NCBI RefSeq assembly: GCF_003609605.1
Contig: NZ_MCHY01000008.1
Location: 744,001 to 808,000 of the forward strand
DNA: 64,000 nt
Source: Ammoniphilus oxalaticus
Lineage (GTDB): Bacteria > Bacillota > Bacilli > Aneurinibacillales > RAOX-1
Direction of reading: 5' to 3'
Shown here: piece after piece, positions 1 to 64,000 of the stretch
Layout: each line of letters begins with the position of its first letter
Numbering within the stretch: the stretch's first letter is position 1
The notes under the pieces: model-generated
Seen by the model: the letters and a program-made list of their open reading frames with translations, nothing else
Told to the model about the DNA's origin: nothing
Databases searched by the model: none
Program-made: the position numbers and the translations under genes

Positions 1-2
1 AC

Positions 3-887
3 AGTTCTAATTTATCTGAAGGGGACGCGAAAAGAACAGTGAAGATTGGTTATTTACCGATCACTCACGCCGTGCCGCTTTATATTGAAAAGGAACTAGA
101 AGGGTATAGTCATTTCGATTTAGAGCTGGTCAAGTTTGGCGCATGGCCTGATTTAATTGATGCGTTAAATACAGGAAGTATTGACGGGGCTTCGATGCTG
201 GTCACCCTTGCCATGAAGGCAAAGGAGCAAGGCATTGATTTAAAGGCTGTTGCTTTAGGGCATAAGGACGGTAACGTGCTCGTTGTCGGTAATGATATTG
301 AGAACGTAGCTGATCTGAAAGGGAAGAACTTTGCGATTCCACACAAATTCTCTTCCCACAATATTTTACTTTACCAAATGTTAAAACAAAACGGGATGAC
401 GTATGACGATATCACCCTGATTGAGCTTCCGCCAGCGGAAATGCCAGCCGCCCTTTCAGAAGGTCGGATTGCGGGGTACGTCGTGGCAGAGCCATTCGGA
501 GCCATCTCCGTAGCGATTGAACGAGGCAAAGTGCTTTATCAAGATTATGATGTCTGGGAAAATTCAATCGACTGTATGCTCGTTTTACGTAATGATTTTA
601 TTGATAATGAATTCGAAATTGCCCAAGAATTTGTAGACTACTATCTAAAAGCGGGCGAAGTTGCCGAGAAAAAAGATGAAGATACATTTGAAATGTCTTC
701 TCGCTATATGAGTGTGGAAAAGGATGTATTGGATCTTTCCTTCCAGTGGATTCGTTACGATGATTTAAAGATTACGGAAGAAGATTACGCCGAATTGGTC
801 GACTACTTAATTGAGATGAAATTACAAGAACACCCGCCAACATTTGAAGAGTTCGTGGATAATCGTCTCATAGATCAAGTGAAGTGA
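3..887 (+). CDS. ABC transporter substrate-binding protein, NrtA/CmpA/SsuA type (5' end outside window)
   Basis: This is the solute-binding subunit of an anion or small-organic importer, working outside the membrane with the permease that follows four bases later. The reading frame is open back to the first bases of the window, and residues before the GTG at 39 (SSNLSEGDAKR) look like the linker of a mature lipoprotein. The GTG is therefore probably an internal valine, and the signal peptide lies upstream of the window. The NMT1/SsuA fold is recognisable from GYLPITHAVPLY at the N-terminus, a W-P-D-L-I-D-AL-NTG-IDGA stretch, and KGKNFAIPHKFSSHN followed by LPPAEMPAALSEGRI and AEPFGA, all typical of NrtA/CmpA-type proteins. 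The substrate cannot be told from sequence. Nitrate, sulfonate, bicarbonate or a thiamine precursor are all possible; the last is only suggested by thiC 2.7 kb away. Confidence 0.85.
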   Translation, partial: SSNLSEGDAKRTVKIGYLPITHAVPLYIEKELEGYSHFDLELVKFGAWPDLIDALNTGSIDGASMLVTLAMKAKEQGIDLKAVALGHKDGNVLVVGNDIENVADLKGKNFAIPHKFSSHNILLYQMLKQNGMTYDDITLIELPPAEMPAALSEGRIAGYVVAEPFGAISVAIERGKVLYQDYDVWENSIDCMLVLRNDFIDNEFEIAQEFVDYYLKAGEVAEKKDEDTFEMSSRYMSVEKDVLDLSFQWIRYDDLKITEEDYAELVDYLIEMKLQEHPPTFEEFVDNRLIDQVK

Positions 888-891
888 TAGC

Positions 892-1656
892 ATGAGTAAT
901 GCAAGACATGTTACAAATGTGGCGCTTGGTTTTGTCATATTGCTCGGAGTATGGCAGGCCATCGTTATTATCGGGCAATACGAATCCGCGTTATTTCCTA
1001 GCCCATTGAAGGTAGGAGCTGGCTTAATGCAAATGATCCAAGACGGCAGTATTTTCGTTCACCTGCGGGTGAGTGTTGGACGTTTTTTAGTCGGCTATTT
1101 ATTAGCCGTTACTTCGGCGATCGTGTTCGGGCTTATTTTAGGCAGAATTTCCGCGCTATGGGGAATCATCGACCCGATTGCTCAAGTGATTCGGCCAATT
1201 TCTCCGATTGCTTGGTCGCCGTTTATTGTGCTGTGGTTTGGAATTGGAGATATGCCGGCGATCGTGGTGATCTTCATTGCCGCTTTCTTTCCTGTTTTAA
1301 TGACAACGGTGAGCGCGGTCAAGAAAGTCGACGAAACGTATTTAAAAGTTGCTCAAAATTTTGAGTTGAATCAGCTGGATTTGATTCGTAAAATCATCTT
1401 TCCGGCCGCCTTCCCAACGATTGCGAATGGGTTGCATATTGCGGTCGGAACGGCTTGGATTTTCCTCGTGTCCGGTGAGATGGTCGGTACCCAATCGGGA
1501 TTAGGCTATTTGATTATTGATTCTAGAAACTCAATGCGCTTAGATTTAGTCATGGCGGGGATCGTCGTGATCGGTCTGGCGGGGCTTGCCCTTGATAAGG
1601 CCGTTGGACAATTGGAAAAGCGAATCAATCGCGTGTGGGGAAGAGCGGAGCATTAG
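892..1656 (+). CDS. ABC transporter permease, SsuC/TauC/NrtB type
   Basis: This is the membrane subunit of the same importer as the upstream binding protein, and the ATG lies four bases after that gene's stop. The 254-residue protein has about six hydrophobic segments. Its cytoplasmic loop, about residues 135-185, reads VKKVDETYLKVAQNFELN then FPAAFPTIANGLHIAVGTAW, matching the EAA-type loop of the BPD_transp_1 family that docks on the ATPase. No ATP-binding subunit follows, because a terminator comes next, so the ATPase gene should lie upstream outside the window. Substrate is unknown. Confidence 0.88.
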   Translation: MSNARHVTNVALGFVILLGVWQAIVIIGQYESALFPSPLKVGAGLMQMIQDGSIFVHLRVSVGRFLVGYLLAVTSAIVFGLILGRISALWGIIDPIAQVIRPISPIAWSPFIVLWFGIGDMPAIVVIFIAAFFPVLMTTVSAVKKVDETYLKVAQNFELNQLDLIRKIIFPAAFPTIANGLHIAVGTAWIFLVSGEMVGTQSGLGYLIIDSRNSMRLDLVMAGIVVIGLAGLALDKAVGQLEKRINRVWGRAEH

Positions 1657-1679
1657 CGCGCCTTCACTACTGACATGAG

Positions 1680-1725
1680 AAAACCCCCATAGGTAATCGA
1701 AGAGAGGAACCTAAGGGGGTTTTTG
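1680..1725. terminator. Bidirectional rho-independent terminator
   Basis: An AAAACCCCC arm and a matching GGGGGTTTTT arm enclose a loop of about 25 bases that itself carries an AGG/CCT extension. It has a T-tract on both strands, so it can end the ABC transporter transcript on the plus strand and the acetyltransferase transcript on the minus strand. Confidence 0.8.
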
Positions 1726-1762
1726 TCGTTGTTGAAGACAGGCTCAGAGAAGGTCCTTGTGT

Positions 1763-2188
1763 CTACAGCTGTTTTGTAAGCGCCACATGCGGAATGCCAT
1801 CCTCCATGAAGACTTCGGAGTTCGTAACGTAGCCTAATTTGCGGTAAAAACCTTCCGCTTGCGTCTGTCCATGGATTAAAGCTTTCGTAAACCCTTGTTC
1901 CCGGGCGATCTGTTCCAGCGTTTCGATGATAACTTTGCCCAAGCCGTGTTTGCGGTAAGGGGCAAGGATGCAAATTCTTTCCAGTTTTGCCTGGTCTTTG
2001 ATCGCGCGAACTCTGCCCGTCCCGATCGGTTGTCTTTCATCGCTATAAACTAAGATATGCTCAGCCTCCGCCTCGTGTTGATCAAATTCCACCTCCAATG
2101 CTACGCCTTGTTCTTCAACGAATACCGTTCTTCGAATGGCAAACGCGTCTTCTAATTGTTGTTTCGTTGTTACCCGATTGACGTCCAT
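1763..2188 (-). CDS. GNAT family N-acetyltransferase, YjcF-like
   Basis: Predicted to transfer an acetyl group from acetyl-CoA to an amine; the substrate is unknown. The 141-residue product shows the GNAT acetyl-CoA loop (R-K-H-G-L-G-K), an upstream LERICILAPYR strand and a C-terminal QAEGFYRKLGY motif. The N-terminal segment RRTVFVEEQGV...EFDQHE is characteristic of the YjcF/ElaA-like subgroup. I chose the ATG at 2188 because AGGCAGG precedes it at good spacing and the length then fits the family. The frame is open further upstream to 2266, but those 26 residues look unlike the family. It is convergent with the ABC operon and shares its terminator. Confidence 0.82.
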   Translation of the reverse strand: MDVNRVTTKQQLEDAFAIRRTVFVEEQGVALEVEFDQHEAEAEHILVYSDERQPIGTGRVRAIKDQAKLERICILAPYRKHGLGKVIIETLEQIAREQGFTKALIHGQTQAEGFYRKLGYVTNSEVFMEDGIPHVALTKQL

Positions 2189-2258
2189 TTTTAAACCTGC
2201 CTTTCTAGCAAAAAGAAGCCTTGTCCTATCGTAAACGATTATTTTAGTGTATGTAAAG

Positions 2259-2303
2259 GCGGTCAAACAACCGCGTTGAAAGGGGGGGGGGCTGTTTGAC
2301 CGC
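2259..2303 (-). terminator. Hairpin with a ten-base G/C homopolymer loop, likely terminator
   Basis: Arms GCGGTCAAACA (2259-2269) and TGTTTGACCGC (2293-2303) are perfectly complementary over 11 bp. They lie just after the stop of the minus-strand kinase-like gene. The loop holds a run of ten G on the plus strand. The T-tract on the minus strand is weak, so termination is inferred from position and stem strength. Confidence 0.5.
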
Positions 2304-2320
2304 TAACTACTTTATTTCAT

Positions 2321-2848
2321 TCATTTCTTACGTTTAAAGTTGCCATAATCAATGACGACCATTCCCCCTTTTTTATTTAAACGGGTGTTCGAGCCTTTTA
2401 ATTTCTTCGATCGACTGAACAAATCATCCGTGATGATCCCTCTTTTTTTAAATCGTTTTTCTAATTTCTTTAATTTTTGTTTGTTTTTCTTCGTGTCGGG
2501 GACTATTTGATTGATCTTATCCATTATCAGCCAACCTGCGCCATTTTCGCGGATTTTAGCCAGATGTTTTTTTAAGTTACGTGGGGCAGAGCGATAGATT
2601 TTGATCTCTCTCTTATTATCTCGCAACCCCTTTTCATTGATGGCTACTTTTAACACCGACTTCTTCGTTAGATCGTACACGAGACGTTTACTTCCTTCTC
2701 CCATGACCTCATACGGCAAAGCTAATTTATGCTTCATTATTTTTAACCGTTCGGATTTATCCTTCGGTAAGCGATTCTTTTTAACTTTTTTTATCCATTG
2801 CGCAATAGACTTACGATCACGTCGCCGTAGGATTCTGGAACGAGCCAT
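2321..2848 (-). CDS. Small, highly basic protein-kinase-like protein
   Basis: A 175-residue protein that appears to hold a condensed protein-kinase-like fold. Visible landmarks in order: a glycine-loop-like GEGSKRLVYDL (50-60), a VLKVA strand with Lys67 as the candidate ATP lysine, Glu81 in REIKIY as the helix C glutamate, a hinge-like GWLIMDKI (105-112), an Asp pair at 141-142 with Asn154, and a DYG (167-169) in the place of DFG. The order is right for a kinase or phosphotransferase, but the protein is far shorter than a normal kinase (about 250 or more). No canonical HRD is present, and both ends are packed with Lys and Arg. It starts after a strong GGGAGGTGG site and is a single-gene unit. 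It could be an active mini-kinase, a pseudokinase or a nucleic-acid-binding protein; substrate unknown. Confidence 0.55.
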   Translation of the reverse strand: MARSRILRRRDRKSIAQWIKKVKKNRLPKDKSERLKIMKHKLALPYEVMGEGSKRLVYDLTKKSVLKVAINEKGLRDNKREIKIYRSAPRNLKKHLAKIRENGAGWLIMDKINQIVPDTKKNKQKLKKLEKRFKKRGIITDDLFSRSKKLKGSNTRLNKKGGMVVIDYGNFKRKK

Positions 2849-3066
2849 TTCCGGGCCACCTCCCGATCGTTTTGGTCCAATTATATTAAGAAACTTCTCA
2901 GATTATTTTATTATTTTTCAGGTAGATGGGAAGCGGCGCATGAACCAAGATAAGAGTGGACTTTTGCAAAAATAGGACGGCTTTACGACGCTCAGTTGTA
3001 AAAGTATAAAAAAATGGGTGTTGGAAAAGATAAAGGCTGTATTGAAAATTAAGGAGGTTAGTTAAT

Positions 3067-3246
3067 ATGGATAAACAACGAGCGATGGAGATCGTATCTT
3101 CAGAAGTCATGGCGCATGTGACGCACGAAGGAAAGCCTGTTTACATCCGCGAAGTAGATGGTCAAGCGCAGACTGCTAGCGTCTATCCGCTAGGCGAGCC
3201 TGAAAAGGAACAAGAGGTGCCATTGAGCAGCTTAATTGAGCAATAG
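3067..3246 (+). CDS. sspH: H-type small acid-soluble spore protein
   Basis: A 59-residue minor spore-core protein expected to be made in the forespore and broken down at germination. The N-terminal MDKQRAMEIVSS, the central GKPVYIREVD and the PLGEPEKEQEVP stretch near the end fit the SspH family in both length and order. An excellent AAGGAGGT site lies eight bases before the ATG. It stands alone between the kinase-like gene on the other strand and the thiC leader. It is direct evidence that the organism makes endospores. Forespore sigma-G control is expected from the family but I could not place a convincing sigma-G promoter. Confidence 0.88.
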   Translation: MDKQRAMEIVSSEVMAHVTHEGKPVYIREVDGQAQTASVYPLGEPEKEQEVPLSSLIEQ

Positions 3247-3305
3247 GAAAAATATGCTTGTCAAAAGTTTAGTAGCGCGCTAATATAGTTGTTGAGCAAC
3301 TAAAT

Positions 3306-3412
3306 AGCCTTACACGGGAGCTTAGGGAACTAGGCTGAGAGGATAACGTTAATCTGTTATCGACCGTTGAACCTGAACTGGATAATGCCAGCGGAGGGAT
3401 TAGACAAGCATT
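3306..3412 (+). promoter_or_regulatory. TPP riboswitch (THI element) of thiC
   Basis: The conserved thi-box parts appear in order: ACGGGAGCTT, then GGCTGAGAGG, then GACCGTTGAACCTGAACTGG and ATAATGCCAGCGGAGGGAT. This is the thiamine pyrophosphate aptamer. It is followed about 50 bases later by a rho-independent terminator and then thiC, so thiamine pyrophosphate should cause early termination. Confidence 0.96.
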
Positions 3413-3460
3413 GTTGTGTTTAATGTTTTTTACAACATGGGTCACAATCAGTATCTATTC

Positions 3461-3492
3461 ATCCGCATGAATCTATTCATGCGGATTTTTGA
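3461..3492 (+). terminator. Expression-platform terminator of the TPP riboswitch
   Basis: ATCCGCATGAAT (3461-3472) pairs with ATTCATGCGGAT (3475-3486) and is followed by TTTTTGATTTT. It lies between the aptamer and the thiC start, as expected for transcription attenuation by bound TPP. Confidence 0.88.
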
Positions 3493-3565
3493 TTTTATTG
3501 TGATCGATTAAGTCATCTTCCGCCTCCATAAAGGTTCGAAATATTTTGTATTTTCGAAAAAATAG

Positions 3566-5341
<1,776 letters not shown>

Positions 5342-5381
5342 AGAAGATTGATATGTAAAAACCTAGGAGGGGATTTTGCCA

Positions 5382-5552
5382 ATGAAGGATGCCGGTATCA
5401 TTACGAGTGAAATTAGGAAGTTGGAATCTCGCATAGCAGACTTAAAAGCAGAACTCCTCGAGCTCCAAGCATCATGCGCCCATCAAATGGTTAGTAACGA
5501 GTTGACAAGTACATGCGCGCGTTGTATGAAATCCGAAAGTCTCTATTATTAA
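5382..5552 (+). CDS. Small coiled-coil protein with a Cys/His cluster, unknown function
   Basis: A 56-residue protein not assigned to a named family. Residues 8-32 form a clear helical heptad region (SEIRKLESRIADLKAELLEL). It is followed by C-A-H and, ten residues later, C-A-R-C, a possible four-ligand zinc site. The ATG has a strong TAGGAGGGG site. It lies 40 bases after thiC and before the terminator, so it probably shares the thiC transcript. A link to thiamine is possible but there is no direct evidence for one. Confidence 0.7.
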   Translation: MKDAGIITSEIRKLESRIADLKAELLELQASCAHQMVSNELTSTCARCMKSESLYY

Positions 5553-5555
5553 GTA

Positions 5556-5585
5556 AAAAGCTGACCTCTTTGGTCAGCTTTTTTA
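5556..5585 (+). terminator. Rho-independent terminator after thiC unit
   Basis: AAAGCTGACC and GGTCAGCTTTTTT form a 10-bp stem with a five-base loop and a T6 tail, directly after the small Cys/His protein. Confidence 0.9.
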
Positions 5586-5726
5586 TAACTACGGATATAC
5601 ATCCATTTTACGTCCGATTCGCCACTAAAATTTTCACTCGCATGCGATTCGATTAGTGATGTATAATAAAAACGATTATGCAACAGATCAGTATACTTTT
5701 TTGAATGGAAAGAGAGTGGAGCGGTC

Positions 5727-6446
5727 ATGGGACGTAAATGGAATAATATTAAGGAAAAAAAAGCGACAAAAGATAAGAACACAAGTCGGATCTACGCAAA
5801 ATTTGGTAAAGAGATTTATGTCGCGGCAAAGCAAGGGGAACCTGATCCTGAATCCAATCGGGCGCTGAAAGTTGTGCTCGAACGCGCCAAAACATACATG
5901 GTTCCTAAAGCAATCATTGACCGCGCGATTGAAAAAGCAAAGGGCGGCGCTGAGGAAAATTATGATGAGCTTCGTTATGAGGGGTTTGGACCGAACGGCT
6001 CAATGATTATTGTTGAAGCATTAACGAATAATGTAAATCGCACAGCGGCGGAAGTTCGCTCCGCATTTAATAAAAATGGGGGGAACATGGGTGTCAATGG
6101 TTCTGTCGCCTACATGTTTGATCCAACCGCAGTTTTTGGTGTAGAAGGAATAACCGCGGATGAAGTACTTGAATTGTTAATGGAAGCGGATATTGAAGCG
6201 TGTGATATCTTTGAAGAAGGGGACTCGGTGATCATCTACGCCGAGCCAGATCAATTTCATGCGGCGCAAGAAGCGTTTAAGTCAATAGGCGTAACGGAAT
6301 TTACTGTAGCTGAGCTGACAATGCTCGCTCAAAACGATATCGAATTATCACAAGATGCGCGGGTTGAATTTGAGCAGTTAATTGAAGCTTTAGATGAGCT
6401 TGAGGATGTCCAGCAGGTCTTCCACAACGTAGACTTGGATGACTAG
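5727..6446 (+). CDS. yeeN: YebC/PmpR-family protein, YeeN type
   Basis: A member of the YebC/PmpR family, described as DNA-binding transcription regulators and more recently linked to relief of ribosome stalling. The 239 residues begin [26 protein letters not shown] and continue with [17 protein letters not shown] and GFGPNGSMI, which match the B. subtilis YeeN subgroup closely. The middle and C-terminal domains ([23 protein letters not shown]) are complete. A TATAAT box at 5662-5667 precedes it. The ATG at 5727 follows a purine-rich GGAGCGG site. It is a single-gene unit. Confidence 0.92.
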
Positions 6447-6562
6447 TTGTGAATAAATGTGAGTCATAAATGGACGGATGTAGTTTAAAGTATGCGTAAC
6501 ATTCATTCGTCCTTTTTCTTAATGAATCCCTTACAGTTATTTACAAATGTGTGGGAAATGGA

Positions 6563-6592
6563 TTGACTTTGAGTACGATACTTTAGTATTAT
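6563..6592 (+). promoter_or_regulatory. Likely sigma-A promoter for the small coiled-coil gene
   Basis: TTGACT at 6563-6568 is separated by 18 bases from TATTAT at 6587-6592. A second overlapping -10 choice (TAGTAT) gives a 15-base gap. It lies about 45 bases before the next start codon. Confidence 0.5.
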
Positions 6593-6634
6593 TGTTTGAA
6601 GTCATACTTTACTGTTTAAAAGAGGGTGTAATAC

Positions 6635-6811
6635 TTGGAATTATTGCATAGAGAACTTGACACAATTTCCGATCAACAGGAACTAACCTCCATAAAAGAA
6701 CAATTAAAAGAGCAAGTGCTTGAAAAAATGTCATGGCAGGACCGAATGAATCTTTACAAGCAAATCCAAAACATTAATGAAAGATTAGAAAATTTAAAAA
6801 TAGAATCTTGA
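6635..6811 (+). CDS. Small helical protein, unknown function
   Basis: A 58-residue product starting at TTG, with an AGAGGGTG ribosome site seven bases upstream. It is rich in Glu, Lys, Gln and Leu (for example SIKEQLKEQVLEKM and QIQNINERLENLK) and should be two amphipathic helices, probably a coiled coil. It has its own promoter and terminator, which supports it as a real gene. I do not recognise the family. Confidence 0.62.
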   Translation: MELLHRELDTISDQQELTSIKEQLKEQVLEKMSWQDRMNLYKQIQNINERLENLKIES

Positions 6812-6818
6812 ATGCCCG

Positions 6819-6852
6819 ATCCCCTTGTTTGAAAAAACAAGGGGATTTTTTT
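6819..6852 (+). terminator. Rho-independent terminator
   Basis: ATCCCCTTGTTT and AACAAGGGGAT form an 11-bp stem followed by T7, immediately after the small helical gene. Confidence 0.9.
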
Positions 6853-6930
6853 GTTAGAAAAGAGTATTACGAAGCATAATTAAGAGCATAACTGGTAAAA
6901 GGGTTAAGGTAAAGAAAGGAGTGGACGCGC

Positions 6931-7617
6931 TTGGAAAATCAGCTAGATCAGAAAAAACGAATCGCCGCGGAAAAAGCGGTTGAGTGGATCGAGGATGGAA
7001 TGCTGATCGGCCTAGGTTCGGGATCAACTGTGTATTGGTTCATCCGCAAATTAGCCGAACGCGTTCACGATGGGTTGCGTATTCAAGGAATCCCATCTTC
7101 CAAGCGGACGGAACAATGGGCCGATGAGATGGGAATTCCTTTAACTGACTTTTCCAAAACGGATCGTTTAGACTTGGCGATTGATGGAGCGGATGAAGTC
7201 GACCCGAAGCTCAACTTGATTAAAGGCGGCGGAGGTTCGTTGTTGCGTGAGAAGCTAGTGAATCAAGTCGCTGACAAGCTGATCATCATTGTGGATGATT
7301 CTAAAGCGGTTCTCCAGCTCGGTCAGTTTCCTCTACCCGTAGAGGTTGTGCCTTTTGCTTGGCAAACGACCGTGAATCGGTTGAGGGAGCTTGGTGTTGA
7401 GCCGAGGCTGAGAATGGATGGGGCCCGCCCATTTGTGTCCAATAATCAGAACTATATTTTTGATTGCGCGTTTCAGACAATTCGAGATCCTCAAGCGTTG
7501 CATCGTGAACTGAAGCAAGTGTTGGGAGTGGTGGAGACGGGTCTTTTTTTGAACATGGCGGATCTGGTTTTGATCGGTTCTGAACAAGGGGTCCAACAGC
7601 TCAAAAAACAGGCGTAG
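6931..7617 (+). CDS. rpiA: Ribose-5-phosphate isomerase A
   Basis: Interconverts ribose 5-phosphate and ribulose 5-phosphate in the pentose phosphate pathway. The 228-residue length is normal. The motifs LGSGSTVYWFIRKL near residue 30, LAIDGADEVDPKLNLIKGGGG (the DGAD and KGGG active-site loops) and the REKLVNQVADK segment are intact. The start is a TTG after AAAGGAG; no better ATG is available. It is followed 93 bases later by an unknown small gene that may be co-transcribed. Confidence 0.95.
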   Translation: MENQLDQKKRIAAEKAVEWIEDGMLIGLGSGSTVYWFIRKLAERVHDGLRIQGIPSSKRTEQWADEMGIPLTDFSKTDRLDLAIDGADEVDPKLNLIKGGGGSLLREKLVNQVADKLIIIVDDSKAVLQLGQFPLPVEVVPFAWQTTVNRLRELGVEPRLRMDGARPFVSNNQNYIFDCAFQTIRDPQALHRELKQVLGVVETGLFLNMADLVLIGSEQGVQQLKKQA

Positions 7618-7710
7618 CGTCCAATTAGCAGTCAAGCGAGACAAGATACTACTCGAAACCAGTTTGGATGAATATGAATAAAAGAGACCACTGAAAGGGG
7701 GTCGATCTAT

Positions 7711-7983
7711 TTGACACAAGAAGAAATCGCCCAAGTTTCAGACCACCTTGACAGCATCAAAGGAAGACCCTTTACGATTACGATGCCGAACGATGGAAAG
7801 AGATACCGGGTGGCGATGTACGGAATGAAAGGGAATCGCGTCATTTTTAAAACGGTGCAAAAGGAAGCGAGAGAACTGGCGGAACAATACGGTGAGCTCA
7901 GTTTTATGTTTCCGATCCATTTTTTCGAACCGTTATTAGGCGGGGGGAAGGATATTAAAAATATAAGTGACATGTTTGACTAG
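7711..7983 (+). CDS. Hypothetical 90-residue protein
   Basis: Starts with TTG after an AAAGGGGG site. The product is a compact mixed-structure protein with KGRPFTITMPNDGKRYRVAMYGMKG and KTVQKEARELAEQYGE, suggesting two beta strands and a helix. It has no signal peptide, membrane span or metal-ligand cluster. It lies downstream of rpiA and is closed by a strong terminator. I do not recognise a family. Confidence 0.65.
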   Translation: MTQEEIAQVSDHLDSIKGRPFTITMPNDGKRYRVAMYGMKGNRVIFKTVQKEARELAEQYGELSFMFPIHFFEPLLGGGKDIKNISDMFD

Positions 7984-8000
7984 GTCACTGTTCGATGGAT

Positions 8001-8037
8001 GAAACCATTTTAGAGGTATCTCTAAAATGGTTTTTTC
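8001..8037. terminator. Strong, partly bidirectional terminator
   Basis: AAACCATTTTAGAG and CTCTAAAATGGTTTTTT form a long stem with a four-base loop. It separates the rpiA-side genes from the converging minus-strand gene and probably serves both. Confidence 0.88.
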
Positions 8038-8039
8038 CG

Positions 8040-8669
8040 TTAATGTGAGATGTTTTGCATGTCATAAAAATATTGGCTCGGATCAGTGATGGATGATTTT
8101 AAAAGGTGAAGGTACTGTTTGGATGTGACAATATCTGTCTGGTGTGTCGTTCGGACGGTCATTTGTCCAGAAACAAGGTTGACTAACTCTATTTGCGCGG
8201 GAATCTGATCAAATGCGAGATGACAGAAATAGATACATAAAAAGATCCAAGATTCCATGATTTCAGGTGTGTCATCCAATAAAAATTTTTTGACTGTAAA
8301 GTTGCCGTGATCATCCCAGAAGGCTAAAGGGATTGTCGTCGTTATGTGAATATCCCAATCAGGGATTGGAATAGAAAATTTTTTATAAACAAAAATCGGA
8401 ACCGATCGGTGGCAATCCTCCTTTAAGGAGCGCAAAAGGTGATTTGCAATCGTTTGGTTACTCGCTTGGGTCGGTGTCCAGATGAAGGATCTATTTCCCA
8501 TTGGATGCGAGAAGAATTCGAGGACTTTCCGCTGGATCGTTTGTTCCATCTTTTCGCGCCAGTTCAGTGATGAGCGCTTTTTTTTAATATATTTTCGCCA
8601 AAAAGAATGCGGGCACGTTAAAAAGTCAGACAAGTGAGTGTCAGTCAAGTTTTGAATACGTATATTCAT
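8040..8669 (-). CDS. Degenerate PD-(D/E)XK nuclease-like protein under Fur control
   Basis: A 209-residue protein that I read as a decayed or divergent member of the PD-(D/E)XK (Cas4/AddB nuclease-like) fold. The N-terminal LSDFLTCPHSFWRKYI resembles the CP-x-x-F entry motif of that group. The helix WIFLCIYFCHLAFDQIPAQIELVNL near residue 155 resembles its C-terminal helix-strand pair. The catalytic strands are not canonical: where G-x-x-D-R and I-V-D-x-K-T are expected, it has TTIPLAFWDDHG and FTVKKFLLDD. It is probably not an active nuclease of the known type. A GAAAGGAG-type ribosome site precedes the ATG. Its promoter is a perfect sigma-A consensus with a Fur box in the spacer, so expression should rise in iron starvation. 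The assignment of the fold is tentative. Confidence 0.6.
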   Translation of the reverse strand: MNIRIQNLTDTHLSDFLTCPHSFWRKYIKKKRSSLNWREKMEQTIQRKVLEFFSHPMGNRSFIWTPTQASNQTIANHLLRSLKEDCHRSVPIFVYKKFSIPIPDWDIHITTTIPLAFWDDHGNFTVKKFLLDDTPEIMESWIFLCIYFCHLAFDQIPAQIELVNLVSGQMTVRTTHQTDIVTSKQYLHLLKSSITDPSQYFYDMQNISH

Positions 8670-8707
8670 CGGGTTTCTCCTTTACTTTATGTACTGTGTT
8701 AGCGTTC

Positions 8708-8736
8708 ATTATAATGATAACGATTATCAATGTCAA
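8708..8736 (-). promoter_or_regulatory. Consensus sigma-A promoter with a Fur box in the spacer
   Basis: Read on the minus strand, TTGACA (8736-8731) is followed by a 17-base spacer and TATAAT (8713-8708), both perfect. The spacer and -10 edge carry TGATAATCGTTATCA (8729-8715), which matches the 7-1-7 Fur consensus with one mismatch. Repressor binding there would block RNA polymerase. The start codon of the PD-(D/E)XK-like gene is 39 bases downstream of the -10 box. Confidence 0.85.
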
Positions 8737-8758
8737 CAAAATGAACCCATTTTACAAT

Positions 8759-8796
8759 GAAAAAGCTACCTAGGCTGGCAATATAAGGTAGCTTTT
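8759..8796 (-). terminator. Rho-independent terminator of the four-cysteine small gene
   Basis: AAAAGCTACCT (8761-8771) and AGGTAGCTTTT (8786-8796) form an 11-bp stem. On the minus strand it is followed by a T-run, directly after the stop of the small gene at 8808. Confidence 0.75.
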
Positions 8797-8807
8797 CGGC
8801 ACATCTC

Positions 8808-8933
8808 TTATTTTTTTATACATGAAGGAAACAGGCAAACAGTTTCTTTGCGCCAAATACAGCGCGCGCACGCTTCAGGAAAAAAACGTTTTGTTTTTTC
8901 TTTTGGAGTTAATATTTGCTTTACAGCCAACAA
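8808..8933 (-). CDS. Four-cysteine microprotein, unknown function
   Basis: A 41-residue product starting at one of two adjacent TTG codons behind GAAGGAGAG. The C-terminal half carries C-A-R-C, then seven residues, C, four residues, C: a likely zinc-binding knuckle. The N-terminal half is basic (TPKEKTKRF). A matched terminator follows the stop, which argues that this is a true transcription unit. It does not match a family I know. Confidence 0.5.
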   Translation of the reverse strand: MLAVKQILTPKEKTKRFFPEACARCIWRKETVCLFPSCIKK

Positions 8934-9023
8934 TCTTCTCTCCTTCAAAAGTAATGGTGATTTGGTAATGCTTTGTTTATTTTGCGCCAGTGTCGAAAGG
9001 ACTATTCGGGATTAATACGACAA

Positions 9024-9055
9024 AAAACGACGAATCCGAGATTCGTCGTTTTTTA
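9024..9055. terminator. Bidirectional terminator hairpin without an obvious upstream gene
   Basis: AAAAAACGACGAATC and GATTCGTCGTTTTTT form a 15-bp stem with a short loop. It carries A- and T-tracts on both sides. The stretch 8934-9108 holds no convincing gene on the plus strand, so which transcript it ends is unclear. Confidence 0.7.
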
Positions 9056-9108
9056 CGATTGTTTCGCAGTTTAAATAAGTCCAACTCAGTTCGAAAGAGG
9101 AGAAAGGA

Positions 9109-9228
9109 ATGAGAGAGAAGCGCTATTCAAAAGTGGAGTGGGGCAACTGTTGGATAACGCTCGACTATAAACAACAGACAGGCTTCCCTTGCTTATTATA
9201 CTGGGCTTCCGTTTTTCTTGTTGTTTAG
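9109..9228 (+). CDS. Possible 39-residue small protein
   Basis: An ATG behind a very good AGAGGAGAAAGGA site opens a 39-codon frame that ends in a hydrophobic segment (FPCLLYWASVFLVV). It overlaps the 3' end of the minus-strand gene by 33 bases, which lowers the chance that both are real. There is no similarity that I recognise. Confidence 0.25.
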   Translation: MREKRYSKVEWGNCWITLDYKQQTGFPCLLYWASVFLVV

Positions 9229-9504
9229 CTTCAGTAAGCATTCAAGATCGTGTTCGACTATTGGAAAATAATCTCGAATCTTTTTCACTTCTTGTTTAAC
9301 TGTGTTCAAATCTCCATTGTTTTGTAACAAGTTTATTTTAATCATTTCCTGTGTAGAGGGTTGCAATTGAGTTTCGGTCAATCGACCATTGATCCGCTGA
9401 AGTCTAAAATCGATGTTGCCTAGTCTGCCGTCGATCGTTTGTAAAAACTTGTCCAATGCTACAAACTGTTCTTGGATGTCGTGTAATAATCGATTATGAT
9501 CCAT
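9196..9504 (-). CDS. Coiled-coil protein of 102 residues, unknown function
   Basis: A cytosolic, helix-rich protein with regular hydrophobic spacing (LLHDIQEQFVALDKFLQTIDGRLGNIDFRLQRINGRL) that suggests a long coiled coil, like small structural or tail-fibre-like stalk proteins. An AAAGGGGG site lies about 15 bases before the ATG, a little far. It is transcribed away from the permease gene that follows on the other strand. I do not recognise a family. Confidence 0.6.
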   Translation of the reverse strand: MDHNRLLHDIQEQFVALDKFLQTIDGRLGNIDFRLQRINGRLTETQLQPSTQEMIKINLLQNNGDLNTVKQEVKKIRDYFPIVEHDLECLLKLNNKKNGSPV

Positions 9505-9565
9505 TTGAAAAGCGGCCCCCTTTCTTTTACTACTTTTATCTTATATTATTCGATATAGGTCATCA

Positions 9566-10924
9566 ATGCATGCGGGGGAAATGTCGTTGAGAAGTCATAT
9601 AATTGTAGGAATGTGTTTGCTTTTCTTAGTCCAATACTTTATCGGGGCCCAATGGCTTGCCTACGCGCTAGCCTGTCTGGCTCTCTTTTCTTTTTTTAGC
9701 AGTGTTTCGTTGGCGAAACGAGGGCCACGTATGATCGGGCTGCTTATGTTTACGGCTGGGGCGCTGTTAACGGTGTGCAAAGGGGACGGCTTGGCGCTGG
9801 CGGCGCAAGGGATTACGACCAATCTTCCTTTGTTAACGTTGTTAGTCCTTGTTCCCTTGTTGGCGATCCCCTTGAAAATGGGCGGTTTTTTTGAATCGCT
9901 TTTCGTTTATTTGCGTCGTTTTCAAAATCGTCCACGTAAGATGTTCGCGGGTATGACCGTTGCCTTGTTTTTTTTGGGACCGATATTAAACCTTGGGGCC
10001 CTTCGAATCGTTCATGATCTGATCAAAGATCTGCGGTTAAACGCTACTTTATTATCGAAGGCGTATCTGATTGGTTTTTTCTCGACGATTTTGTGGTCGC
10101 CCTATTATGCGGCGGTTGGGATTACACTGATGTACTTGAAGGTGTCTGTGACTGATTATATGGTATATGGATTTGGTATAGCTGCTCTTTTTTTATTGAT
10201 CGGAAATGTATTGTTTTGGTTCTGGAGTCGAAAGCTTCCAATCGCTAACGCAATGGAAGAGGCGCCGCCCACGACGGGAGAGCAACGGCGTAAACTGCAG
10301 TTATTAATTGGCATTGTTTGCTTGTTAATGATCATTACGATTGCGCTGGAGTGGCTGACCCATTGGTCGATGCTCGTTATTGTGAGTTTAGTCGCGTTGA
10401 CATTTCCGCTTGTATGGGGACTTGTTTCACGGAACTGGGTCTCCTTAAAGCATCATCTTATTCAATTTCGCGATGACTCTGTCCCCGTGATGAACAATGA
10501 AATTATGATGTATATCAGCGCGGGTTTCTTTGGTCAAGCATTGCGAGGGACGAGTTTTGGAGAAGGGATAAACGGATTTATGGTGTCTCTCGGGCAGCGT
10601 TCCTATGTTTGGTTAGCGTTGTTTATTTTAGTGACAATGGTTAGCGTGACCTTCCTTGGTATTCATCAAGTCGTGACGGTTACTGTATTAACGACGCAAA
10701 TGGATCCTGTTTTATTGGGAACAAGCAAAGAGATTTTGGCGATGACGATCATGCTTGCATGGGCCACCGCATCAATTTTAAGCCCGGTTAATCCAATTAA
10801 TTTGCTTGTTAGTGGATTCACGCATCGATCGGGTTTACAAGTGGGGATACGCGACAACGGTTTCTTCCTCATGATTGTGTGTTTCGTTGGATTGGCGATA
10901 CTTACTATTTTGACCTACACATAG
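9566..10924 (+). CDS. Multi-pass membrane transporter, ion-transporter-superfamily like
   Basis: A 452-residue protein with about 11-12 hydrophobic segments and few charged residues outside short loops. The overall plan, with a repeated half and motifs such as LGPILNLGALRIVH and ATASILSPVNPINLLVSGFTHRSG, resembles permeases of the ion transporter superfamily that move dicarboxylates or other anions. I cannot name the substrate. The start is uncertain: ATG at 9566 has a poor ribosome site, whereas the TTG at 9587 in the same frame has GGGGGAA six bases upstream and may be the true start. Confidence 0.7.
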   Translation: MHAGEMSLRSHIIVGMCLLFLVQYFIGAQWLAYALACLALFSFFSSVSLAKRGPRMIGLLMFTAGALLTVCKGDGLALAAQGITTNLPLLTLLVLVPLLAIPLKMGGFFESLFVYLRRFQNRPRKMFAGMTVALFFLGPILNLGALRIVHDLIKDLRLNATLLSKAYLIGFFSTILWSPYYAAVGITLMYLKVSVTDYMVYGFGIAALFLLIGNVLFWFWSRKLPIANAMEEAPPTTGEQRRKLQLLIGIVCLLMIITIALEWLTHWSMLVIVSLVALTFPLVWGLVSRNWVSLKHHLIQFRDDSVPVMNNEIMMYISAGFFGQALRGTSFGEGINGFMVSLGQRSYVWLALFILVTMVSVTFLGIHQVVTVTVLTTQMDPVLLGTSKEILAMTIMLAWATASILSPVNPINLLVSGFTHRSGLQVGIRDNGFFLMIVCFVGLAILTILTYT

Positions 10925-10984
10925 GACAGTGAGGGCAAGGAAATAATGATACAGAGAACCATAAAGGAAGAGGTGAGGGCTGCG

Positions 10985-11233
10985 ATGAATCATAATCTTG
11001 ATTATGACCGAGACGGTGACCGCGAAGATGCGTTGGGTGAACAAGATTTGCGTGAATTGCTTTCCAATTCAATGGAAATAGAAACAGAGTTAATGCGTCG
11101 CTACATCATTACCGCCGAGCGGATTCATCAAAATCCAGTGTTAAAAGATCGCTTGGAAAACTTTGCGCAAGGAAATGCGAAACGAACGAGACAGTTGCAA
11201 GATGAAATTTCCAGTTTGACTACATTTGAGTAG
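10985..11233 (+). CDS. Small helical protein, unknown function
   Basis: I chose the ATG at 10985 (82 residues) because GAGGTGAGGG precedes it; the frame is open back to an ATG at 10946. The product has an acidic, repetitive beginning (DYDRDGDREDALGEQD) and then a helix-rich body (MEIETELMRRYIITAERIHQN) resembling short coat-like or ferritin-like helical proteins. It lies 60 bases after the transporter gene and before a terminator. No family is assigned. Confidence 0.6.
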   Translation: MNHNLDYDRDGDREDALGEQDLRELLSNSMEIETELMRRYIITAERIHQNPVLKDRLENFAQGNAKRTRQLQDEISSLTTFE

Positions 11234-11237
11234 AGAG

Positions 11238-11275
11238 AAAGGGTGACCGTATCAGGTCACCCTTTTTTTATTTTT
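11238..11275. terminator. Terminator between convergent genes
   Basis: AAAGGGTGACC and GGTCACCCTTTTTTT form an 11-bp stem with a T7 tail on the plus strand and an A-run on the other side. It serves the plus-strand helical gene and probably the converging DUF3231 gene. Confidence 0.9.
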
Positions 11276-12278
11276 ATACGTTGGCTACTTCTTTTCGATC
11301 AATATTTTGAGGCGGTTCTTCTAACCAACTGTTTTCAATCATCAGCTTCGTCCCGTCAATCGCATACCGAGCAATTTCGCCCGTGAGCCGCGTGTACGTA
11401 GTCGCTATGTCCAATCTTAGACTTGCTGCTGATGAAGTGGCATAGTTTGAGATTCCAGAAGCGATCAAGGCAGTAGTGTGAAAGAGCATCAATTTGTCTG
11501 AAAAAGGGGCAACCGTTGAGTCTGATACATCCAAATCCCAAGCGACAGGAGCTGGCAGGTTATCCTCCACTAAGATCGAATTTAACACTTTAACGTGTTT
11601 TTTTGAGATATCTACACCCCTCATAAGATACTGGCGCACTTTCTTATTTTCAGCCACTTGGCTAAAACCCATCATTAAAAATTGACCGATCGTGTTCGTC
11701 TGCGTATTCGCTTGTAAGTGCGTTATTTCGATTGCATTCAGTGGTCGAGGATTCATGTTGAGGATTCCGCCTAAATAGTTTTGCTCCGACACAAAGTCAA
11801 GCGTGTTGGGCGTTACGATGTACGGAGTACGGATGTATAACCCTTTTTGCAATAATAATTCAGCGGCTTTGTTATATAGATGTGTTGCCTCGATAATCCC
11901 ACTGCTTAAAAAATCACGGACGGCTGAATTGACCGCTGCCGCTAAGGACACACCATATGTTGCGATCGCAATTTTTGTCATATTTTTAATGTAATACAAA
12001 TAAATGGCGTTTGAATATAATCTTGGCGCTTTGACATTAACATCAGCCTCTGTAAAACCGATGGGCAGCGGGTGGTTGGCTTGTTGAATTATTCGTTTGA
12101 TTTTCTTAACATCATTTTCAGTCATGGTTAACGTATATTCCAAAAGCTCTCTCACTTCCGAGTCATCCACGTGATGTAAAAAGTAATTAAAAATACAGAC
12201 TGCCATCGTGTTTGACTGATATGAGCCCCAAAGCGCGGCAACTTCCGATGCGGTAAGACGTGTTCGATGTTCTGTCAT
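11274..12278 (-). CDS. DUF3231 family protein, two tandem domains
   Basis: A 334-residue all-helical protein of the DUF3231 family found mainly in spore-forming Bacillales, often thought to be spore-associated. It contains two copies of the domain, about 1-170 and 175-334; each opens with a T-x-x-E-x-x-x-L-W or I-T-H-L-Q helix and later has a K-x-M/L-L-F or similar helical segment. The two-domain form is the usual long version of the family. The ATG follows TGGAGG. The gene is monocistronic. A shorter single-domain relative is at 24229-24786. Function is unknown. Confidence 0.85.
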   Translation of the reverse strand: MTEHRTRLTASEVAALWGSYQSNTMAVCIFNYFLHHVDDSEVRELLEYTLTMTENDVKKIKRIIQQANHPLPIGFTEADVNVKAPRLYSNAIYLYYIKNMTKIAIATYGVSLAAAVNSAVRDFLSSGIIEATHLYNKAAELLLQKGLYIRTPYIVTPNTLDFVSEQNYLGGILNMNPRPLNAIEITHLQANTQTNTIGQFLMMGFSQVAENKKVRQYLMRGVDISKKHVKVLNSILVEDNLPAPVAWDLDVSDSTVAPFSDKLMLFHTTALIASGISNYATSSAASLRLDIATTYTRLTGEIARYAIDGTKLMIENSWLEEPPQNIDRKEVANV

Positions 12279-12448
12279 GGGTAGCCTCCAAAATTAAGAT
12301 CTATTTTTAAAATCAACTCGATCTTAGGATTCCCTAAAAAGGAAGAACAAAGTCATAAAAGAAAAAAAGATGCTGTTATAGCCGTTGGGGACGGAGCAGT
12401 GTTACACTGGATAAAAGTTGAGTTTTTGCGGGAGGAGAGTGGATAAAA

Positions 12449-13588
12449 TTGAAACAGGCGCTTGAATCATTGCGACCACGTGTGATGGAAATTTTTGAAC
12501 ATTTACGCGCGCATCCTGAAATCAGTTGGCGGGAAGTGGAGACGACCGCTTACTTGGCGTGTTTGTTGCGCGAGAGCGGGTGTCGGGTGACGACGTTTGG
12601 AGACTGCACAGGTGTTGTTGGTGAAATAGGGGCGGGAGAGCTCCCACTGATCGTTGCTCTGAGGGCGGATCTTGATGCGCTCTGGCAGGAAGTCGATGGA
12701 GAATTCCGAGCGAATCACTCATGCGGACATGACGCCCACATGACGATCGTCTTTGGGGCATGGTTGTTATTAAAGGAGGTCGGATTTGTTCCAAAGGGGA
12801 CGTTGAAATTGATCTTCCAACCGGCAGAAGAAAAGGGAACAGGAGCTTTGAAAATGATCGAGAAAAAAGTAGTCGATGATGTCGATTTTCTATACGGGGT
12901 CCATTTGCGTCCGGCGACGGAAATGGCCAATCGACAAGCGGCGGCGGCGATCTATAATGGCTCTGGTCAATTCATTTCGGGCAAAATTATCGGGGCCGAT
13001 ACGCACGGGGCTCGTCCGCACCTTGGCGTTAACGCAATTGAAGTCGGGGCGGCGCTCGTTCGTGAGTTGCAGCGGATTCGGCTCAATCCGATGATTCCGT
13101 ACTCGGTCAAAGTGACTCGTTTTATAGCGGGTGGAGAAAGTCATAACGTAATCCCCGGGAACGCTGAATTTTCGCTGGATCTACGGGCTCAAACGAATCA
13201 AGCGATGGATCAATTGTTGGCTGAAGTGGACCGCATTATTCAAGCGATCACCGCGTTGTATGACACGCAGATTGATTTAAGCTATCACGCTCGCGTGCCT
13301 GCCGCCGAAGTCGATGAGCAAGCGAGAAAGCTGCTGGGAGAGGCCATCGAGGACACGCTCGGCGTAGATCAGCTCGTTGAACCAGTTGTGAGCCCAGGCG
13401 GCGAAGATTTTCACTTTTACACGATCAAACGCCCGCAAATAAAAGCAACGATGCTGGGACTTGGTTGTGGACTCGAGCCCGGATTGCATCATCCTCAGAT
13501 GACCTTTGATCGCGAGGCTTTGCTGGCGGGTATCGAAATCCTGGCGCGGGTAGTCAAACGGACGTTTGAACAACGTGGCGATGGGTAG
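12449..13588 (+). CDS. amhX: M20 family amidohydrolase, AmhX-like
   Basis: A zinc-dependent peptidase/amidohydrolase expected to remove an acyl group from N-acyl amino acids or similar amides in the cytoplasm. Metal-binding CGHDAH is at residues 92-97, the catalytic QPAEE follows near 130, and SPGGEDFHFY and LHHPQMTFD supply the last ligands. The segment LRADLDALWQEVDG and the 379-residue length fit the AmhX subgroup better than classical aminoacylases. The TTG start lies behind GGGAGGAGAG. The lipoprotein gene follows after only 19 bases and may be co-expressed. Confidence 0.85.
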   Translation: MKQALESLRPRVMEIFEHLRAHPEISWREVETTAYLACLLRESGCRVTTFGDCTGVVGEIGAGELPLIVALRADLDALWQEVDGEFRANHSCGHDAHMTIVFGAWLLLKEVGFVPKGTLKLIFQPAEEKGTGALKMIEKKVVDDVDFLYGVHLRPATEMANRQAAAAIYNGSGQFISGKIIGADTHGARPHLGVNAIEVGAALVRELQRIRLNPMIPYSVKVTRFIAGGESHNVIPGNAEFSLDLRAQTNQAMDQLLAEVDRIIQAITALYDTQIDLSYHARVPAAEVDEQARKLLGEAIEDTLGVDQLVEPVVSPGGEDFHFYTIKRPQIKATMLGLGCGLEPGLHHPQMTFDREALLAGIEILARVVKRTFEQRGDG

Positions 13589-13607
13589 TGGAAGGGTGGA
13601 TAGGAAT

Positions 13608-14246
13608 ATGAAGATAAAAATTGAGGCTCGGGAGCGATGGCGGAAGGGCTTAGTGGGCGGTTTTTTATTGTTATTACTTGCGTTCATCTTGCTCTTGACA
13701 GGGTGTGGCGGCGGGTTGGAAACGGAGTCGCTTGAGCATCAAAAAACGTTCGATGAGGCCATAGAGGAGAGCGATATACCAAAAAGTGACTTTTACGAAA
13801 CATATCAGTCGGTTGATTTCGCGGTTTCCTTTTATCAATCGAATGGAGAGTTAGGGATGGCCAAGTTTGAAAAAGAGGAAGACGGTTGGCATTATCGCGG
13901 CGGTAGTTCAGCTAAGGAGGAAGATGCTAGAGAGTCAGCGGAGCAAGGTGGTTTTGGTTACTTTCAAACGTCTTCGGTGAAAGGAACGGTTGACTTATCT
14001 TCGGAGGAAAAGAGAGTGTATGTAACGGTAGTGTATGGCTCACTATTCGATGATGAAATTTCCAGAGTCAGTGTACAGATGGAAGAAGGGAATTATGAAG
14101 CCACAATCTCGAAAGGAGACGGACCTCGCGTCTGGTATGTCGTGTTAGATCATCGCGAGAAGATGGATCAACCCGCGAAACGCGTAATCGGCTATCGCGC
14201 CGACGGCAGCATCGCTGCTGAAAGTGATCCACGGGCTGCGGAGTAG
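13608..14246 (+). CDS. Predicted lipoprotein, unknown function
   Basis: A 212-residue protein with a basic N-terminus, a long hydrophobic stretch and the lipobox L-L-T-G-C at Cys33, so it should be anchored on the outer face of the membrane. The rest is hydrophilic, with KSDFYETYQSVDFAVSFYQSNGELGMA and no known domain. I chose the ATG at 13608 because it gives a proper signal peptide and has GGATAGG upstream; the frame is open back into the amidohydrolase gene. Whether it works with the amidohydrolase is unknown. Confidence 0.72.
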   Translation: MKIKIEARERWRKGLVGGFLLLLLAFILLLTGCGGGLETESLEHQKTFDEAIEESDIPKSDFYETYQSVDFAVSFYQSNGELGMAKFEKEEDGWHYRGGSSAKEEDARESAEQGGFGYFQTSSVKGTVDLSSEEKRVYVTVVYGSLFDDEISRVSVQMEEGNYEATISKGDGPRVWYVVLDHREKMDQPAKRVIGYRADGSIAAESDPRAAE

Positions 14247-14363
14247 GTGAGGCGCTGCTCGTGGAATTTGGGCTGGTCTTTGGGATGAATTTGTGCCTAA
14301 TAAATGCGTAGGAGAGGTCGTCATAGAGTTTATGAACACAAAACCAAGGAAAGGAGCGCAGTC

Positions 14364-14650
14364 ATGATATCTGTTGAAACCTACGTTGCTTTAGATCATG
14401 AAATGATTACTATTTAGATCTATTTCATCCAGGAAAATATTTTATATCAATCGATTCTCCTAATGCTCGAATCAAAGCGAACCAATCGTTAGCGGATACG
14501 AAGGATTTGAGAATAAACGGCTCGGTATGTATCACTATAAATGATATCGAGGTTTCAACCTTTTTAGATTGGGATGATGTCGATCTCGTTTGGCCCGGCA
14601 TTATTTTTATGCTTGAAACACTTTATTTTAAAGAGGGGTTGGGGAGATAA
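14364..14650 (+). pseudogene. Frameshifted small gene, about 96 codons, unknown family
   Basis: An ATG behind AAAGGAGCG opens MISVETYVALDHEM and then stops at 14415-14417. Shifting frame near 14402-14410 gives a clean continuation (DYYLDLFHPGKYF through SVCITINDIEVSTFLDWDDVDLVWPGIIF) that ends with the stop at 14648-14650. The joined protein has the acidic, aromatic look of small immunity-type or regulatory proteins, but I cannot name it. The next gene starts directly at the stop, suggesting translational coupling in the original operon. A sequencing error would also explain the shift. Confidence 0.6.
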
Positions 14651-15148
14651 TTGAAAAAGGGCTTAAGATTATGGATAGCGGCATCCATGTGTTTTGGATC
14701 GGTGGTATGCGTAAATTCGGCCCTCCCGACAGGAAATTATATAGGCGAAACAAAAAATGATACAAAAAAAGATGTGATTGCCGCTTTTAAGGCGCGCGAA
14801 GGTTCTTCAGGCTATGAAATCATAGATTTTATTTTAGTGGAAGATGAACAGCTGCCGAAATTAAAGGCGGTTATTTCTTACTATGATAAAGAGAATGATA
14901 ATGATTGCAACCTGGCTTTTTTATACGGCGATATAATTCAACGCTTATGTTTCGCTGTTAACGAAGTCGCTGGTGTGAAAAGCTATGAAATAGCAGATAA
15001 TAGTAAGTTACGTTATCGAGGGGATGGAGCAGTAACAACAGCGATACGTAACATAGATACAAAAGAAGTCATCGATTATACGATTACTTTTTCATACGAT
15101 GAACCAACTTTAACCACTGAATTTAAGGTCGAGGCAGAAAAAAGATAA
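14651..15148 (+). CDS. Predicted secreted protein, unknown function
   Basis: A 165-residue protein with a signal peptide (basic MKKGLRLW, hydrophobic core, likely cleavage after VNSA-LP near residue 25). The mature part is alpha/beta and hydrophilic, with two cysteines (NDCN and RLCF) that could pair outside the cell. The TTG start directly abuts the stop of the frameshifted gene and has GGGGAG upstream, so the two were probably one operon. I do not recognise a family. Confidence 0.62.
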   Translation: MKKGLRLWIAASMCFGSVVCVNSALPTGNYIGETKNDTKKDVIAAFKAREGSSGYEIIDFILVEDEQLPKLKAVISYYDKENDNDCNLAFLYGDIIQRLCFAVNEVAGVKSYEIADNSKLRYRGDGAVTTAIRNIDTKEVIDYTITFSYDEPTLTTEFKVEAEKR

Positions 15149-15190
15149 TCATGCCAACTTGACCTAAGTCCCGCGGGGGGTCTGAAGTGA

Positions 15191-15445
15191 CTAGGATGGA
15201 GGAAACGATTCCCGAGGGTGAAAGAGTCTTTTGCAACATGTGAAAATGATTGGCGTAAATAGAGCGATTCCAATCAATAAGTACCATCCTTTTCCTTCAT
15301 AGGCAACCATCAGCGCCAACTCCCATAAATTTGAAGGTCCGGAATGGGGACCATCGCTGTACGGATAGGCAAAAATGAAAGGGAGTAGTCCGAACAAGGT
15401 CACAATCGCGCCTGAAATTAGGGATAAACAGGTAGTTTTCCTCAT
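15191..15445 (-). CDS. Small membrane protein, two spans
   Basis: An 84-residue product with one hydrophobic segment near the N-terminus (SLISGAIVTLFGLLPFIFAY) and a second near the C-terminus (WYLLIGIALFTPIIF), separated by an extracellular-like loop. I preferred the ATG at 15445 because GCGAGGG lies upstream; an in-frame TTG at 15481 adds 12 hydrophilic residues. The 15446-15741 stretch holds no other gene that I can support. Function unknown. Confidence 0.55.
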   Translation of the reverse strand: MRKTTCLSLISGAIVTLFGLLPFIFAYPYSDGPHSGPSNLWELALMVAYEGKGWYLLIGIALFTPIIFTCCKRLFHPRESFPPS

Positions 15446-15741
15446 TAAATGCACGCCCTCGCTTTCTTTAAAGAATGTCAAAATAAGCGCGACAAGGTCA
15501 TTATATCACGTGGCTATGATTAATGTCTTTGGTGAACGCTGTAGCGCCACGAATTTAGTTCTCGCGGTCGTTCATACGCCTGATGAGTGCCGGCTTCTCC
15601 CTGATTCCTTGTTCCACGGTCGCTCATGCCCTCATCCCCTCGCAAATTCCCTCAACTGAAGGTTTCTCTTATTTTCGCGCGACTGCTGATCATGATAAAA
15701 TGATAGTATACTAGATTTAACTGAGATTCGGTGTAACTGTA

Positions 15742-18700
15742 ATGGATGAAGAACGGATGGTGAGCGCGTTGCGCAAATTATATACAGGTCCATTTGGACC
15801 GATGGCAAGAGAGGTTTGGATTGAAAATGCGAAACAGCGGATCGAGGCGGGTGAAGGGGAATCGTTCCTGTTTATTTTGCCGACGTCGACGCTATTAAAA
15901 AGTGTTCGTGATCAGTTGCTAGAAGAGACCGGCGGGATTAGCGAACTCCATTTAATGGCGTTTGACGATGTAGCCGATGCGGTTGCGCGGTATGCCGACC
16001 CTTTTACGAAAATGTTGACGAACTATGAGTTGCGTCGCTTTTTTGGGCGGTTTTTAGAAGAGACAACAGGCGCTGATCTGTGGACGCCTGAACCACAGGA
16101 TCGTGATTCGCGAGTGGCCGATGAGGTTAGGCAGGCGATTATTCGCGCGATTAGCGAATTGAAGCGTTCGGGGATGAATGCGGAGCAGGCGGAACAAATT
16201 GCCCATTCGTCAAAATACAATCCGAAACACCGCGCGTTGGCCCGTTTGTTGATTCGGTCCGATCAGGAATTAAGTCAGTTATCGATGGAAAAAGGGTACA
16301 CATGGTTAACGTATGAGGCGCGATTAGAGCGGGCCAGTCAGTTGCTCAATGAAGGGGCATCGACCACGCCGCCTTGGTTGCGAAAAATAGATACAATTTG
16401 GGTTGATCACTTCACGGATTTTTTCCCGTTGCAATTTCAATTACTGCGAAGTCTGCTGCAGTTGCCAACGGTCAAACAGGCGGGAATCTATCTTCCCTAT
16501 CAACCTCAATTGTATGATGAACAACCGAGCCAACTGTTTGCCCAACGATCAGCCCGACGCAAAGGCGGTTTGGCGAATTTACTAGATCAGACATTGCAAC
16601 GTTTACGCGATGAGTTGGATTTTGTTGAGGTTTCATTTGAGTCCGAAAATTTTGATGAAATTCAGCAAACGATTGCGGCGGATTGGGAGGTGGACCTCGG
16701 TAAACTCAACGAGCGCGCGGACAAGCATCCCACAATTTCAATCTCTCCTGAACTGTGGCATTTGCCGACAATCGCATTTACCGCGGCGGAACCGATGCAA
16801 TCTTCTGTTCACAACGCTTTTACGATGATGCCCTGCGCTTCTGAAAGGAAAGAGGCGGAGTGGGTCGCGAAATCGATCAAACAAAAATTACTAAACGATC
16901 CATCATTGTCCCCAACTGATTTTGCGGTGATTGTTCGCGATAAAAAACAAGCGGCGGCTTGGTTGCATCCTGTTTTTACAAAGGAACAGCTTCCTCTGGA
17001 ACTGCGTCTTGAACGCAGCCTTACGGAGTTGCCGCTCTTCCAACAAGTTGATGCCGCTCTGCGCTTGCAATCGTCTAACTGGAGTCGGGATGTGTTGCTC
17101 AAAATTGCTGATGGATCTTACAAACGGTGGTCTCATCCGCCAGGCGCTTCCTTTATTCGATGGGCCAAGGAACGAGGTGTTCGTGAAGGAGAACGAACGT
17201 GGCATGAAGCGTTGGAGCGAGATCTCATTTTATTGGAACAGAAGCAACGGGAGGTCGCTGAAACGACTGATGAGGAGGTTGATCGCGCGCGGGCGCTGGC
17301 GCGGCTGGAACAGCAACGCGCAGATTTACAACGATCGATCCAGTGGCTTACGGAACTAAAGGAAAGTTTGCGGTTTATTCAGCAGTCAGCTTCGATGCAA
17401 GAACATCTGACAGGGCTTGAACAGTTTTTGGATGATTGGCAGATTCCGCAACGTTTGGCCACCTTTTTGAAAGAAAAGAAGGGGTATCAGCTTGATTGGT
17501 TTAAACGGGATGTCGAATGTCTTAAAATCATGCGTCGCTCATTAGCGCAACTACGACGTTCCGTTGAGCAACTTGGAGAACAGCGTCGCAAGTTGAGCTT
17601 CGGGCAATTTCTGCGCGAATGGGAAGAACAATGGCAAGACGAAGTGATCTTTGAGGATCAAGGCCAAGCCGTTTCGAATCGGATCGCTTGCTTGGAGCCG
17701 ACGGGGTCACGCGGAATGAGTTACAGTCATGTTTATGTTTTGGGGTGCAATGAGGGCGTGTTTCCGATGAAGCATCGCGAACAATGGTTGCTTGACGATA
17801 CGGAGCGATTGATGTTGCAGGAAAATGGGGCGCTGACCGCCAGCCATTATCATCATGATATGGAAAAAATGTTTTTTGTGATGGCGATTTCCGCGGCACG
17901 GACATCATTGACGTTCAGTTTTGTCTCCCCGAAAACGAACGAAAGCATGTTGCCTTCTTCCTTTTTAGAAGCAATATTGAAGAAGTTGCCAGATGAATGG
18001 TTGGAACAAGCGGCGGGACGTTGGCCTGAAGCATTGTCAAAAAAGGCGTACGCGGAAGATACGGCGCTCATTTCTTCTCCTGAAGAATACGGATTGTGGT
18101 TAATGAACAAAAGCAAAGAGGAAAGCGATGGACGTGACGACTTATTTGAAGACAACTGGTTGCCTGTATCGTTTCCATCGATTTTACAAGGAACATGGAT
18201 GGAACAGCTTCGCCGGTTTGGATCCTTCTCTGAGTGGGATGGCTACATTCGCAATGAACTAGCGGTTCAAAAGATTGCTGATTTATTTGCCGCGGAAAAG
18301 ACAATCTTCAGTATTTCGCAAATTAACGAATATATGAGCAGCCCGCTCACTTTCTTTTTCAGACGGGTATTGGGCATTTATCCGCTTGAGGAGTTTGGGC
18401 TTGATGTATCTCCACTAGATAAAGGGATGATTCAGCATGAAGCGTTGCGGCAATTTTATATGCAACACCGGGGCGAGGTTCTGGCCTTGGAACAATTGGC
18501 GTCGTTACAAGCGGAGTTAGCGGAACACGTACGGGATCATGCCCGTCGCTTTGCGCAAGACACCATTTATGAACGGTCATCCATTTGGGAGTTGGAGACA
18601 GAACGGTTAGCAACCGCATTGGGCAATTGGTTAGAAGTTGAATTGACGGGTCGCGAGAAGGCGAGTCCGCAACTGTTGCCGACTTACTTTGAACTATCGT

Positions 18701-19287
18701 TTGGAATGAATCCTGATTGGGATGAAGTCGATCCCGCTTCAAGTCCTGATGAGATCGCGATTGAGCTGGAGCAAGAGCGTCTCCGACTGCGCGGGAAGAT
18801 TGATCGAATCGACCTCGATGATCAAGGAAACTTTGCTATTTACGACTATAAATCAAGTTTAGCTCGCTATAAAAACTATCTCCAATTGGCGGACGGGGCG
18901 GTGACGTTCCAATTGCCGATCTACTTGCGAGCGATGCAACAGTTTTTACAAACGAAAGGGATTGCTGATCCGCAAATGATCGGCGGGGCGTTCTATAGTA
19001 TTGGTGAAAACGATGGCGGGAAACGACAAGGGATTTGGGATAAAGAACGGAAGGCATTACTCGGGATCGATGGGCGGACGAGAAGTTATTCTATTGAGGA
19101 GAAAATAGAGGAAGATTTGTTGCAAGTGGAAGAAGGGTTGCGTCGTTTGCGCGAAGGTCGTTTTTATTTAACTTCCGCAACGCGTCCGAATCCGTATTAC
19201 GCGGACAACGCCCTCTATCGCTACGATCCGATTTACCTGAAACATAAAGAGAAAGGAGGCTATGAAGTAAATGAGCGCGCGCATTAA
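15742..19287 (+). CDS. addB: AddB-type helicase/nuclease subunit, divergent
   Basis: The partner of AddA in the two-subunit enzyme that resects double-strand breaks and feeds recombination. The 1,181 residues have the usual AddB size. The C-terminal nuclease domain is clear: RLRGKIDRIDLDDQG then AIYDYKSSLA, the D and D-x-K of PD-(D/E)XK, preceded by ISQINEYMSSPLTFFF. Two normal AddB hallmarks are missing. The N-terminal ATP loop position reads YTGPFGPMAREVW (14-26) with no GKS/GKT. I also see none of the four-cysteine iron-sulfur cluster at the end. Its identity rests on the nuclease core and on addA, which overlaps its end by 17 bases. The start lacks a good ribosome site, so the N-terminus is uncertain. 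Confidence 0.85.
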   Translation: MDEERMVSALRKLYTGPFGPMAREVWIENAKQRIEAGEGESFLFILPTSTLLKSVRDQLLEETGGISELHLMAFDDVADAVARYADPFTKMLTNYELRRFFGRFLEETTGADLWTPEPQDRDSRVADEVRQAIIRAISELKRSGMNAEQAEQIAHSSKYNPKHRALARLLIRSDQELSQLSMEKGYTWLTYEARLERASQLLNEGASTTPPWLRKIDTIWVDHFTDFFPLQFQLLRSLLQLPTVKQAGIYLPYQPQLYDEQPSQLFAQRSARRKGGLANLLDQTLQRLRDELDFVEVSFESENFDEIQQTIAADWEVDLGKLNERADKHPTISISPELWHLPTIAFTAAEPMQSSVHNAFTMMPCASERKEAEWVAKSIKQKLLNDPSLSPTDFAVIVRDKKQAAAWLHPVFTKEQLPLELRLERSLTELPLFQQVDAALRLQSSNWSRDVLLKIADGSYKRWSHPPGASFIRWAKERGVREGERTWHEALERDLILLEQKQREVAETTDEEVDRARALARLEQQRADLQRSIQWLTELKESLRFIQQSASMQEHLTGLEQFLDDWQIPQRLATFLKEKKGYQLDWFKRDVECLKIMRRSLAQLRRSVEQLGEQRRKLSFGQFLREWEEQWQDEVIFEDQGQAVSNRIACLEPTGSRGMSYSHVYVLGCNEGVFPMKHREQWLLDDTERLMLQENGALTASHYHHDMEKMFFVMAISAARTSLTFSFVSPKTNESMLPSSFLEAILKKLPDEWLEQAAGRWPEALSKKAYAEDTALISSPEEYGLWLMNKSKEESDGRDDLFEDNWLPVSFPSILQGTWMEQLRRFGSFSEWDGYIRNELAVQKIADLFAAEKTIFSISQINEYMSSPLTFFFRRVLGIYPLEEFGLDVSPLDKGMIQHEALRQFYMQHRGEVLALEQLASLQAELAEHVRDHARRFAQDTIYERSSIWELETERLATALGNWLEVELTGREKASPQLLPTYFELSFGMNPDWDEVDPASSPDEIAIELEQERLRLRGKIDRIDLDDQGNFAIYDYKSSLARYKNYLQLADGAVTFQLPIYLRAMQQFLQTKGIADPQMIGGAFYSIGENDGGKRQGIWDKERKALLGIDGRTRSYSIEEKIEEDLLQVEEGLRRLREGRFYLTSATRPNPYYADNALYRYDPIYLKHKEKGGYEVNERAH

Positions 19288-22200
19288 AATCGATAGAAAT
19301 CCAGAGCCGATGGGCGCCCAAGTGGAGGCGATCACAAATTTAGAGCAAAATCTGATCATATCCGCAGGGGCGGGTTCGGGGAAAACGTGGGTGCTGACCG
19401 AACGGTATCTTGAAATTTTAAGCCGCGGGTATTCGCCAGCCCAAATTGTAGCCATTACGTTTACGAGAAAAGCGGCGGGAGAGATGAAGGGGCGGATTCG
19501 TCAAGCGATCCAGAAGATGGCTCGTGAAGCGAAACAGCTCGAAGAACAACGATATTGGGAGCAATGTGAACGAGAATTCAAACAAAGCATCATTACGACG
19601 ATCGACGGCTTTTGTTCGGAATTGCTGCGGACTCACCCATTGGAGGCGGGATTGAGTCCACAGTTTCAAGTGTTCGATAGTATCGAAGCGGATTTGATTA
19701 AATCAGACATCTACACGCAAACAATCCGCCAACTGCTCGATCGAGAGCCTGTCGCTGACGAGTTTGTGATGTTGTATCAGGAACTATCGAGCATTCAGGC
19801 GATTGTTTCTCATGCGTTGGCGCTTGACCATCAGCTCAAGACGTATTACAAAACGCCGCAAGATATTCGCGAGGAGACGATTGCCGCGATTGACGGTTGC
19901 CGAGCAGAGTTTCAACGGTGCTCGGAAGCGTTGTTGGTCGAGATCGATGGATTGCTGGAGGAACTAAAAGAAGAAGTGGTAAACGCAAAACAAAAGCGCG
20001 CTTATATGGATGACATCATAGATTGGATTCGCCGCTATGACGCATTGCGCGAGTCGCTCGCCGTGTGTGATGGGGAAGCGGACGACACGCTGTATGAAGG
20101 GCTGGTCGATTTACATTGGAATCGTTGGCGGGCGCCAGGTAGAGGGGCCATCGCGGAGCTGACGCGGACGTTGCGCCAAGAAAAATTAAATAAGTTGTTC
20201 GCATGCATCCTTCCTGCTCGTTATCGACGTGTTGTAGACGCGTTACTGACCCTTGTTGATCAAGCGGAACAACGTTACGCCGCATACAAGCAGCGGGAGC
20301 AAGCTGTTGATTTTCATGACATTGAAATTGCGACGGCGCGTCTGCTTGAGCGTTATCCCGAAATTTGCGAGAGGTGGCAAAAGCGCATTTCCTTTTTAAT
20401 GATCGATGAATTTCAGGATACGAATGAATTGCAGAAAAGTATTTTCGACCGCCTTTCCGATTTGGGGCAAAAGATGCGGCTGTTCGTCGTGGGGGATGGG
20501 AAGCAATCGATCTATCGTTTTCGCGGCGCGGACATCGAAGTATTTTATGACGTGGAGCAAGAAATTGTGGAGCAGAAGGGACTTAAACTGTCGCTTTCCC
20601 GTAATTTTCGTTCGCAACACGGTGTCATTGAATACATTAATTCCTTGTTTGAACATGCGATGCAGCGGACGGAGGAGTCACCCGCTTTTGTCACACGTTA
20701 TGAACAATTGGAAGCGCATCGGGTTACGGAAAAAGAGGAGCCGCATATCGAATTTCTATGTACAACGCGAAAAGATGGAACCGACGCGGAAGCGAGCCCT
20801 GAAGATGAGGACGAGTTGACAGGGGTTGAAGAGCAAGCGGATTTAATCGCCCGACGCATCAAACAGATGGTCAATACTGAGGAGCCGCTCGTTTGGCGAG
20901 AGGCCGAACGAGGGCAAGGAGAGCGACCAACGCCTGTCTCTTATGGGGATGTGGCTGTGTTGCTCGCAACTCGATCAAAAATGCATTTATACGAGTTTGC
21001 TTTTCAAGAATACGACATTCCATACGTTGTGATCGGGGGTCGGCAGTATTATGAAAAACAGGAAATCCTCGATTTATTAAACTTGCTGCGGATGTTGCAA
21101 AATGAAGATGATGAAGTGAGTTTGCTCGCTTTTTTACGTTCACCGTTTGCCCAACTGACGGATGAAACCTTGTTTTGGTTAACGCGTAACAACACACCTT
21201 TGCGCCACGGATTTCATCGATGCGAGCAGAAACCGGAAGCCATGGAGGGCGACCAGTGGAAACGGGTGTTGGCAGCGCGTGAACGGGTGACCCGCTGGCG
21301 TCGTCAAAAGGGCTGGCAGACAGCAGCCGAATTGTTGGAAGGTATTATTAAAGAAACTGGCTATCGGATGATGTTGAGCGGCGATAAGCATGGCGATCAA
21401 CAGGTGGCCAATGTGGATAAGTTTACGCAATTGATTCAGCGGCTCGTTGATGAAAAAGGATATCCTCTTTACGATATTGTCCAACATTTCAATCGCTTGC
21501 AAGAAGAGGAGATTCAAGAGGAGGAGGCATCGGTCGTTAGCGATCATGGCAACGCGGTCGTGATCATGTCGGTCCACGCTTCCAAAGGGCTTGAATTTTC
21601 CGTTGTGTTTATCCCTGAACTTGAAAAAGATCAGCTTAGAAAAGGCGGGCAGGCGACTCGTTTTTTCTACAATCCTAGGTATGGGGCAGGGCTTCGTTTG
21701 AAGGAACTCGGCTCTGGAAAGGGAGCGGATGGTCCTGGTCATGGCATGATTAAAAAGATGAAGGAAGACGAAGAGGAACGTGAAAAGCAAGAAGGCATTC
21801 GCTTGCTGTACGTGGCGATGACGCGGGCGAAAGATCATCTTGTATTGTTTGCGACGGAATGGAGCGCGCGGCGCAAACCAAGTTTTTCGTGGCTAGGATT
21901 ATTCATGGAACATTTAGGTTGGTCGGAACTAGCCGATCGGGAATCGGTTGAAACGGAGGATTGGCGGCTGAGTGTCTTGAATGAGCAACAAATCCCTGTC
22001 TACCCGAAAAAATCAGAGCGCCGTTCGCGATTGGAAGCATGGCTGGAACGATCAGAACCGATCACGAACCGACATCTACCGGAATTTCCGTTAATGCCGC
22101 AGCCCGATCAAGCTTATCGGTGGTTGGCAAACAAGCCAGGCGCGCATTTACCGCGCTTATCCGCATCGGCCTTCATGCAGTACGAGAGCTGCCAACGTAA

Positions 22201-22921
22201 GTTTTATCTTCAATATATAGCGGGGATCTATGACCTTGATGAGTTGTTAGGGGCTCGTATCCATCCAACGAGCCAAGAGACAAAGACTGAGCAAAGTTTG
22301 TCTGGGGCGGAACGGGGCGCGCTTGTCCACCATTTGCTTGAGGTTCAAACGGGCGCTGATTTTATGGAAAGTGATCATGAAGAGCGTTGGCGTCAAGCGG
22401 TTGTGACCATGTTAGAGCGACAAGTCGATGCAGCTAAAGCGTACGAAGAGATCCGACCCTATTTGCAGGCATATCAGTCTTTCATGACGAGGCAATCGAA
22501 CGCTGAATATGAGACGGAAAAAAGTTTAACGTATTTGTGGGACGGCCATCCGATCTATGGTCAACTGGATCGAATCGTTTATCACCCTGATGGAGAGATT
22601 ACAATTGTTGATTTTAAAACAAATCGGATTCAAGGGAGCGTGGCATCGGCGGCCGAACCGTATCATTTACAAGGTTACCTGTATGTTGAATTGGCTGAGA
22701 AGGCGCTCCAGCGCAAAGTGAAAGCGATGACGTTTGTTTTTTTGGAGCAAGATAAAGAATATGACCTTCCGTTAGATGAGCGAAACCGTATCGTCTATCG
22801 TCAAAAAATTGACACCTTGCTATCGGAATTAAGAATGAAAACAGAGCAAGCGGACTACGTTTGTTGCGGGCAAAGCGGTTGTGTTTGCCGTTATACAAAT
22901 GAGTCGTTGCTGGAACGATAA
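19271..22921 (+). CDS. addA: ATP-dependent helicase/nuclease subunit A
   Basis: The motor and nuclease subunit of the AddAB (RecBCD-like) break-processing enzyme. UvrD-type helicase motifs are all visible: SAGAGSGKT (31-39), a MIDEFQDTNELQ Walker B, SRNFRS, VHASKGLEFSVVF and LLYVAMTRAKDHL. The C-terminal nuclease has RGALVHHLLE, GQLDRI and TIVDFKTN, the intact PD-(D/E)XK ligands. It ends with a cysteine-containing tail (CCGQSGCVCRY). At 1,216 residues it is full length. Translation is coupled to addB by a 17-base overlap, and AAAGGAGG lies just upstream of the ATG. Confidence 0.95.
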   Translation: MSARIKIDRNPEPMGAQVEAITNLEQNLIISAGAGSGKTWVLTERYLEILSRGYSPAQIVAITFTRKAAGEMKGRIRQAIQKMAREAKQLEEQRYWEQCEREFKQSIITTIDGFCSELLRTHPLEAGLSPQFQVFDSIEADLIKSDIYTQTIRQLLDREPVADEFVMLYQELSSIQAIVSHALALDHQLKTYYKTPQDIREETIAAIDGCRAEFQRCSEALLVEIDGLLEELKEEVVNAKQKRAYMDDIIDWIRRYDALRESLAVCDGEADDTLYEGLVDLHWNRWRAPGRGAIAELTRTLRQEKLNKLFACILPARYRRVVDALLTLVDQAEQRYAAYKQREQAVDFHDIEIATARLLERYPEICERWQKRISFLMIDEFQDTNELQKSIFDRLSDLGQKMRLFVVGDGKQSIYRFRGADIEVFYDVEQEIVEQKGLKLSLSRNFRSQHGVIEYINSLFEHAMQRTEESPAFVTRYEQLEAHRVTEKEEPHIEFLCTTRKDGTDAEASPEDEDELTGVEEQADLIARRIKQMVNTEEPLVWREAERGQGERPTPVSYGDVAVLLATRSKMHLYEFAFQEYDIPYVVIGGRQYYEKQEILDLLNLLRMLQNEDDEVSLLAFLRSPFAQLTDETLFWLTRNNTPLRHGFHRCEQKPEAMEGDQWKRVLAARERVTRWRRQKGWQTAAELLEGIIKETGYRMMLSGDKHGDQQVANVDKFTQLIQRLVDEKGYPLYDIVQHFNRLQEEEIQEEEASVVSDHGNAVVIMSVHASKGLEFSVVFIPELEKDQLRKGGQATRFFYNPRYGAGLRLKELGSGKGADGPGHGMIKKMKEDEEEREKQEGIRLLYVAMTRAKDHLVLFATEWSARRKPSFSWLGLFMEHLGWSELADRESVETEDWRLSVLNEQQIPVYPKKSERRSRLEAWLERSEPITNRHLPEFPLMPQPDQAYRWLANKPGAHLPRLSASAFMQYESCQRKFYLQYIAGIYDLDELLGARIHPTSQETKTEQSLSGAERGALVHHLLEVQTGADFMESDHEERWRQAVVTMLERQVDAAKAYEEIRPYLQAYQSFMTRQSNAEYETEKSLTYLWDGHPIYGQLDRIVYHPDGEITIVDFKTNRIQGSVASAAEPYHLQGYLYVELAEKALQRKVKAMTFVFLEQDKEYDLPLDERNRIVYRQKIDTLLSELRMKTEQADYVCCGQSGCVCRYTNESLLER

Positions 22922-22996
22922 TTAAATATGTTAAAACCGTGATTTTATTTGACGGAATGTCGTAATGGATGTTAGGATGGACACAATAAGGCAGCG

Positions 22997-23052
22997 AGCA
23001 GGGTCGCCTTGCTTCAGATAGATAACTTGAGGAAAGACGCGAATCCGCGTTT
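22997..23052 (+). other. Two hairpins in the 238-base leader of the next gene
   Basis: AGCAGGG (22997-23003) pairs with CCTTGCT (23007-23013) around a three-base loop. ACGCG pairs with CGCGT near 23036-23049. Neither is followed by a T-tract. They lie in a 238-base gene-free stretch upstream of 23160 and may be part of a structured leader or a small RNA. No known riboswitch class was recognised. Confidence 0.35.
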
Positions 23053-23159
23053 GAGCATCAAGCGTAGAGTAAGAGCAGAACTGTTTCGGCTAAATTGAAG
23101 GTAATGAATAAGATGAGGGATAAGAAACAACTTTTAATTATATCAAGGAGGTTGGAATT

Positions 23160-23651
23160 TTGTCTTATAAAAGAACGATAACTCCAGTAGACGGCCATAC
23201 CGTCGTGTATAACTATGCTCACGAAACGCAAACATTACCATTTCGAGTGGAAATCAAGCGCATGCCAAATGAAACACCCGAATTTGGAAACTTCTTTAAA
23301 TATCAGGTGACTGAATTAAACTTGGGAATTCAGCAAACGGTTTCACAAGGAATATTAAACCAAGCGATTCAGTATTTTGGACAAGACGCTGACGAAATCG
23401 GACAGCAAGTATTCGTGGATGATGCGGGCTTTATCAACAGTCAAGAACAAATGGATAAAGTTATGTTATTCAATAACGCGAATCCTGATTATAAGAAATT
23501 TAAAATTGAAAGCGCTGGCTTAGCTGAGGATGAAGTGGATGATGCGCAATGGATGGAAGCATTGCTTGCAGACTTCACCTTCTTTATGGCCCAAACATTG
23601 CTTCATTTGTATATGATGGACCGTCAACAAGCAATGGGCGGTATGGGTTGA
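23160..23651 (+). CDS. Hypothetical 163-residue protein
   Basis: A soluble protein starting at TTG behind a perfect AAGGAGGT. It has an N-terminal beta-rich part (SYKRTITPVDGHTVVYNYAHETQTLPFRVEIKRMP) and a helical C-terminus ending in MDRQQAMGGMG. No signal peptide, metal site or known motif. The strong ribosome site, long leader and terminator suggest a well-expressed single-gene unit. I do not recognise the family. Confidence 0.72.
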   Translation: MSYKRTITPVDGHTVVYNYAHETQTLPFRVEIKRMPNETPEFGNFFKYQVTELNLGIQQTVSQGILNQAIQYFGQDADEIGQQVFVDDAGFINSQEQMDKVMLFNNANPDYKKFKIESAGLAEDEVDDAQWMEALLADFTFFMAQTLLHLYMMDRQQAMGGMG

Positions 23652-23698
23652 TCTATCCTAATTGAAAATAACTCGCGTCTGTAAAAAGCGCGGTTGGA

Positions 23699-23740
23699 AC
23701 AAGGCTCCTCGTCGACTTCGACGCAGGAGCCTTTCTTTTT
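23699..23740 (+). terminator. Rho-independent terminator
   Basis: AAGGCTCCT and AGGAGCCTTTCTTTTT form a 9-bp stem with an inner GTCGA/TCGAC extension, 48 bases after the preceding stop. Confidence 0.88.
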
Positions 23741-23810
23741 ATGGATTGGAATAAAATGTGTATTTGCAACCGATACTAGTCGATGAATAAAACAAGAGGA
23801 GTTGTTACGT

Positions 23811-24176
23811 ATGGCAGAGCAGTCGCTTTATGAAAAAGTGGGCGGAGAAGCTGCAGTTGAGAAAGTCGTTGAATATTTCTACAATGAAGGTGTCTTAAAG
23901 GACGATACGGTCAATCATTTTTTTAAAGACACAGACATGAAAAAACAAATGGAACACCAAACGAAGTTTATTAGTTTTGCGTTAGGCGGGCCGAATACAT
24001 ATACAGGAAGTTCGATGGCGAAAGCGCATGAGGGGATGAACATCCAACCTGAACATTTCGACGCGATTGTAAAACATCTACATGATGCCCTTGCTCATTT
24101 TGGTGTTGGCGAGGCAGAGATTGGTCAAGCTCTATCGAAAGTTGGCTCCCTAAGGGAAGACATTATGTATAAGTAA
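23811..24176 (+). CDS. Group 1 truncated haemoglobin
   Basis: A small haem protein expected to bind oxygen or nitric oxide in the cytosol. The 121 residues show the truncated-globin pattern: YEKVGGEAAVEKVVEYFY with Tyr24 at the B10 position, QTKFISFALGGPNTYTG, and KAHEGMNI with His73 as the proximal F8 ligand. Length and motif order fit group 1 (HbN-like). I chose ATG 23811, which has AAGAGGAG at correct spacing, rather than the TTG nine bases earlier. It is a single-gene unit with its own terminator. Confidence 0.93.
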   Translation: MAEQSLYEKVGGEAAVEKVVEYFYNEGVLKDDTVNHFFKDTDMKKQMEHQTKFISFALGGPNTYTGSSMAKAHEGMNIQPEHFDAIVKHLHDALAHFGVGEAEIGQALSKVGSLREDIMYK

Positions 24177-24189
24177 CAAAGGAAGATAA

Positions 24190-24228
24190 AAAACAAGGGT
24201 TGCCGCGTTGGACAACCCTTGTTTTTGT
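24190..24228. terminator. Terminator between convergent genes
   Basis: AACAAGGGTTG and CAACCCTTGTTTTTG form an 11-bp stem. It lies between the haemoglobin stop and the stop of the opposite-strand DUF3231 gene and has T-rich flanks on both strands. Confidence 0.9.
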
Positions 24229-24786
24229 TTAAGCGTGGACAAGTTCAGGAGCTTCTTTGTGAAGCGGAGGAGGGACTAACCATCCTTTTTCCTTATTCAT
24301 ACGCAACAATCTAGCTCCAAATTGAGCTTTCGTCAGATGGAATTGTCCAAACATGATTGCGATGTCTTCACGGATACATTCACCGATGACCGCGCTGCAG
24401 GCAACGAGGCCAGTCGCAAAGTCTCGCGTTAAGCTAGCTGAGATTTCCATGTCGGTAAACCGAGCCCCGACGGGAATGCTGTCTCGATCAGCAATCGGCT
24501 TTTCAGCGGGGGTTGGCACGAGTTCAACACCATTAGCTTTTAACAAGGCTTCAACTTGCTCGACTTCCCCTTTCATACTTCGGATCGAATCCTCGAGGAA
24601 TTTTTTTAAATCTTGATCACCTGCATGATTCATCAACGTCTGATAACCGACGAGTAGCCCTTTTGTTGAAGCTAACCAACTCCAAACCCCAAAAACTTCA
24701 CCATAGTGCATTGGCTCTTGTTGTGGATTTCCGCTTAAAACGCCCATGATCGTCCTCCCTGCTTTCTTAATAGTTGATAGGTCCAT
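24229..24786 (-). CDS. DUF3231 family protein, single domain
   Basis: A 185-residue helical protein of the DUF3231 family, a shorter relative of the two-domain gene at 11274-12278. Typical parts are the N-terminal MHYGEVFGVWSWL, the helix LKKFLEDSIRSMKGEVEQVEALLKANG and the central TRDFATGLVACSAVIGECIREDIA. AAGGAG precedes the ATG. Family members are concentrated in spore formers and are suspected spore or surface proteins, without a proven role. Confidence 0.82.
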   Translation of the reverse strand: MDLSTIKKAGRTIMGVLSGNPQQEPMHYGEVFGVWSWLASTKGLLVGYQTLMNHAGDQDLKKFLEDSIRSMKGEVEQVEALLKANGVELVPTPAEKPIADRDSIPVGARFTDMEISASLTRDFATGLVACSAVIGECIREDIAIMFGQFHLTKAQFGARLLRMNKEKGWLVPPPLHKEAPELVHA

Positions 24787-24941
24787 ACGATGCTGGCTCC
24801 TTCAGGGTTAGATTGATGCAAACCCATTAATTAATTTGCCCCATCCGCTGGGATCCACTCAAGCCAATCATTGCCATCAGATAGGTCTCTTATAGAAAAT
24901 CTGTTCTGTAGAAAGCTATAAAACAAAGGAGGGAACGAAAT

Positions 24942-25289
24942 TTGAAAAGGTGGATCGGTAAGCTTCTTTTATATCTCATTGTCATTGTTCCGTTTTTGTT
25001 GTGGCTGACCGATAAAAACTTTTTGACGCTGTTGATTACGGTCGGTATATTTTCTATTTTTAGCTATGTGTTAAGCGATCGGATTATGTGGGAATTGAGC
25101 AGCGATTCAGCAGCAACTTGGACGGATGTGTTTCTCGCGTTTATTTATTTTTGGCTCATTCCTGCCCAGTTAGGCTGGCCTTTGCCGATGCTTCATGTGT
25201 TAGGCCTTGTTGTCATCGTTGGCCTGATTGAATATGGGTATCACCGAGTTCTTGAAAAAGAGGAACAACCGATTCACAAAAACGAATAA
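24942..25289 (+). CDS. DUF2512 (YndM-like) membrane protein
   Basis: A 115-residue protein with four predicted membrane spans (LLLYLIVIVPFLLWL, LLITVGIFSIFSYVL, VFLAFIYFWLIPAQL, LHVLGLVVIVGLIEYGYHR) and a short charged tail. Size and layout match the DUF2512/YndM family of Bacillales, whose role is unknown. TTG start behind AAAGGAGGG. Its last 16 bases overlap the end of the opposite-strand fluoride channel gene. Confidence 0.65.
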   Translation: MKRWIGKLLLYLIVIVPFLLWLTDKNFLTLLITVGIFSIFSYVLSDRIMWELSSDSAATWTDVFLAFIYFWLIPAQLGWPLPMLHVLGLVVIVGLIEYGYHRVLEKEEQPIHKNE

Positions 25290-25642
25290 ACGAGGGCGCC
25301 CCCAAGAGTGGCCGCGAGTAGACCGAGCAAAACGGATGAAATAACATAAACGAGGGCCAGTCGCTTTTGTTGCTGATCGATCAGTCGGACCGTTTCCAAG
25401 CCAAACGTCGAAAATGTCGTAAACGCGCCGCAAAAACCGACGCCCCAAAACGACCAAGTCGTTTCCGTCAGCCCATCATGTAGCCGAAGGACGACCAGCC
25501 CGCCTAACAAAAGCGAACCTGTAAGGTTGATTACCCATGTGCCAATCGGGAAAGGAGCGTCTGTCCGCTTGTTGATCGATTGTCCAAGTAAAAAGCGGGC
25601 AATCGCGCCGAGGATCCCTCCACAACCGACGAGCCAGATCAT
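25274..25642 (-). CDS. crcB: Fluoride channel subunit Fluc/CrcB (second of pair)
   Basis: Exports fluoride passively through a dual-topology dimer in the membrane. The 122-residue product has four spans and the signature GAFTTFSTFGLET. Its N-terminus, GCGGILGAIARFLL, is typical. The ATG at 25642 overlaps the stop of the upstream crcB by four bases, so the two subunits are translationally coupled and probably form a heterodimer, as in other Gram-positive pairs. A longer open frame to 25720 runs inside the neighbour and is not the gene. Confidence 0.93.
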   Translation of the reverse strand: MIWLVGCGGILGAIARFLLGQSINKRTDAPFPIGTWVINLTGSLLLGGLVVLRLHDGLTETTWSFWGVGFCGAFTTFSTFGLETVRLIDQQQKRLALVYVISSVLLGLLAATLGGALVYSFL

Positions 25643-26031
25643 CGGTTCACCTTTGGCTGTTGGGGGCGATTGCCTTTGCCGCGTTGAAAACCAATGTAGG
25701 CTAACCCGATTCCGCCACAAACGCTAAGTAGGATATACAACAAGGCTGCGCCCAGTTGATGATTTTGCAGCAATGATAACGTTTCCGTTGAAAAGGTAGA
25801 AAAAGTCGTGAAAGCTCCAAGCAAACCCGTCCCGACAGCCAATTGCAAATGCTCGATCTTGCCCAACCTCATGTTTGTCGCAAACAAGGCCAACGCAAAA
25901 CAACCTGCCAAATTTACACATAACGTTGCAAGTGGAAATCCTGTTTGCGGAGGAAGCGCCTCGTTTATTCCATAGCGCAGGGTGGCTCCCAAAAATCCGC
26001 CCAGGCCAACGGCGATCATTTTTATTATCAT
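25639..26031 (-). CDS. crcB: Fluoride channel subunit Fluc/CrcB (first of pair)
   Basis: The partner of the second CrcB subunit, 130 residues, four spans, with GGFLGATLRYGI at the start and GAFTTFSTFSTET in the third span. It carries a short basic tail (GKGNRPQQPKVNR). The ATG is preceded by AAGGAG. I looked upstream on the minus strand for a fluoride (crcB) riboswitch and found no recognisable one, so control of this pair is unclear. Confidence 0.93.
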   Translation of the reverse strand: MIIKMIAVGLGGFLGATLRYGINEALPPQTGFPLATLCVNLAGCFALALFATNMRLGKIEHLQLAVGTGLLGAFTTFSTFSTETLSLLQNHQLGAALLYILLSVCGGIGLAYIGFQRGKGNRPQQPKVNR

Positions 26032-26130
26032 ACGTGTACTCCTTATCGTTAATCATGTTGATATTGTAACAAAAAGAATCGCTTGAGAAAAAAGGGGAGA
26101 AAAGAGGCTGTAATCTCCAGCCTGTCTTGC

Positions 26131-26199
26131 TATAATAGACGTTAGCTTGATCAAGGGGAAGACGTTTTTTAAAGAAGGAGCTGCGCGCTCCTCTTTTTT
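26131..26199 (+). promoter_or_regulatory. Promoter plus immediate terminator: short leader or small RNA upstream of ppc
   Basis: A TATAAT box at 26131-26136 is followed only about 40 bases later by AGGAGC-TGCGC-GCTCCT (26176-26192) and CTTTTTT. A transcript from this promoter would be roughly 55-60 bases long. It precedes a second TATAAT box that serves ppc. It could be an attenuated upstream promoter for ppc or a small RNA. Confidence 0.5.
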
Positions 26200-26220
26200 G
26201 CTTCAATGAAGTGAACGGGC

Positions 26221-26258
26221 GTCGGCGCGCCGACAAGGGTATGCTGATATGCTATAAT
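26221..26258 (+). promoter_or_regulatory. ppc promoter overlapped by a perfect 14-bp palindrome
   Basis: GTCGGCGCGCCGAC at 26221-26234 is a perfect palindrome. The element CCGACA (26230-26235), at the right end of it, sits exactly 17 bases before TATAAT (26253-26258), as a -35/-10 pair would. A protein bound to the palindrome would cover the -35 region. The regulator is unknown. Confidence 0.55.
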
Positions 26259-26310
26259 AGGTGGAAAAATCTTTAAAACGTGATCAGCAAGACAAACTGG
26301 AGGTGGAACC

Positions 26311-29076
26311 ATGCGTAATCAGACAAAAGAAAGAGAAAACGATAGCTTTCATCCATTACACCAAGATGTTAAATTTCTTGGTCGCTTGCTCGGTGACGTG
26401 TTGAAGCACCAATGTGGCGAGGAGTTATTTGATAAGGTTGAAAGGATTCGACGTTTAGCAAAATCGCTCAGGGAACATTATGATCCATCGACGTATGAAA
26501 AATTGAAAGATGAGATCTTGCAAACGAAACCCCCAAAGAGACAACAAGTGATCAGAGCTTTTTCGATCTTTTTGCAGTTGGTCAATATCGCGGAACAAAA
26601 TCATCGTATTCGCCGCCGTCGGGAGTATCATCAACAACTCGACGTTGTGCAAAGCGATTCGATCGAAGAGGCTGTGGATTCCTTGTTAGAAGGGCAAGTA
26701 TCCGCAGAAAGCGTCGAGCAGGCGTTGCAAAATATTTCGCTTGAACTCGTAATGACCGCGCACCCGACGGAAGCGACGAGAAGGACGTTGTTGCAACACC
26801 ACCACCGTATCGCGGAACTGTTGCAACTGCTAGATCAATCCTCGTTAACGCGACATGAGCGCAGGCAAGTGGAAGATGCGTTGCATAGCCGCATACTCAT
26901 TTTGTGGCAAACGAACGATATACGAGACCATAAACCGACGGTCATGGATGAAGTATCCAATGGACTTTACTATTTTGATCGAACCCTATTTGAAGTATTA
27001 CCACGTGTCCATCAAGAATTACAAGAAGTGTTGCAAGAAAAATACAATCAACCGATTCAGGTGCCCAATTTTCTTCGCTTTGGCTCGTGGATTGGCGGGG
27101 ACCGAGACGGGAACCCTTTTGTCACCGCGGAAATTACGTGGAATACGCTTGAAAGACAACGCGGCTTAACGTTGCGTCAATATAATGCGGCATTGCTGCA
27201 ATTGATGGAATTGTTGACGTATGCGACAAATCGCGTGGAAGTGAGTGAAGAGCTGTTACAATCCATTCAAGCGGAAAAATCGATTGTGCCCGATGGAAAG
27301 AAGTGGCGGGTCGAGAATGAAGTGTATCGCAATAAATTAGTGATTATGTTGGAAAAATTGCATCAAGTCGGCAGAGGGGAACATGGTTATCGACATTGTT
27401 CCGAATTTTTGGATGACTTGCTGATGATCCAGCGTAGCATCCGACTGCATCAACCTGCCGGACATGACATGCGGATCTTGACGAAGTTGATTCGCCAAGT
27501 TGAGCTATTTGGCTTTCACCTTGCGACATTGGACATTCGGAACCATAGCGCTGAACATGAAGCGGCGATCGAAGAAATTTTTAATCGGGTTGGTTTGGTC
27601 GATTCATATAGCAACTTAAACGAAGAAGAAAAGGTCGCGTTATTGCAAAATGTGTTGCAAGACCCTCGACCGTTAATTTCAATTTTTGATACGTACTCAC
27701 CAGCGACAATGGAAATGATTAGCGTGTTTCGGATGATTCGCCGAGCCCATGAAGAATTTGGTCGCGAATCGATCCAAGTTTACTTAGTAAGTATGACGCA
27801 ATCGGTTAGTGATTTATTGGAAGTGCTCGTGTTAGCGAAGGAAGTGGGCTTGTTCCGTTTCCAATCTGACGGTACGTTAAACAGTTACCTGCATGTCGCG
27901 CCTTTGCTTGAAACAATTGATGATTTGAAAGAAGGACCCAAAATTTTGGAGCGATTGTTTCAAATGGATGTCTATCGCAAGCATTTAGAAGCGAGAGGCA
28001 ACTTGCAAGAAATTATGCTTGGCTATTCGGACAGCAGCAAGGACGGCGGCAATCTTACGGCAAACTGGATGCTGTATAAAGCGCAATTAGAAATTCATGA
28101 AATGGCTAACAAATATGATCTACGCCTCAAGTTTTTCCATGGACGCGGCGGTTCGCTTGGACGCGGCGGCGGTCCGTTAAATCGAAGCATTCTGTCGCAA
28201 CCGGGTGAGACGCTCGGAGATGGCGTGAAAATTACGGAACAAGGGGAAGTGCTATCTTCGCGCTATTTGTTAGCGGATATCGCTTACCGAAGTTTAGAAC
28301 AAGCGACGAAGGCTATTTTAACGGCGGCGGCAAAAGTTTCCGAAGAAACGGAAATCAATTATGTGCGCTTGCCGGAATGGGTCGGCGCGATGGATGAAAT
28401 TTCAGAAATCGCTTTAGATAAATATCAAGAGCTTGTTTTTCGAGATGACCAGTTCTTGACATATTTCAATGAAGCGACCCCGTTGCCAGAGTTAGGCGAA
28501 CTCAATATTGGCTCCAGACCGATCAGTCGTAAAGGCAGTGAGCATTTCGAAGATTTGCGAGCCATTCCGTGGGTGTTTGCCTGGACGCAAAGTCGCCAGT
28601 TACTGCCTGCTTGGTATGCTTCAGGAACGGGTTTACAAACGTTTGCGCAAAAGCCCGGAAATCTGGCATTACTGCGCGACATGTATCAGAGATGGCCGTT
28701 CTTTAGCTTGATTATCGATAATTTACAAATGGCGTTAATGAAAGCCGATCTGACAACCGCTCGAGAATACGCGACATTAGTGACAGACAAAGACATGGCG
28801 CAACGTATTTTTAAAATGGTCAGCGACGAATATGAAACAACGAAAGCAATGATTTTGCAGATTACGCAACAAGGACAGTTGCTGGATCATGCGACAAACA
28901 TTCAGGAGTCGATTCATCTGCGCAACCCGTACGTGGACCCGTTAAACTTTTTACAAGTAGACTTGATTTCAAAGTTGCGGGAAGTGAAAGAAAACGGTCA
29001 AACAGACGATGAGCTGATGGAAGAAGTTTTACTCACGATCAACGGCATTGCCGCGGGACTGCGTAATACAGGTTGA
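26311..29076 (+). CDS. ppc: Phosphoenolpyruvate carboxylase
   Basis: Makes oxaloacetate from phosphoenolpyruvate and bicarbonate to refill the citric acid cycle. The 921-residue protein shows the conserved [12 protein letters not shown] with catalytic His151, [40 protein letters not shown] and the C-terminal RNTG. It starts with ATG behind CTGGAGGTGG. It has its own promoter region with a palindrome, and a repeat array follows instead of a clear terminator. Most Bacillus species rely on pyruvate carboxylase, so a Ppc is of interest for the lineage but not unusual in Bacillales. Confidence 0.97.
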
Positions 29077-29135
29077 TAAACTGAAAAGGGAGGCTGGGTG
29101 GCGATGAGTGGTTAGAGAGTTGTGGAGACCTCTAT

Positions 29136-29441
29136 GCGCGTAAGGGTCGCAACTCCCTTTACAGTGGGCTGCATTCCGCGATCTCAGTGTGTAAGGGTCG
29201 CAACTCCCTTTACAGTGGGCTGCATTCCGTGATCTCAGTGTGTAAAGGGTCAGAACTCCCGTTGCAGCTGGCAACTCGCTCGGACCGGCCGTCACTCACG
29301 CGCGTAAAGGTCGCAACTCCCTTTACAGTGGGCTGCATTCCGCGATCTCAGTGTGTAAGGGTCAAAACTCCCGTTACAGCTGGCAACTCGCTCGGATCCG
29401 CCGTCACTCACGCGCGTAAGGGTCGCAACTCCCGTTACAGT
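29136..29441 (+). repeat. Intergenic hairpin-repeat array, six cores with alternating 51/61-base spacing
   Basis: Six copies of a 25-base core of the form GTAA-(A/G)GG-TCGCAACTC-CC(T/G)TTAC lie at 29151, 29202, 29254, 29315, 29366 and 29427 (position of AACTCC). The intervals are 51, 52, 61, 51 and 61 bases. The spacers alternate between a GGGCTGCATTCCGCGATCTC type and a GGCAACTCGCTCGGA-CCGCCGTCACTCAC type. Core arms can pair (GTAAAGG with CCTTTAC) around a nine-base loop. Short open frames on both strands here are by-products of the repeats. Confidence 0.85.
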
Positions 29442-29560
29442 GTTATTGAGCGTAGGAAAACATGATGTTTTCCTACGCTTATTTTTGTGGGCAAAAAGAC
29501 CCTTGAACTGTGGTAAAATGTACCTATCATATCTTGGCGAAAGAATGGGGGTAGACTGTG

Positions 29561-30706
29561 ATGTTTTGCGATCACTGCGGCCAGCCTGTTTCCAAAGAAG
29601 CTCAATTTTGTGGAAAATGCGGGAAAGCGCTGTCTGGTGAAACTAAAAAAGTTGTCGCATCCGAATCGCATCAAAAAAAGTTGTGGTTGTATCCTGCGTT
29701 ATCGGCTGGAATTGCGGCGATTTTACTCGGTTGCGTTTTTCTGTATCACGTTATCGTGAATCAGCAAGTGGACCAAATGATTGACGTAAGCCAACGATTA
29801 GCGTTGGAGGGAAAATTGGCAGAAGCAAAGCAAATAACTGAAGAAGCATTACAGAAGAAAGCGGATCATCCGCTGCTTAGAATGAACCAGAAAATCATTG
29901 AAGATGCAATCGCGATTGATCATTTGTTGGAATCAGGAAAAAAGCTTGCGTCAGATCAACGTTATGTAGAGGCAACGCAACAGTTGGACGAAGCGGAACA
30001 GCGGTTAGCGGATCGTTCCGGTAAGATATATGAACAGTTACAAGAAAAGGTAGATATAGAACGTGTGGGGATCGTCATCGCCAAAGTAGAAAGTGATATT
30101 CCAAATAAACAGAATGTCGCGGAACTCGGTTCGTTACTGACGCAATTAGAACCATACGCAGAACAGGCGACGGAAACAATTCAGTTGATTCAAAAAAAGA
30201 TGGTCAATATCGCTGTCGAGTCTGCGACCCAAGCTTTACAGAACCATCACTTTGAGTCGGCGAGGACAACGGTGGAAGAAGCGCTCGTTTTTGATGATCA
30301 AAATGAAAAGTTATTGAATATAAAACAAACCATTCGCAATGAACAGTTGGCTTTTGAACAGGCGGAACAGCAACGAATTGAACTGGCGATCGAAGCTTCG
30401 ATTAAGGAAGATATTAAAAACCGCGCAAATGCAGTGGAGTTGCTAGATCTACAATATGGGCTAACAGAATATGATAACTACCTTGTGCATGGCGAGATTC
30501 GCAATGTTGCAACCCTTCCAATTTCAGCAATTATTATGTACTACGAGTTTTTGAACGGAGATGGTGATGTTGTCAATAGCGGTAGTTCCTACGTTGATCC
30601 CTATTACTTAAATAGGGGGGAAGTTGGTAGTTTCGGAAACACCTATTATACAGATGATTCCATTTCTGAAGTTCGCATTTCTCGAATCGAATGGAACTTG
30701 AATTAA
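29561..30706 (+). CDS. Zinc-ribbon membrane protein with helical repeat region
   Basis: A 381-residue membrane-anchored protein. An N-terminal double CxxC zinc ribbon (MFCDHCGQPVSKEAQFCGKCGKAL) is followed by one transmembrane span at about 47-65 (YPALSAGIAAILLGCVFLYH). Then come about 200 residues of TPR-like or coiled-coil helices outside the membrane (AEAKQITEEALQKKADHPLLR, RYVEATQQLDEAEQRL). The C-terminal domain is beta-rich, about 100 residues (YLVHGEIRNVATLPISAIIMYYEF), resembling FxLYD-type domains. It is 13 bases upstream of a trypsin-like protease, so the two probably form a two-gene envelope stress unit. ATG at 29561 was chosen over the GTG codon just before it. Confidence 0.78.
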   Translation: MFCDHCGQPVSKEAQFCGKCGKALSGETKKVVASESHQKKLWLYPALSAGIAAILLGCVFLYHVIVNQQVDQMIDVSQRLALEGKLAEAKQITEEALQKKADHPLLRMNQKIIEDAIAIDHLLESGKKLASDQRYVEATQQLDEAEQRLADRSGKIYEQLQEKVDIERVGIVIAKVESDIPNKQNVAELGSLLTQLEPYAEQATETIQLIQKKMVNIAVESATQALQNHHFESARTTVEEALVFDDQNEKLLNIKQTIRNEQLAFEQAEQQRIELAIEASIKEDIKNRANAVELLDLQYGLTEYDNYLVHGEIRNVATLPISAIIMYYEFLNGDGDVVNSGSSYVDPYYLNRGEVGSFGNTYYTDDSISEVRISRIEWNLN

Positions 30707-30719
30707 GGAGCGAATGAAC

Positions 30720-31895
30720 ATGTCAAAGAACAATAATACGATGCTCATTCCAATTACGTTTAGCGTTCTTATTTTAATAGGGGGGCTGGTCGGCGCCTAT
30801 TTTTTACATGGTTCAATGAGTAAACCTGTTGTTGCCGAGCAGGCGTCGTTGCTTGGCGAAATCCCTCAGTCCGATGACGAACGCGACTTTCCTGCCGATC
30901 TTAAGCAAATCATTAACGACAGTCAAAAGAGAGTGGTTTCGCTAGAAGTTGATTTTATGAATGGCGGACAAGGAATCGGGTCTGGGTTCTTATATAACAA
31001 TCAGGGTGATATTATTACGAATGCCCATGTTGTTGTAGGGGCGGTAAATATTGTTGTAAAAGGGGCCGACACGAGTTTACACCAGGGGAAATTGATTGGA
31101 ATGAGTGAAGAAAAAGATCTAGCTGTTGTGCGTGTCGAGGGTCTGGCTAAGCAACAGCCTTTATCGATCGCGCGTAAGAAAAAAATTGAAATCGGCGATG
31201 CCGTGCTCGCTTTTGGCAGTCCGCATGGGTTGGAAAATACAGTGACAACCGGTATCATTAGTGGATTAAACCGGGATTTGGAGATTGAAAATAGCATCTA
31301 TCGCGGAGTCTATCAAACTTCAGCGCCGATCGCTCCTGGCAATAGCGGTGGACCGCTTATTTTAGAAAAAACGGGTGAGGTGATTGGCGTGAATTCTGCT
31401 GCGGGAAGAGGGGCCGGGAATATTGGATTCAGCATCCCGATCGATCAAGCGTTGGCGCTTGTTGAGAAATGGAGCGCTAGCCCCGACACCCATTTGGCGG
31501 CGCAATCATCCACAGCAGCGGGGGACGGCCAACTGGTTTCATATTACACAGAGACCACTTTTTCCGAAGACGCAGGTTATTTGCTTGATTATTTTTATGG
31601 GTGTATTTCAGCGAAGGATTACGTGACCGCTTACTCTCTATTGGGGAGTAAATGGCAGTCAGGAACAAGTTACGAAACGTTTCGAAATGGCTATTTGAAT
31701 ACGATGGATGTCACGACACAGAGCATCAATACCCGCGCGGTTAGTGACTCGACTGCCGAAGTAACCGTGATCATTGAAGCGTTAGAACATGTCGATGGAG
31801 CTGAGCGACTTACCTATTATAAACTTGACTATAACGTAGGAATCGAAAATGAGAACATCAAAATCTTAAGTGGAAAAGGGAAAAAGATTCAATAA
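30720..31895 (+). CDS. Membrane-anchored HtrA-type serine protease without PDZ domain
   Basis: A 391-residue extracytoplasmic protease. An N-terminal span (PITFSVLILIGGLVGAYF) anchors it. The trypsin-like domain follows with the catalytic triad His103 (ITNAHVV), Asp133 (EKDLAVVRV) and Ser209 (PGNSGGP). Unlike DegP/HtrA, no PDZ domain follows. Instead there is a domain of about 110 residues that looks like an NTF2-type fold (DYFYGCISAKDYVTAYSLLGSKWQ and TAEVTVIIEALEHVDG). I chose ATG 30720, nine bases after AGGAG. It follows the zinc-ribbon gene closely and has a terminator behind it. Confidence 0.83.
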   Translation: MSKNNNTMLIPITFSVLILIGGLVGAYFLHGSMSKPVVAEQASLLGEIPQSDDERDFPADLKQIINDSQKRVVSLEVDFMNGGQGIGSGFLYNNQGDIITNAHVVVGAVNIVVKGADTSLHQGKLIGMSEEKDLAVVRVEGLAKQQPLSIARKKKIEIGDAVLAFGSPHGLENTVTTGIISGLNRDLEIENSIYRGVYQTSAPIAPGNSGGPLILEKTGEVIGVNSAAGRGAGNIGFSIPIDQALALVEKWSASPDTHLAAQSSTAAGDGQLVSYYTETTFSEDAGYLLDYFYGCISAKDYVTAYSLLGSKWQSGTSYETFRNGYLNTMDVTTQSINTRAVSDSTAEVTVIIEALEHVDGAERLTYYKLDYNVGIENENIKILSGKGKKIQ

Positions 31896-31925
31896 GGATA
31901 GAGACGCATTTGGCTTAGTTGTCTA

Positions 31926-31983
31926 AAGTCCATCTATTTAATCTCGTTTTACAACATTTTTATCAATAGGTGGACTTTTGTCT
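31926..31983 (+). terminator. Rho-independent terminator after the protease gene
   Basis: AAAGTCCATCTATTTA and TAGGTGGACTTTTGTCT form a long, slightly imperfect stem with a loop of about 25 bases and a T-rich end. Confidence 0.7.
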
Positions 31984-32062
31984 ATTATCCCCAAAACTGC
32001 GCTGAACGGAATGGGTTGTGAGCCTAAGCTGGCTAGCAGGTTACGGCTTATCTCAAAGAGCA

Positions 32063-32079
32063 GAGGGGCGGGGCCCCTC
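32063..32079. other. Isolated GC-rich hairpin in a gene-free stretch
   Basis: GAGGGGC-GGG-GCCCCTC is a perfect 7-bp stem with a three-base loop and no T-tract. It lies in the 31984-32184 stretch, which otherwise holds nothing that I can identify. Confidence 0.4.
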
Positions 32080-32184
32080 GCGCTATGAAATCGGTACCAC
32101 ACGCATGTCTCATATCAAAAGTCTGATTGCCGCTCCGCGTTTTCCTCTATTACTAACGGAAGCCTTCTTATGTTTTTTTAGGGA

Positions 32185-32242
32185 TTGACACCATGGTTGA
32201 TATTGATTATCATTAATAACATAATATTGAGAGTGATTATCA
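32185..32242 (+). promoter_or_regulatory. Sigma-A promoter with two Fur boxes for the ycl operon
   Basis: TTGACA (32185-32190) and TATCAT (32208-32213) are 17 bases apart. A Fur-like 7-1-7 site TGATATTGATTATCA (32198-32212) covers the spacer and -10 box, and a second, weaker one TGAGAGTGATTATCA (32228-32242) follows. Iron-loaded Fur should repress the operon. Confidence 0.87.
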
Positions 32243-32269
32243 TTTACATAATAACGTAAAGGAAGTCCG

Positions 32270-33222
32270 ATGAAAAAAAGAACCCTTATATTATTATTTT
32301 TTCTGTTATCGATTGTGTCGCTCTTTATTGGGGTGAAAGAGTTATCGCCTTTCGATTTGTTCCGATTGACCGCGGATCAAAAAGAAACGTTGCTCATTAG
32401 TCGCTTACCCCGCTTGATTAGTATTATTGTCGCAGGGATTAGCTTGAGTATCAGCGGTTTAATCATGCAACATTTGAGCCGAAATAAATTCGTTTCCCCG
32501 ACCACGGCGGGGACAGATGATGCGGCCCGATTAGGTATTCTCGTAGCGATGTTGTTATTTGGATCGGCAAGTCCGTTAACAAAAATGGGAATTGCCTTTC
32601 TGTTTGCTTTAGGCGGAACGTTTATTTTTATGAAGATTTTGGAGAAGATCCGTTTTAAGGATGCGATCTTTATTCCGCTCGTTGGTCTGATGTACGGCAG
32701 TATTGTTAATTCAGTGACTACTTTTTTTGCTTACAAACATGATCTCATTCAAAATATTTCATCTTGGATGCAAGGGAATTTTTCCGTGATTATGAAAGGG
32801 CGCTATGAGTTGATCTACCTCAGTTTACCCGTGTTGGCAGTGGCCTATTTGTATGCGCATCGTTTTACGGTGGCGGGGATGGGTGAAGAGTTTTCAAAAA
32901 ACGTAGGGCTAAATTATAAACGTGTTGTCAATATTGGGTTGACCCTTGTTGCTCTTATTTCGTCGGTTGTATTGCTGACTGTAGGCATGATTCTTTTTTG
33001 GGATTAATTATTCCGAATCTCGTAACGTTAAAACAAGGAGATCATTTAAAAAATAGTTTACCCCATACCGCATTGCTAGGGGCAGTGTTCGTGCTTGCGT
33101 GTGATATTTTGGGGCGGTTGGTCATTTATCCTTATGAAATACCAATTGGTCTCACCGTTGGGGTGATCGGCAGCGCGATTTTTCTTACATTGTTGTTGAG
33201 AGGAAAAGCATATGCATCCTAG
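32270..33222 (+). pseudogene. yclN: Iron-siderophore ABC permease YclN, broken by a frameshift
   Basis: The first permease of a petrobactin-type uptake system. The first frame (32270-33007) gives 245 residues, including LLISRLPRLISIIVAGISLSISGLIMQ and the coupling segment GLNYKRVV. It reaches VGMILF and then stops. The other frame (from 32998) continues with GLIIPNLVT, GDHLKNSLPHTALLGAVFVLACDILGR and ends at 33222. A single missing T in the T6 run at 32994-32999 explains the break: with seven T the text reads MILFLGLIIPN as in intact FecCD proteins. It may be a sequencing error, a true mutation or a slippage switch. The rest of the operon is intact and translationally coupled. Confidence 0.83.
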
Positions 33223-34159
33223 AGTAAAGATTAGTATTCTTGTTGTTTTATCCGTCCTTTTCGTCACTTGTTTTCTATTTTTAAATTTAGGTTCCAATTG
33301 GGGGTATGCGCTCCCGCGTAGGGGGATGAAGATTCTCGCAATTGTCATTACTGGCGCGGCGATCGGTTTTTCTACGACCATTTTTCAGACGATTACGAAC
33401 AATCGTATTTTAACGCCAAGTATTCTTGGTCTCGACTCGCTATACATGCTGATCCAGACTGTCATTATTTTCGCGCTTGGCTCGATGCATATGGCTGTCG
33501 CCAACAAGCAATTCAATTTTTTGTTGTCTGTCGGGTTGATGGTTGCTTTTACAGGTTTGTTGTTCAGGTTGTTGTTTAAAGGAGACGGAAGAAACCTGTA
33601 TTTACTCCTTTTAATTGGCATCGTGTTCGGCACATTCTTTCAAAGCATCTCCACATTTTTACAAGTGTTGATCGATCCAAATGAATTTCTAATCGCGCAA
33701 GATCGGATGTTCGCTAGCTTTAATAACGTAAATACAGATATTTTGTATTTGGGTATCGGCGGGATCGTCTGTTGTGGAGTTTATTTCGTCCGTTTCTATA
33801 AATTTTTAGACGTGTTGGCGCTCGGTCGTGATCAGGCGATCAATTTGGGCGTCAAGTATGATCAGGTCATCCGGCAATTATTGATTATCGTTTCGATTTT
33901 AACTGCGATTTCAACAGCGTTAGTGGGTCCGATTATGTTTTTAGGTTTGTTGGTCGTCAATGTCTCGCATGAATTTCTTAAAACGCATCTTCATAAATAC
34001 CTTATTTGGGGTTCGGTCTGGATTGCGATCCTAGCCTTAGTCGGGGGTCAGTTGATCGTCGAGCGGGTATTTACATTTTCAACGCCATTGAGCGTCATCA
34101 TTAATTTTATCGGTGGCATCTATTTCATCTATCTTTTATTAAAGGAGCGACAGTCATGA
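33212..34159 (+). CDS. yclO: Iron-siderophore ABC permease YclO
   Basis: The second permease of the heterodimeric FecCD-type channel. The 315-residue protein has about nine or ten spans. Its family motifs include RRGMKILAIVITGAAIGFSTTIFQTITNNRILTPSILGLDS at the start and the ATPase-coupling GRDQAINLGVKYDQV, followed by GPIMFLGLLVVNVSHEF. It begins inside the end of yclN (11-base overlap) and its stop overlaps yclP by four bases, so the genes are coupled. It is Fur-controlled through the operon promoter. Confidence 0.9.
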   Translation: MHPRVKISILVVLSVLFVTCFLFLNLGSNWGYALPRRGMKILAIVITGAAIGFSTTIFQTITNNRILTPSILGLDSLYMLIQTVIIFALGSMHMAVANKQFNFLLSVGLMVAFTGLLFRLLFKGDGRNLYLLLLIGIVFGTFFQSISTFLQVLIDPNEFLIAQDRMFASFNNVNTDILYLGIGGIVCCGVYFVRFYKFLDVLALGRDQAINLGVKYDQVIRQLLIIVSILTAISTALVGPIMFLGLLVVNVSHEFLKTHLHKYLIWGSVWIAILALVGGQLIVERVFTFSTPLSVIINFIGGIYFIYLLLKERQS

Positions 34160-34914
34160 TTGAAGCGCGTAACGTTTCTAAATTTTATGGGAATAAGGCG
34201 GTAGTTGAGGATGTGTCTGTAAAAATTGAAAAGGGGAAAATCACTTCGTTTATCGGGCCAAATGGGGCAGGAAAAAGCACGTTGCTTGGCATGATGAGTC
34301 GATTGTTTGCTCAGGATCAAGGGGAAATTATTATTGAGAATAAGAATCTATCTCACTGGAATCCGAATGAGTTGGCAAAGAAAATTTCTATTTTAAAACA
34401 GTCCAATCATACGAATATTCGTTTGACAATCAGAGATCTTGTCAGTTTTGGACGCTTTCCATACTCACAAGGCAGGCTGACGCCGTTGGATTGGCAGCAG
34501 GTAGATGAAGCGATTGAGTATTTGGAATTAACCGATATTCAACATAAATTTCTCGATCAGTTGAGCGGGGGACAGCGACAGCGGGCGTATATTGCGATGG
34601 TACTGGCCCAAGACACCGACTATATTTTGTTGGATGAGCCGTTGAACAACCTTGATATGAAACATTCCGCGCAAATTATGAAAGTTTTAAGAAGCTTGGT
34701 TGATGAATTAGGCAAGACGATCATTATTGTGATTCACGATATCAATTTTGCTTCCTGTTATTCCGACTCAATTGTCGCTTTAAAAGACGGCAAGGTAGTT
34801 AGCCAAGGACCGAAAGATGATATTATTCATTCCGCGGTTTTGCAAGATGTGTATGAAATGGACATCCAAGTCCAGGAGATTGATTGTAATCGTGTGTGTC
34901 TATATTTTGCTTAA
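34156..34914 (+). CDS. yclP: Iron-siderophore ABC ATPase YclP
   Basis: The cytoplasmic motor of the uptake system. Walker A GPNGAGKST is near residue 36, the signature LSGGQRQRAYIAMVLAQD follows near 136, and Walker B YILLDEPLNNLD and the H-loop IVIHDINFASCYSD are complete. At 252 residues it is the usual length. The ATG overlaps the yclO stop (ATGA). A short hairpin in the 70-base gap that follows (around 34925-34941) may help set a higher level of the binding protein mRNA. Confidence 0.94.
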   Translation: MIEARNVSKFYGNKAVVEDVSVKIEKGKITSFIGPNGAGKSTLLGMMSRLFAQDQGEIIIENKNLSHWNPNELAKKISILKQSNHTNIRLTIRDLVSFGRFPYSQGRLTPLDWQQVDEAIEYLELTDIQHKFLDQLSGGQRQRAYIAMVLAQDTDYILLDEPLNNLDMKHSAQIMKVLRSLVDELGKTIIIVIHDINFASCYSDSIVALKDGKVVSQGPKDDIIHSAVLQDVYEMDIQVQEIDCNRVCLYFA

Positions 34915-34984
34915 GTTAGACCGATAGGACTCGAATCCTAAGGATTAACTACATAAATACAACTTTAATATGAGGTGAAAAAGG

Positions 34985-35935
34985 ATGAGAAGAAGGTTAG
35001 GGATGTTATTGATGTTGGTAGTTGTTGCTGTTTTTGCGGCGGCTTGCGGTGGCGCTTCAGGAGGGAAGGAAGAAACTTCAGCGGAGCCCGATCAGGAAAC
35101 CGTGGTAGTGAAACACCGATTAGGAGAAACAGAAGTCGTTAAAAACCCGCAAAAGGTCGTTGTTTTTGATTTCGGCGCGTTGGATTCGTTAGACCGCTTA
35201 GGGGTGGAGGTCGCGGCTGTTCCGCAAGCGACGGTCCCAGCTTATTTAAAAAAGTATGAAGATAGCAAGTATGTGAACGCGGGAAGTTTAAAAGAACCAG
35301 ACTTTGAAGCAATTAGTGAGCTGGATCCAGATCTGATTATTATTTCGGGTAGACAACAGGATTTATATGAAGAGTTAAGTAAGATTGGCGCTACTATTTT
35401 CTTGGGAGTGGACACGAACAGGTACATGGAATCCTATACTGAAAATGCGAATATATTAGCTCAAATTTTTGATAAACAAGCGGAAGTCGATACGGCGTTA
35501 ACAGAAGTAGAGGAAGCGATTAAAGAATTGCATGATCAAGTTGCGGACAGTGACAAAACGGCGTTAATCATTTTAGCTAACGAAGGGAATGTTAGCGCCT
35601 ATGGACCTGCTTCACGTTTTGGGATTATTCACGATGTGTTTGGTTTTACGCCTGTTGATTCCAAAATTGAGGTTTCCACACACGGTCAAAGTATTTCGTT
35701 CGAGTATATCGCTGAAAAGAATCCCGATTATTTATTTGTGATCGATCGGGGAGCTGTTGTAGCGGGTGGAACACCTGGAGCTAAACAATTGGTAGAGAAT
35801 GAACTTGTCAAGAAAACAAAAGCCTATGAAAATGGCAAAATTGTTTATCTTGACGCTGACTACTGGTACTTATCTGGCGGTGGCTTAATTTCCGTAGCGG
35901 AAATGGTCAAGGAAGTCGGGGTTGCTTTGGACTAA
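34985..35935 (+). CDS. yclQ: Petrobactin-type siderophore-binding lipoprotein YclQ
   Basis: The surface receptor of the uptake system. A signal peptide ends in a lipobox at Cys21 (AAACGG). The mature protein has the B. subtilis YclQ markers KVVVFDFGALDSLDRLG, GSLKEPDFEAISELDPDLIIISGRQ, FLGVDTNRYMES and YLFVIDRG, plus the C-terminal YLSGGG. This similarity, together with the N-O-P-Q gene order, points to petrobactin or related catecholate precursors as the ligand. ATG start behind GAGGTG. A terminator follows the gene. Confidence 0.92.
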   Translation: MRRRLGMLLMLVVVAVFAAACGGASGGKEETSAEPDQETVVVKHRLGETEVVKNPQKVVVFDFGALDSLDRLGVEVAAVPQATVPAYLKKYEDSKYVNAGSLKEPDFEAISELDPDLIIISGRQQDLYEELSKIGATIFLGVDTNRYMESYTENANILAQIFDKQAEVDTALTEVEEAIKELHDQVADSDKTALIILANEGNVSAYGPASRFGIIHDVFGFTPVDSKIEVSTHGQSISFEYIAEKNPDYLFVIDRGAVVAGGTPGAKQLVENELVKKTKAYENGKIVYLDADYWYLSGGGLISVAEMVKEVGVALD

Positions 35936-35948
35936 AGATCTTGACAGC

Positions 35949-35986
35949 CAGCAAGCGCGGGAAGTTTTCCTGCGCTTGCTTTTTTA
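35949..35986 (+). terminator. Terminator of the ycl operon
   Basis: AGCAAGCGCGGGAAG and TTCCTGCGCTTGCTTTTTT form a strong stem with a short loop and T6, 13 bases after the yclQ stop. Confidence 0.92.
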
Positions 35987-36183
35987 CGTTGTGTCGGAGT
36001 ATTTCCTTCTGTTCTCGGTTACGGGCCGGATTCGATCACCATGTTTCATATTACGCGCGGTCCCTTCCATTAGGATCTTTTCTCGCTTCCCAACATTGGA
36101 ACTACCACAAAAACCCAAGCAAAGCTTCTCAATCTCTTTTACAGTTTAAGCACATTAAAACTACAAAAATAGACTAAATGCGC

Positions 36184-36256
36184 CAGACATCCCCTTAAAA
36201 ACGGTGGGTTAAACGATCTATGTCTGAAGAATAGGCAACTTTTGTCCGATTGCCAT
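36184..36256 (+). other. Structured leader candidate upstream of the Tad locus
   Basis: CAGACAT (36184-36190) pairs perfectly with ATGTCTG (36220-36226) around a 29-base loop that itself contains CCCC and GGTGGG. A second hairpin GGCAA/TTGCC follows at about 36234-36254. It is some 80 bases before cpaB and matches no riboswitch class that I recognise; it lacks the conserved parts of the c-di-GMP classes. The rest of 35987-36337 shows no gene or other clear signal. Confidence 0.4.
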
Positions 36257-36337
36257 CAAATCTACACACATGATAACTTTTTAAATAACTAGAGAAATGT
36301 GGTAAAAAATCCACCATGATAGAAAGGTTGCAAACAG

Positions 36338-37072
36338 ATGCTAGAGTCAAAACGAAGAGCGCTCATTTTTATCGGTTTGTCGATTTTGTTGGCGGCATTG
36401 GCTGGATTGATGTTTTTGCAAAAGGTCAAGGCGCTTAACGAACAACTTGGAGAAACGACGACGGTTTACATAGCAAAGGGGAGTATTCCTTCCCGCGGTT
36501 TAATTCAACCCGATAAAGTAACGACGATGGAGATGCCGAATAAATTCGTTACCAAGTCGTTCATCACCGATCCGAAAGAGTTGGCGAATAAAGTGTCGAT
36601 GGTTCCGTTGGCGGACGGCGATGTGATTACTAAAAACATGTTGAAACCGGTGGCAACAGTTAGCGACTTAAATAACCGACTCGTGTCTTTGTTTACATCG
36701 GACAAGGTCAGCTTTGATCAGGAGCTAGAGGCGCTTGATCGGGTCGATGTTGTCGTGTCTCATACGTTTCCTGGACATCCGACATCTGAAATTTTTATGA
36801 GAGATATTTCGGTGGCGATGGTTGCTAAAAGTGAGGGCGAGTTTAAAGGAGTCGCTTTGGAAGTGGCGTTGAATGACGCTCCAAGATTAATTCATATGCA
36901 AAATTATGCGGACCATATTCGAATTTTGAAATCGAACGTTGGCAATCAGGAGAGTAAAACTGCGCCTGAAGCAGAAACGCCTGCAGCCCCACCGACGCAA
37001 GTGGAAGGGGAGCCCGCTGCGCCAACACCGCCAGCTGATCCGCCCGCGCCAAATCCCGCGCCAGAAGGCTAG
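36338..37072 (+). CDS. cpaB: Tad pilus assembly protein CpaB/RcpC
   Basis: A membrane-anchored periphery protein of the Tad (Flp) pilus machine. After an N-terminal span (ALIFIGLSILLAALAGLMFLQKV) comes a SAF-like domain (VYIAKGSIPSRGLIQPDKVTTMEMPNKFV and ADGDVITKNML), the CpaB/RcpC hallmark. The 244-residue protein ends in a proline-alanine-rich tail (APTPPADPPAPNPAPEG) likely to lie in the wall. It heads the operon; cpaE follows after 29 bases. Confidence 0.85.
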   Translation: MLESKRRALIFIGLSILLAALAGLMFLQKVKALNEQLGETTTVYIAKGSIPSRGLIQPDKVTTMEMPNKFVTKSFITDPKELANKVSMVPLADGDVITKNMLKPVATVSDLNNRLVSLFTSDKVSFDQELEALDRVDVVVSHTFPGHPTSEIFMRDISVAMVAKSEGEFKGVALEVALNDAPRLIHMQNYADHIRILKSNVGNQESKTAPEAETPAAPPTQVEGEPAAPTPPADPPAPNPAPEG

Positions 37073-37101
37073 CGAAATCTAGGAGAAAGGACAGAGAGTT
37101 A

Positions 37102-38247
37102 ATGGCTACGATGAAAACAATCGCGTTATTGGCAGCAGATACGGAGTTGGCTCAATCGTTAGAGCAGCTATTAGAAGGACTTCCGGAAGAAACTCGCTTT
37201 CAGCATGCGCAAGAAGATCTACGAGAAATTCAACGAAACCAACCCGATATTCTTATATTAGGAAGCGCTCACCATGAAACAGCGATCGAGACCGTCCAAC
37301 AGTTTTTGACGCTCAATCCTTCGACCGTCATTTTCTATGTTTCTGAACGGAGCGATTTTTATGGGATGCGCGAAATGATGCGTGTCGGGGCAGCAGATTA
37401 TTTTGTGCTCCCAGACGAATACCCGTTGCTAGAATCAGCCCTAGAGAAAACCGTTCGCCTATTGAATCAACAAGAACAAGCGGCGGTGCCGAGCTTTAAG
37501 AAAGGGAGAGGTAAGGTGCTCGCTTTCTATAGTGGGAAAGGGGGGAGCGGCACAACGTTACTCGCTGCCTCGTTCGCTCAAACACTTCGTTTGGAATCAA
37601 CGGCAAGAGTGTTGCTGATCGATTTAAATATGCAATATGGCGGCGCCGAGTATTACCTTGGTCTAGAGAGTGTCCGTTCTTTAGCGGATCTGCAACCCGT
37701 CATCGAAGAAGTGAATGAAGGGCATTTGCGCAATGTGGCTCAGACGGAGAAATATTCGGGTTTAGAAGTATTGTTAAGTCCGCGTGACGCGGAGATGGCG
37801 GAACAATTGAATGATGAGTTTGTCGCCAAGTTACTGCGAGCCAGTCGCCTGAGTTACGATTATATTATTTTGGATTTGCCATCCAACATGAACGCGATTA
37901 ACCTCGCCGCCCTGGAGGAAGCGGATCGGATTTATTATGTGATGAACTTGGATACACCTTCTTTACGCACGTATAAATCTGTGGAAAGCTTGTTCCTTCG
38001 CTTAAATCTTCATTTGGAAGATCGGTTGGAAATCTTGATCAACAAGAAGAGTCGGGAAAACGAAATTACGATTCAAGACATCAAAAGTTTGGTCGAGCAA
38101 CCGATCAGTGTGGAATTAATAAGGGATGAACGGAATGTGCAAAAGGCGGTGAATATGGGCGAACCGCTTAGAAAAGAGGTGAATGAAAAGAAACTTGTCC
38201 CGCTAGCGCGCGAGATTCGTAAATGGGTCGCTGCGGTGATCGAATAA
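37102..38247 (+). CDS. cpaE: Tad pilus localisation ATPase CpaE/TadZ
   Basis: A MinD/ParA-type ATPase that positions the Tad machine. The 381 residues have an N-terminal receiver-like domain lacking a clear phospho-acceptor pattern (1-125) and a C-terminal ATPase. The latter has the deviant Walker A KGGSGTT (146-152, with Thr instead of the usual second Lys/Thr pattern), LLIDLNMQYGGAEYYLGL and YIILDLPSNMN. Between cpaB and cpaF, as in other Tad loci. Start ATG behind AGGAGAAAGG. Confidence 0.88.
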   Translation: MATMKTIALLAADTELAQSLEQLLEGLPEETRFQHAQEDLREIQRNQPDILILGSAHHETAIETVQQFLTLNPSTVIFYVSERSDFYGMREMMRVGAADYFVLPDEYPLLESALEKTVRLLNQQEQAAVPSFKKGRGKVLAFYSGKGGSGTTLLAASFAQTLRLESTARVLLIDLNMQYGGAEYYLGLESVRSLADLQPVIEEVNEGHLRNVAQTEKYSGLEVLLSPRDAEMAEQLNDEFVAKLLRASRLSYDYIILDLPSNMNAINLAALEEADRIYYVMNLDTPSLRTYKSVESLFLRLNLHLEDRLEILINKKSRENEITIQDIKSLVEQPISVELIRDERNVQKAVNMGEPLRKEVNEKKLVPLAREIRKWVAAVIE

Positions 38248-38261
38248 GGAGGGGGAAAAAC

Positions 38262-39596
38262 GTGTCACTTTTCAATCGTCGCGTGTTGTATGAACCGAAA
38301 CAGGAGACGGAGCCAGTAACCCACAATCCTTATCTGGAGGAATTGGCTCTTCACTATAAAACAAGGCTATTGAATGAATCCAATCTCGATTCGTTGACGA
38401 GCTTGTCACGCGGTGAGATGCGACTAGCGATTGAACGGGCGATCAGTCAGTTCATGCTCGAAGAAAAAGTTGTCATTTCCCGTATGGATAAAGAAAAGTT
38501 GTTATCCCGCCTGATCGATGAGTCGATCGGATTCGGTCCATTGGAGCCGCTGCTTGGCGATGAAGAGATTACAGAAATTTTGATCAATGGTCACAACGAA
38601 ATTTATATTGAAAAGAATGGTCAATTGCAGTTAACCGACATTCACTTTCGGGATGAGGCCCATGTGCGTCACATTATTGATCGAATTGTTGCCCCATTAG
38701 GGCGAAGAATTGACGAAAGTTCGCCGATGGTGGACGCCCGCTTATTTGACGGCAGTCGGGTAAACGCGGTCATTCCTCCCGTTAGTTTGAACGGAACGCT
38801 CGTCTCGATCCGTAAATTTCGCAAGGATCCTTTTAAGATGGAAGACTTGGTTGAATTTGATTCGATGGCGCCAGCGATGTCCCAATTTTTACAAGCGGTC
38901 GTCGCTTCAAAGCTGAATGTGTTGATTTCGGGAGGAACGGGCAGCGGGAAAACAACATTGCTCAATGCGGTCTCAGAAGCGATTCCCGATTTTGAACGAG
39001 TGATTACAATTGAGGACTCCGCCGAGTTAAGGTTAGATCGTCCCAATGTGATCGGGATGGAAGCGCGTCCGCCGAACGTGGAAGGCAGCGGGGAAATAAC
39101 AATTCGGCAACTTGTCCGCAACGCCTTGCGGATGCGGCCCGATCGGATCATCGTCGGCGAGGTGCGCGGCGCGGAAGCATTCGATATGTTGCAGGCGATG
39201 AACACAGGTCACGAAGGTTCATTAACAACCGTTCACGCTAACTCGCCCCGTGATGCATTAAGCAGGGTTGAGGGCATGGTGATTATGGCGGGGATGGATT
39301 TGCCTTCTCATGTGATCCGCGAGTATATCGTTGGGGCGCTCGATTTTATCGTGCAGAGCGAGCGGTTAACGGACGGGAAGCGGCGGATTGTGTCGATTGC
39401 GGAAGTTTTGGTCGATGAAGCGCAGCAAGTCCAGATCAATGAAATTTTTCACTTTAAAAGAACTGGGATGGATGCAGACGGGAATGTGATAGGTTCCTTC
39501 GAGCCGACAGGCATCATTCCGGCCTGCATTGAACGACTCGCCATTTTTGGACATGGAATCGATGAAGCGTTCTTCCGAGAAGGGAGTACCGCATGA
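38262..39596 (+). CDS. cpaF: Tad pilus secretion ATPase CpaF/TadA
   Basis: The hexameric motor that drives pilin assembly at the inner face of the membrane. The protein has 444 residues from a GTG start at 38262, chosen because AAGGAGGGGG lies seven bases upstream; the frame is open earlier, inside cpaE. Walker A SGGTGSGKTT is at about 223-232, followed by the Asp box ITIEDSAELRL, Walker B MRPDRIIVGEVRGAEAF and the His box TGHEGSLTTVHANS. All are intact. Its stop overlaps tadB (ATGA). Confidence 0.95.
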   Translation: MSLFNRRVLYEPKQETEPVTHNPYLEELALHYKTRLLNESNLDSLTSLSRGEMRLAIERAISQFMLEEKVVISRMDKEKLLSRLIDESIGFGPLEPLLGDEEITEILINGHNEIYIEKNGQLQLTDIHFRDEAHVRHIIDRIVAPLGRRIDESSPMVDARLFDGSRVNAVIPPVSLNGTLVSIRKFRKDPFKMEDLVEFDSMAPAMSQFLQAVVASKLNVLISGGTGSGKTTLLNAVSEAIPDFERVITIEDSAELRLDRPNVIGMEARPPNVEGSGEITIRQLVRNALRMRPDRIIVGEVRGAEAFDMLQAMNTGHEGSLTTVHANSPRDALSRVEGMVIMAGMDLPSHVIREYIVGALDFIVQSERLTDGKRRIVSIAEVLVDEAQQVQINEIFHFKRTGMDADGNVIGSFEPTGIIPACIERLAIFGHGIDEAFFREGSTA

Positions 39597-40519
39597 TCAT
39601 CGCCATCTTTTACGGCTTAGCGATTTTGTGCGCAATTTGGGGCGTGTATAGTTTGCTCGGCTATCGTTCTCAGAAACGAGAGTGGAGGCGAGCGATGGGC
39701 CAATATTACGAGCTGAACAATCAGCGGAAAAGTTTTTTGGTTGTGTTGGGGGATCGATTTGATCAAACTCCGTATGCGGAAAAAATGCGCGGGAAGTTAC
39801 ACCAGGCCAATCTGCCATTAACACCGTCTGAGTTTTATGGCATGTTGCTCGTGGGCGGAATGGGGATCGCCGTGGTGTCCACCTCAATGTTTCAGCTCGC
39901 TTTTCCGCTTAACGTCATGATTGCGGGCGGATTGATAGCCATTATTTATTTCGCGTTGTTCGCCATTCGAAAAAATAAGTACCAAGAACGTTTTGATGAC
40001 CAATTGTCTGAAGTTTGTCGGTTGCTTGGAAACGCGGCGCGCGCGGGAATGACGATCAATCAAGGAATTGAATTAGCGGCTCGTGAGATGGTTTATCCCG
40101 CTGGGGATGAACTGAAACGATTGGCTCACGAATTGCGTTTAGGCGTCGATTTTGAGCGAGCCTTAATCAATACGCAAAACCGGATTCCATCCCGTGACTT
40201 TAAATTGTTTATTGCCACCTTGCTTATTCAAAAACGGTCTGGCGGTAATCTGCACGCGATTTTGGATGAAATGTCTCAAACACTAGAAGAGCGAAAAATT
40301 TTAAATCAAACGATAAAAACGATGACGGCTGAACAACGGTATATTTCGTATATTTTACCTGCATTGCCGATCTTTCTGATTCTAGTGATGAATACGATTG
40401 TCGAAGGCTTTTTGAAACCGATCGCGACGGCGCCAGGCATGATCTTAATGGGACTGTTCCTTGCGGGATCGGTATTGACGTTTTTTCTGATCCGAAAGGT
40501 AACCAATATAAGGGTGTAA
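39593..40519 (+). CDS. tadB: Tad pilus inner-membrane protein TadB
   Basis: One of two type II secretion F-like membrane platforms of the pilus. The 308 residues have two spans near 85-125 and two near the C-terminus. They flank a cytosolic T2SSF domain with EVCRLLGNAARAGMTINQGIELAARE and LLIQKRSGGNLHAILDEMSQTLEER. Coupled to cpaF by a four-base overlap and to tadC by a four-base gap. Confidence 0.9.
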   Translation: MIIAIFYGLAILCAIWGVYSLLGYRSQKREWRRAMGQYYELNNQRKSFLVVLGDRFDQTPYAEKMRGKLHQANLPLTPSEFYGMLLVGGMGIAVVSTSMFQLAFPLNVMIAGGLIAIIYFALFAIRKNKYQERFDDQLSEVCRLLGNAARAGMTINQGIELAAREMVYPAGDELKRLAHELRLGVDFERALINTQNRIPSRDFKLFIATLLIQKRSGGNLHAILDEMSQTLEERKILNQTIKTMTAEQRYISYILPALPIFLILVMNTIVEGFLKPIATAPGMILMGLFLAGSVLTFFLIRKVTNIRV

Positions 40520-40523
40520 TAAG

Positions 40524-41459
40524 ATGGATGGATTGCTAATTGTTAGTACATTATTGTTTTGGCTGTTTAGCGCCCTTGCTTTGAAAGCGTGGTATGATTA
40601 TCGCCGCCAAAAACAAGCGTTAACAGGGCATTTGATAGATTTAGAAGAATTTAAGATCGATACGCTTCAAAAAGAAGAAACGCGTCTTTCCCAACTTTTC
40701 AAACGGTTGTTTAAATATGCGGATGATTTTTCTGCATTGGGGCAGCGCATTAACTTCTTTAGCGAGAAGCACGAAGTTGAAGACTGGCTCAGGAAAGCGG
40801 GCTATCCGTATGATCTGACGGTAGAAAGATTTCAAGGCATAAAGATTTTTGCGACGGTCGTTGGCTTCGGATGTGGACTTGTTGCCATTGTGTTAGGATT
40901 GCCGCTCGCTCATTTCGGTGTCATCTTTCTACCTTTAATCGGTTACTTTGGCGTGATTTTAACGCTTAAAGGAAAAGCGAAAGCAAGGCAAGATGAGCTT
41001 CGCTATGATTTACCTGATTTTCTAGATATTGTCAGCGTCAGTTTAAAGGCGGGAGTTAGCCTGGATGCGACGTTGAGGGAGGTGGTGAAATATTTCGATG
41101 GTCCGTTGCGTGAAGAGTTTATGCGGTTCAATCATGAAATTGAGCTAGGGGTTCCCAGAGAAGAGGCCTATCGAGAGTTATTGAAAAGAAATGATAACGA
41201 AGAGTTTCAGACGTTAATCAAGTCGTTAATTCAAGGCATGCAACTTGGTGTGCCAATCGCGACAACTTTTAAAATTCAGGCGGATGATATGCGGACGCTG
41301 CGCAGGGAACTCGTCAAAGAGAAAGCAGCTAAAGCATCCCCGAAGATTACGCTAATTACAACTTTTGTTGTCGCGCCGACCGCGATCATGATGATTGCGG
41401 GCCTCATGATTATCAACATGTTTTTCGGGGAAAACAGTTTGATGGATATTTTTAAATAA
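40524..41459 (+). CDS. tadC: Tad pilus inner-membrane protein TadC
   Basis: The second T2SSF-domain membrane platform. The 311 residues show LPDFLDIVSVSLKAGVSLDATLREVV and LIKSLIQGMQLGVPIATTFKIQADDMRTLRRE, standard for TadC, with terminal spans IMMIAGLMIINMFF and an N-terminal span. It lies between tadB and the pilin gene, as usual. Confidence 0.9.
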   Translation: MDGLLIVSTLLFWLFSALALKAWYDYRRQKQALTGHLIDLEEFKIDTLQKEETRLSQLFKRLFKYADDFSALGQRINFFSEKHEVEDWLRKAGYPYDLTVERFQGIKIFATVVGFGCGLVAIVLGLPLAHFGVIFLPLIGYFGVILTLKGKAKARQDELRYDLPDFLDIVSVSLKAGVSLDATLREVVKYFDGPLREEFMRFNHEIELGVPREEAYRELLKRNDNEEFQTLIKSLIQGMQLGVPIATTFKIQADDMRTLRRELVKEKAAKASPKITLITTFVVAPTAIMMIAGLMIINMFFGENSLMDIFK

Positions 41460-41487
41460 ACTTAACTTTTGTGGAGGGATACAAAAA

Positions 41488-41700
41488 ATGAGAGTAGCAA
41501 TGAGAGATTCAATGATTAAATTATACGTGAAAACAACGGGCTATATAAGAAACCAGCGTGGGTCGCAAGCGTTAGAATGGATTGGTATCGCGGCAGTCAT
41601 TGTGATTTTAACAGGTGTCATTTCGACAGCATTTAAAAACCAGGGACTGGGTAATGATTTTAAAAAGAAATTCTCAGAATTCCTAGATAACATTGGGTAA
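41488..41700 (+). CDS. flp: Flp-type pilin
   Basis: The presumed major pilin subunit. A 70-residue protein with a basic leader ending in QRG, a processing site after Gly25 and Glu30 at the +5 position (G/SQALEW). A hydrophobic helix follows (GIAAVIVILTGVISTAF). Cleavage by a TadV-type prepilin peptidase is expected, but no such gene is in the window. AGGGATAC-type ribosome site with GTGGAGGG upstream. A terminator follows directly, which often limits readthrough so that pilin is made in excess. Confidence 0.85.
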   Translation: MRVAMRDSMIKLYVKTTGYIRNQRGSQALEWIGIAAVIVILTGVISTAFKNQGLGNDFKKKFSEFLDNIG

Positions 41701-41718
41701 TAGGACCTTACTCTGCGC

Positions 41719-41758
41719 GCAGCGGCGTTTCATCTACGGTTCGCCGTTGCGTTTTTTA
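41719..41758 (+). terminator. Terminator behind the pilin gene
   Basis: GCAGCGGCG and CGCCGTTGCG form a strong stem followed by TTTTTTATT. It divides the Tad locus into a machine-plus-pilin half and an accessory half. Confidence 0.88.
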
Positions 41759-41789
41759 TTGCTAGAGATAGAAGGAGGAGCTAGATAGT

Positions 41790-43016
41790 GTGTTTAAAAC
41801 GTACAAAAAGTACATAGCAGCGCTTGCGGCCACGTTGCTCTTGGCCCTTCAACTTGTTCCTTCGATCGCCCTTGCCCAAAACGCTTGGTCAGGCAAAACA
41901 TGGGAAGGTGAGACATGGGAAGGCGAGACGTGGAACGGGGTCGATTGGGAAGGTAGTCCCCACCAGCTAGACAGTTGGAACGGCGAAAACTGGAACGCTG
42001 AAAATTGGAATGGCGAAAACTGGAATGGACAAAATTGGAATGGTCAAGGGAACAACACGATGTCAGGATTCCAAGGAAACTCCTTTCAAGGCAACTCTTT
42101 TCAAGGGGGGGTATTCCAAGGCGGTTCGTTCCAAGGTGGTTCTTTTCAGGGTGGAGCGTTCCAAGGAAATGGCTTTCAGCATAACGGCTGGAGCATGGAT
42201 GGATTTAGTGGTCAAAATTTTAATGGCGTAGGCAATGGGCCTTTCCTTGCCCACACAGGTTCTTCATTCGAAGGGAACGGGCCCGGTTCACTTGTCGCTG
42301 GGATCAGTGGCGCTCCAAAGGCAACAGCAAGCCAAGCAGAGCGCGAAACATGGAGTAATTCCGATATTGCTGAATTAGTCATTAACGACATCGGCGCGGG
42401 CACGATTGACTTGGTCGCTGGGCTAGCGGCATCTGAGGATGGAACAGGGCTTGGATCGTATTCACTATCTCGCGCGGGTCTGCTCGTCTCTGGATTCAGG
42501 GTATTTACGACCGGACATGAAGGAGCGCAGGCGATTGCCGATGTAGGTGATATTGGTGTTGGAAGCGCTGGCACTGTTGCCGCAATTAAAGAATTTAACG
42601 ATTTTAGGCAACTCGCTCAAGGAGCGGCAGGATCGCAAGCTGCCTCGCTAAGCCAAGCAGGCAATGTCACGCGCGCTGCCACTTCCACGGTTTCTACTTT
42701 ATCGAAAGTGAATGCCGTCACAGGAGCTGTCGGCCTCTATTTCTCGACAAAAAATTTCATAAGCGATATGAAAAATGTGAAAAACTCAACTGGAGAGGCT
42801 AAAACCGACGCGAAGATTGATGCTGTTGGCAGCGCGGCGGGGATGGCAATGAGCAGCGGCGCCATGCTGATGGCTGTTCCAATTCCAGCCGTTCAAGCGG
42901 TCGGCGCGGGATTGGTCGTAGCAGGCGGGATTGTTTCAGTTGGAGCGGCGGCCGTGAAATTCTTTAGAAGGAAGCCCGTTAAAAAGTTTTTGGGCGGACT
43001 ATTTGGCAAAGGATAG
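41790..43016 (+). CDS. Secreted aromatic pentapeptide-repeat protein of the Tad locus
   Basis: A 408-residue secreted protein that I cannot place in a named family. A signal peptide ends at SIALA (cleavage after residue 29). A first block of eleven five-residue repeats follows, with Trp at 33, 38, 43, 48, 53, 63, 68, 73, 78 and 83 (His at 58), mostly W-(N/E)-G-(E/Q)-(T/N). A second block has Phe or Trp at 94, 99 and every fifth residue to 144, mostly F-Q-G-(N/G)-(S/A). The pattern resembles pentapeptide-repeat solenoids, but with aromatics at the central position and bulky residues where small ones are usual. The C-terminus has glycine- and alanine-rich hydrophobic helices (about 335-392) and a basic end (RRKPVKKFLGG). 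GTG start behind GAAGGAGGAG. It sits between flp and the tadE/tadG genes, so it may be a pilus-linked surface protein. Confidence 0.75.
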   Translation: MFKTYKKYIAALAATLLLALQLVPSIALAQNAWSGKTWEGETWEGETWNGVDWEGSPHQLDSWNGENWNAENWNGENWNGQNWNGQGNNTMSGFQGNSFQGNSFQGGVFQGGSFQGGSFQGGAFQGNGFQHNGWSMDGFSGQNFNGVGNGPFLAHTGSSFEGNGPGSLVAGISGAPKATASQAERETWSNSDIAELVINDIGAGTIDLVAGLAASEDGTGLGSYSLSRAGLLVSGFRVFTTGHEGAQAIADVGDIGVGSAGTVAAIKEFNDFRQLAQGAAGSQAASLSQAGNVTRAATSTVSTLSKVNAVTGAVGLYFSTKNFISDMKNVKNSTGEAKTDAKIDAVGSAAGMAMSSGAMLMAVPIPAVQAVGAGLVVAGGIVSVGAAAVKFFRRKPVKKFLGGLFGKG

Positions 43017-43042
43017 ATTTGTTTTAAAAGGGGGAATGTCCC

Positions 43043-43870
43043 ATGCCGCGTAAATTAGAACAAACAGCAGAAAGACGTAAAAAACTACTGGAAAAAATAG
43101 AGTATTTTGCATATCAACTTGAATTGAATGGCGCTCGTTATCATCATGTTCTCTACTTGCGCTTTAACAAGCCGTCCGGCATTTTGATCGTTGACCAAGA
43201 TGGCCAAGCGGTGTCAAGGGAGTTAGCTAGACAAGTAGTCGCTCCAATTAACTACTACAATAATATCGCAAAAGGGGCCGGAACCGATTTGGTCCGCGAA
43301 AAAGACCGAGATGTGAAACCGATGGTCGATTTGCATCGAATCTTAACGCAACAGGAGGATGTCTTTATAGACACTCCTGTTGCCCAAGACTGTCAACGGG
43401 TTGTTCAGATGCTCGATTTGATATTGGATGGACAGCAAACATTGCGCCAGATTTTTGAAGATTTGAAAGCAATCGATATCGAAGCGCGCGATAAGCGGGG
43501 CTACATTACGATGCGGGATGTCGATCAATTTGTAGCCTTGAATGAACAGTATCAGTCCATTTTGTATCGCCAAGGAAAAGCGCAAAAAGAAACGTACGCG
43601 TCGATGGATGCGCTTGCGCGATTCATCAAGGAGCGAAAATCTTTGGTTCGCGAACATAAGCGGGCAATCGATGTGCTGGTCTCTTTTCAACATGCAAGCG
43701 TCAAAAAGACGCTTGATGAATCCTTACAAAGCTTTGAGCAAGATAAGCAAGGCAAGCGGCATCAATTTGCCGATGGGGAAGCGGGTGTGGCGCAAATGCT
43801 CGCATTATATAAGGAAAAAACGCAATATGAAACAGAACATGAACTATTTAAATTGCTAAGAAACGGATAG
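43043..43870 (+). CDS. Helical cytosolic protein of the Tad locus, unknown function
   Basis: A 275-residue soluble protein without a signal peptide. The first 100 residues are mixed alpha/beta (YHHVLYLRFNKPSGILIVDQDG), and the rest is mainly helical (QRVVQMLDLILDGQQTLRQIFEDL, MDALARFIKERKSLVREHKRAIDVL). It follows the aromatic-repeat gene by 26 bases with a GGGGGAATG-type site. Its place between a secreted protein and a membrane protein suggests a chaperone or adaptor for export. That is inference; no family is recognised. Confidence 0.7.
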   Translation: MPRKLEQTAERRKKLLEKIEYFAYQLELNGARYHHVLYLRFNKPSGILIVDQDGQAVSRELARQVVAPINYYNNIAKGAGTDLVREKDRDVKPMVDLHRILTQQEDVFIDTPVAQDCQRVVQMLDLILDGQQTLRQIFEDLKAIDIEARDKRGYITMRDVDQFVALNEQYQSILYRQGKAQKETYASMDALARFIKERKSLVREHKRAIDVLVSFQHASVKKTLDESLQSFEQDKQGKRHQFADGEAGVAQMLALYKEKTQYETEHELFKLLRNG

Positions 43871-43885
43871 AAAAAGAGGTGAGTG

Positions 43886-44572
43886 ATGATGACGACATTG
43901 CGAGCGGCCTTCCATTTTTATTCTCGCCATATTGAATATTTAATGATCCTCTCCTTTTCAATTTTACTGCCGCTCCTGTTTATTCAAGTGGGGGTTTCTA
44001 ATTACGTCTATCGCGTTTATCAAGGAACTCCCTTTACTTTTTTCGGTGATATCAGTAACAGTTTTTTCATGTTTTTTATTCTCGTGCTGGCCCAAATTCC
44101 ATTCATTCGCTACGTTTGGGGAGATTTGGAGGGCGAGGAAAGAAAATTGCGTTCCGCTTACTTAACATTTTTTGAACGCGGCTTGTCGATCTACGGGTTT
44201 GGAATCTTGTATGTGATTGCGACGATGCTTGGCAGTGTTTTATTCATCGCGCCTGGCCTGATTGTGCTGGTTTTCTTCTTTTTAACCCCGTACGTGTCGG
44301 TCATTAAGGATAAACCAGCGAGCAAAAGTTGGCGTGAAGCGGTTCGGTGGGGGAAACAAAAGTTTTTTCCGCTGCTCGGCATCGTACTTTTAATTAGCGT
44401 TGTGGATTGGCTGCTTGGTTTCGTGACGATGGTCGGGATTTCCATGGTGACGAAAAATTATGGGGCGATCCTTGGTTCACAGTTGCTAGTGAGTTTGTTG
44501 TGTTTCCCATTTTTAGTGATTTACATGACGTTACATTTTCAAAAATGGCTTGAGGACTCAGCGGGATTATAG
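43886..44572 (+). CDS. Multi-span membrane protein of the Tad locus
   Basis: A protein of about 228 residues with five or six spans, including MILSFSILLPLLFIQVG, FFMFFILVLAQIPFI and a Gly-rich APGLIVLVFFFLTPYVSVI. The cytosolic loop SWREAVRWGKQKFFPLLGIVLL resembles DUF975 or YciC-like membrane proteins. The start is one of two adjacent ATG codons behind AGAGGTGAG; I took 43886. It follows the helical protein by 15 bases and precedes tadE by nine, so the group is one transcription unit. Function is unknown. Confidence 0.7.
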   Translation: MMTTLRAAFHFYSRHIEYLMILSFSILLPLLFIQVGVSNYVYRVYQGTPFTFFGDISNSFFMFFILVLAQIPFIRYVWGDLEGEERKLRSAYLTFFERGLSIYGFGILYVIATMLGSVLFIAPGLIVLVFFFLTPYVSVIKDKPASKSWREAVRWGKQKFFPLLGIVLLISVVDWLLGFVTMVGISMVTKNYGAILGSQLLVSLLCFPFLVIYMTLHFQKWLEDSAGL

Positions 44573-44581
44573 GGGTAGGAA

Positions 44582-44980
44582 ATGTTAAAATTGAAGCAAC
44601 GATTGAAAGATGAAAAAGGGTCGGCGACACTTGAGTTTTTAGGGATGGTGCCTTACGTTTTTTTGATGATGTTGGTTCTATGGCAATTTCTCGTTTGCGC
44701 CTTTGCGGCGATCACCGTGCAATCCGCGGCGAATGAAGCGGCCAAAGTGTTTTCGACGACGAGCAGTGAACTTAAGGCTAAAGAGGCCAGCGGGAAAATT
44801 GTTAATAATTTAAAAAATGTGGCGTGGCAATATCATACGATCGCCCCGAATAGTGATGGGCGGCATTTTGAAGCGAAGGTCCAGATTCAGTTGAAGCTCG
44901 CATTTTTACCAAGTGAATTATTGGGGATGACGATTCCAACGGTGCCGATCAATTATGCAGTCGTGGGCAGGAAGATTTAA
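44582..44980 (+). CDS. tadE: TadE-like minor pseudopilin
   Basis: A minor pilin of the Tad machine. The 132-residue protein begins with a prepilin-type leader (KDEKG/SATLEF, cleavage after Gly13 and Glu18 at +5), then one hydrophobic helix (LGMVPYVFLMMLVLWQFLVCAF) and a short extracellular domain. Its stop overlaps the next start by one base. Confidence 0.82.
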   Translation: MLKLKQRLKDEKGSATLEFLGMVPYVFLMMLVLWQFLVCAFAAITVQSAANEAAKVFSTTSSELKAKEASGKIVNNLKNVAWQYHTIAPNSDGRHFEAKVQIQLKLAFLPSELLGMTIPTVPINYAVVGRKI

Positions 44981-45636
44981 TGATGAAGCGGCTCCGACAA
45001 GAAAAAGGCAGTGTGATGTTGTTCACTTTAGCGTTGCTGGGCGTCATGACATTGCTATTTGCCGTCATGCTGAACTTGGTAAAAATGTATACAGAAAAAC
45101 AACATGCTTCCAATGCGGCTGAGCAAGCGAGTCTTGCAGTCACTGCTGAAATATATCGGATTGTAAAAGAGGGAATCGACGAGGCGGATAGTTTAGGCTT
45201 GCTTTGCAGCGCAGATTTGCTGCCATGGCCAAAGTCGATGAATGAACAGATCCAGGAGAAAAAGAATCAGATCGCTGGGATCAGTTCAAATGCGGAATGG
45301 AGCGAACAGGAATTGTATCGAGCCGCGGTGAATGAAGTATTGCCGAGCAAGCTGCAAGATCCCAACTATATTTGCCTGAAAGAAATCATAGAGCGGAAAC
45401 TCTGGGATGAGAGGTCTCAGGTTAAATATGCCGCAGAAAAATTAATCGAAGCCGCGGGCGCGAAGTGGACAGAGACGGAAATTGCGTTGGATAAATACAG
45501 AGTCGAAGTGAAAACAGCGCGTGAGTATCGCGCGTTTAAATACGATGGTTGGGTGCCCGAGAACAAGAGAAACATTTATCAAGTCGGGAAAGGCCCACAC
45601 ATGGAATTTTTCAAATACGTGACGTGGCCATTGTAG
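44980..45636 (+). CDS. TadG/TadF-like pilus protein
   Basis: A 218-residue protein with a pseudopilin-like N-terminus (RQEKGSVMLFTLALLGVMTLLFAVMLNLV) followed by a helix (KQHASNAAEQASLAVTAEIYRIV) typical of the Tad_N/TadG group and an extracellular domain. The +5 residue after Gly10 is Phe, not Glu, so processing by the prepilin peptidase is doubtful. It is the last gene of the Tad unit, coupled to tadE by an ATG overlapping the TAA. A hairpin terminator follows. Confidence 0.75.
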   Translation: MMKRLRQEKGSVMLFTLALLGVMTLLFAVMLNLVKMYTEKQHASNAAEQASLAVTAEIYRIVKEGIDEADSLGLLCSADLLPWPKSMNEQIQEKKNQIAGISSNAEWSEQELYRAAVNEVLPSKLQDPNYICLKEIIERKLWDERSQVKYAAEKLIEAAGAKWTETEIALDKYRVEVKTAREYRAFKYDGWVPENKRNIYQVGKGPHMEFFKYVTWPL

Positions 45637-45647
45637 GAATGGATAGG

Positions 45648-45676
45648 CGGGAGAATGATTTCTCCTGCTTTTTTCG
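45648..45676 (+). terminator. Terminator of the Tad locus
   Basis: GGCGGGAGA and TCTCCTGCTTTTTT form a stem with a short loop and T6, 12 bases after the last pilus gene. Confidence 0.78.
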
Positions 45677-45719
45677 TGTTAAAAATTATGATAAAGTAGC
45701 AGGGAAAGGGTGGTGGAAA

Positions 45720-45851
45720 ATGATGAATTATAGTCAACTTTATGAGGTGTTTCCCCATGTATTAGCCGGCGCATTGCTGATTGTCCCGCTTATTCTCATC
45801 GGCTTTATTGGTTGGCGCGTGTTGATGATGATCAAGCGAAGGTCTAGCTAG
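45720..45851 (+). CDS. Small single-span membrane protein
   Basis: A 43-residue product with one membrane span (VLAGALLIVPLILIGFIGWRVLMM) and a basic end (IKRRSS). The ATG at 45720 lies behind AAAGGGTGG. The open frame extends upstream into the pilus gene, but the terminator lies in between, so the shorter version is the likely gene. Function unknown. Confidence 0.5.
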   Translation: MMNYSQLYEVFPHVLAGALLIVPLILIGFIGWRVLMMIKRRSS

Positions 45852-45975
45852 TAAATTGAGGGACAGGGGATTTAAAGAAAATCTTGAGATCAACCGTGAC
45901 TGACGACTAAAAAGATTCATTTTCATTGCTTAGTTTAATAATTAAAGGAAAAATTACAATAAAGATCAGACTTAA

Positions 45976-46122
45976 CTATCCCAATGTGAACAATCGTTGG
46001 GTATCCGCTGGAATATATTGTTGTTCCCCACAATGGACGCAACTTCTTCCACCTTTTGAAAATCCAAGGGGCAGGATCTCCTTAATTCTCCATCTAAAGT
46101 TGCAATTTTTACAATGTGCCAT
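45976..46122 (-). CDS. CxxC-20-CxxC zinc-ribbon small protein
   Basis: A 48-residue protein with C-K-N-C at residues 4-7 and C-V-H-C at 28-31, separated by exactly 20 residues, followed by GEQQYI. This is the pattern of the CXXC_20_CXXC family of small Bacillales zinc ribbons with unknown function. An AAAAGGAG ribosome site precedes the ATG. Confidence 0.8.
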   Translation of the reverse strand: MAHCKNCNFRWRIKEILPLGFSKGGRSCVHCGEQQYIPADTQRLFTLG

Positions 46123-46293
46123 TATATGGCTCCTTTTCCGATTAAATCTGCCCGCTCCTGTCCTGATCCCCGCCCGAGCGTCCTAATTAGTTTCGCCTTT
46201 TCCCGCTCTAAATCATCCTACTATTTTATCTAATTGTTCCCTTTTGAACATAATCTCTTAAAAACATATTGGCAGAATACGATGCTTATCTGT

Positions 46294-46313
46294 TATAATG
46301 AGAACAGGCGTTC
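46294..46313 (+). promoter_or_regulatory. Promoter -10 box with an SOS (LexA/DinR) box
   Basis: TATAAT at 46294-46299 is followed directly by AGAACAGGCGTTCT (46301-46314), which fits the Gram-positive LexA consensus (GAAC-RNRY-GTTY) in its entire core. TTGGCA at 46269-46274 could be a -35 element, though the gap of 19 is long. No intact plus-strand gene follows; only a 13-codon frame behind GAGGACGGGG is open. Confidence 0.6.
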
Positions 46314-46365
46314 TTGTGAGGACGGGGATGGGTCCGAGCGCAGTAGTAAGATGCGCCAAAGTCGA

Positions 46366-46566
46366 TTAATCTAAATCATCTTTGATTGTTGCGCCACTAA
46401 ACACTTTATTGTAGACATAGGATTCAATACCGTTCAGGTTCGCTGCGTACTCATCCAAAGTTAATATCGTAGTGCTATTTAAGTTAAGACCATTGCCAAC
46501 AACTCTAAAATCAATGTGTATGTTATTAATATTAGATCTATAAACTCTATCAATAATTATCGTCAA
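46366..46566 (-). CDS. Hypothetical 66-residue protein
   Basis: TTG start behind AGGGAGATG. The product reads as alternating strands (TIIIDRVYRSNINNIHIDFRVVGNG) and a short helix, and ends in an acidic KDDLD. No known motif. It converges on the truncated frame behind the SOS box. The beta-rich character is like small phage or toxin-system proteins, but this is not enough for a call. Confidence 0.5.
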   Translation of the reverse strand: MTIIIDRVYRSNINNIHIDFRVVGNGLNLNSTTILTLDEYAANLNGIESYVYNKVFSGATIKDDLD

Positions 46567-46782
46567 TCTTTACATCTCCCTAGAATTAACAGAATACGAA
46601 ATTTTAGTTTTGTGTGACTTAATCAAGTTTATCTTTAATGTACACCAAGTGCATCCATACTCGCAAGTGGGTTCTGCGCATAGGCATTGTAATTAAACCC
46701 ATTCGAAAAGTAAAAGTCCGATCAAGGATGAGCAATAGAGACTCTCATCTAATAGGGTATCTCTGAAAGGGAGGAGAATTGA

Positions 46783-46875
46783 GTGAAGGTACGTATAGGA
46801 TTTTGGAATCGCATAAGTAAGCGTCAACGTCTACTGATCCTACAAGCGCTGGCCAAGCAAAATCAATCTAAGTAA
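46783..46875 (+). CDS. Possible 30-residue basic peptide
   Basis: A GTG behind AAAGGGAGGAG opens a 30-codon frame encoding a basic amphipathic peptide (RIGFWNRISKRQRLLILQAL). The ribosome site is excellent, and nothing else explains it. It could be a regulatory or leader peptide. No homolog recognised. Confidence 0.4.
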   Translation: MKVRIGFWNRISKRQRLLILQALAKQNQSK

Positions 46876-46951
46876 AATAAAAGTGGATATCATTGGTCAC
46901 TTTCCCGCGAAAGGTGTCATAGCCTGATCTCGATCTCTTCAGTTGCGCTCA

Positions 46952-47887
46952 TTAACGCAACCAAAGCAACAACAAATAAATTAGCGGAATGGTGATGCCA
47001 GCCAGCGCGGTTGAGAGGAACACACCTGCCGAAGCGAAGTAGATATCCCCGCTATATTTTTGCGCAAAAAGAGAGGTGGTTGGGGCGCTTGGGCTGGCGG
47101 TGATTAGCGTGGCGATGGCGATTACAGTAAACGGAAACGGCAGCAGCAACATTGGAAACAAGCACAGCGGAATGACAATCAGCTTAGCGAAACTTGCGGT
47201 CCAAATCCATTTGTCGCGAGCATAGCGGCCCAATTCCTTCCACGCAAGGTTAGCCAATAGGCCGCCGATTAACAACATCGACAGTGGAATTGTCATTTTT
47301 CCAATCTGCTCCAGTAAGGACAGCAATGGCGTCGGTAATGGCGCTGGCAGCAAACAGCAGACGAACCCGACGAACGTTGCGATGATCCCCGGATTGAACA
47401 GCATGTGTTTCCACGTGAATGTAGTCTTGTTTCTTCCTATTAAATAGGGACAATACGTCCAAATAAGAATAAGGTAGATTAAATTGAACACAGCGGCATA
47501 AGCGATTCCGATTTCAGCAAATAGAATATAGCAGAGCGCAAACCCGATAAATCCTTGATTGCCAAAAATAATGAGCGATTGATAGATCCCCAATTTTTCC
47601 TGTTCGATGCTTGTGAGTCTGTTCAACAGCCAAGCGAGCATAATGGCGATCCCTAGCGCGTATGCCGATAAGAAGATTAATTGTCCAAAAGCAAGCCAGT
47701 CATCTCCGCCAAAGGAGAAGTTCATGGCATACACGATCAGCGCCGGCAGTGTGATCGATAGAATCAGTTGAGTGAGAACTTGGTCAGCGTGTTGAGTTAA
47801 CAACTTGGCTCGCTTAGCGATAAAACCAATCAAGCAAATGGCATAAAGAATCGACAGCTCTTGAAACAATAGCCACATGCTATCCAA
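46952..47887 (-). CDS. AEC family auxin/malate-type carrier
   Basis: A transporter of the auxin efflux carrier family (Mem_trans), which in bacteria moves organic acids such as malate. About ten hydrophobic segments are spread over 311 residues, with the repeated five-span plan: LSITLPALIVYAMNF in the first half and TASPSAPTTSLFAQKYSGD near the end, both typical. I chose the TTG at 47887, five bases after GGGGGAG; the ATG three codons later is too far, and the open frame to 47959 has a poor N-terminus. Substrate unknown. Confidence 0.85.
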   Translation of the reverse strand: MDSMWLLFQELSILYAICLIGFIAKRAKLLTQHADQVLTQLILSITLPALIVYAMNFSFGGDDWLAFGQLIFLSAYALGIAIMLAWLLNRLTSIEQEKLGIYQSLIIFGNQGFIGFALCYILFAEIGIAYAAVFNLIYLILIWTYCPYLIGRNKTTFTWKHMLFNPGIIATFVGFVCCLLPAPLPTPLLSLLEQIGKMTIPLSMLLIGGLLANLAWKELGRYARDKWIWTASFAKLIVIPLCLFPMLLLPFPFTVIAIATLITASPSAPTTSLFAQKYSGDIYFASAGVFLSTALAGITIPLIYLLLLWLR

Positions 47888-48125
47888 GGCAACTCCCCCT
47901 TTTCCTGTTGCCATCATACACACGAACATCCATGAGCGTTCCGTATTAGAAAGTATCATTTAAACCTTCACATGCTAGAGACCTTATTCACAACAGAAAT
48001 TCCCATACTTGAACAATTCCTCCTCCAGGCTCATTTACCCTCGCTTGACTCACTTTCTTTTGTTTATCCAGGAATGTTTTGGAGATGCTAAGGGGGAAAA
48101 TGGTAATGAAAGAGAGGCCGCTGGC

Positions 48126-49334
48126 ATGATGGAGATGAATCAGGAACAAGATACAGGAACACAGACGGGAGGTATGATTCCCCCAAAAGAGTTGCTGCAA
48201 GCGACGGATGCTTATGAATGGTTTAAAGAGATGCGTAAAGTGTCTCCTGTTCGTTATGACGAGGAGCGGCAGACGTGGGATGTTTTCTGCTATGAAGGCG
48301 CCCAAAAAACGTTGACGGATTACAAAACATTTTCTTCGCAGATGGGCGGCGGGGAGATTAGCTTACTTGGGATGGATCCCCCAAAACATAAGTTATACCG
48401 ATCGATTGTTGCCCAAGCTTTTACACCGATTTCGATCGAAAAGATGGAACCGCGCATTGAACAAATTGCCCGAGAGTTGTTAAGCGCCCGTGTTGCTCGG
48501 GGGGAAATGGATATCATCGCTGACCTCGCTTTTCCGCTGCCTGTCATAGTGATTGCGGAAATGCTGGGTGTCCCGGCGGAAGATCGAGAGTTGTTTAAGA
48601 AGTGGTCTGATGCGTTAGTCGCGGATGTGGATATTGCCAAAGGACAAACGGCGATGGAATTGTTGGAACGGAAACAAAAAGTGGCTGAGGACTTGTATCA
48701 CTATTTCGGCTCGGTCGTCGAAGAACATCGCAAACACCCGAAAGATGATTTGATCTCCGCTTTACTCCAGGCGCGAATTGAAGAGCAATCGCTTGATGAG
48801 CAAGCATTGCTTAGCTTTTGCTTGTTATTGCTCGTTGCTGGGAATGAAACGACGACAAATTTAATCGGAAATGCGATGCTTACTTTTTTAGAACGACCGC
48901 AACTGATGGAAAAGTTGCGCGCGGATCGCAGTCTGCTACCGACCGCAATCGAAGAAGTATTGAGATTTCGCTCCCCCGTGCAAAGTTTAAGTCGTCGCGT
49001 CACAACGGACACCGTTCTGAATGGCCAACAGCTGAAGGCGGGGGATCGCGTCATCATTTGGCTCGGTTCGGCGAATCGGGATGAACGTCAATTTGAAAAT
49101 GCCGATCAATTTATGTACAAACGGCATCCGAACAGACATATCGCCTTTGGACATGGCATTCATTTTTGTTTAGGGGCGGCTTTGGCTCGTTTGGAAGCGC
49201 GGGTTGCGTTGCACACGCTATTGCAACAAGCGCCAACGATGGCGCTGCGCGATTCTTCTACTATTCAACCGTTGCAAAGTACGTTTGTGTACGGCTATCC
49301 AGCGATCCCTGTGACCTTTAATCCTTATGTTTAA
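48126..49334 (+). CDS. Cytochrome P450
   Basis: A soluble bacterial P450 monooxygenase of 402 residues. The haem-binding loop FGHGIHFCLG carries Cys348. The I-helix AGNETTT and the EEVLRF (ExxR) motif are present. The N-terminal part DAYEWFKEMRKVSPVRYDEERQTWDVF is typical of CYP107/CYP109-like Bacillus enzymes. The substrate is not predictable and no redox partner gene adjoins. I chose ATG 48126 because GAGAGG precedes it at nine bases; the frame is open back to 48009. A terminator follows. Confidence 0.9.
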   Translation: MMEMNQEQDTGTQTGGMIPPKELLQATDAYEWFKEMRKVSPVRYDEERQTWDVFCYEGAQKTLTDYKTFSSQMGGGEISLLGMDPPKHKLYRSIVAQAFTPISIEKMEPRIEQIARELLSARVARGEMDIIADLAFPLPVIVIAEMLGVPAEDRELFKKWSDALVADVDIAKGQTAMELLERKQKVAEDLYHYFGSVVEEHRKHPKDDLISALLQARIEEQSLDEQALLSFCLLLLVAGNETTTNLIGNAMLTFLERPQLMEKLRADRSLLPTAIEEVLRFRSPVQSLSRRVTTDTVLNGQQLKAGDRVIIWLGSANRDERQFENADQFMYKRHPNRHIAFGHGIHFCLGAALARLEARVALHTLLQQAPTMALRDSSTIQPLQSTFVYGYPAIPVTFNPYV

Positions 49335-49335
49335 T

Positions 49336-49380
49336 CTAAAAGCTGCTGATTAGCGTCCTGCTAACTTGGCAGCTTTTTCA
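49336..49380 (+). terminator. Terminator after the P450 gene
   Basis: AAAAGCTGC and GCAGCTTTTT form a 9-bp stem with an internal GATTAGC/GCTAAC pairing and a T-tract, just after the stop. Confidence 0.82.
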
Positions 49381-49412
49381 TTTTTCATAACCACAATCTA
49401 TACTTTTTTTGA

Positions 49413-49422
49413 ACTATATAGT
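49413..49422. promoter_or_regulatory. Palindrome in the tetR promoter region, candidate operator
   Basis: ACTATATAGT is a perfect 10-bp palindrome overlapping a TATAAT (49422-49427), 40 bases before the TetR start. TetR proteins often bind such a site at their own promoter. The site is short, so the call is tentative. Confidence 0.35.
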
Positions 49423-49466
49423 ATAATTTTAGAATATCCAGTACAAATAAAGATTGAGGTGATAGG

Positions 49467-50057
49467 ATGGCGCGCAGCACACAGGATTTAATTTACTATG
49501 GCGCGATTGAAGCCTTTTCGGGAAAAGGTTTTAGCGAAACGACGATGGATGATATTGCTGAACAGGCTGGAGTCGCGAAGGGCACGCTTTACTACAATTT
49601 TAAAAATAAAGAGGCCTTGTTCAGTTATGTAATGAGGAGAGGGATTGAGAAATTAACGGAGGAAATTGGGGAAGCGATCGAGCGAGCGGCGGGAGAACCG
49701 AGCAAATGGGCCAAAATTGTCGCAGCGCAGCTTGATTATTTTGAAGAGCACCGTTCGTTCTTTCGGTTGCTGATGCAAAACGTGTGGGGCCCAGCGAATT
49801 TGTCGGGACAACTCACGCCGCAGGAATTGCTTAAAGATTATTTTCGAAAGCTGGATGAAGCTCTGGCTGACGACCAGTTTCGTTCGGTTATCGATTCGGA
49901 ATTAGATGTACAAACGGTGTCAGGGGCGCTCTTTGGGATGGTGACGATGCCCGCGTTTCGGGCGGTCCTGCGCGATCAACAGATCAATGAGCCCGCAAGA
50001 GTAACGTCGATTACACACATTGTCTTGCGTTCGTTGCAAAGGGGAGAAACAAATTGA
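49467..50057 (+). CDS. TetR family transcriptional regulator
   Basis: A 196-residue repressor expected to control the export operon that it heads. The N-terminal helix-turn-helix (GFSETTMDDIAEQAGVAKGTLYYNFKNKEALF) is canonical. The C-terminal ligand domain is helical, with FFRLLMQNVWGPANL and ALFGMVTMPAFRAVLRD. Its stop overlaps the start of the HlyD gene. An ATG behind GAGGTGATAGG is used. Confidence 0.93.
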   Translation: MARSTQDLIYYGAIEAFSGKGFSETTMDDIAEQAGVAKGTLYYNFKNKEALFSYVMRRGIEKLTEEIGEAIERAAGEPSKWAKIVAAQLDYFEEHRSFFRLLMQNVWGPANLSGQLTPQELLKDYFRKLDEALADDQFRSVIDSELDVQTVSGALFGMVTMPAFRAVLRDQQINEPARVTSITHIVLRSLQRGETN

Positions 50058-51235
50058 ATCTAAAAAGATGGTTAATTAGTTTGGGCGCGTTGCTTAGTGT
50101 CGCATTGATTTTCGGGTTTGTCTTTAAACCTGCGGCATCATCGAAGGAACAACCGAGCTCATTTAGCGGGATTGTGGAGCAGGAGGAATACCAATTGAGC
50201 TTCAAGATCGGCGGACGCGTCGGCGGACTGTCGGTTGAGGAGGGGCAAGCCGTCAAACAAGGGGACGTAATCGGTTATTTGGAAAAAGGTGAATGGCAAA
50301 ACAAAGTCGATCAAGCCCAGGCAGCCGTTGCGCTTGCTGAAGCGAATGTGAATAAGGCGGTAACAGGTGTCGGCGTGGTCGACAAAGCGACGGCAGCAAA
50401 AGTTGAACAGGCCCAAGCCGCCTTGAAAACAGCGGAAGCGCAAGTGACAGCGTTAAAAAATGGGGTTCGGCCTGAACAATTGAAACAACTGGAAGCCAAG
50501 GTGACAGCCACGGAAAAGGGGTATCGTCACGCGGAGGAGATGCTCGGAAAAATGCAACAGCTTTTTGAAGCGGGGGCGATCCCACAAACGCAAAAAGATG
50601 AAACAGAGCTCGCTTTAGAAAAAGCGAAAGCGGAATATGAAGTCGCCCAAAAAGAATTGGAAATGGCCCGGGCAGGGGCTCGTCAGGAAGATCTCGACAA
50701 GGCGACATATCAGGCGGAACAAGCGCGTGGAGCGTTGCATGAGGCGCTCAGTGGCAAAGGACAAGTTCAACTTTCCAGCGACGATATCCAGATTGCCAAA
50801 GGACAGCTTGCCCAGGCGCAGGCGACATTAGAAGAGACGTTAACGTATTTGTCATATACCGAATTACGAGCGCCCGTCGATGGAATTGTTGTTCGCAAAA
50901 ATGTAAAAGCGGGCGAAATGGTCAGCGAGGGTTTTACCGCGATTACGTTGGCTCAACCCGATGCAAAATCGGTTAAGTTTTTCGTTCCTGAAAATCAGTT
51001 GAAAGGGTTGCAGACAGGACAGCAGATCAACTTATCCGTTCCAGCGATCGAGGTCCAAACGTCTGGCATCGTGGAATCAGTGAATCCCGCTCCACAATTT
51101 GCCGTTCAAAAAGCGACAAACCATTTGAATGAAACCGATGTGCGTTCGTTTGAAGTTAGGGTGAAAATCACAGAACATACGGAGCAAATCTTAGCGGGGA
51201 TGACGGCCGTTTGGCAAGGGGATCAACCGGAATGA
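50054..51235 (+). CDS. HlyD/MacA-type membrane-fusion protein
   Basis: The periplasm-side adaptor of an export pump. One N-terminal span (ISLGALLSVALIFGFVF) is followed by a biotinyl-lipoyl strand pair (YQLSFKIGGRVGGLSVEEGQAVKQGDVIGYLEKG) and a long Ala/Lys-rich coiled coil (about 85-255). The second lipoyl half is LRAPVDGIVVRKNVKAGEMV. It starts with TTG overlapping the TetR stop. With the two ABC-2 permeases it matches YbhG-type export loci. Confidence 0.88.
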   Translation: MNLKRWLISLGALLSVALIFGFVFKPAASSKEQPSSFSGIVEQEEYQLSFKIGGRVGGLSVEEGQAVKQGDVIGYLEKGEWQNKVDQAQAAVALAEANVNKAVTGVGVVDKATAAKVEQAQAALKTAEAQVTALKNGVRPEQLKQLEAKVTATEKGYRHAEEMLGKMQQLFEAGAIPQTQKDETELALEKAKAEYEVAQKELEMARAGARQEDLDKATYQAEQARGALHEALSGKGQVQLSSDDIQIAKGQLAQAQATLEETLTYLSYTELRAPVDGIVVRKNVKAGEMVSEGFTAITLAQPDAKSVKFFVPENQLKGLQTGQQINLSVPAIEVQTSGIVESVNPAPQFAVQKATNHLNETDVRSFEVRVKITEHTEQILAGMTAVWQGDQPE

Positions 51236-52374
51236 AAATAGGAGAAATGGTGATCCAAGAGTGGAGAAATTTATTAAAAGATCGCAGGTTGTTCGCCATT
51301 TTGCTCCTGTTGCCGTTGGGGTACATGTTCTTATTCGGTCATTTATACAGTCAAGATAAGGTTCGAAACATCCCGCTGCTCTATATCGATCAGGATAACA
51401 GCGGACTAAGCGAGCAAATCATTCAAGGGTTGGCGGCCTCCGAAACATTTTCATTGGCGGGAACAGCCCATTCTGAACAAGAACTGATCGATCGCGTCGC
51501 GGCGGGAGAAGCCTACGCGGGTCTGATTATTCCGAATCAACTGTCGCAAAAGGTGACGCAAAATAGGCAAGGCGAGCTGTTAACGGTGATCGACGGCAGC
51601 AATTTAATTATCGCGAACCGTGTCATCAGCGGCTTAAATGAAGTCACGCAGACGTATTCGCAAGGGATTACAATGAAAAAGTTGGAGGCGAAGGGGGTCG
51701 ATCCGCAAAGCCGCGTCGCAATCCAAATGGGCTACCGAACGTTATTTAATCCAGGCAACAGTTATTCGATCTATTTGCTGCTCGGCTTGATGGGCACGGT
51801 CTTGCAATCGGTCACGATGCTCGGAATGACGTTGAGTTTAACGGGTGATAAGGAACAAGGGCAAGGTCCTTTCGTTGAGAAAACGTTCGTTCAATCGCTT
51901 AAATATCTTTACGCGAAAGCGGTCCCGTACTTTTTGATCGGTCTGTTTAACGCGATCGTCGCCGCTGCCGTATTGACGCAAGTGTTTCAAGTTCCGTTCG
52001 CCGGTGTGATTTGGTTATTGATTCCGTTAGCCGTCGCTTATATGTTGAGTTTGATCGGGTTTAGCTTCCTTGTTGCCAGCGTAAGTCAAACGAAACTGCA
52101 GGCGACCCAGCTGACGATGTTGCTCGTTTATCCGTCTTTTTTCTTGTCTGGATTTTCATGGCCCTTTACTTCAATGCCGCAATGGGTGAGCGCCATCGGG
52201 AAGATGTTGCCGATTTCTCCTTTTTTGCATGGGATTCGGGAATTGGCGATCAAGGGCAATCCCTGGTCGTTTATCGTCGCGGATGTTACGCGCTTAGCGC
52301 TGTTTGCAAGCGTGACCCTGCTCATCTCATTGGGGCCAGGGCTTGTTGAAAGGCGGAAACGGTATGGTGTCTAA
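51232..52374 (+). CDS. ABC-2 type export permease (first)
   Basis: A permease of the YbhS/YhgE-like ABC-2 group. The protein of 380 residues has one N-terminal span (LFAILLLLPLGYMFLFGHLYS), a large external domain with SGLSEQIIQGLAASETF and then five or six C-terminal spans including LQATQLTMLLVYPSFFLSGFSWPFTSMP. ATG overlaps the HlyD stop by four bases. The upstream 21 bases of open frame are not used. Confidence 0.85.
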   Translation: MKIGEMVIQEWRNLLKDRRLFAILLLLPLGYMFLFGHLYSQDKVRNIPLLYIDQDNSGLSEQIIQGLAASETFSLAGTAHSEQELIDRVAAGEAYAGLIIPNQLSQKVTQNRQGELLTVIDGSNLIIANRVISGLNEVTQTYSQGITMKKLEAKGVDPQSRVAIQMGYRTLFNPGNSYSIYLLLGLMGTVLQSVTMLGMTLSLTGDKEQGQGPFVEKTFVQSLKYLYAKAVPYFLIGLFNAIVAAAVLTQVFQVPFAGVIWLLIPLAVAYMLSLIGFSFLVASVSQTKLQATQLTMLLVYPSFFLSGFSWPFTSMPQWVSAIGKMLPISPFLHGIRELAIKGNPWSFIVADVTRLALFASVTLLISLGPGLVERRKRYGV

Positions 52375-53560
52375 ATCGATGATGGAAGAATGGGTGTATT
52401 TGTGGAAAAATAAACGGTTGTTGGTGATTCTGTTGCTCGTTCCGTTCGTGTTTACCGTGTTGTTTGGCGCCGCTTATAGTGAGGGGAAACTCCATTCATT
52501 GCCGACCGTTTATTTTGATGAAGACCAATCGGCGTTGAGTCGGCAGGTCATCCAAGCTTTTCAAGCGTCGGAAACGTTTGAAATTGTCGCGCCGGTTCAT
52601 TCTGAAGCGGAATTGAGCGAACGAATTCAGCAAGGACAAGCGACGCTTGGTATTGTGTTACCATCGGGAATGGAGAAAAGAGTGAGGCGCGGTGAAACGG
52701 GGCAATTGCTAACCTTTGTGGACGGGAGTAACCTAGCTGTTGTAAACAGCGCTTTGCAAGGGGCGAATGAAGTTGTTCAGACGATTTCAGGCGGGATCGC
52801 GATCAAGCGGATGGAAGCGAAAGGAATCGACCAGGATACGCTATTTAGCCTCCGTTCAGGTTACCGCATGCTCTATAACCCGACGCTTCATTACGGAATT
52901 TTCATGCCATTAGGGTTAGTTAGCGCGGCGATTCAACAAGCGCTGATGCTTGGGATTGCGTTATGCATCGTTCGACATCGTGAAAAAGGAAATGCGGGTG
53001 TGTTTGTTGAACGGTTAAGCGAGGTCGGGGTTGTCCGCTGGTTATACGCAAAAAGTATGCCCTACTTTCTGATTGGCATCATTCAATTCGGGCTCTGCTT
53101 TGCCCTTTTAATCAACAAATATCATTTCCCATTTGTCGGTCAAGCGGGTTGGATGCTCGTTCTATCGATCGTGTTCATGGTTAGCTTACTCGGGTTAGGG
53201 CTGCTTGTGTCCGCCTTTACGCCCGATCGATTGCAAGCGACGCAAATTTCGATGTTAATCGCGTTATTATCGTTTCCTTTATCAGGTTATACGTGGCCGT
53301 TTATCGCGATGCCGGATGCCCTCGTGTTTGTCGGACGGTTGATGCCGTTAACGTACTTTCTGCATGGGGTTCAGGAAATCGCGTTGAAAGGACACGGCTG
53401 GGCAGCGCTTCAGTCTGATTTAATTGCGTTAGGGCTAATTAGCGCAGTCACATTCTCGTTAACCGCGTTTCGGTTATTTAGGCAGAAGGCGATGCAGAAA
53501 AAATCAGAAGCGAGCAATGAGTTACCTGAATTAGAAAACTCTTTTCAGAGTACGATCTAA
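52364..53560 (+). CDS. ABC-2 type export permease (second)
   Basis: A paralogue of the previous permease (398 residues), with the same plan: N-terminal RLLVILLLVPFVFTVLFGAAYS, external SALSRQVIQAFQASETF and C-terminal LQATQISMLIALLSFPLSGYTWPFIAMP. The ATG at 52364 lies inside the previous gene (11-base overlap). The two permeases probably form a heterodimer. No ATP-binding subunit is encoded in this operon, so one must be supplied elsewhere or another energy source is used. Confidence 0.85.
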   Translation: MVSKSMMEEWVYLWKNKRLLVILLLVPFVFTVLFGAAYSEGKLHSLPTVYFDEDQSALSRQVIQAFQASETFEIVAPVHSEAELSERIQQGQATLGIVLPSGMEKRVRRGETGQLLTFVDGSNLAVVNSALQGANEVVQTISGGIAIKRMEAKGIDQDTLFSLRSGYRMLYNPTLHYGIFMPLGLVSAAIQQALMLGIALCIVRHREKGNAGVFVERLSEVGVVRWLYAKSMPYFLIGIIQFGLCFALLINKYHFPFVGQAGWMLVLSIVFMVSLLGLGLLVSAFTPDRLQATQISMLIALLSFPLSGYTWPFIAMPDALVFVGRLMPLTYFLHGVQEIALKGHGWAALQSDLIALGLISAVTFSLTAFRLFRQKAMQKKSEASNELPELENSFQSTI

Positions 53561-53571
53561 TCTCCCATTAT

Positions 53572-53656
53572 AAAAAGTCTGTCTCCAATTGATTGTCTAC
53601 GTCTTTTCTCTTTTAAAAAAGAAAGGATGTGGGCCGTTGGCGGCAGACTTTTTTGT
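53572..53656 (+). terminator. Large two-tier hairpin ending in a T-tract, before the mrp operon
   Basis: AAAAAGTCTG (53572-53581) pairs with CAGACTTTTT (53644-53653) across a 62-base interior that holds a second stem (CTTTTCTCTTTT with AAAAAAGAAAG). A T-tract follows. It may simply end the export operon, or it may be an attenuator in the mrp leader. Confidence 0.6.
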
Positions 53657-53738
53657 ATTTTATGCGGAAGTGTCTAGAAGATGTTTTTTACGTCAACGCT
53701 AGGGATTAAATGGTTTGCGCTGGGGAGGGAGATTGTAC

Positions 53739-56147
53739 GTGGACTTGTTACATCTGGTGATCATGGCCCCCTTTATTTACGCGGGCTTTGTCCCATTTTT
53801 GTACAAAGAGGGGAGGCAAATCCATACAGGTTGGCTCGTGGTGATGTTGCCAATTGTGTTGTTTTCAACTTTTGCGCGGATGATTCCGACGATAGCGAAT
53901 GGGGAGACGGTCCAAAAAGACCTTGCTTGGATTCCTTCATTAGGGATTAATTTCACCGTATACGTTGATGGACTGGCCTTGTTGTTCAGTTTGCTCATTA
54001 CAGGGATCGGCGCTTTGGTTGTGCTCTATTCTATTTATTATTTATCAAAAGAGACCGAAGCGCTCGATTATTTCTATGTTTATTTGCTGCTGTTTATGGG
54101 GTCGATGCTCGGTGTTGTTTTATCCGATAATTTGGGTGTCATGTATGTGTTTTGGGAATTAACGAGCATGGCTTCCTTCTTGCTCATTGCGTTTTGGCAT
54201 GATCGGGAAAAATCGCGCTATGGGGCCCAAAAATCGTTATTGATTACCGTCTTCGGCGGCTTTTCGATGTTGGCTGGGATCGTCCTTTTACAACAAATCA
54301 CGGGTACGTTTAGTGTTCGTGAAATCATCGGGCAAGGGGACTCCATCACAACACACGCGATGTTCCTGCCCGCGATGGTGTTGCTGTTAATCGGAGCCTT
54401 TACGAAATCGGCCCAGTTTCCGTTCCATATTTGGTTGCCGGACGCGATGGAAGCCCCAACACCGGTGAGCGCTTATTTGCACTCGGCGACGATGGTCAAA
54501 GCCGGAATCTACCTCGTCGCTCGGCTTAGTCCTATCTTCGCGGGACAGGCAGTTTGGTTTTGGCTCGTCGCTGGGTTCGGAATCGCGACCCTGTTTTGGG
54601 GATCATTCAATGCGGTCAAGCAAACGGATTTAAAAGCAATTCTCGCTTTTTCCACGATCAGCCAATTAGGCCTGATCATGTGCTTGCTCGGACTTGGCTC
54701 AGCCGCTGTCTACTTCGGTCTAGAGGGGAATAACGTTCTTTATACAACAGCGACGTTGGCCGCTGTCTTTCATCTGATTAACCATGCCACGTTTAAAGGG
54801 AGTTTGTTTATGATCGTCGGTATTATCGACCACGAAACAGGCACGCGCGATATTCGTCAGCTCGGAGGATTGATGAGCCTGATGCCGATTACGTTCACGA
54901 TTGCCTTGCTCGGCGCCGCTTCGATGGCAGGGTTGCCGCCCTTAAACGGCTTTTTGAGTAAAGAGATGTTTTTTACGGGTGTGCTCGAGGCCAGTCAGCT
55001 CTCGTTGTTTAACATGCAAACGTGGGGCATTTTGTTCCCAGTTTTGGCCTGGCTCGGCAGTGTGTTCACTTTTGTGTATTGCGCGATCCTCGTGTTTAAA
55101 ACATTCAGGGGAAAATTCCAGCCTGATAAATTAGAAAAGACGCCGCGGGAAGCGCCGTTTGGGATGTTGCTGGCCCCGCTCATTTTGGTCGCTCTCGTCG
55201 TCATTTTTGGATTGTTCCCTAATATGCTGGCATCCAGCTTGATCGGGCCCGCGCTGGCTTCCATTTTGCCGCAATTGCTTTCGCCTGGTGAAATTTTTGA
55301 GGCGCAACTTTCGCTTTGGCACGGCTTCACTCCTGAATTGTGGATGACCATCGGTGTAATCGCCGTTGGAACGTTGTTGTATTTGAGCTTGCCAAAGTGG
55401 ATTGGCTTGTATCGCCTGTTTCCCCAAAAGCTCGCGCTGAACCAAGCCTATGATCAAATGTTAATCGGATTGGAACGACGCGCGAATCAGGTGATGCGGC
55501 TACACATGACAGGGCTCGTTCGCGATTATTTGGTGTACATCTTTGGGTTTGTGATCATCATCGTGGGGTCCACCTTGTTCTTGTCAAACGGGTTTGTGTT
55601 TGAAACAGACCACGCGGCGCCAATTGGGGTGTATGAGGCGGTGTTAGCGGTCGTGATGGTGATTGCCGCTTGCGTTGTTATTTTCTCGAAAACACGGTTG
55701 ACCGCGATTTTAGCGACAGGTTCGGTCGGATACATGATGGCTTTGTTCTTCGTACTCTTTCGGGCCCCGGATTTGGCTTTAACGCAATTGATCGTGGAAA
55801 CGGTTTCGGTCGCTTTGTTTTTACTCTGCTTTTTCCATTTGCCTAAACTTAAAAAAGAGGGATCGTCACTGTCATTTAAACTGACCAATCTGCTCATCTC
55901 GCTTGGTGTGGGACTCGTTGTGACGCTCGTCGCGTTCGCTTCGTTTGGGACAAACGGGTTCGAGCCGATTTCTACACATTTTTTGGAAACCAGTTATAAG
56001 GAAGCGGGCGGGCTGAACGTCGTCAACGTGATTCTCGTCGATTTTAGGGGATTCGATACGTTGTTTGAAATCGTCGTGTTGGGGATGGCGGCGCTCGGGG
56101 TGTATGTGTTGATTAAGCTGCGGCTGGCAAAGGGGGATGAACCATGA
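53739..56147 (+). CDS. mrpA: Mrp sodium/proton antiporter subunit A
   Basis: The largest proton-pumping-like subunit of the Mrp complex, needed for sodium and alkali tolerance. The 802-residue protein begins MDLLHLVIMAPFIYAGF (GTG at 53739 behind GGGGAGGGA). It has family stretches KSAQFPFHIWLPDAMEAPTPVSAYLHSATMVKAGIYL and INHATFKGSLFM, and continues to the MrpA-specific C-terminal domain (LALTQLIVETVSVALFLLCFFHLP, VNVILVDFRGFDT). It is full length. Confidence 0.95.
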   Translation: MDLLHLVIMAPFIYAGFVPFLYKEGRQIHTGWLVVMLPIVLFSTFARMIPTIANGETVQKDLAWIPSLGINFTVYVDGLALLFSLLITGIGALVVLYSIYYLSKETEALDYFYVYLLLFMGSMLGVVLSDNLGVMYVFWELTSMASFLLIAFWHDREKSRYGAQKSLLITVFGGFSMLAGIVLLQQITGTFSVREIIGQGDSITTHAMFLPAMVLLLIGAFTKSAQFPFHIWLPDAMEAPTPVSAYLHSATMVKAGIYLVARLSPIFAGQAVWFWLVAGFGIATLFWGSFNAVKQTDLKAILAFSTISQLGLIMCLLGLGSAAVYFGLEGNNVLYTTATLAAVFHLINHATFKGSLFMIVGIIDHETGTRDIRQLGGLMSLMPITFTIALLGAASMAGLPPLNGFLSKEMFFTGVLEASQLSLFNMQTWGILFPVLAWLGSVFTFVYCAILVFKTFRGKFQPDKLEKTPREAPFGMLLAPLILVALVVIFGLFPNMLASSLIGPALASILPQLLSPGEIFEAQLSLWHGFTPELWMTIGVIAVGTLLYLSLPKWIGLYRLFPQKLALNQAYDQMLIGLERRANQVMRLHMTGLVRDYLVYIFGFVIIIVGSTLFLSNGFVFETDHAAPIGVYEAVLAVVMVIAACVVIFSKTRLTAILATGSVGYMMALFFVLFRAPDLALTQLIVETVSVALFLLCFFHLPKLKKEGSSLSFKLTNLLISLGVGLVVTLVAFASFGTNGFEPISTHFLETSYKEAGGLNVVNVILVDFRGFDTLFEIVVLGMAALGVYVLIKLRLAKGDEP

Positions 56148-56569
56148 AGGTGAACGATGTTATTTTACAAACGTATACGAAAGCGGTCGCTTTTATCATC
56201 CTTATTTTCTCCCTTTACTTGTTCTTGGCGGGACACAATCAACCAGGGGGCGGGTTTATCGGGGGCTTAATGACCAGCGCGGCGCTCGTTCTACTTTATA
56301 TTGCGTTTGATATGAAAACGGTTGACAACATGATTCCCATCGATTTTAGAAAAATGGTTGCGCTCGGCTTGACGATTGCCGTTTTTACAGGATTCGGTTC
56401 GTTTATTTTTCAAGTTCCGTTCTTAACCCATTCATTCGGCTACTTCCGCTTGCCGCTATTAGGCGAGACCGAGTTGGCGACGGCGGTGATGTTCGATCTT
56501 GGAGTTTATCTGACGGTGGTGGGGGGAACGATGACGATTATGTTGGCTATTGCGGAGGATGATGATTAA
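56144..56569 (+). CDS. mrpB: Mrp antiporter subunit B
   Basis: A 141-residue four-span subunit with AGHNQPGGGFIGGLMTSAALVLLYIAFD, the MrpB signature. Its ATG overlaps the mrpA stop by four bases. Confidence 0.95.
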   Translation: MKVNDVILQTYTKAVAFIILIFSLYLFLAGHNQPGGGFIGGLMTSAALVLLYIAFDMKTVDNMIPIDFRKMVALGLTIAVFTGFGSFIFQVPFLTHSFGYFRLPLLGETELATAVMFDLGVYLTVVGGTMTIMLAIAEDDD

Positions 56570-56574
56570 CCGAG

Positions 56575-56913
56575 ATGGAATTATTAATGTCAGTCGCGAT
56601 CGGAATCTTATTTTCGGTCGGTACTTACCTCATTTTAAGTCGGAGTATTTTGCGGATTATTTTAGGAACAGGGATTATGAGTCACGGTTCTCACCTGTTG
56701 ATTTTAACGATGGGCGGATTAAAAAGAGGGGCGGCCCCGTTGCTAAGCGAACAGGCGACGGTGTTTACCGACCCGCTCCCGCAAGCGTTGATTTTGACAT
56801 CGATCGTGATCAGTTTTGGCGTAACGGGATTTTTCTTTGTATTGGCTTATCGTTCTTATCGGGAACTTGGAACCGATGATATGGACGAATTGAGGGGGGA
56901 AGAACATGAATAA
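56575..56913 (+). CDS. mrpC: Mrp antiporter subunit C
   Basis: A NuoK-like three-span subunit of 112 residues with ILRIILGTGIMSHGSHLLILTMGGLKRGAAP and ADPLPQALILTSIVISFG-type sequence (here TDPLPQALILTSIVISFG). It starts five bases after mrpB and its end overlaps mrpD by eight bases. Confidence 0.95.
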   Translation: MELLMSVAIGILFSVGTYLILSRSILRIILGTGIMSHGSHLLILTMGGLKRGAAPLLSEQATVFTDPLPQALILTSIVISFGVTGFFFVLAYRSYRELGTDDMDELRGEEHE

Positions 56914-58396
56914 CCTCGTTGTGATGCCAATCGTTCTTCCCTTGCTGACGGGAGCGGTCCTTATCTTTTTTCGGGAACAAATCATTGTCCAGCGTTTTCT
57001 CAGTCTCGTTTCAGTTGTAGTATTAATCGTGATTTCCTTTTTATTGATGCAACAGGTCAAACAGGAGGGGATTCAAACGCTATACGCGGGCGGTTGGCTC
57101 CCGCCGTTTGGGATTGCGCTCGTTGCCGATATGTTCGCGATGCTGCTCGTGTTAACGACCGCAATCGTCGCTTTATGCTGTTTATGGTTTTCGTTTCGCT
57201 CAATTGGAAACCCGCGCGAGCGCTATTATTTTTATCCGCTTTTTCAATTTTTGCTGACGGGGGTGTGCGGCTCCTTTTTAACGGGCGATATTTTTAATTT
57301 GTTTGTTTTTTTTGAAGTGATGCTGATGGCTTCTTACGTATTGATTGCGCACGGCGGGACGAACATCCAGCTTCGGGAGACAATGAAATACATTTTGATC
57401 AACTCGGTGTCATCGACGCTATTCGTGTGCGCCCTCGCCTATTTATATTCGGTGTTAGGGACGTTGAATATGGCGGATCTGTCGCTGCGTGTGGCGGAAG
57501 CGGGGCAACAAGGGATCTTGAACGTGATCGCGGTGTTGTTTTTAATCGTGTTCAGTTTAAAAGCGGGTTTGTTTTTGTACTTTTGGTTACCAGGTTCATA
57601 CAGCGCCCCGCCGACGGCGATTGCCGCTGTGTTTGCCGCGTTGCTGACCAAAGTTGGGATCTATGCCTTGTTTCGAACGTTTACGCTTATTTTTTATCAT
57701 GACCCTGGCTTTACGCATCAGCTGATCGCTTGGATGGCGGCCCTGACGATGATTGCGGGCGCGATCGGGGCGATCGCTTATCAGGATGTGAAGCAAATCC
57801 TCGTTTACAACGTGGTCATTGCGGTTGGGTTCATCGTGTTTGGCTTGGCGGCGATGACGTCCGCTTCCTTGCAAGGAGCCATTTTCTATTTGTTGCACGA
57901 CATGATCATTAAAGCGGCATTGTTTTTGCTCGGAGGAGCGGTGATCGGGATCGCGGGCACGAGTCAATTGAAGCGAATGGGCGGTTTAATCAGACGTCAT
58001 CCGTTGTTAGGCTGGCTATTTTTCCTCGCGGCGATTGCTTTAGCGGGTGTGCCCCCATTGAGCGGGTTTATCGGCAAGTTGCAACTCGTTCAAGGCGGTA
58101 TCCAAGCGCAAATGTATGGGATTGTCGGGATTAGTTTAGTGTCCAGTTTGTTTGTCCTCTATTCGGTTATGAAAATCTTCATGAACAGTTTTTGGGGAGA
58201 AACGGGTGAGAGTCCGATTGGGGGTGAGTCACAAGGGGGCGGCGCTTTAAAAGGGCTGTTGGCGCCGTGCGCGGTGTTGATTGGACTGTCCGTCGTGATG
58301 GGGCTCGGCGTAGAGTGGATGATTCCGTACATTGAAGCGGCCGCTGGGACGTTGCTGGACCCGTATATCTATATCGATGCGGTGTTAAAGGAGTAG
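56906..58396 (+). CDS. mrpD: Mrp antiporter subunit D
   Basis: The second NuoL/M/N-like subunit, 496 residues and about 14 spans. Visible family parts are LTGDIFNLFVFFEVMLMASYVLI, LKAGLFLYFWLPGSYSAPPTAIAAVFAALLTKVGIYAL and HDMIIKAALFLLGGAVIG, followed by GVPPLSGFIGKLQLV. Confidence 0.95.
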   Translation: MNNLVVMPIVLPLLTGAVLIFFREQIIVQRFLSLVSVVVLIVISFLLMQQVKQEGIQTLYAGGWLPPFGIALVADMFAMLLVLTTAIVALCCLWFSFRSIGNPRERYYFYPLFQFLLTGVCGSFLTGDIFNLFVFFEVMLMASYVLIAHGGTNIQLRETMKYILINSVSSTLFVCALAYLYSVLGTLNMADLSLRVAEAGQQGILNVIAVLFLIVFSLKAGLFLYFWLPGSYSAPPTAIAAVFAALLTKVGIYALFRTFTLIFYHDPGFTHQLIAWMAALTMIAGAIGAIAYQDVKQILVYNVVIAVGFIVFGLAAMTSASLQGAIFYLLHDMIIKAALFLLGGAVIGIAGTSQLKRMGGLIRRHPLLGWLFFLAAIALAGVPPLSGFIGKLQLVQGGIQAQMYGIVGISLVSSLFVLYSVMKIFMNSFWGETGESPIGGESQGGGALKGLLAPCAVLIGLSVVMGLGVEWMIPYIEAAAGTLLDPYIYIDAVLKE

Positions 58397-58402
58397 ATTA
58401 GC

Positions 58403-58879
58403 ATGGCCCTACAAATATTACTTAACTTTTCGTTAGCTTTTGTGTGGATGTTTCTCAACGACGATTGGAGCCCGACTGCCATGATCATTGGCTTTTTGCT
58501 CGGGTTAGGCATGATGTACATTTTTCGTCGCTTCTTTAAAGGGGGCTTTTACTTTCGAAAAGTGATTGCGGTGATGAAGCTGTTGTTGATTTTCATGCGA
58601 GAACTCGTTTTATCGACGTGGAGTGTGATTAAAGTGGTATTGAGTCCCAAGATGGATTTGCGTCCTGGCATCTTTGCCTTGCCGACCCAATTAAAAAGCG
58701 ATGTCGAAATTACGTTGTTGGCGAGTCTTATCACATTGACGCCGGGCACGCTAACTTTAAAAGTATCGGACGATGGACAAACTCTTTACATTCATGCGAT
58801 GGATCTATCGGATCGGGACGAGGCGATCGCCCAAATTCAGAACACGTTTGAAAAAGCGATTATGGAGGTGACCCGCTAA
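58403..58879 (+). CDS. mrpE: Mrp antiporter subunit E
   Basis: A 158-residue subunit with three spans at the start and a soluble C-terminal domain (LKSDVEITLLASLITLTPGTLTLKVSDDGQTLYIHAMD), typical of MrpE. It lies six bases after mrpD, and its stop overlaps the mrpF start by one base. Confidence 0.95.
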   Translation: MALQILLNFSLAFVWMFLNDDWSPTAMIIGFLLGLGMMYIFRRFFKGGFYFRKVIAVMKLLLIFMRELVLSTWSVIKVVLSPKMDLRPGIFALPTQLKSDVEITLLASLITLTPGTLTLKVSDDGQTLYIHAMDLSDRDEAIAQIQNTFEKAIMEVTR

Positions 58880-59163
58880 TGTTTGCGTTATGTGTCAATA
58901 TTGCGTTGGCGCTCATTTCTATTTCCGTTTTAGCTGTGTCGTATCGGGTGTTCATCGGTCCGTCCGTGCCTGATCGGGTAATTGCCCTCGATTCGATCGG
59001 AATTAATGTTGTCTGTTTCGTTGCCATCCTGTCGATTAAATTTGATACCCACGCTTTTTTGGATACAATTTTGCTGATTGGGATTCTGTCATTTATCGGC
59101 ACGACTTCCTTCGCCAAATTTTTAGAAAGAGGAGAGGTGATTGTGTATGATCGCCATCGCTAA
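58879..59163 (+). CDS. mrpF: Mrp antiporter subunit F
   Basis: A 94-residue three-span subunit with [30 protein letters not shown], the MrpF signature. It overlaps mrpG by 17 bases when the ATG at 59147 is used. Confidence 0.94.
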
Positions 59164-59524
59164 AGGGATCGTTGCGCTGTTGCTCCTGATTGGGGCGGCG
59201 CTCTGTTTGTTATCGACACTCGGATTGTTGCGCTTGCCTGATGTTTACAATCGTTCCCATGCTGCTTCGAAAGCGGCGACACTTGGGACGATGAGTGTCC
59301 TGTTTGGCGTGTTTATCTACTATTGGGCGGTCGACGGCGTGTTAAGCGCCAAAGTGTTGCTCGGCATCTTGTTTATCTTTGTTACACTGCCAATCGGGGG
59401 CCACCTCGTTAGCCGCGCCGCTTATTATACCGGCGTTCCTCTTTGGGAAGGCACCGTCGAAGATGATTTGGCGATCGATGATCTGAAACAAGCGGAGGCG
59501 AGGGGGGAGGCTGGTGGTTCGTAG
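59147..59524 (+). CDS. mrpG: Mrp antiporter subunit G
   Basis: The last subunit of the complex, about 125 residues and three spans, with [28 protein letters not shown] typical of MrpG. I chose ATG 59147, placed after GAGGAGAGGTG, over the GTG two codons before. The acidic tail ([20 protein letters not shown]) is usual for the subunit. Confidence 0.93.
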
Positions 59525-59588
59525 GCGGGGAGAAAGGTTAGTGGGCGGGCGAACATCTGGTTGTAGGGCAGTAGATTGAACGGGTGAT

Positions 59589-59738
59589 TTATGGCGCAAA
59601 ATTGATCTGCGGAAATATACTGAATAAAAATATTAGTAGAATGAAAATGGAGATATAAAAAAGTAGATTGCTTTCCGACTTCATGATTGCGATTACAAAA
59701 ATAACAACTGCAACCATAATACTCCAAGTGTTTATCAA
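59589..59738 (-). CDS. Small two-span membrane protein
   Basis: A 49-residue product from a TTG behind AAGGGGTGAAG. Nearly all of it is hydrophobic: IMVAVVIFVIAIM, a short SESN loop and LLFYISIFILLIFLFSIFPQ. This looks like a small membrane protein or type I toxin-like peptide. A longer frame overlapping here on the same strand (59425-59727) has no such character and runs into mrpG. Function unknown. Confidence 0.5.
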   Translation of the reverse strand: MINTWSIMVAVVIFVIAIMKSESNLLFYISIFILLIFLFSIFPQINFAP

Positions 59739-59916
59739 TTAAATCTTCACCCCTTTTTATGAAGTTAGATTCAGTTTAACTCGGCATTTAAAGCAAAAAA
59801 AGTACTAACTTTTTTTGGTACCAATTTCCGCTGGATCAACGACCTGTAAAATTTATTCAAGATAAAGGTGTGCTGTAATTGGTTTGCTTGGTAACGGGGT
59901 TCCGCATGGCAGTCGG

Positions 59917-59958
59917 GCTCAAAATCTCGTCAGATCAATGCTCATGACGTGTTTGAGC
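59917..59958. other. Two-tier structured hairpin in a gene-free stretch
   Basis: GCTCAAA (59917-59923) pairs with TTTGAGC (59952-59958). Inside, CGTCA (59928-59932) pairs with TGACG (59945-59949). The two stems are separated by small symmetrical gaps, as in a folded RNA. A further perfect hairpin AGGAAACG-TT-CGTTTCCT lies at 60028-60045. The stretch 59739-60117 has no gene that I can support. Confidence 0.4.
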
Positions 59959-60117
59959 TCGGAATTTCGTTGTTCGCTTGGTGATGCTCACCTTGCGGAG
60001 CAATGAAGGAGAAGAACGAAGAAGGAAAGGAAACGTTCGTTTCCTGGGGATTGAAATTAGAGGATGAAGACCTTGTCTTGTGAGTAATCCCATCCGAAGG
60101 GCCATCATCGGGAATGA

Positions 60118-60715
60118 GCCCTTTGTAGTGGTCTCAACTCCCGTTAGAGCGGCTGCTCTCCTCATTTCGCTGCATCGCTCCCTCCTGTAACGGCCTCATC
60201 TCCCGCTGCATCGGGATTATTTCGGATCCGCCCTCTGTAGCGGTCTCAACTCCCGTTAGAGCGGTTGTCCCCCTCAAATTCTGCCCCGCACTCTCCTGTA
60301 ACGGCCTCATCTCCCGCTGCATCGCGATTATCTCGGATCCGCCCTTTGTAGTGGTCTCAACTCCCGTTAGAGCGGCTGTTCCCCTCATTTGCTGCATCGC
60401 TCTCTCCTGTAACGGCCTCATCTCCCGCTGCATCGCGATTAATTCGGATCCGCCCTCTGTAGCAGTCTCAGCTCCCGTTAGAGCGGTTGTCCCCCTCATT
60501 CGCTGCATCGCTCTCTCCTGTAACGGCCTCATCTCCCGCTACATCGCGATTAATTCGGATCCGCCCTTTGTAGTGGTCGCAACTCCCGTTAGAGCGGCTG
60601 CTTTCCTCAATTCGCTGCATCGCTCCCTCCTGTAACGGCCTCATCTCCCGCTGCATCGGGATTAATTCGGATCCGCCCTTTGTAGTGGTCTCAACTCCCG
60701 TTAGAGCGGCTGCTC
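60118..60715 (+). repeat. Tandem array of a ~111-base composite repeat, six A cores and five B cores
   Basis: The core GTAGTGG-TCTCAACTC-CCGTTAG (A) recurs at 60136, 60248, 60359, 60470, 60581 and 60693 (position of AACTCC or equivalent), spacing 111-112 bases. A second, weaker core GTAACGG-CCTCATCTC-CCGCTGC (B) lies about 62 bases after each A and about 50 before the next. The spacers include TTCGGATCCGCC and CTGCATCGCTC. The period of 111 is 37 codons, which keeps open frames alive on the minus strand; these frames are probably not genes. Confidence 0.9.
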
Positions 60716-60883
60716 CCCGAACATTGGCGCCACGTCCCTCATTTCCCAAAAATCACCCCTCCCGACTCCTCCCAACTCCTTCCCAACCTCCTTATTTTTA
60801 GAAGATTCGTTTCCTTTTAAATAGAGGGCCGCATCTGTTATGATAGAGTGTAGACTAACTTTAATAGATAGGGATGACCGACT

Positions 60884-61798
60884 TTGAGCAGACAAAAATC
60901 AATCTGGATTTTCTCTTTTGGGGCGGCGTGTTTTGGGTTTACGCCTATTTTTTCCAAGCTTGGCTTTTTAGCGGGGTGTTCGCTGGGGCAAATCATCGGC
61001 TCGCAGATGCTGTTGTCGACACTCATTTTGTGGATGCTTACATTACTTAGAAAGCCAGATTGGCGTCGGTTAACGAAATTAGCGGTCGTTAAGCTGATGG
61101 CGTCTGGCACGTTATCAGGTCTGACAGGTGTGTTTTATTATGCTTCTTTGCAATATTTACCTGCTTCGCTTGCGATTATTCTACTCTTCCAATTCGTTTG
61201 GATCGGAATTTTCTATGAATGGATTTTCGATCGCCGCGTTCCGACGAAACTCACTTTTCTATCCCTCATTCTCACGTTATTCGGTGTCGTGTTAGCGGCG
61301 AATATGCTCGGCGGCGAATTTAAGAGTTTATCTGTAAAAGGACTCGTTTTTGGACTTATTTCTGGTTTTACTTATGCGGGTTTTATCTATGTTAATGGAA
61401 AAGTGGCGCCCGAGGTTGATCCGATTATGCGGACGACATTCATGATTTCAGGTTCGCTCATCATGGCGATCGTCATTTTCCCTTCGATGTTTGTGACAAC
61501 GGAGATGATTAAAAGTTCGGTCTGGCTGTACAGCTCAGGAACGGCATTGTTCGGCTCGATCATTCCACCGCTGCTTTTCTCGATCAGCGCCCCACACTTG
61601 CCCAGCGGAATTAGCACCATTTTGGGCTCGCTGGAATTGCCTGTCGCTGTCGTGATGGCAAAACTTATTTTTGCTGAACCGATCGGTCTCTTGCAGTGGC
61701 TTGGGATTTTACTGATTCTATTTTCGATTTCACTAGACCAATTAAAAACGTGGTTCAATGGGCGTAATCGGGCTGGACCGACTAGACAAATTCAATAG
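60884..61798 (+). CDS. EamA/DMT family transporter
   Basis: A ten-span carrier of the drug/metabolite transporter superfamily, 304 residues, made of two EamA halves: FGFTPIFSKLGFLAGCSLGQIIGSQMLLSTLILWML and LSVKGLVFGLISGFTYAGFIYVNGKV, with the second half ending in TILGSLELPVAVVMAKLIFAEPIGLLQWLGILLI. TTG start behind an AGGGATGA site. Substrate unknown. The NUDIX gene follows 17 bases later. Confidence 0.85.
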   Translation: MSRQKSIWIFSFGAACFGFTPIFSKLGFLAGCSLGQIIGSQMLLSTLILWMLTLLRKPDWRRLTKLAVVKLMASGTLSGLTGVFYYASLQYLPASLAIILLFQFVWIGIFYEWIFDRRVPTKLTFLSLILTLFGVVLAANMLGGEFKSLSVKGLVFGLISGFTYAGFIYVNGKVAPEVDPIMRTTFMISGSLIMAIVIFPSMFVTTEMIKSSVWLYSSGTALFGSIIPPLLFSISAPHLPSGISTILGSLELPVAVVMAKLIFAEPIGLLQWLGILLILFSISLDQLKTWFNGRNRAGPTRQIQ

Positions 61799-61815
61799 GG
61801 TGAGGAGACAATGAG

Positions 61816-62325
61816 ATGAAGATACCTTTACGTTACGATTTTTGTCCGAAATGCGGCGGTAAACTTTACGCGGAGACGATCGAGCAGCAAGATCAGCCGC
61901 GTTGTAGTCAGTGTCAATTTATTTTCTATCAAAATCCGGTCGTCGGTGTCGCGGGCATTCTTTTAAAGGATGGAAAAGTGTTGCTCGGCAAACGGAATAA
62001 TTCCTATCAAGGTTTGTGGTGTTTGCCCTGTGGATATGTGGAATGGAAAGAAGATGTGGAAGAAGCGTGCAAACGAGAGTTTGAAGAAGAAACGGGGCTG
62101 CGTGTGGAGCTGGAACGGGTGTATGCGGTCCACTCCAACTTTCACAATCCACAGCAACATACGGTCGGGATCTGGTATTTAATGAAAGAAATGGGGGGAC
62201 AGTTGGCTGCCGATGATGATTTGGAACAGGTGGATTTTTTTAGCTATCAGCAATTGCCAGAACTTGCTTTTCCAACGGATCGAAAAGTACTGGATCAGCT
62301 AGCGGCAGACGGACTGCTGAAATAG
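61816..62325 (+). CDS. NUDIX hydrolase with N-terminal zinc ribbon
   Basis: A diphosphate hydrolase of 169 residues, expected to cleave nucleotide-like substrates such as NADH or ADP-ribose derivatives. A zinc ribbon (Cys10, Cys13, Cys30, Cys33) precedes the catalytic domain. The NUDIX box GYVEWKEDVEEACKREFEEE-TGL (73-95) matches Gx5Ex7REUxEExGU exactly. The second ATG (61816) has GTGAGGAGAC upstream at proper distance. Zinc ribbons of this kind are found in NudC-like and some Bacillus NUDIX proteins. Confidence 0.92.
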   Translation: MKIPLRYDFCPKCGGKLYAETIEQQDQPRCSQCQFIFYQNPVVGVAGILLKDGKVLLGKRNNSYQGLWCLPCGYVEWKEDVEEACKREFEEETGLRVELERVYAVHSNFHNPQQHTVGIWYLMKEMGGQLAADDDLEQVDFFSYQQLPELAFPTDRKVLDQLAADGLLK

Positions 62326-62340
62326 AAAAAGGGGGAAACG

Positions 62341-63501
62341 ATGAAGATTTTTCATACGGCCGATTGGCACTTAGGGAAACTGGTCAAGGAAGTGTACATG
62401 ACGGAAGATCAGCGTTACGTGTTGGATCAATTTGTGAGCGCGGCTCGCGAGGAAAAACCAGACGTGATTATTATCGCGGGAGATTTATACGACCGCTCAG
62501 TCCCGCCGCATGATGCGGTCGCTTTGTTTCACGATATTTTAACCGAGCTCGTTGTTAAGTTGAAGATCCCGGTGTTGGCGATCGCGGGTAATCATGATAG
62601 CCCTGAACGAATCCATTTTGCCCATTCGATTATGGAAAAACAAGGCTTGCATATGCGCGGAAAAATCACGACGGAAATGCAACCGATTGTACTGGACGAT
62701 GAGCATGGTCCGGTTCATTTTCATCTTGTTCCTTTTGCCGATCCAGGGCAAGTTCGCCACCTTTTCGATGAAGCAGAGGGACCGATTCGGACACACGACG
62801 ATGCGATGCGAGCGATTATCGGGCGGCTGAAACAAACGATGGATCCGACGGCCCGTCACGTGTTTGTCGGTCATGCCTTTGTGACGCCGACAGGCGGGCA
62901 AGGAGAACACATTTGCGATTCAGAGCGACCACTATCGATCGGTGGAGCGGATACGGTTAGCGCGGAATATTTCGCCGACTTTCATTACACGGCTCTCGGT
63001 CATTTGCATCAGGCGCATTATGTTCGCAATGAAACGATTCAATATGCGGGTTCGCCTTTGAAATATTCGATTAGCGAAGAAAACCATCGCAAAGGTTTTC
63101 ACATCGTGCATCTCGATCAAACGGGACAGATTGAGGTCGAGCGAAGGATGTTGCAGCCGCGTCGCGATCTGCGGACGGTCACAGCGACCATTGACGAGTT
63201 GAAGGAACATCCGCGTTCCGATGATTACGTGTTCGTGTCGTTATTGGATGAACAAGTCGTGTTGTTCCCGATGGAACAAATTCGAGCGGTCTATCCGAAT
63301 GCGATGCATGTCAGTCGGGCCGTGACACACCTTCCAAGCGCATCGACAACATCATCTGTTGAGCGAAAAAATATGGATCCCTTTACGTTATTCCAATCGT
63401 TCGCGGAAGAAATGATCGGAAAAGAACCGCCCGCAGAAATGGAAGAGTTATTCAAGGAAATTTTACAAGAAGTATGGAAGGAAGAGGAGGAGCGCGCATG
63501 A
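62341..63501 (+). CDS. sbcD: Exonuclease SbcCD, nuclease subunit SbcD
   Basis: The Mre11-type nuclease of the SbcCD complex, which trims hairpins and blocked DNA ends. The 386 residues have the metallophosphatase motifs HTADWHLGK, AGDLYDR, AGNHDSPERI, GHAF and LGHLHQAHYV in order. ATG behind AAGGGGG. It is followed by sbcC with a four-base overlap. Together with addAB this region covers double-strand end repair. Confidence 0.95.
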   Translation: MKIFHTADWHLGKLVKEVYMTEDQRYVLDQFVSAAREEKPDVIIIAGDLYDRSVPPHDAVALFHDILTELVVKLKIPVLAIAGNHDSPERIHFAHSIMEKQGLHMRGKITTEMQPIVLDDEHGPVHFHLVPFADPGQVRHLFDEAEGPIRTHDDAMRAIIGRLKQTMDPTARHVFVGHAFVTPTGGQGEHICDSERPLSIGGADTVSAEYFADFHYTALGHLHQAHYVRNETIQYAGSPLKYSISEENHRKGFHIVHLDQTGQIEVERRMLQPRRDLRTVTATIDELKEHPRSDDYVFVSLLDEQVVLFPMEQIRAVYPNAMHVSRAVTHLPSASTTSSVERKNMDPFTLFQSFAEEMIGKEPPAEMEELFKEILQEVWKEEEERA

Positions 63502-64000
63502 GACCGTTAAAAATGACGATGACCGCGTTTGGCCCTTATCGCGACCACCAAAAGATTGACTTTTCTGAAATTAAAGATTACCAGTTGTTTGTCATCTCGG
63601 GGAAAACAGGGGCGGGCAAAACGACCATTTTTGACGCGCTTTGTTTTGCGATCTATGGGGAAGCGAATGGGGAAGATCGACGTGAAACGCGACTTTTGCG
63701 CAGCGATTTTGCCGATGATGAGACGTATACGTCGGTGGAGTTGGATTTCGAATTGCGGGGTCGCCAGTATCGGGTGATTCGGGAATTGCCGCACGTGAAA
63801 GAAGGTCGCAAAACAGCGAGCGGGGGAAAAGCGGAACTGTATGAAATTACGACAGGAACACCGATCCCCTTTTTAGATAAATTTTATAAGCGGGAAGTCG
63901 ATCGCAGCTTAGTCGAACTGGTCGGTTTGGACAAAGATCAATTTTCGCAAATTGTGATGTTGCCGCAAGGGGAATTTCGCAAGTTATTGACATCGGAAAC
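63498..64000 (+). CDS. sbcC: Exonuclease SbcCD, ATPase subunit SbcC (3' end outside window)
   Basis: The Rad50-type SMC-like ATPase partner of SbcD. Only the first 167 residues lie in the window. They begin MRPLKMTMTAFGPYRDHQKIDF, with Walker A SGKTGAGKTT near 36-44 and the Q-loop QFSQIVMLPQGEFRKLL near the cut. The ATG overlaps the sbcD stop by four bases. The frame is open to the end of the window. Confidence 0.93.
   Translation, partial: MRPLKMTMTAFGPYRDHQKIDFSEIKDYQLFVISGKTGAGKTTIFDALCFAIYGEANGEDRRETRLLRSDFADDETYTSVELDFELRGRQYRVIRELPHVKEGRKTASGGKAELYEITTGTPIPFLDKFYKREVDRSLVELVGLDKDQFSQIVMLPQGEFRKLLTSE

What the first reader, a model, noticed from the sequence alone, without database searches (positions are those of the whole stretch)
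41790..44572. Tad pilus locus carrying a secreted protein with Trp-phased and Phe-phased pentapeptide repeats and two unknown partners
Seen: between the pilin flp and tadE lie three genes that are not standard Tad parts. The first encodes a secreted protein with two blocks of eleven five-residue repeats, aromatic at every fifth residue, then a glycine-rich hydrophobic C-terminus. A helical cytosolic protein and a multi-span membrane protein follow in the same unit. Known: pentapeptide-repeat solenoids normally carry Leu or Phe at the centre and small residues two before it; here bulky Asn, Glu or Gln occupies that place. Inference: this may be an undescribed Tad-linked surface protein (adhesin, tip or pore-forming part) with its own chaperone and membrane partner.
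Basis: partly seen in the sequence, partly recalled or inferred. Interest (0 to 1): 0.75.

Follow-up and report, generated by a model that had tools for sequence, protein, structure and literature searches.

The report
Tad-pilus-linked toxin and immunity gene cassette
Next to a bacterial surface-pilus gene cluster sits a secreted protein with a repetitive stalk and a variable "warhead" end, followed by what looks like its own antidote gene; its relatives carry recognised toxin domains on the same kind of stalk, which suggests that Tad pili in many Bacilli come with an undescribed set of weapons against neighbouring bacteria.

Summary
Between flp and tadE lie three genes with no Pfam or NCBIfam family: REP (secreted, 21 aromatic five-residue repeats), HEL (soluble) and MEM (membrane). 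They form a conserved trio: the REP C-domain occurs in 45 of 399 Bacilli genomes, 41 of which have TadA. Across relatives the repeat letters change completely (WNGEN, PGNMA, APNWEQPNVQ, YQAPE), but a 5- or 6-residue period usually stays. AlphaFold gives no solenoid; the stalk looks disordered. The best reading is a polymorphic toxin. The REP C-domain is fused to an RHS core in one genome, again followed by HEL. In eight loci, proteins sharing REP's signal peptide and repeats end differently, several in toxin domains (Ntox44, MafB19 deaminase with Imm1, VgrG3-type hydrolase, lipase). In relatives without a detected REP, Flp-pilin N-termini carry toxin domains, and one such domain occurs on both carriers. 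HEL follows REP in 58 of 64 cases and occurs as orphans, so it is probably the immunity protein; MEM may be a membrane immunity protein. Toxicity, immunity and delivery by the pilus are inferred, not shown. I found no description of this system in the searched papers.

The parts
36338..41459 (+). tad machinery genes cpaB, tadZ/cpaE, tadA, tadB, tadC
   Evidence: SAF/ChapFlgA and AAA_31 Pfam hits; HMM and blastp synteny with Brevibacillus tad loci
41488..41700 (+). flp major pilin (70 aa, QALEWIGIAAV motif)
   Evidence: ORF; matches the flp of relatives
41717..41758 (+). terminator-like hairpin followed by T6, between flp and REP
   Evidence: -21.3 kcal/mol, z = -2.5
41790..43016 (+). REP: secreted stalk-plus-C-domain protein, 408 aa, proposed toxin
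   Evidence: no Pfam/NCBIfam/PHROG/PDB family
41790..41876 (+). signal peptide, cleavage expected after ALA29
   Evidence: read from the sequence; hydrophobic segment 7-25
41886..42038 (+). Trp-phased pentapeptide block (W33-W83)
42069..42221 (+). Phe-phased pentapeptide block (F94-F144)
42345..43013 (+). C-domain (residues 186-408), Gly/Ala-rich helical, conserved in the family; fused to an RHS core elsewhere
   Evidence: A9 alignment and searches; RHS fusion; helices 308-396
43043..43870 (+). HEL: soluble beta-sheet plus helical-bundle protein, proposed cognate immunity protein
   Evidence: AF2 pLDDT 88; downstream of REP in 58 of 64 cases; orphan copies
43883..44572 (+). MEM: polytopic membrane protein, proposed membrane-side immunity or delivery partner
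   Evidence: six hydrophobic segments; weak UPF0259 similarity in 5 of 7 relatives; synteny
44582..45636 (+). tadE and tadG-like minor pilins
   Evidence: Pfam TadE and Tad above cut-off

Best explanation
The cassette is a toxin-immunity unit of a polymorphic-toxin system attached to the Tad pilus locus. REP is exported by Sec; its signal peptide is removed, leaving an N-terminal stalk of short tandem repeats. The stalk is probably an extended flexible spacer that crosses the thick cell wall or binds wall, pilus or VWA lipoprotein. The C-domain is the toxic part, most likely membrane-active (Gly/Ala-rich helices with a cationic tail). HEL is the cognate cytosolic immunity protein (or holding chaperone), protecting the producer before export. 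MEM is most likely a second, membrane-side immunity protein. Shown by sequence: the architecture, conserved order, tad association, C-domain swapping in relatives, RHS fusion and orphan HELs. Inferred: toxicity, immunity, membrane as target, and delivery by the pilus on contact. I put the toxin-immunity reading at about 0.65 and delivery by Tad itself at about 0.4.
For: (1) C-domain mobility: L134 has an RHS-associated core (TIGR03696, 50.4 bits, cut-off 32.5) fused to the REP C-domain (88 bits), then a HEL gene (1e-58); L132 and L118 have RHS core, REP fragment and HEL in order. (2) Same N-terminus, different C-terminus within one locus, in eight loci: L113 shares 73% over 102 aa and has other membrane partners downstream; L133 ends in a MafB19 deaminase (27.3 bits, cut-off 27) with Imm1 downstream (26 bits, cut-off 22.4); L102 ends in Ntox44 (56.7 bits); L096 (Brevibacillus-family genome) in VgrG3-C (146.5 bits); L081 and L082 in Mbeg1-like lipase. 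(3) Flp-pilin-like N-termini in relatives' tad loci without a detected REP carry PT-TG, Cytotoxic or lipase domains, and one C-domain is shared, 57% over 322 aa, between a repeat-stalk protein (L081) and a Flp fusion (L144). (4) HEL directly follows REP in 58 of 64 distinct cases; REP-HEL pairs duplicate together (three pairs in L069); of 90 distinct HELs, 27 are not directly preceded by REP. (5) Loci without HEL have the shortest C-domains, 191-217 aa against 220 or more in full-length HEL-linked REPs. (6) REP and HEL are the fastest-diverging genes of the locus (45% and 44% mean identity in Brevibacillus against 84% for TadA). (7) Precedent: EsxX, a Gly-rich membrane-depolarising toxin with soluble and membrane immunity proteins (PMC12744356).
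Against: No toxin activity is known for this C-domain and it matches no Pfam toxin family. A strict GxxxGxxxG zipper is not enriched (23 of 50 against 18.7 expected) and is absent in the window protein. REP is kept in place across Brevibacillus, more like a fixed part than an exchangeable warhead. Seven loci (partly the same species) keep REP and MEM without HEL. REP-HEL distances do not correlate beyond the background set by TadA (partial rho 0.09). The RHS fusion is found only with the iterated profile, not the first one. In three genomes the trio exists without TadA, so the pilus cannot be obligatory.
Confidence: 0.62

Rival explanations
1. REP is a structural accessory of Gram-positive Tad pili: anchored by its hydrophobic C-domain on the outer face of the membrane, with the repeat stalk forming a collar or guide through the peptidoglycan in place of the missing secretin. 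HEL is its chaperone and MEM its membrane partner.
For: Fixed position in Tad loci across Brevibacillus and several other families. Tandem repeats are found in 44 of 47 tad-linked REPs and in 0 of 4 stand-alone ones (counting the two L015 copies as tad-linked because searches show tad genes there).
Against: Proteins sharing the same stalk end in deaminase, Ntox44, hydrolase or lipase domains, one with Imm1. The C-domain plus HEL also occurs on an RHS protein. The trio occurs without TadA. Most Tad-positive Bacilli (101 of 142) have no detectable REP.
Confidence: 0.2
2. REP is a surface adhesin: aromatic pentapeptides bind surfaces or wall polymers, possibly together with the VWA lipoproteins.
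For: Secreted; aromatic-rich and Pro-rich repeats; VWA lipoprotein directly upstream in 36 of 64 distinct cases.
Against: No adhesin family matched. The repeat letters are not conserved (aromatic here, PGNM-type elsewhere), while the C-domain and HEL are. A cytosolic partner that follows the C-domain onto an RHS protein is hard to explain for an adhesin.
Confidence: 0.1
3. The C-domain is a fixed membrane-sensing or pore-forming module used for the cell's own Tad function (for example sensing), not a weapon; HEL is a signalling partner.
For: Stable retention in Brevibacillus; UPF0259-like MEM; VWA proteins are linked to mechanosensing in other pili (PMC12607857).
Against: Orphan HELs, the RHS fusion and toxin-domain swapping.
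Confidence: 0.08

Closest known systems
Polymorphic toxin systems (Zhang et al. 2012, PMC3482391)
   Same: Shared N-terminal trafficking part, exchangeable C-terminal domain, immunity gene downstream, orphan immunity genes, RHS-borne version
   Different: Trafficking part is a Sec signal plus 5/6-residue repeat stalk, or a Flp pilin, in a tad locus; the words Tad, TadE, pilin, Flp and pilus do not occur as whole words in the held text of that survey
EsxX/TelE glycine-zipper LXG toxins with ExiAB (soluble) and ExiCD (membrane) immunity (PMC12744356, PMC10434224)
   Same: Gly-rich hydrophobic C-terminal domain; one soluble and one polytopic membrane partner encoded beside it; orphan immunity genes
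   Different: No LXG domain; Sec signal; no strict zipper in the window protein; HEL (beta sheet plus helical bundle) gave no match to the DUF5085 family of ExiAB; homology of the toxin domains was not tested
Kil system, the Tad-like killing apparatus of Myxococcus (PMC8460266, PMC12075869)
   Same: A Tad apparatus connected with contact-dependent killing; variable tip modules
   Different: Gram-negative predator with minor-pilin tips; its toxin was still unknown in the 2021 paper; REP/HEL/MEM not described there
Pentapeptide-repeat beta-solenoids
   Same: Five-residue period
   Different: No Pfam match, Gly two after the aromatic instead of a small residue two before it, no predicted beta structure

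Membership tests
Polymorphic toxin system | N-terminal export/trafficking part | tested here: met
   Signal peptide and stalk conserved in position in REP relatives
Polymorphic toxin system | Different C-terminal domains on the same N-terminus | tested here: met
   Eight loci of relatives (also 96), with Ntox44, MafB19, VgrG3-C and lipase domains. Not seen inside the window's own locus
Polymorphic toxin system | The same C-domain occurs on other known vehicles | tested here: met
   RHS core plus REP domain plus HEL in L134; RHS, REP fragment, HEL in L132
Polymorphic toxin system | Cognate immunity gene directly downstream; orphan immunity genes | tested here: met
   HEL after 58 of 64 REPs; 27 of 90 HELs not directly preceded by REP; position only, function untested
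Polymorphic toxin system | Toxicity neutralised by the partner | not testable with these tools
   Needs expression experiments
Glycine-zipper depolarising toxin (EsxX/TelE type) | GxxxGxxxG zipper in the C-terminal domain | tested here: not met
   Absent in the window; 23 of 50 relatives against 18.7 expected by composition
Glycine-zipper depolarising toxin (EsxX/TelE type) | Soluble plus membrane partner genes next to the toxin | tested here: met
   HEL soluble, MEM six hydrophobic segments
Glycine-zipper depolarising toxin (EsxX/TelE type) | LXG domain, T7SS export | tested here: not met
   Sec signal; no LXG hit in Pfam or NCBIfam
Pentapeptide repeat protein | Pfam pentapeptide match and beta-solenoid | tested here: not met
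   No match; AF2 repeat region pLDDT about 35, no strands (thin alignment, low complexity)
Tad pilus core component or minor pilin | Prepilin-type N-terminus or known tad family | tested here: not met
   Ordinary signal peptide, no tad family
Tad-linked accessory | Genetic linkage to tad genes | tested here: met
   41 of 45 REP-positive genomes have TadA against 101 of 354 REP-negative ones (Fisher test); exceptions G030, G257, G719

The most novel reading that the evidence does not exclude
Tad pili of Bacilli are a toxin-delivery system: toxin domains ride either on Sec-exported repeat-stalk proteins or directly on Flp pilins, both delivered by the pilus to neighbouring cells, with REP-HEL-MEM as the commonest effector-immunity set.
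Probability: 0.35. Interest if true: 0.92.

Novelty: new variant of a known kind. Interest (0 to 1): 0.78.

Why it matters
Contact-dependent weapons of Gram-positive bacteria are known mainly from type VII secretion. If this reading is right, a widespread pilus normally filed under adhesion would be a second platform, with an effector family, an immunity family and a membrane family that are all unnamed. It would also give a Gram-positive counterpart to the Myxococcus Kil system, whose toxin was still unknown in the paper that described it, and make the question of how a Tad apparatus kills directly testable in cultivable Brevibacillus species.

Tried and rejected
Beta-solenoid or aromatic stack: rejected by AF2 and by relatives lacking the aromatics. 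Strict glycine zipper: not enriched. Known fold for HEL: no PDB or viral Foldseek match below E 0.001, no PDB profile hit. PDB profile searches for the C-domain and MEM: nothing. REP-HEL co-divergence beyond background: not seen. Plasmid records: no REP relative. Phylum-wide search with the first profile: only the own genome among 398; most of that sample is outside the class and the profile was narrow, so absence elsewhere is weak evidence. The membrane-protein alignment of all seven relatives could not be used for a collection scan, so five were used. Papers: no description of the trio found; Flp pilins are named once as carriers of a toxin domain (PMC12605009).

Full report
WHAT IS THERE. 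The window carries a Gram-positive type tad locus with three extra genes between flp and tadE. I call them REP (41790-43016), HEL (43043-43870) and MEM (43883-44572). None has a significant Pfam or NCBIfam match; HEL has one marginal PHROG match of unknown function. REP has a cleavable signal, 10 Trp and then 11 aromatic residues (10 Phe, 1 Trp) at a five-residue pitch with one phase break, and a Gly/Ala-rich C-domain. The periodicity is far above chance (lag-5 identity 0.45 against at most 0.21 in shuffles).

WHO ELSE HAS IT. Searching 300 Bacilli genomes with REP found six relatives besides itself, all with a signal peptide, a repeat stalk and a C-domain, and all in a tad locus. A profile of the C-domain (A9) found 45 of 399 Bacilli genomes in 22 of 145 genera. 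TadA (E up to 1e-90) is present in 142 of the same 399 genomes; 41 of the 45 are among them (Fisher p = 2e-16). Three genomes (G030, G257, G719) have the trio and no TadA, and G693 has a split TadA. A scan of named genomes with the MEM family gave 12 Brevibacillus loci, all with tadABC, flp, VWA lipoprotein, REP, (HEL), MEM, tadE, tadG, VWA lipoprotein in this order, with duplications in L024. The window differs in lacking the VWA lipoproteins at the locus; the genome has one elsewhere.

PERIOD KEPT, LETTERS LOST. Between signal and C-domain, relatives carry quite different short tandem repeats: APNWEQPNVQ, PGNMA, GINVE, PEVNP, YQAPE(K/R), YIPPDP, FPEAKP; a few have none. Trp-phased repeats like those of the window recur in L063. 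Significant tandem repeats were found in 44 of 47 distinct tad-linked REPs and in 0 of 4 stand-alone ones (the two copies in L015 are counted as tad-linked because searches show tad genes there). The four are related, so this is suggestive only. AlphaFold with 14 sequences leaves residues 27-307 below pLDDT 50, gives the repeats no secondary structure, and shows helices at 308-396. A flexible stalk fits better than a solenoid.

WHAT THE C-DOMAIN IS. Three observations point to a toxin domain. First, in L134 an RHS-associated core (TIGR03696, 50.4 bits, cut-off 32.5) is fused to the REP C-domain (88 bits with a profile that did not contain it), and a HEL gene follows. L132 and L118 show RHS core, REP fragment and HEL in the same order. 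The first, narrower profile does not see these, so the link runs through intermediate relatives. Second, in eight loci other proteins share REP's signal peptide and repeats but not its C-domain: in L113 they share 73% over 102 residues and then part, with different genes downstream. Their ends are Ntox44 (L102, 56.7 bits), MafB19 deaminase with Imm1 downstream (L133, 27.3 and 26 bits), VgrG3-type C-terminal hydrolase (L096, 146.5 bits) and Mbeg1-like lipase (L081, L082), some unknown. Third, relatives' tad loci in which no REP was detected carry Flp-type N-termini on large domains: RNase-like Cytotoxic (L147, 22.4 bits, cut-off 22), PT-TG pre-toxin (L129 and L144, 25 bits, cut-off 23.5; L144 with a sub-threshold EndoU match), lipases (L145, L146, L129). 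The end of the L144 protein is 57% identical over 322 aa to the end of a repeat-stalk protein in L081, so the same C-domain is mounted on both carriers.

PARTNERS. HEL is directly downstream of 58 of 64 distinct REPs; four have MEM instead. HEL and REP duplicate as pairs (L069 three pairs; L070, L102 two trios). Of 90 distinct HELs, 27 are not directly preceded by REP, besides the one in the related genome G001, far from tad genes. This is the pattern of immunity genes. AlphaFold gives HEL a confident fold (pLDDT 88): a four-stranded sheet and a helical bundle, with no solved or viral relative below E 0.001. Loci without HEL have trimmed C-domains (191-217 aa against 220 or more), but they are mostly one clade. 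MEM has six hydrophobic segments and faint UPF0259 similarity. It goes with REP and with the other Gly-rich C-domain type (L113, L072, L144), and I did not see it directly after the enzymatic effectors (read by eye, small numbers).

MECHANISM. Shown: architecture, order, association, domain swapping. Inferred: Sec export, stalk outside the membrane, C-domain toxic to a neighbouring cell and probably membrane-active, HEL protecting the cytosol of the producer, MEM protecting its membrane. The EsxX system of Staphylococcus (PMC12744356) is a worked example of such a division of labour between soluble and membrane immunity proteins. Whether the pilus delivers the toxin is open: linkage, Flp-toxin fusions and the shared C-domain speak for it, and trios in TadA-less genomes speak against an obligate role.

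WHAT SPEAKS AGAINST. The C-domain is unnamed and untested. A strict glycine zipper is not enriched. REP is a stable resident in Brevibacillus. REP-HEL divergence is fast (45% and 44% mean identity against 84% for TadA) but not correlated beyond the tree background. Most Tad-positive Bacilli (101 of 142) have no detectable REP.

NOVELTY. Polymorphic toxins are a known kind; a tad-linked version with repeat-stalk and pilin carriers was not found in ten searches of the paper library. The 2012 survey of such systems does not contain the words Tad, TadE, pilin, Flp or pilus in its held text, Flp pilins are named once as carriers of one toxin domain (PMC12605009), and a survey of type VII systems notes unexplained tad neighbours for two subtypes (PMC11217815). 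The library holds open-licence papers only, so earlier descriptions may exist.

Noticed in passing
L069:14909-15751, L117:1735-2568, L128:1239-2024, L076:8123-8863: TadE-type minor pilins fused to wall-cutting domains: Peptidase_M23 (E 1e-26 to 1e-36) or 3D domain, common in the non-Brevibacillus tad loci; possibly pilus tips that open peptidoglycan.
   Followed up: partly
L129:9629-10621, L129:13171-14274, L144:13638-15194, L145:2825-4015, L146:3832-4917, L147:8985-9992: Flp-pilin-like N-termini on proteins of 330-518 aa ending in PT-TG/RNase-like, EndoU-like or lipase domains.
   Followed up: partly
L120:223-4495: Five tandem copies of a lipoprotein family (about 265 aa) that by eye resembles the proteins next to the Flp-lipase fusions in L145 and L146; looks like an immunity array.
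   Followed up: no
window 41717-41758: Terminator-like hairpin with T6 right after flp (-21.3 kcal/mol), which would let the pilin be made in excess over REP-HEL-MEM.
   Followed up: partly
L030:9722-11122 (G000 contig 6): The genome's VWA lipoprotein of the tad-linked type lies far from the tad locus, next to unrelated genes.
   Followed up: no
L065, L066, L073, L080: Stand-alone REP-HEL-MEM trios with non-repetitive stalks beside ordinary chromosomal genes (SpoIVB, a dicarboxylate symporter), in genomes mostly without TadA.
   Followed up: partly
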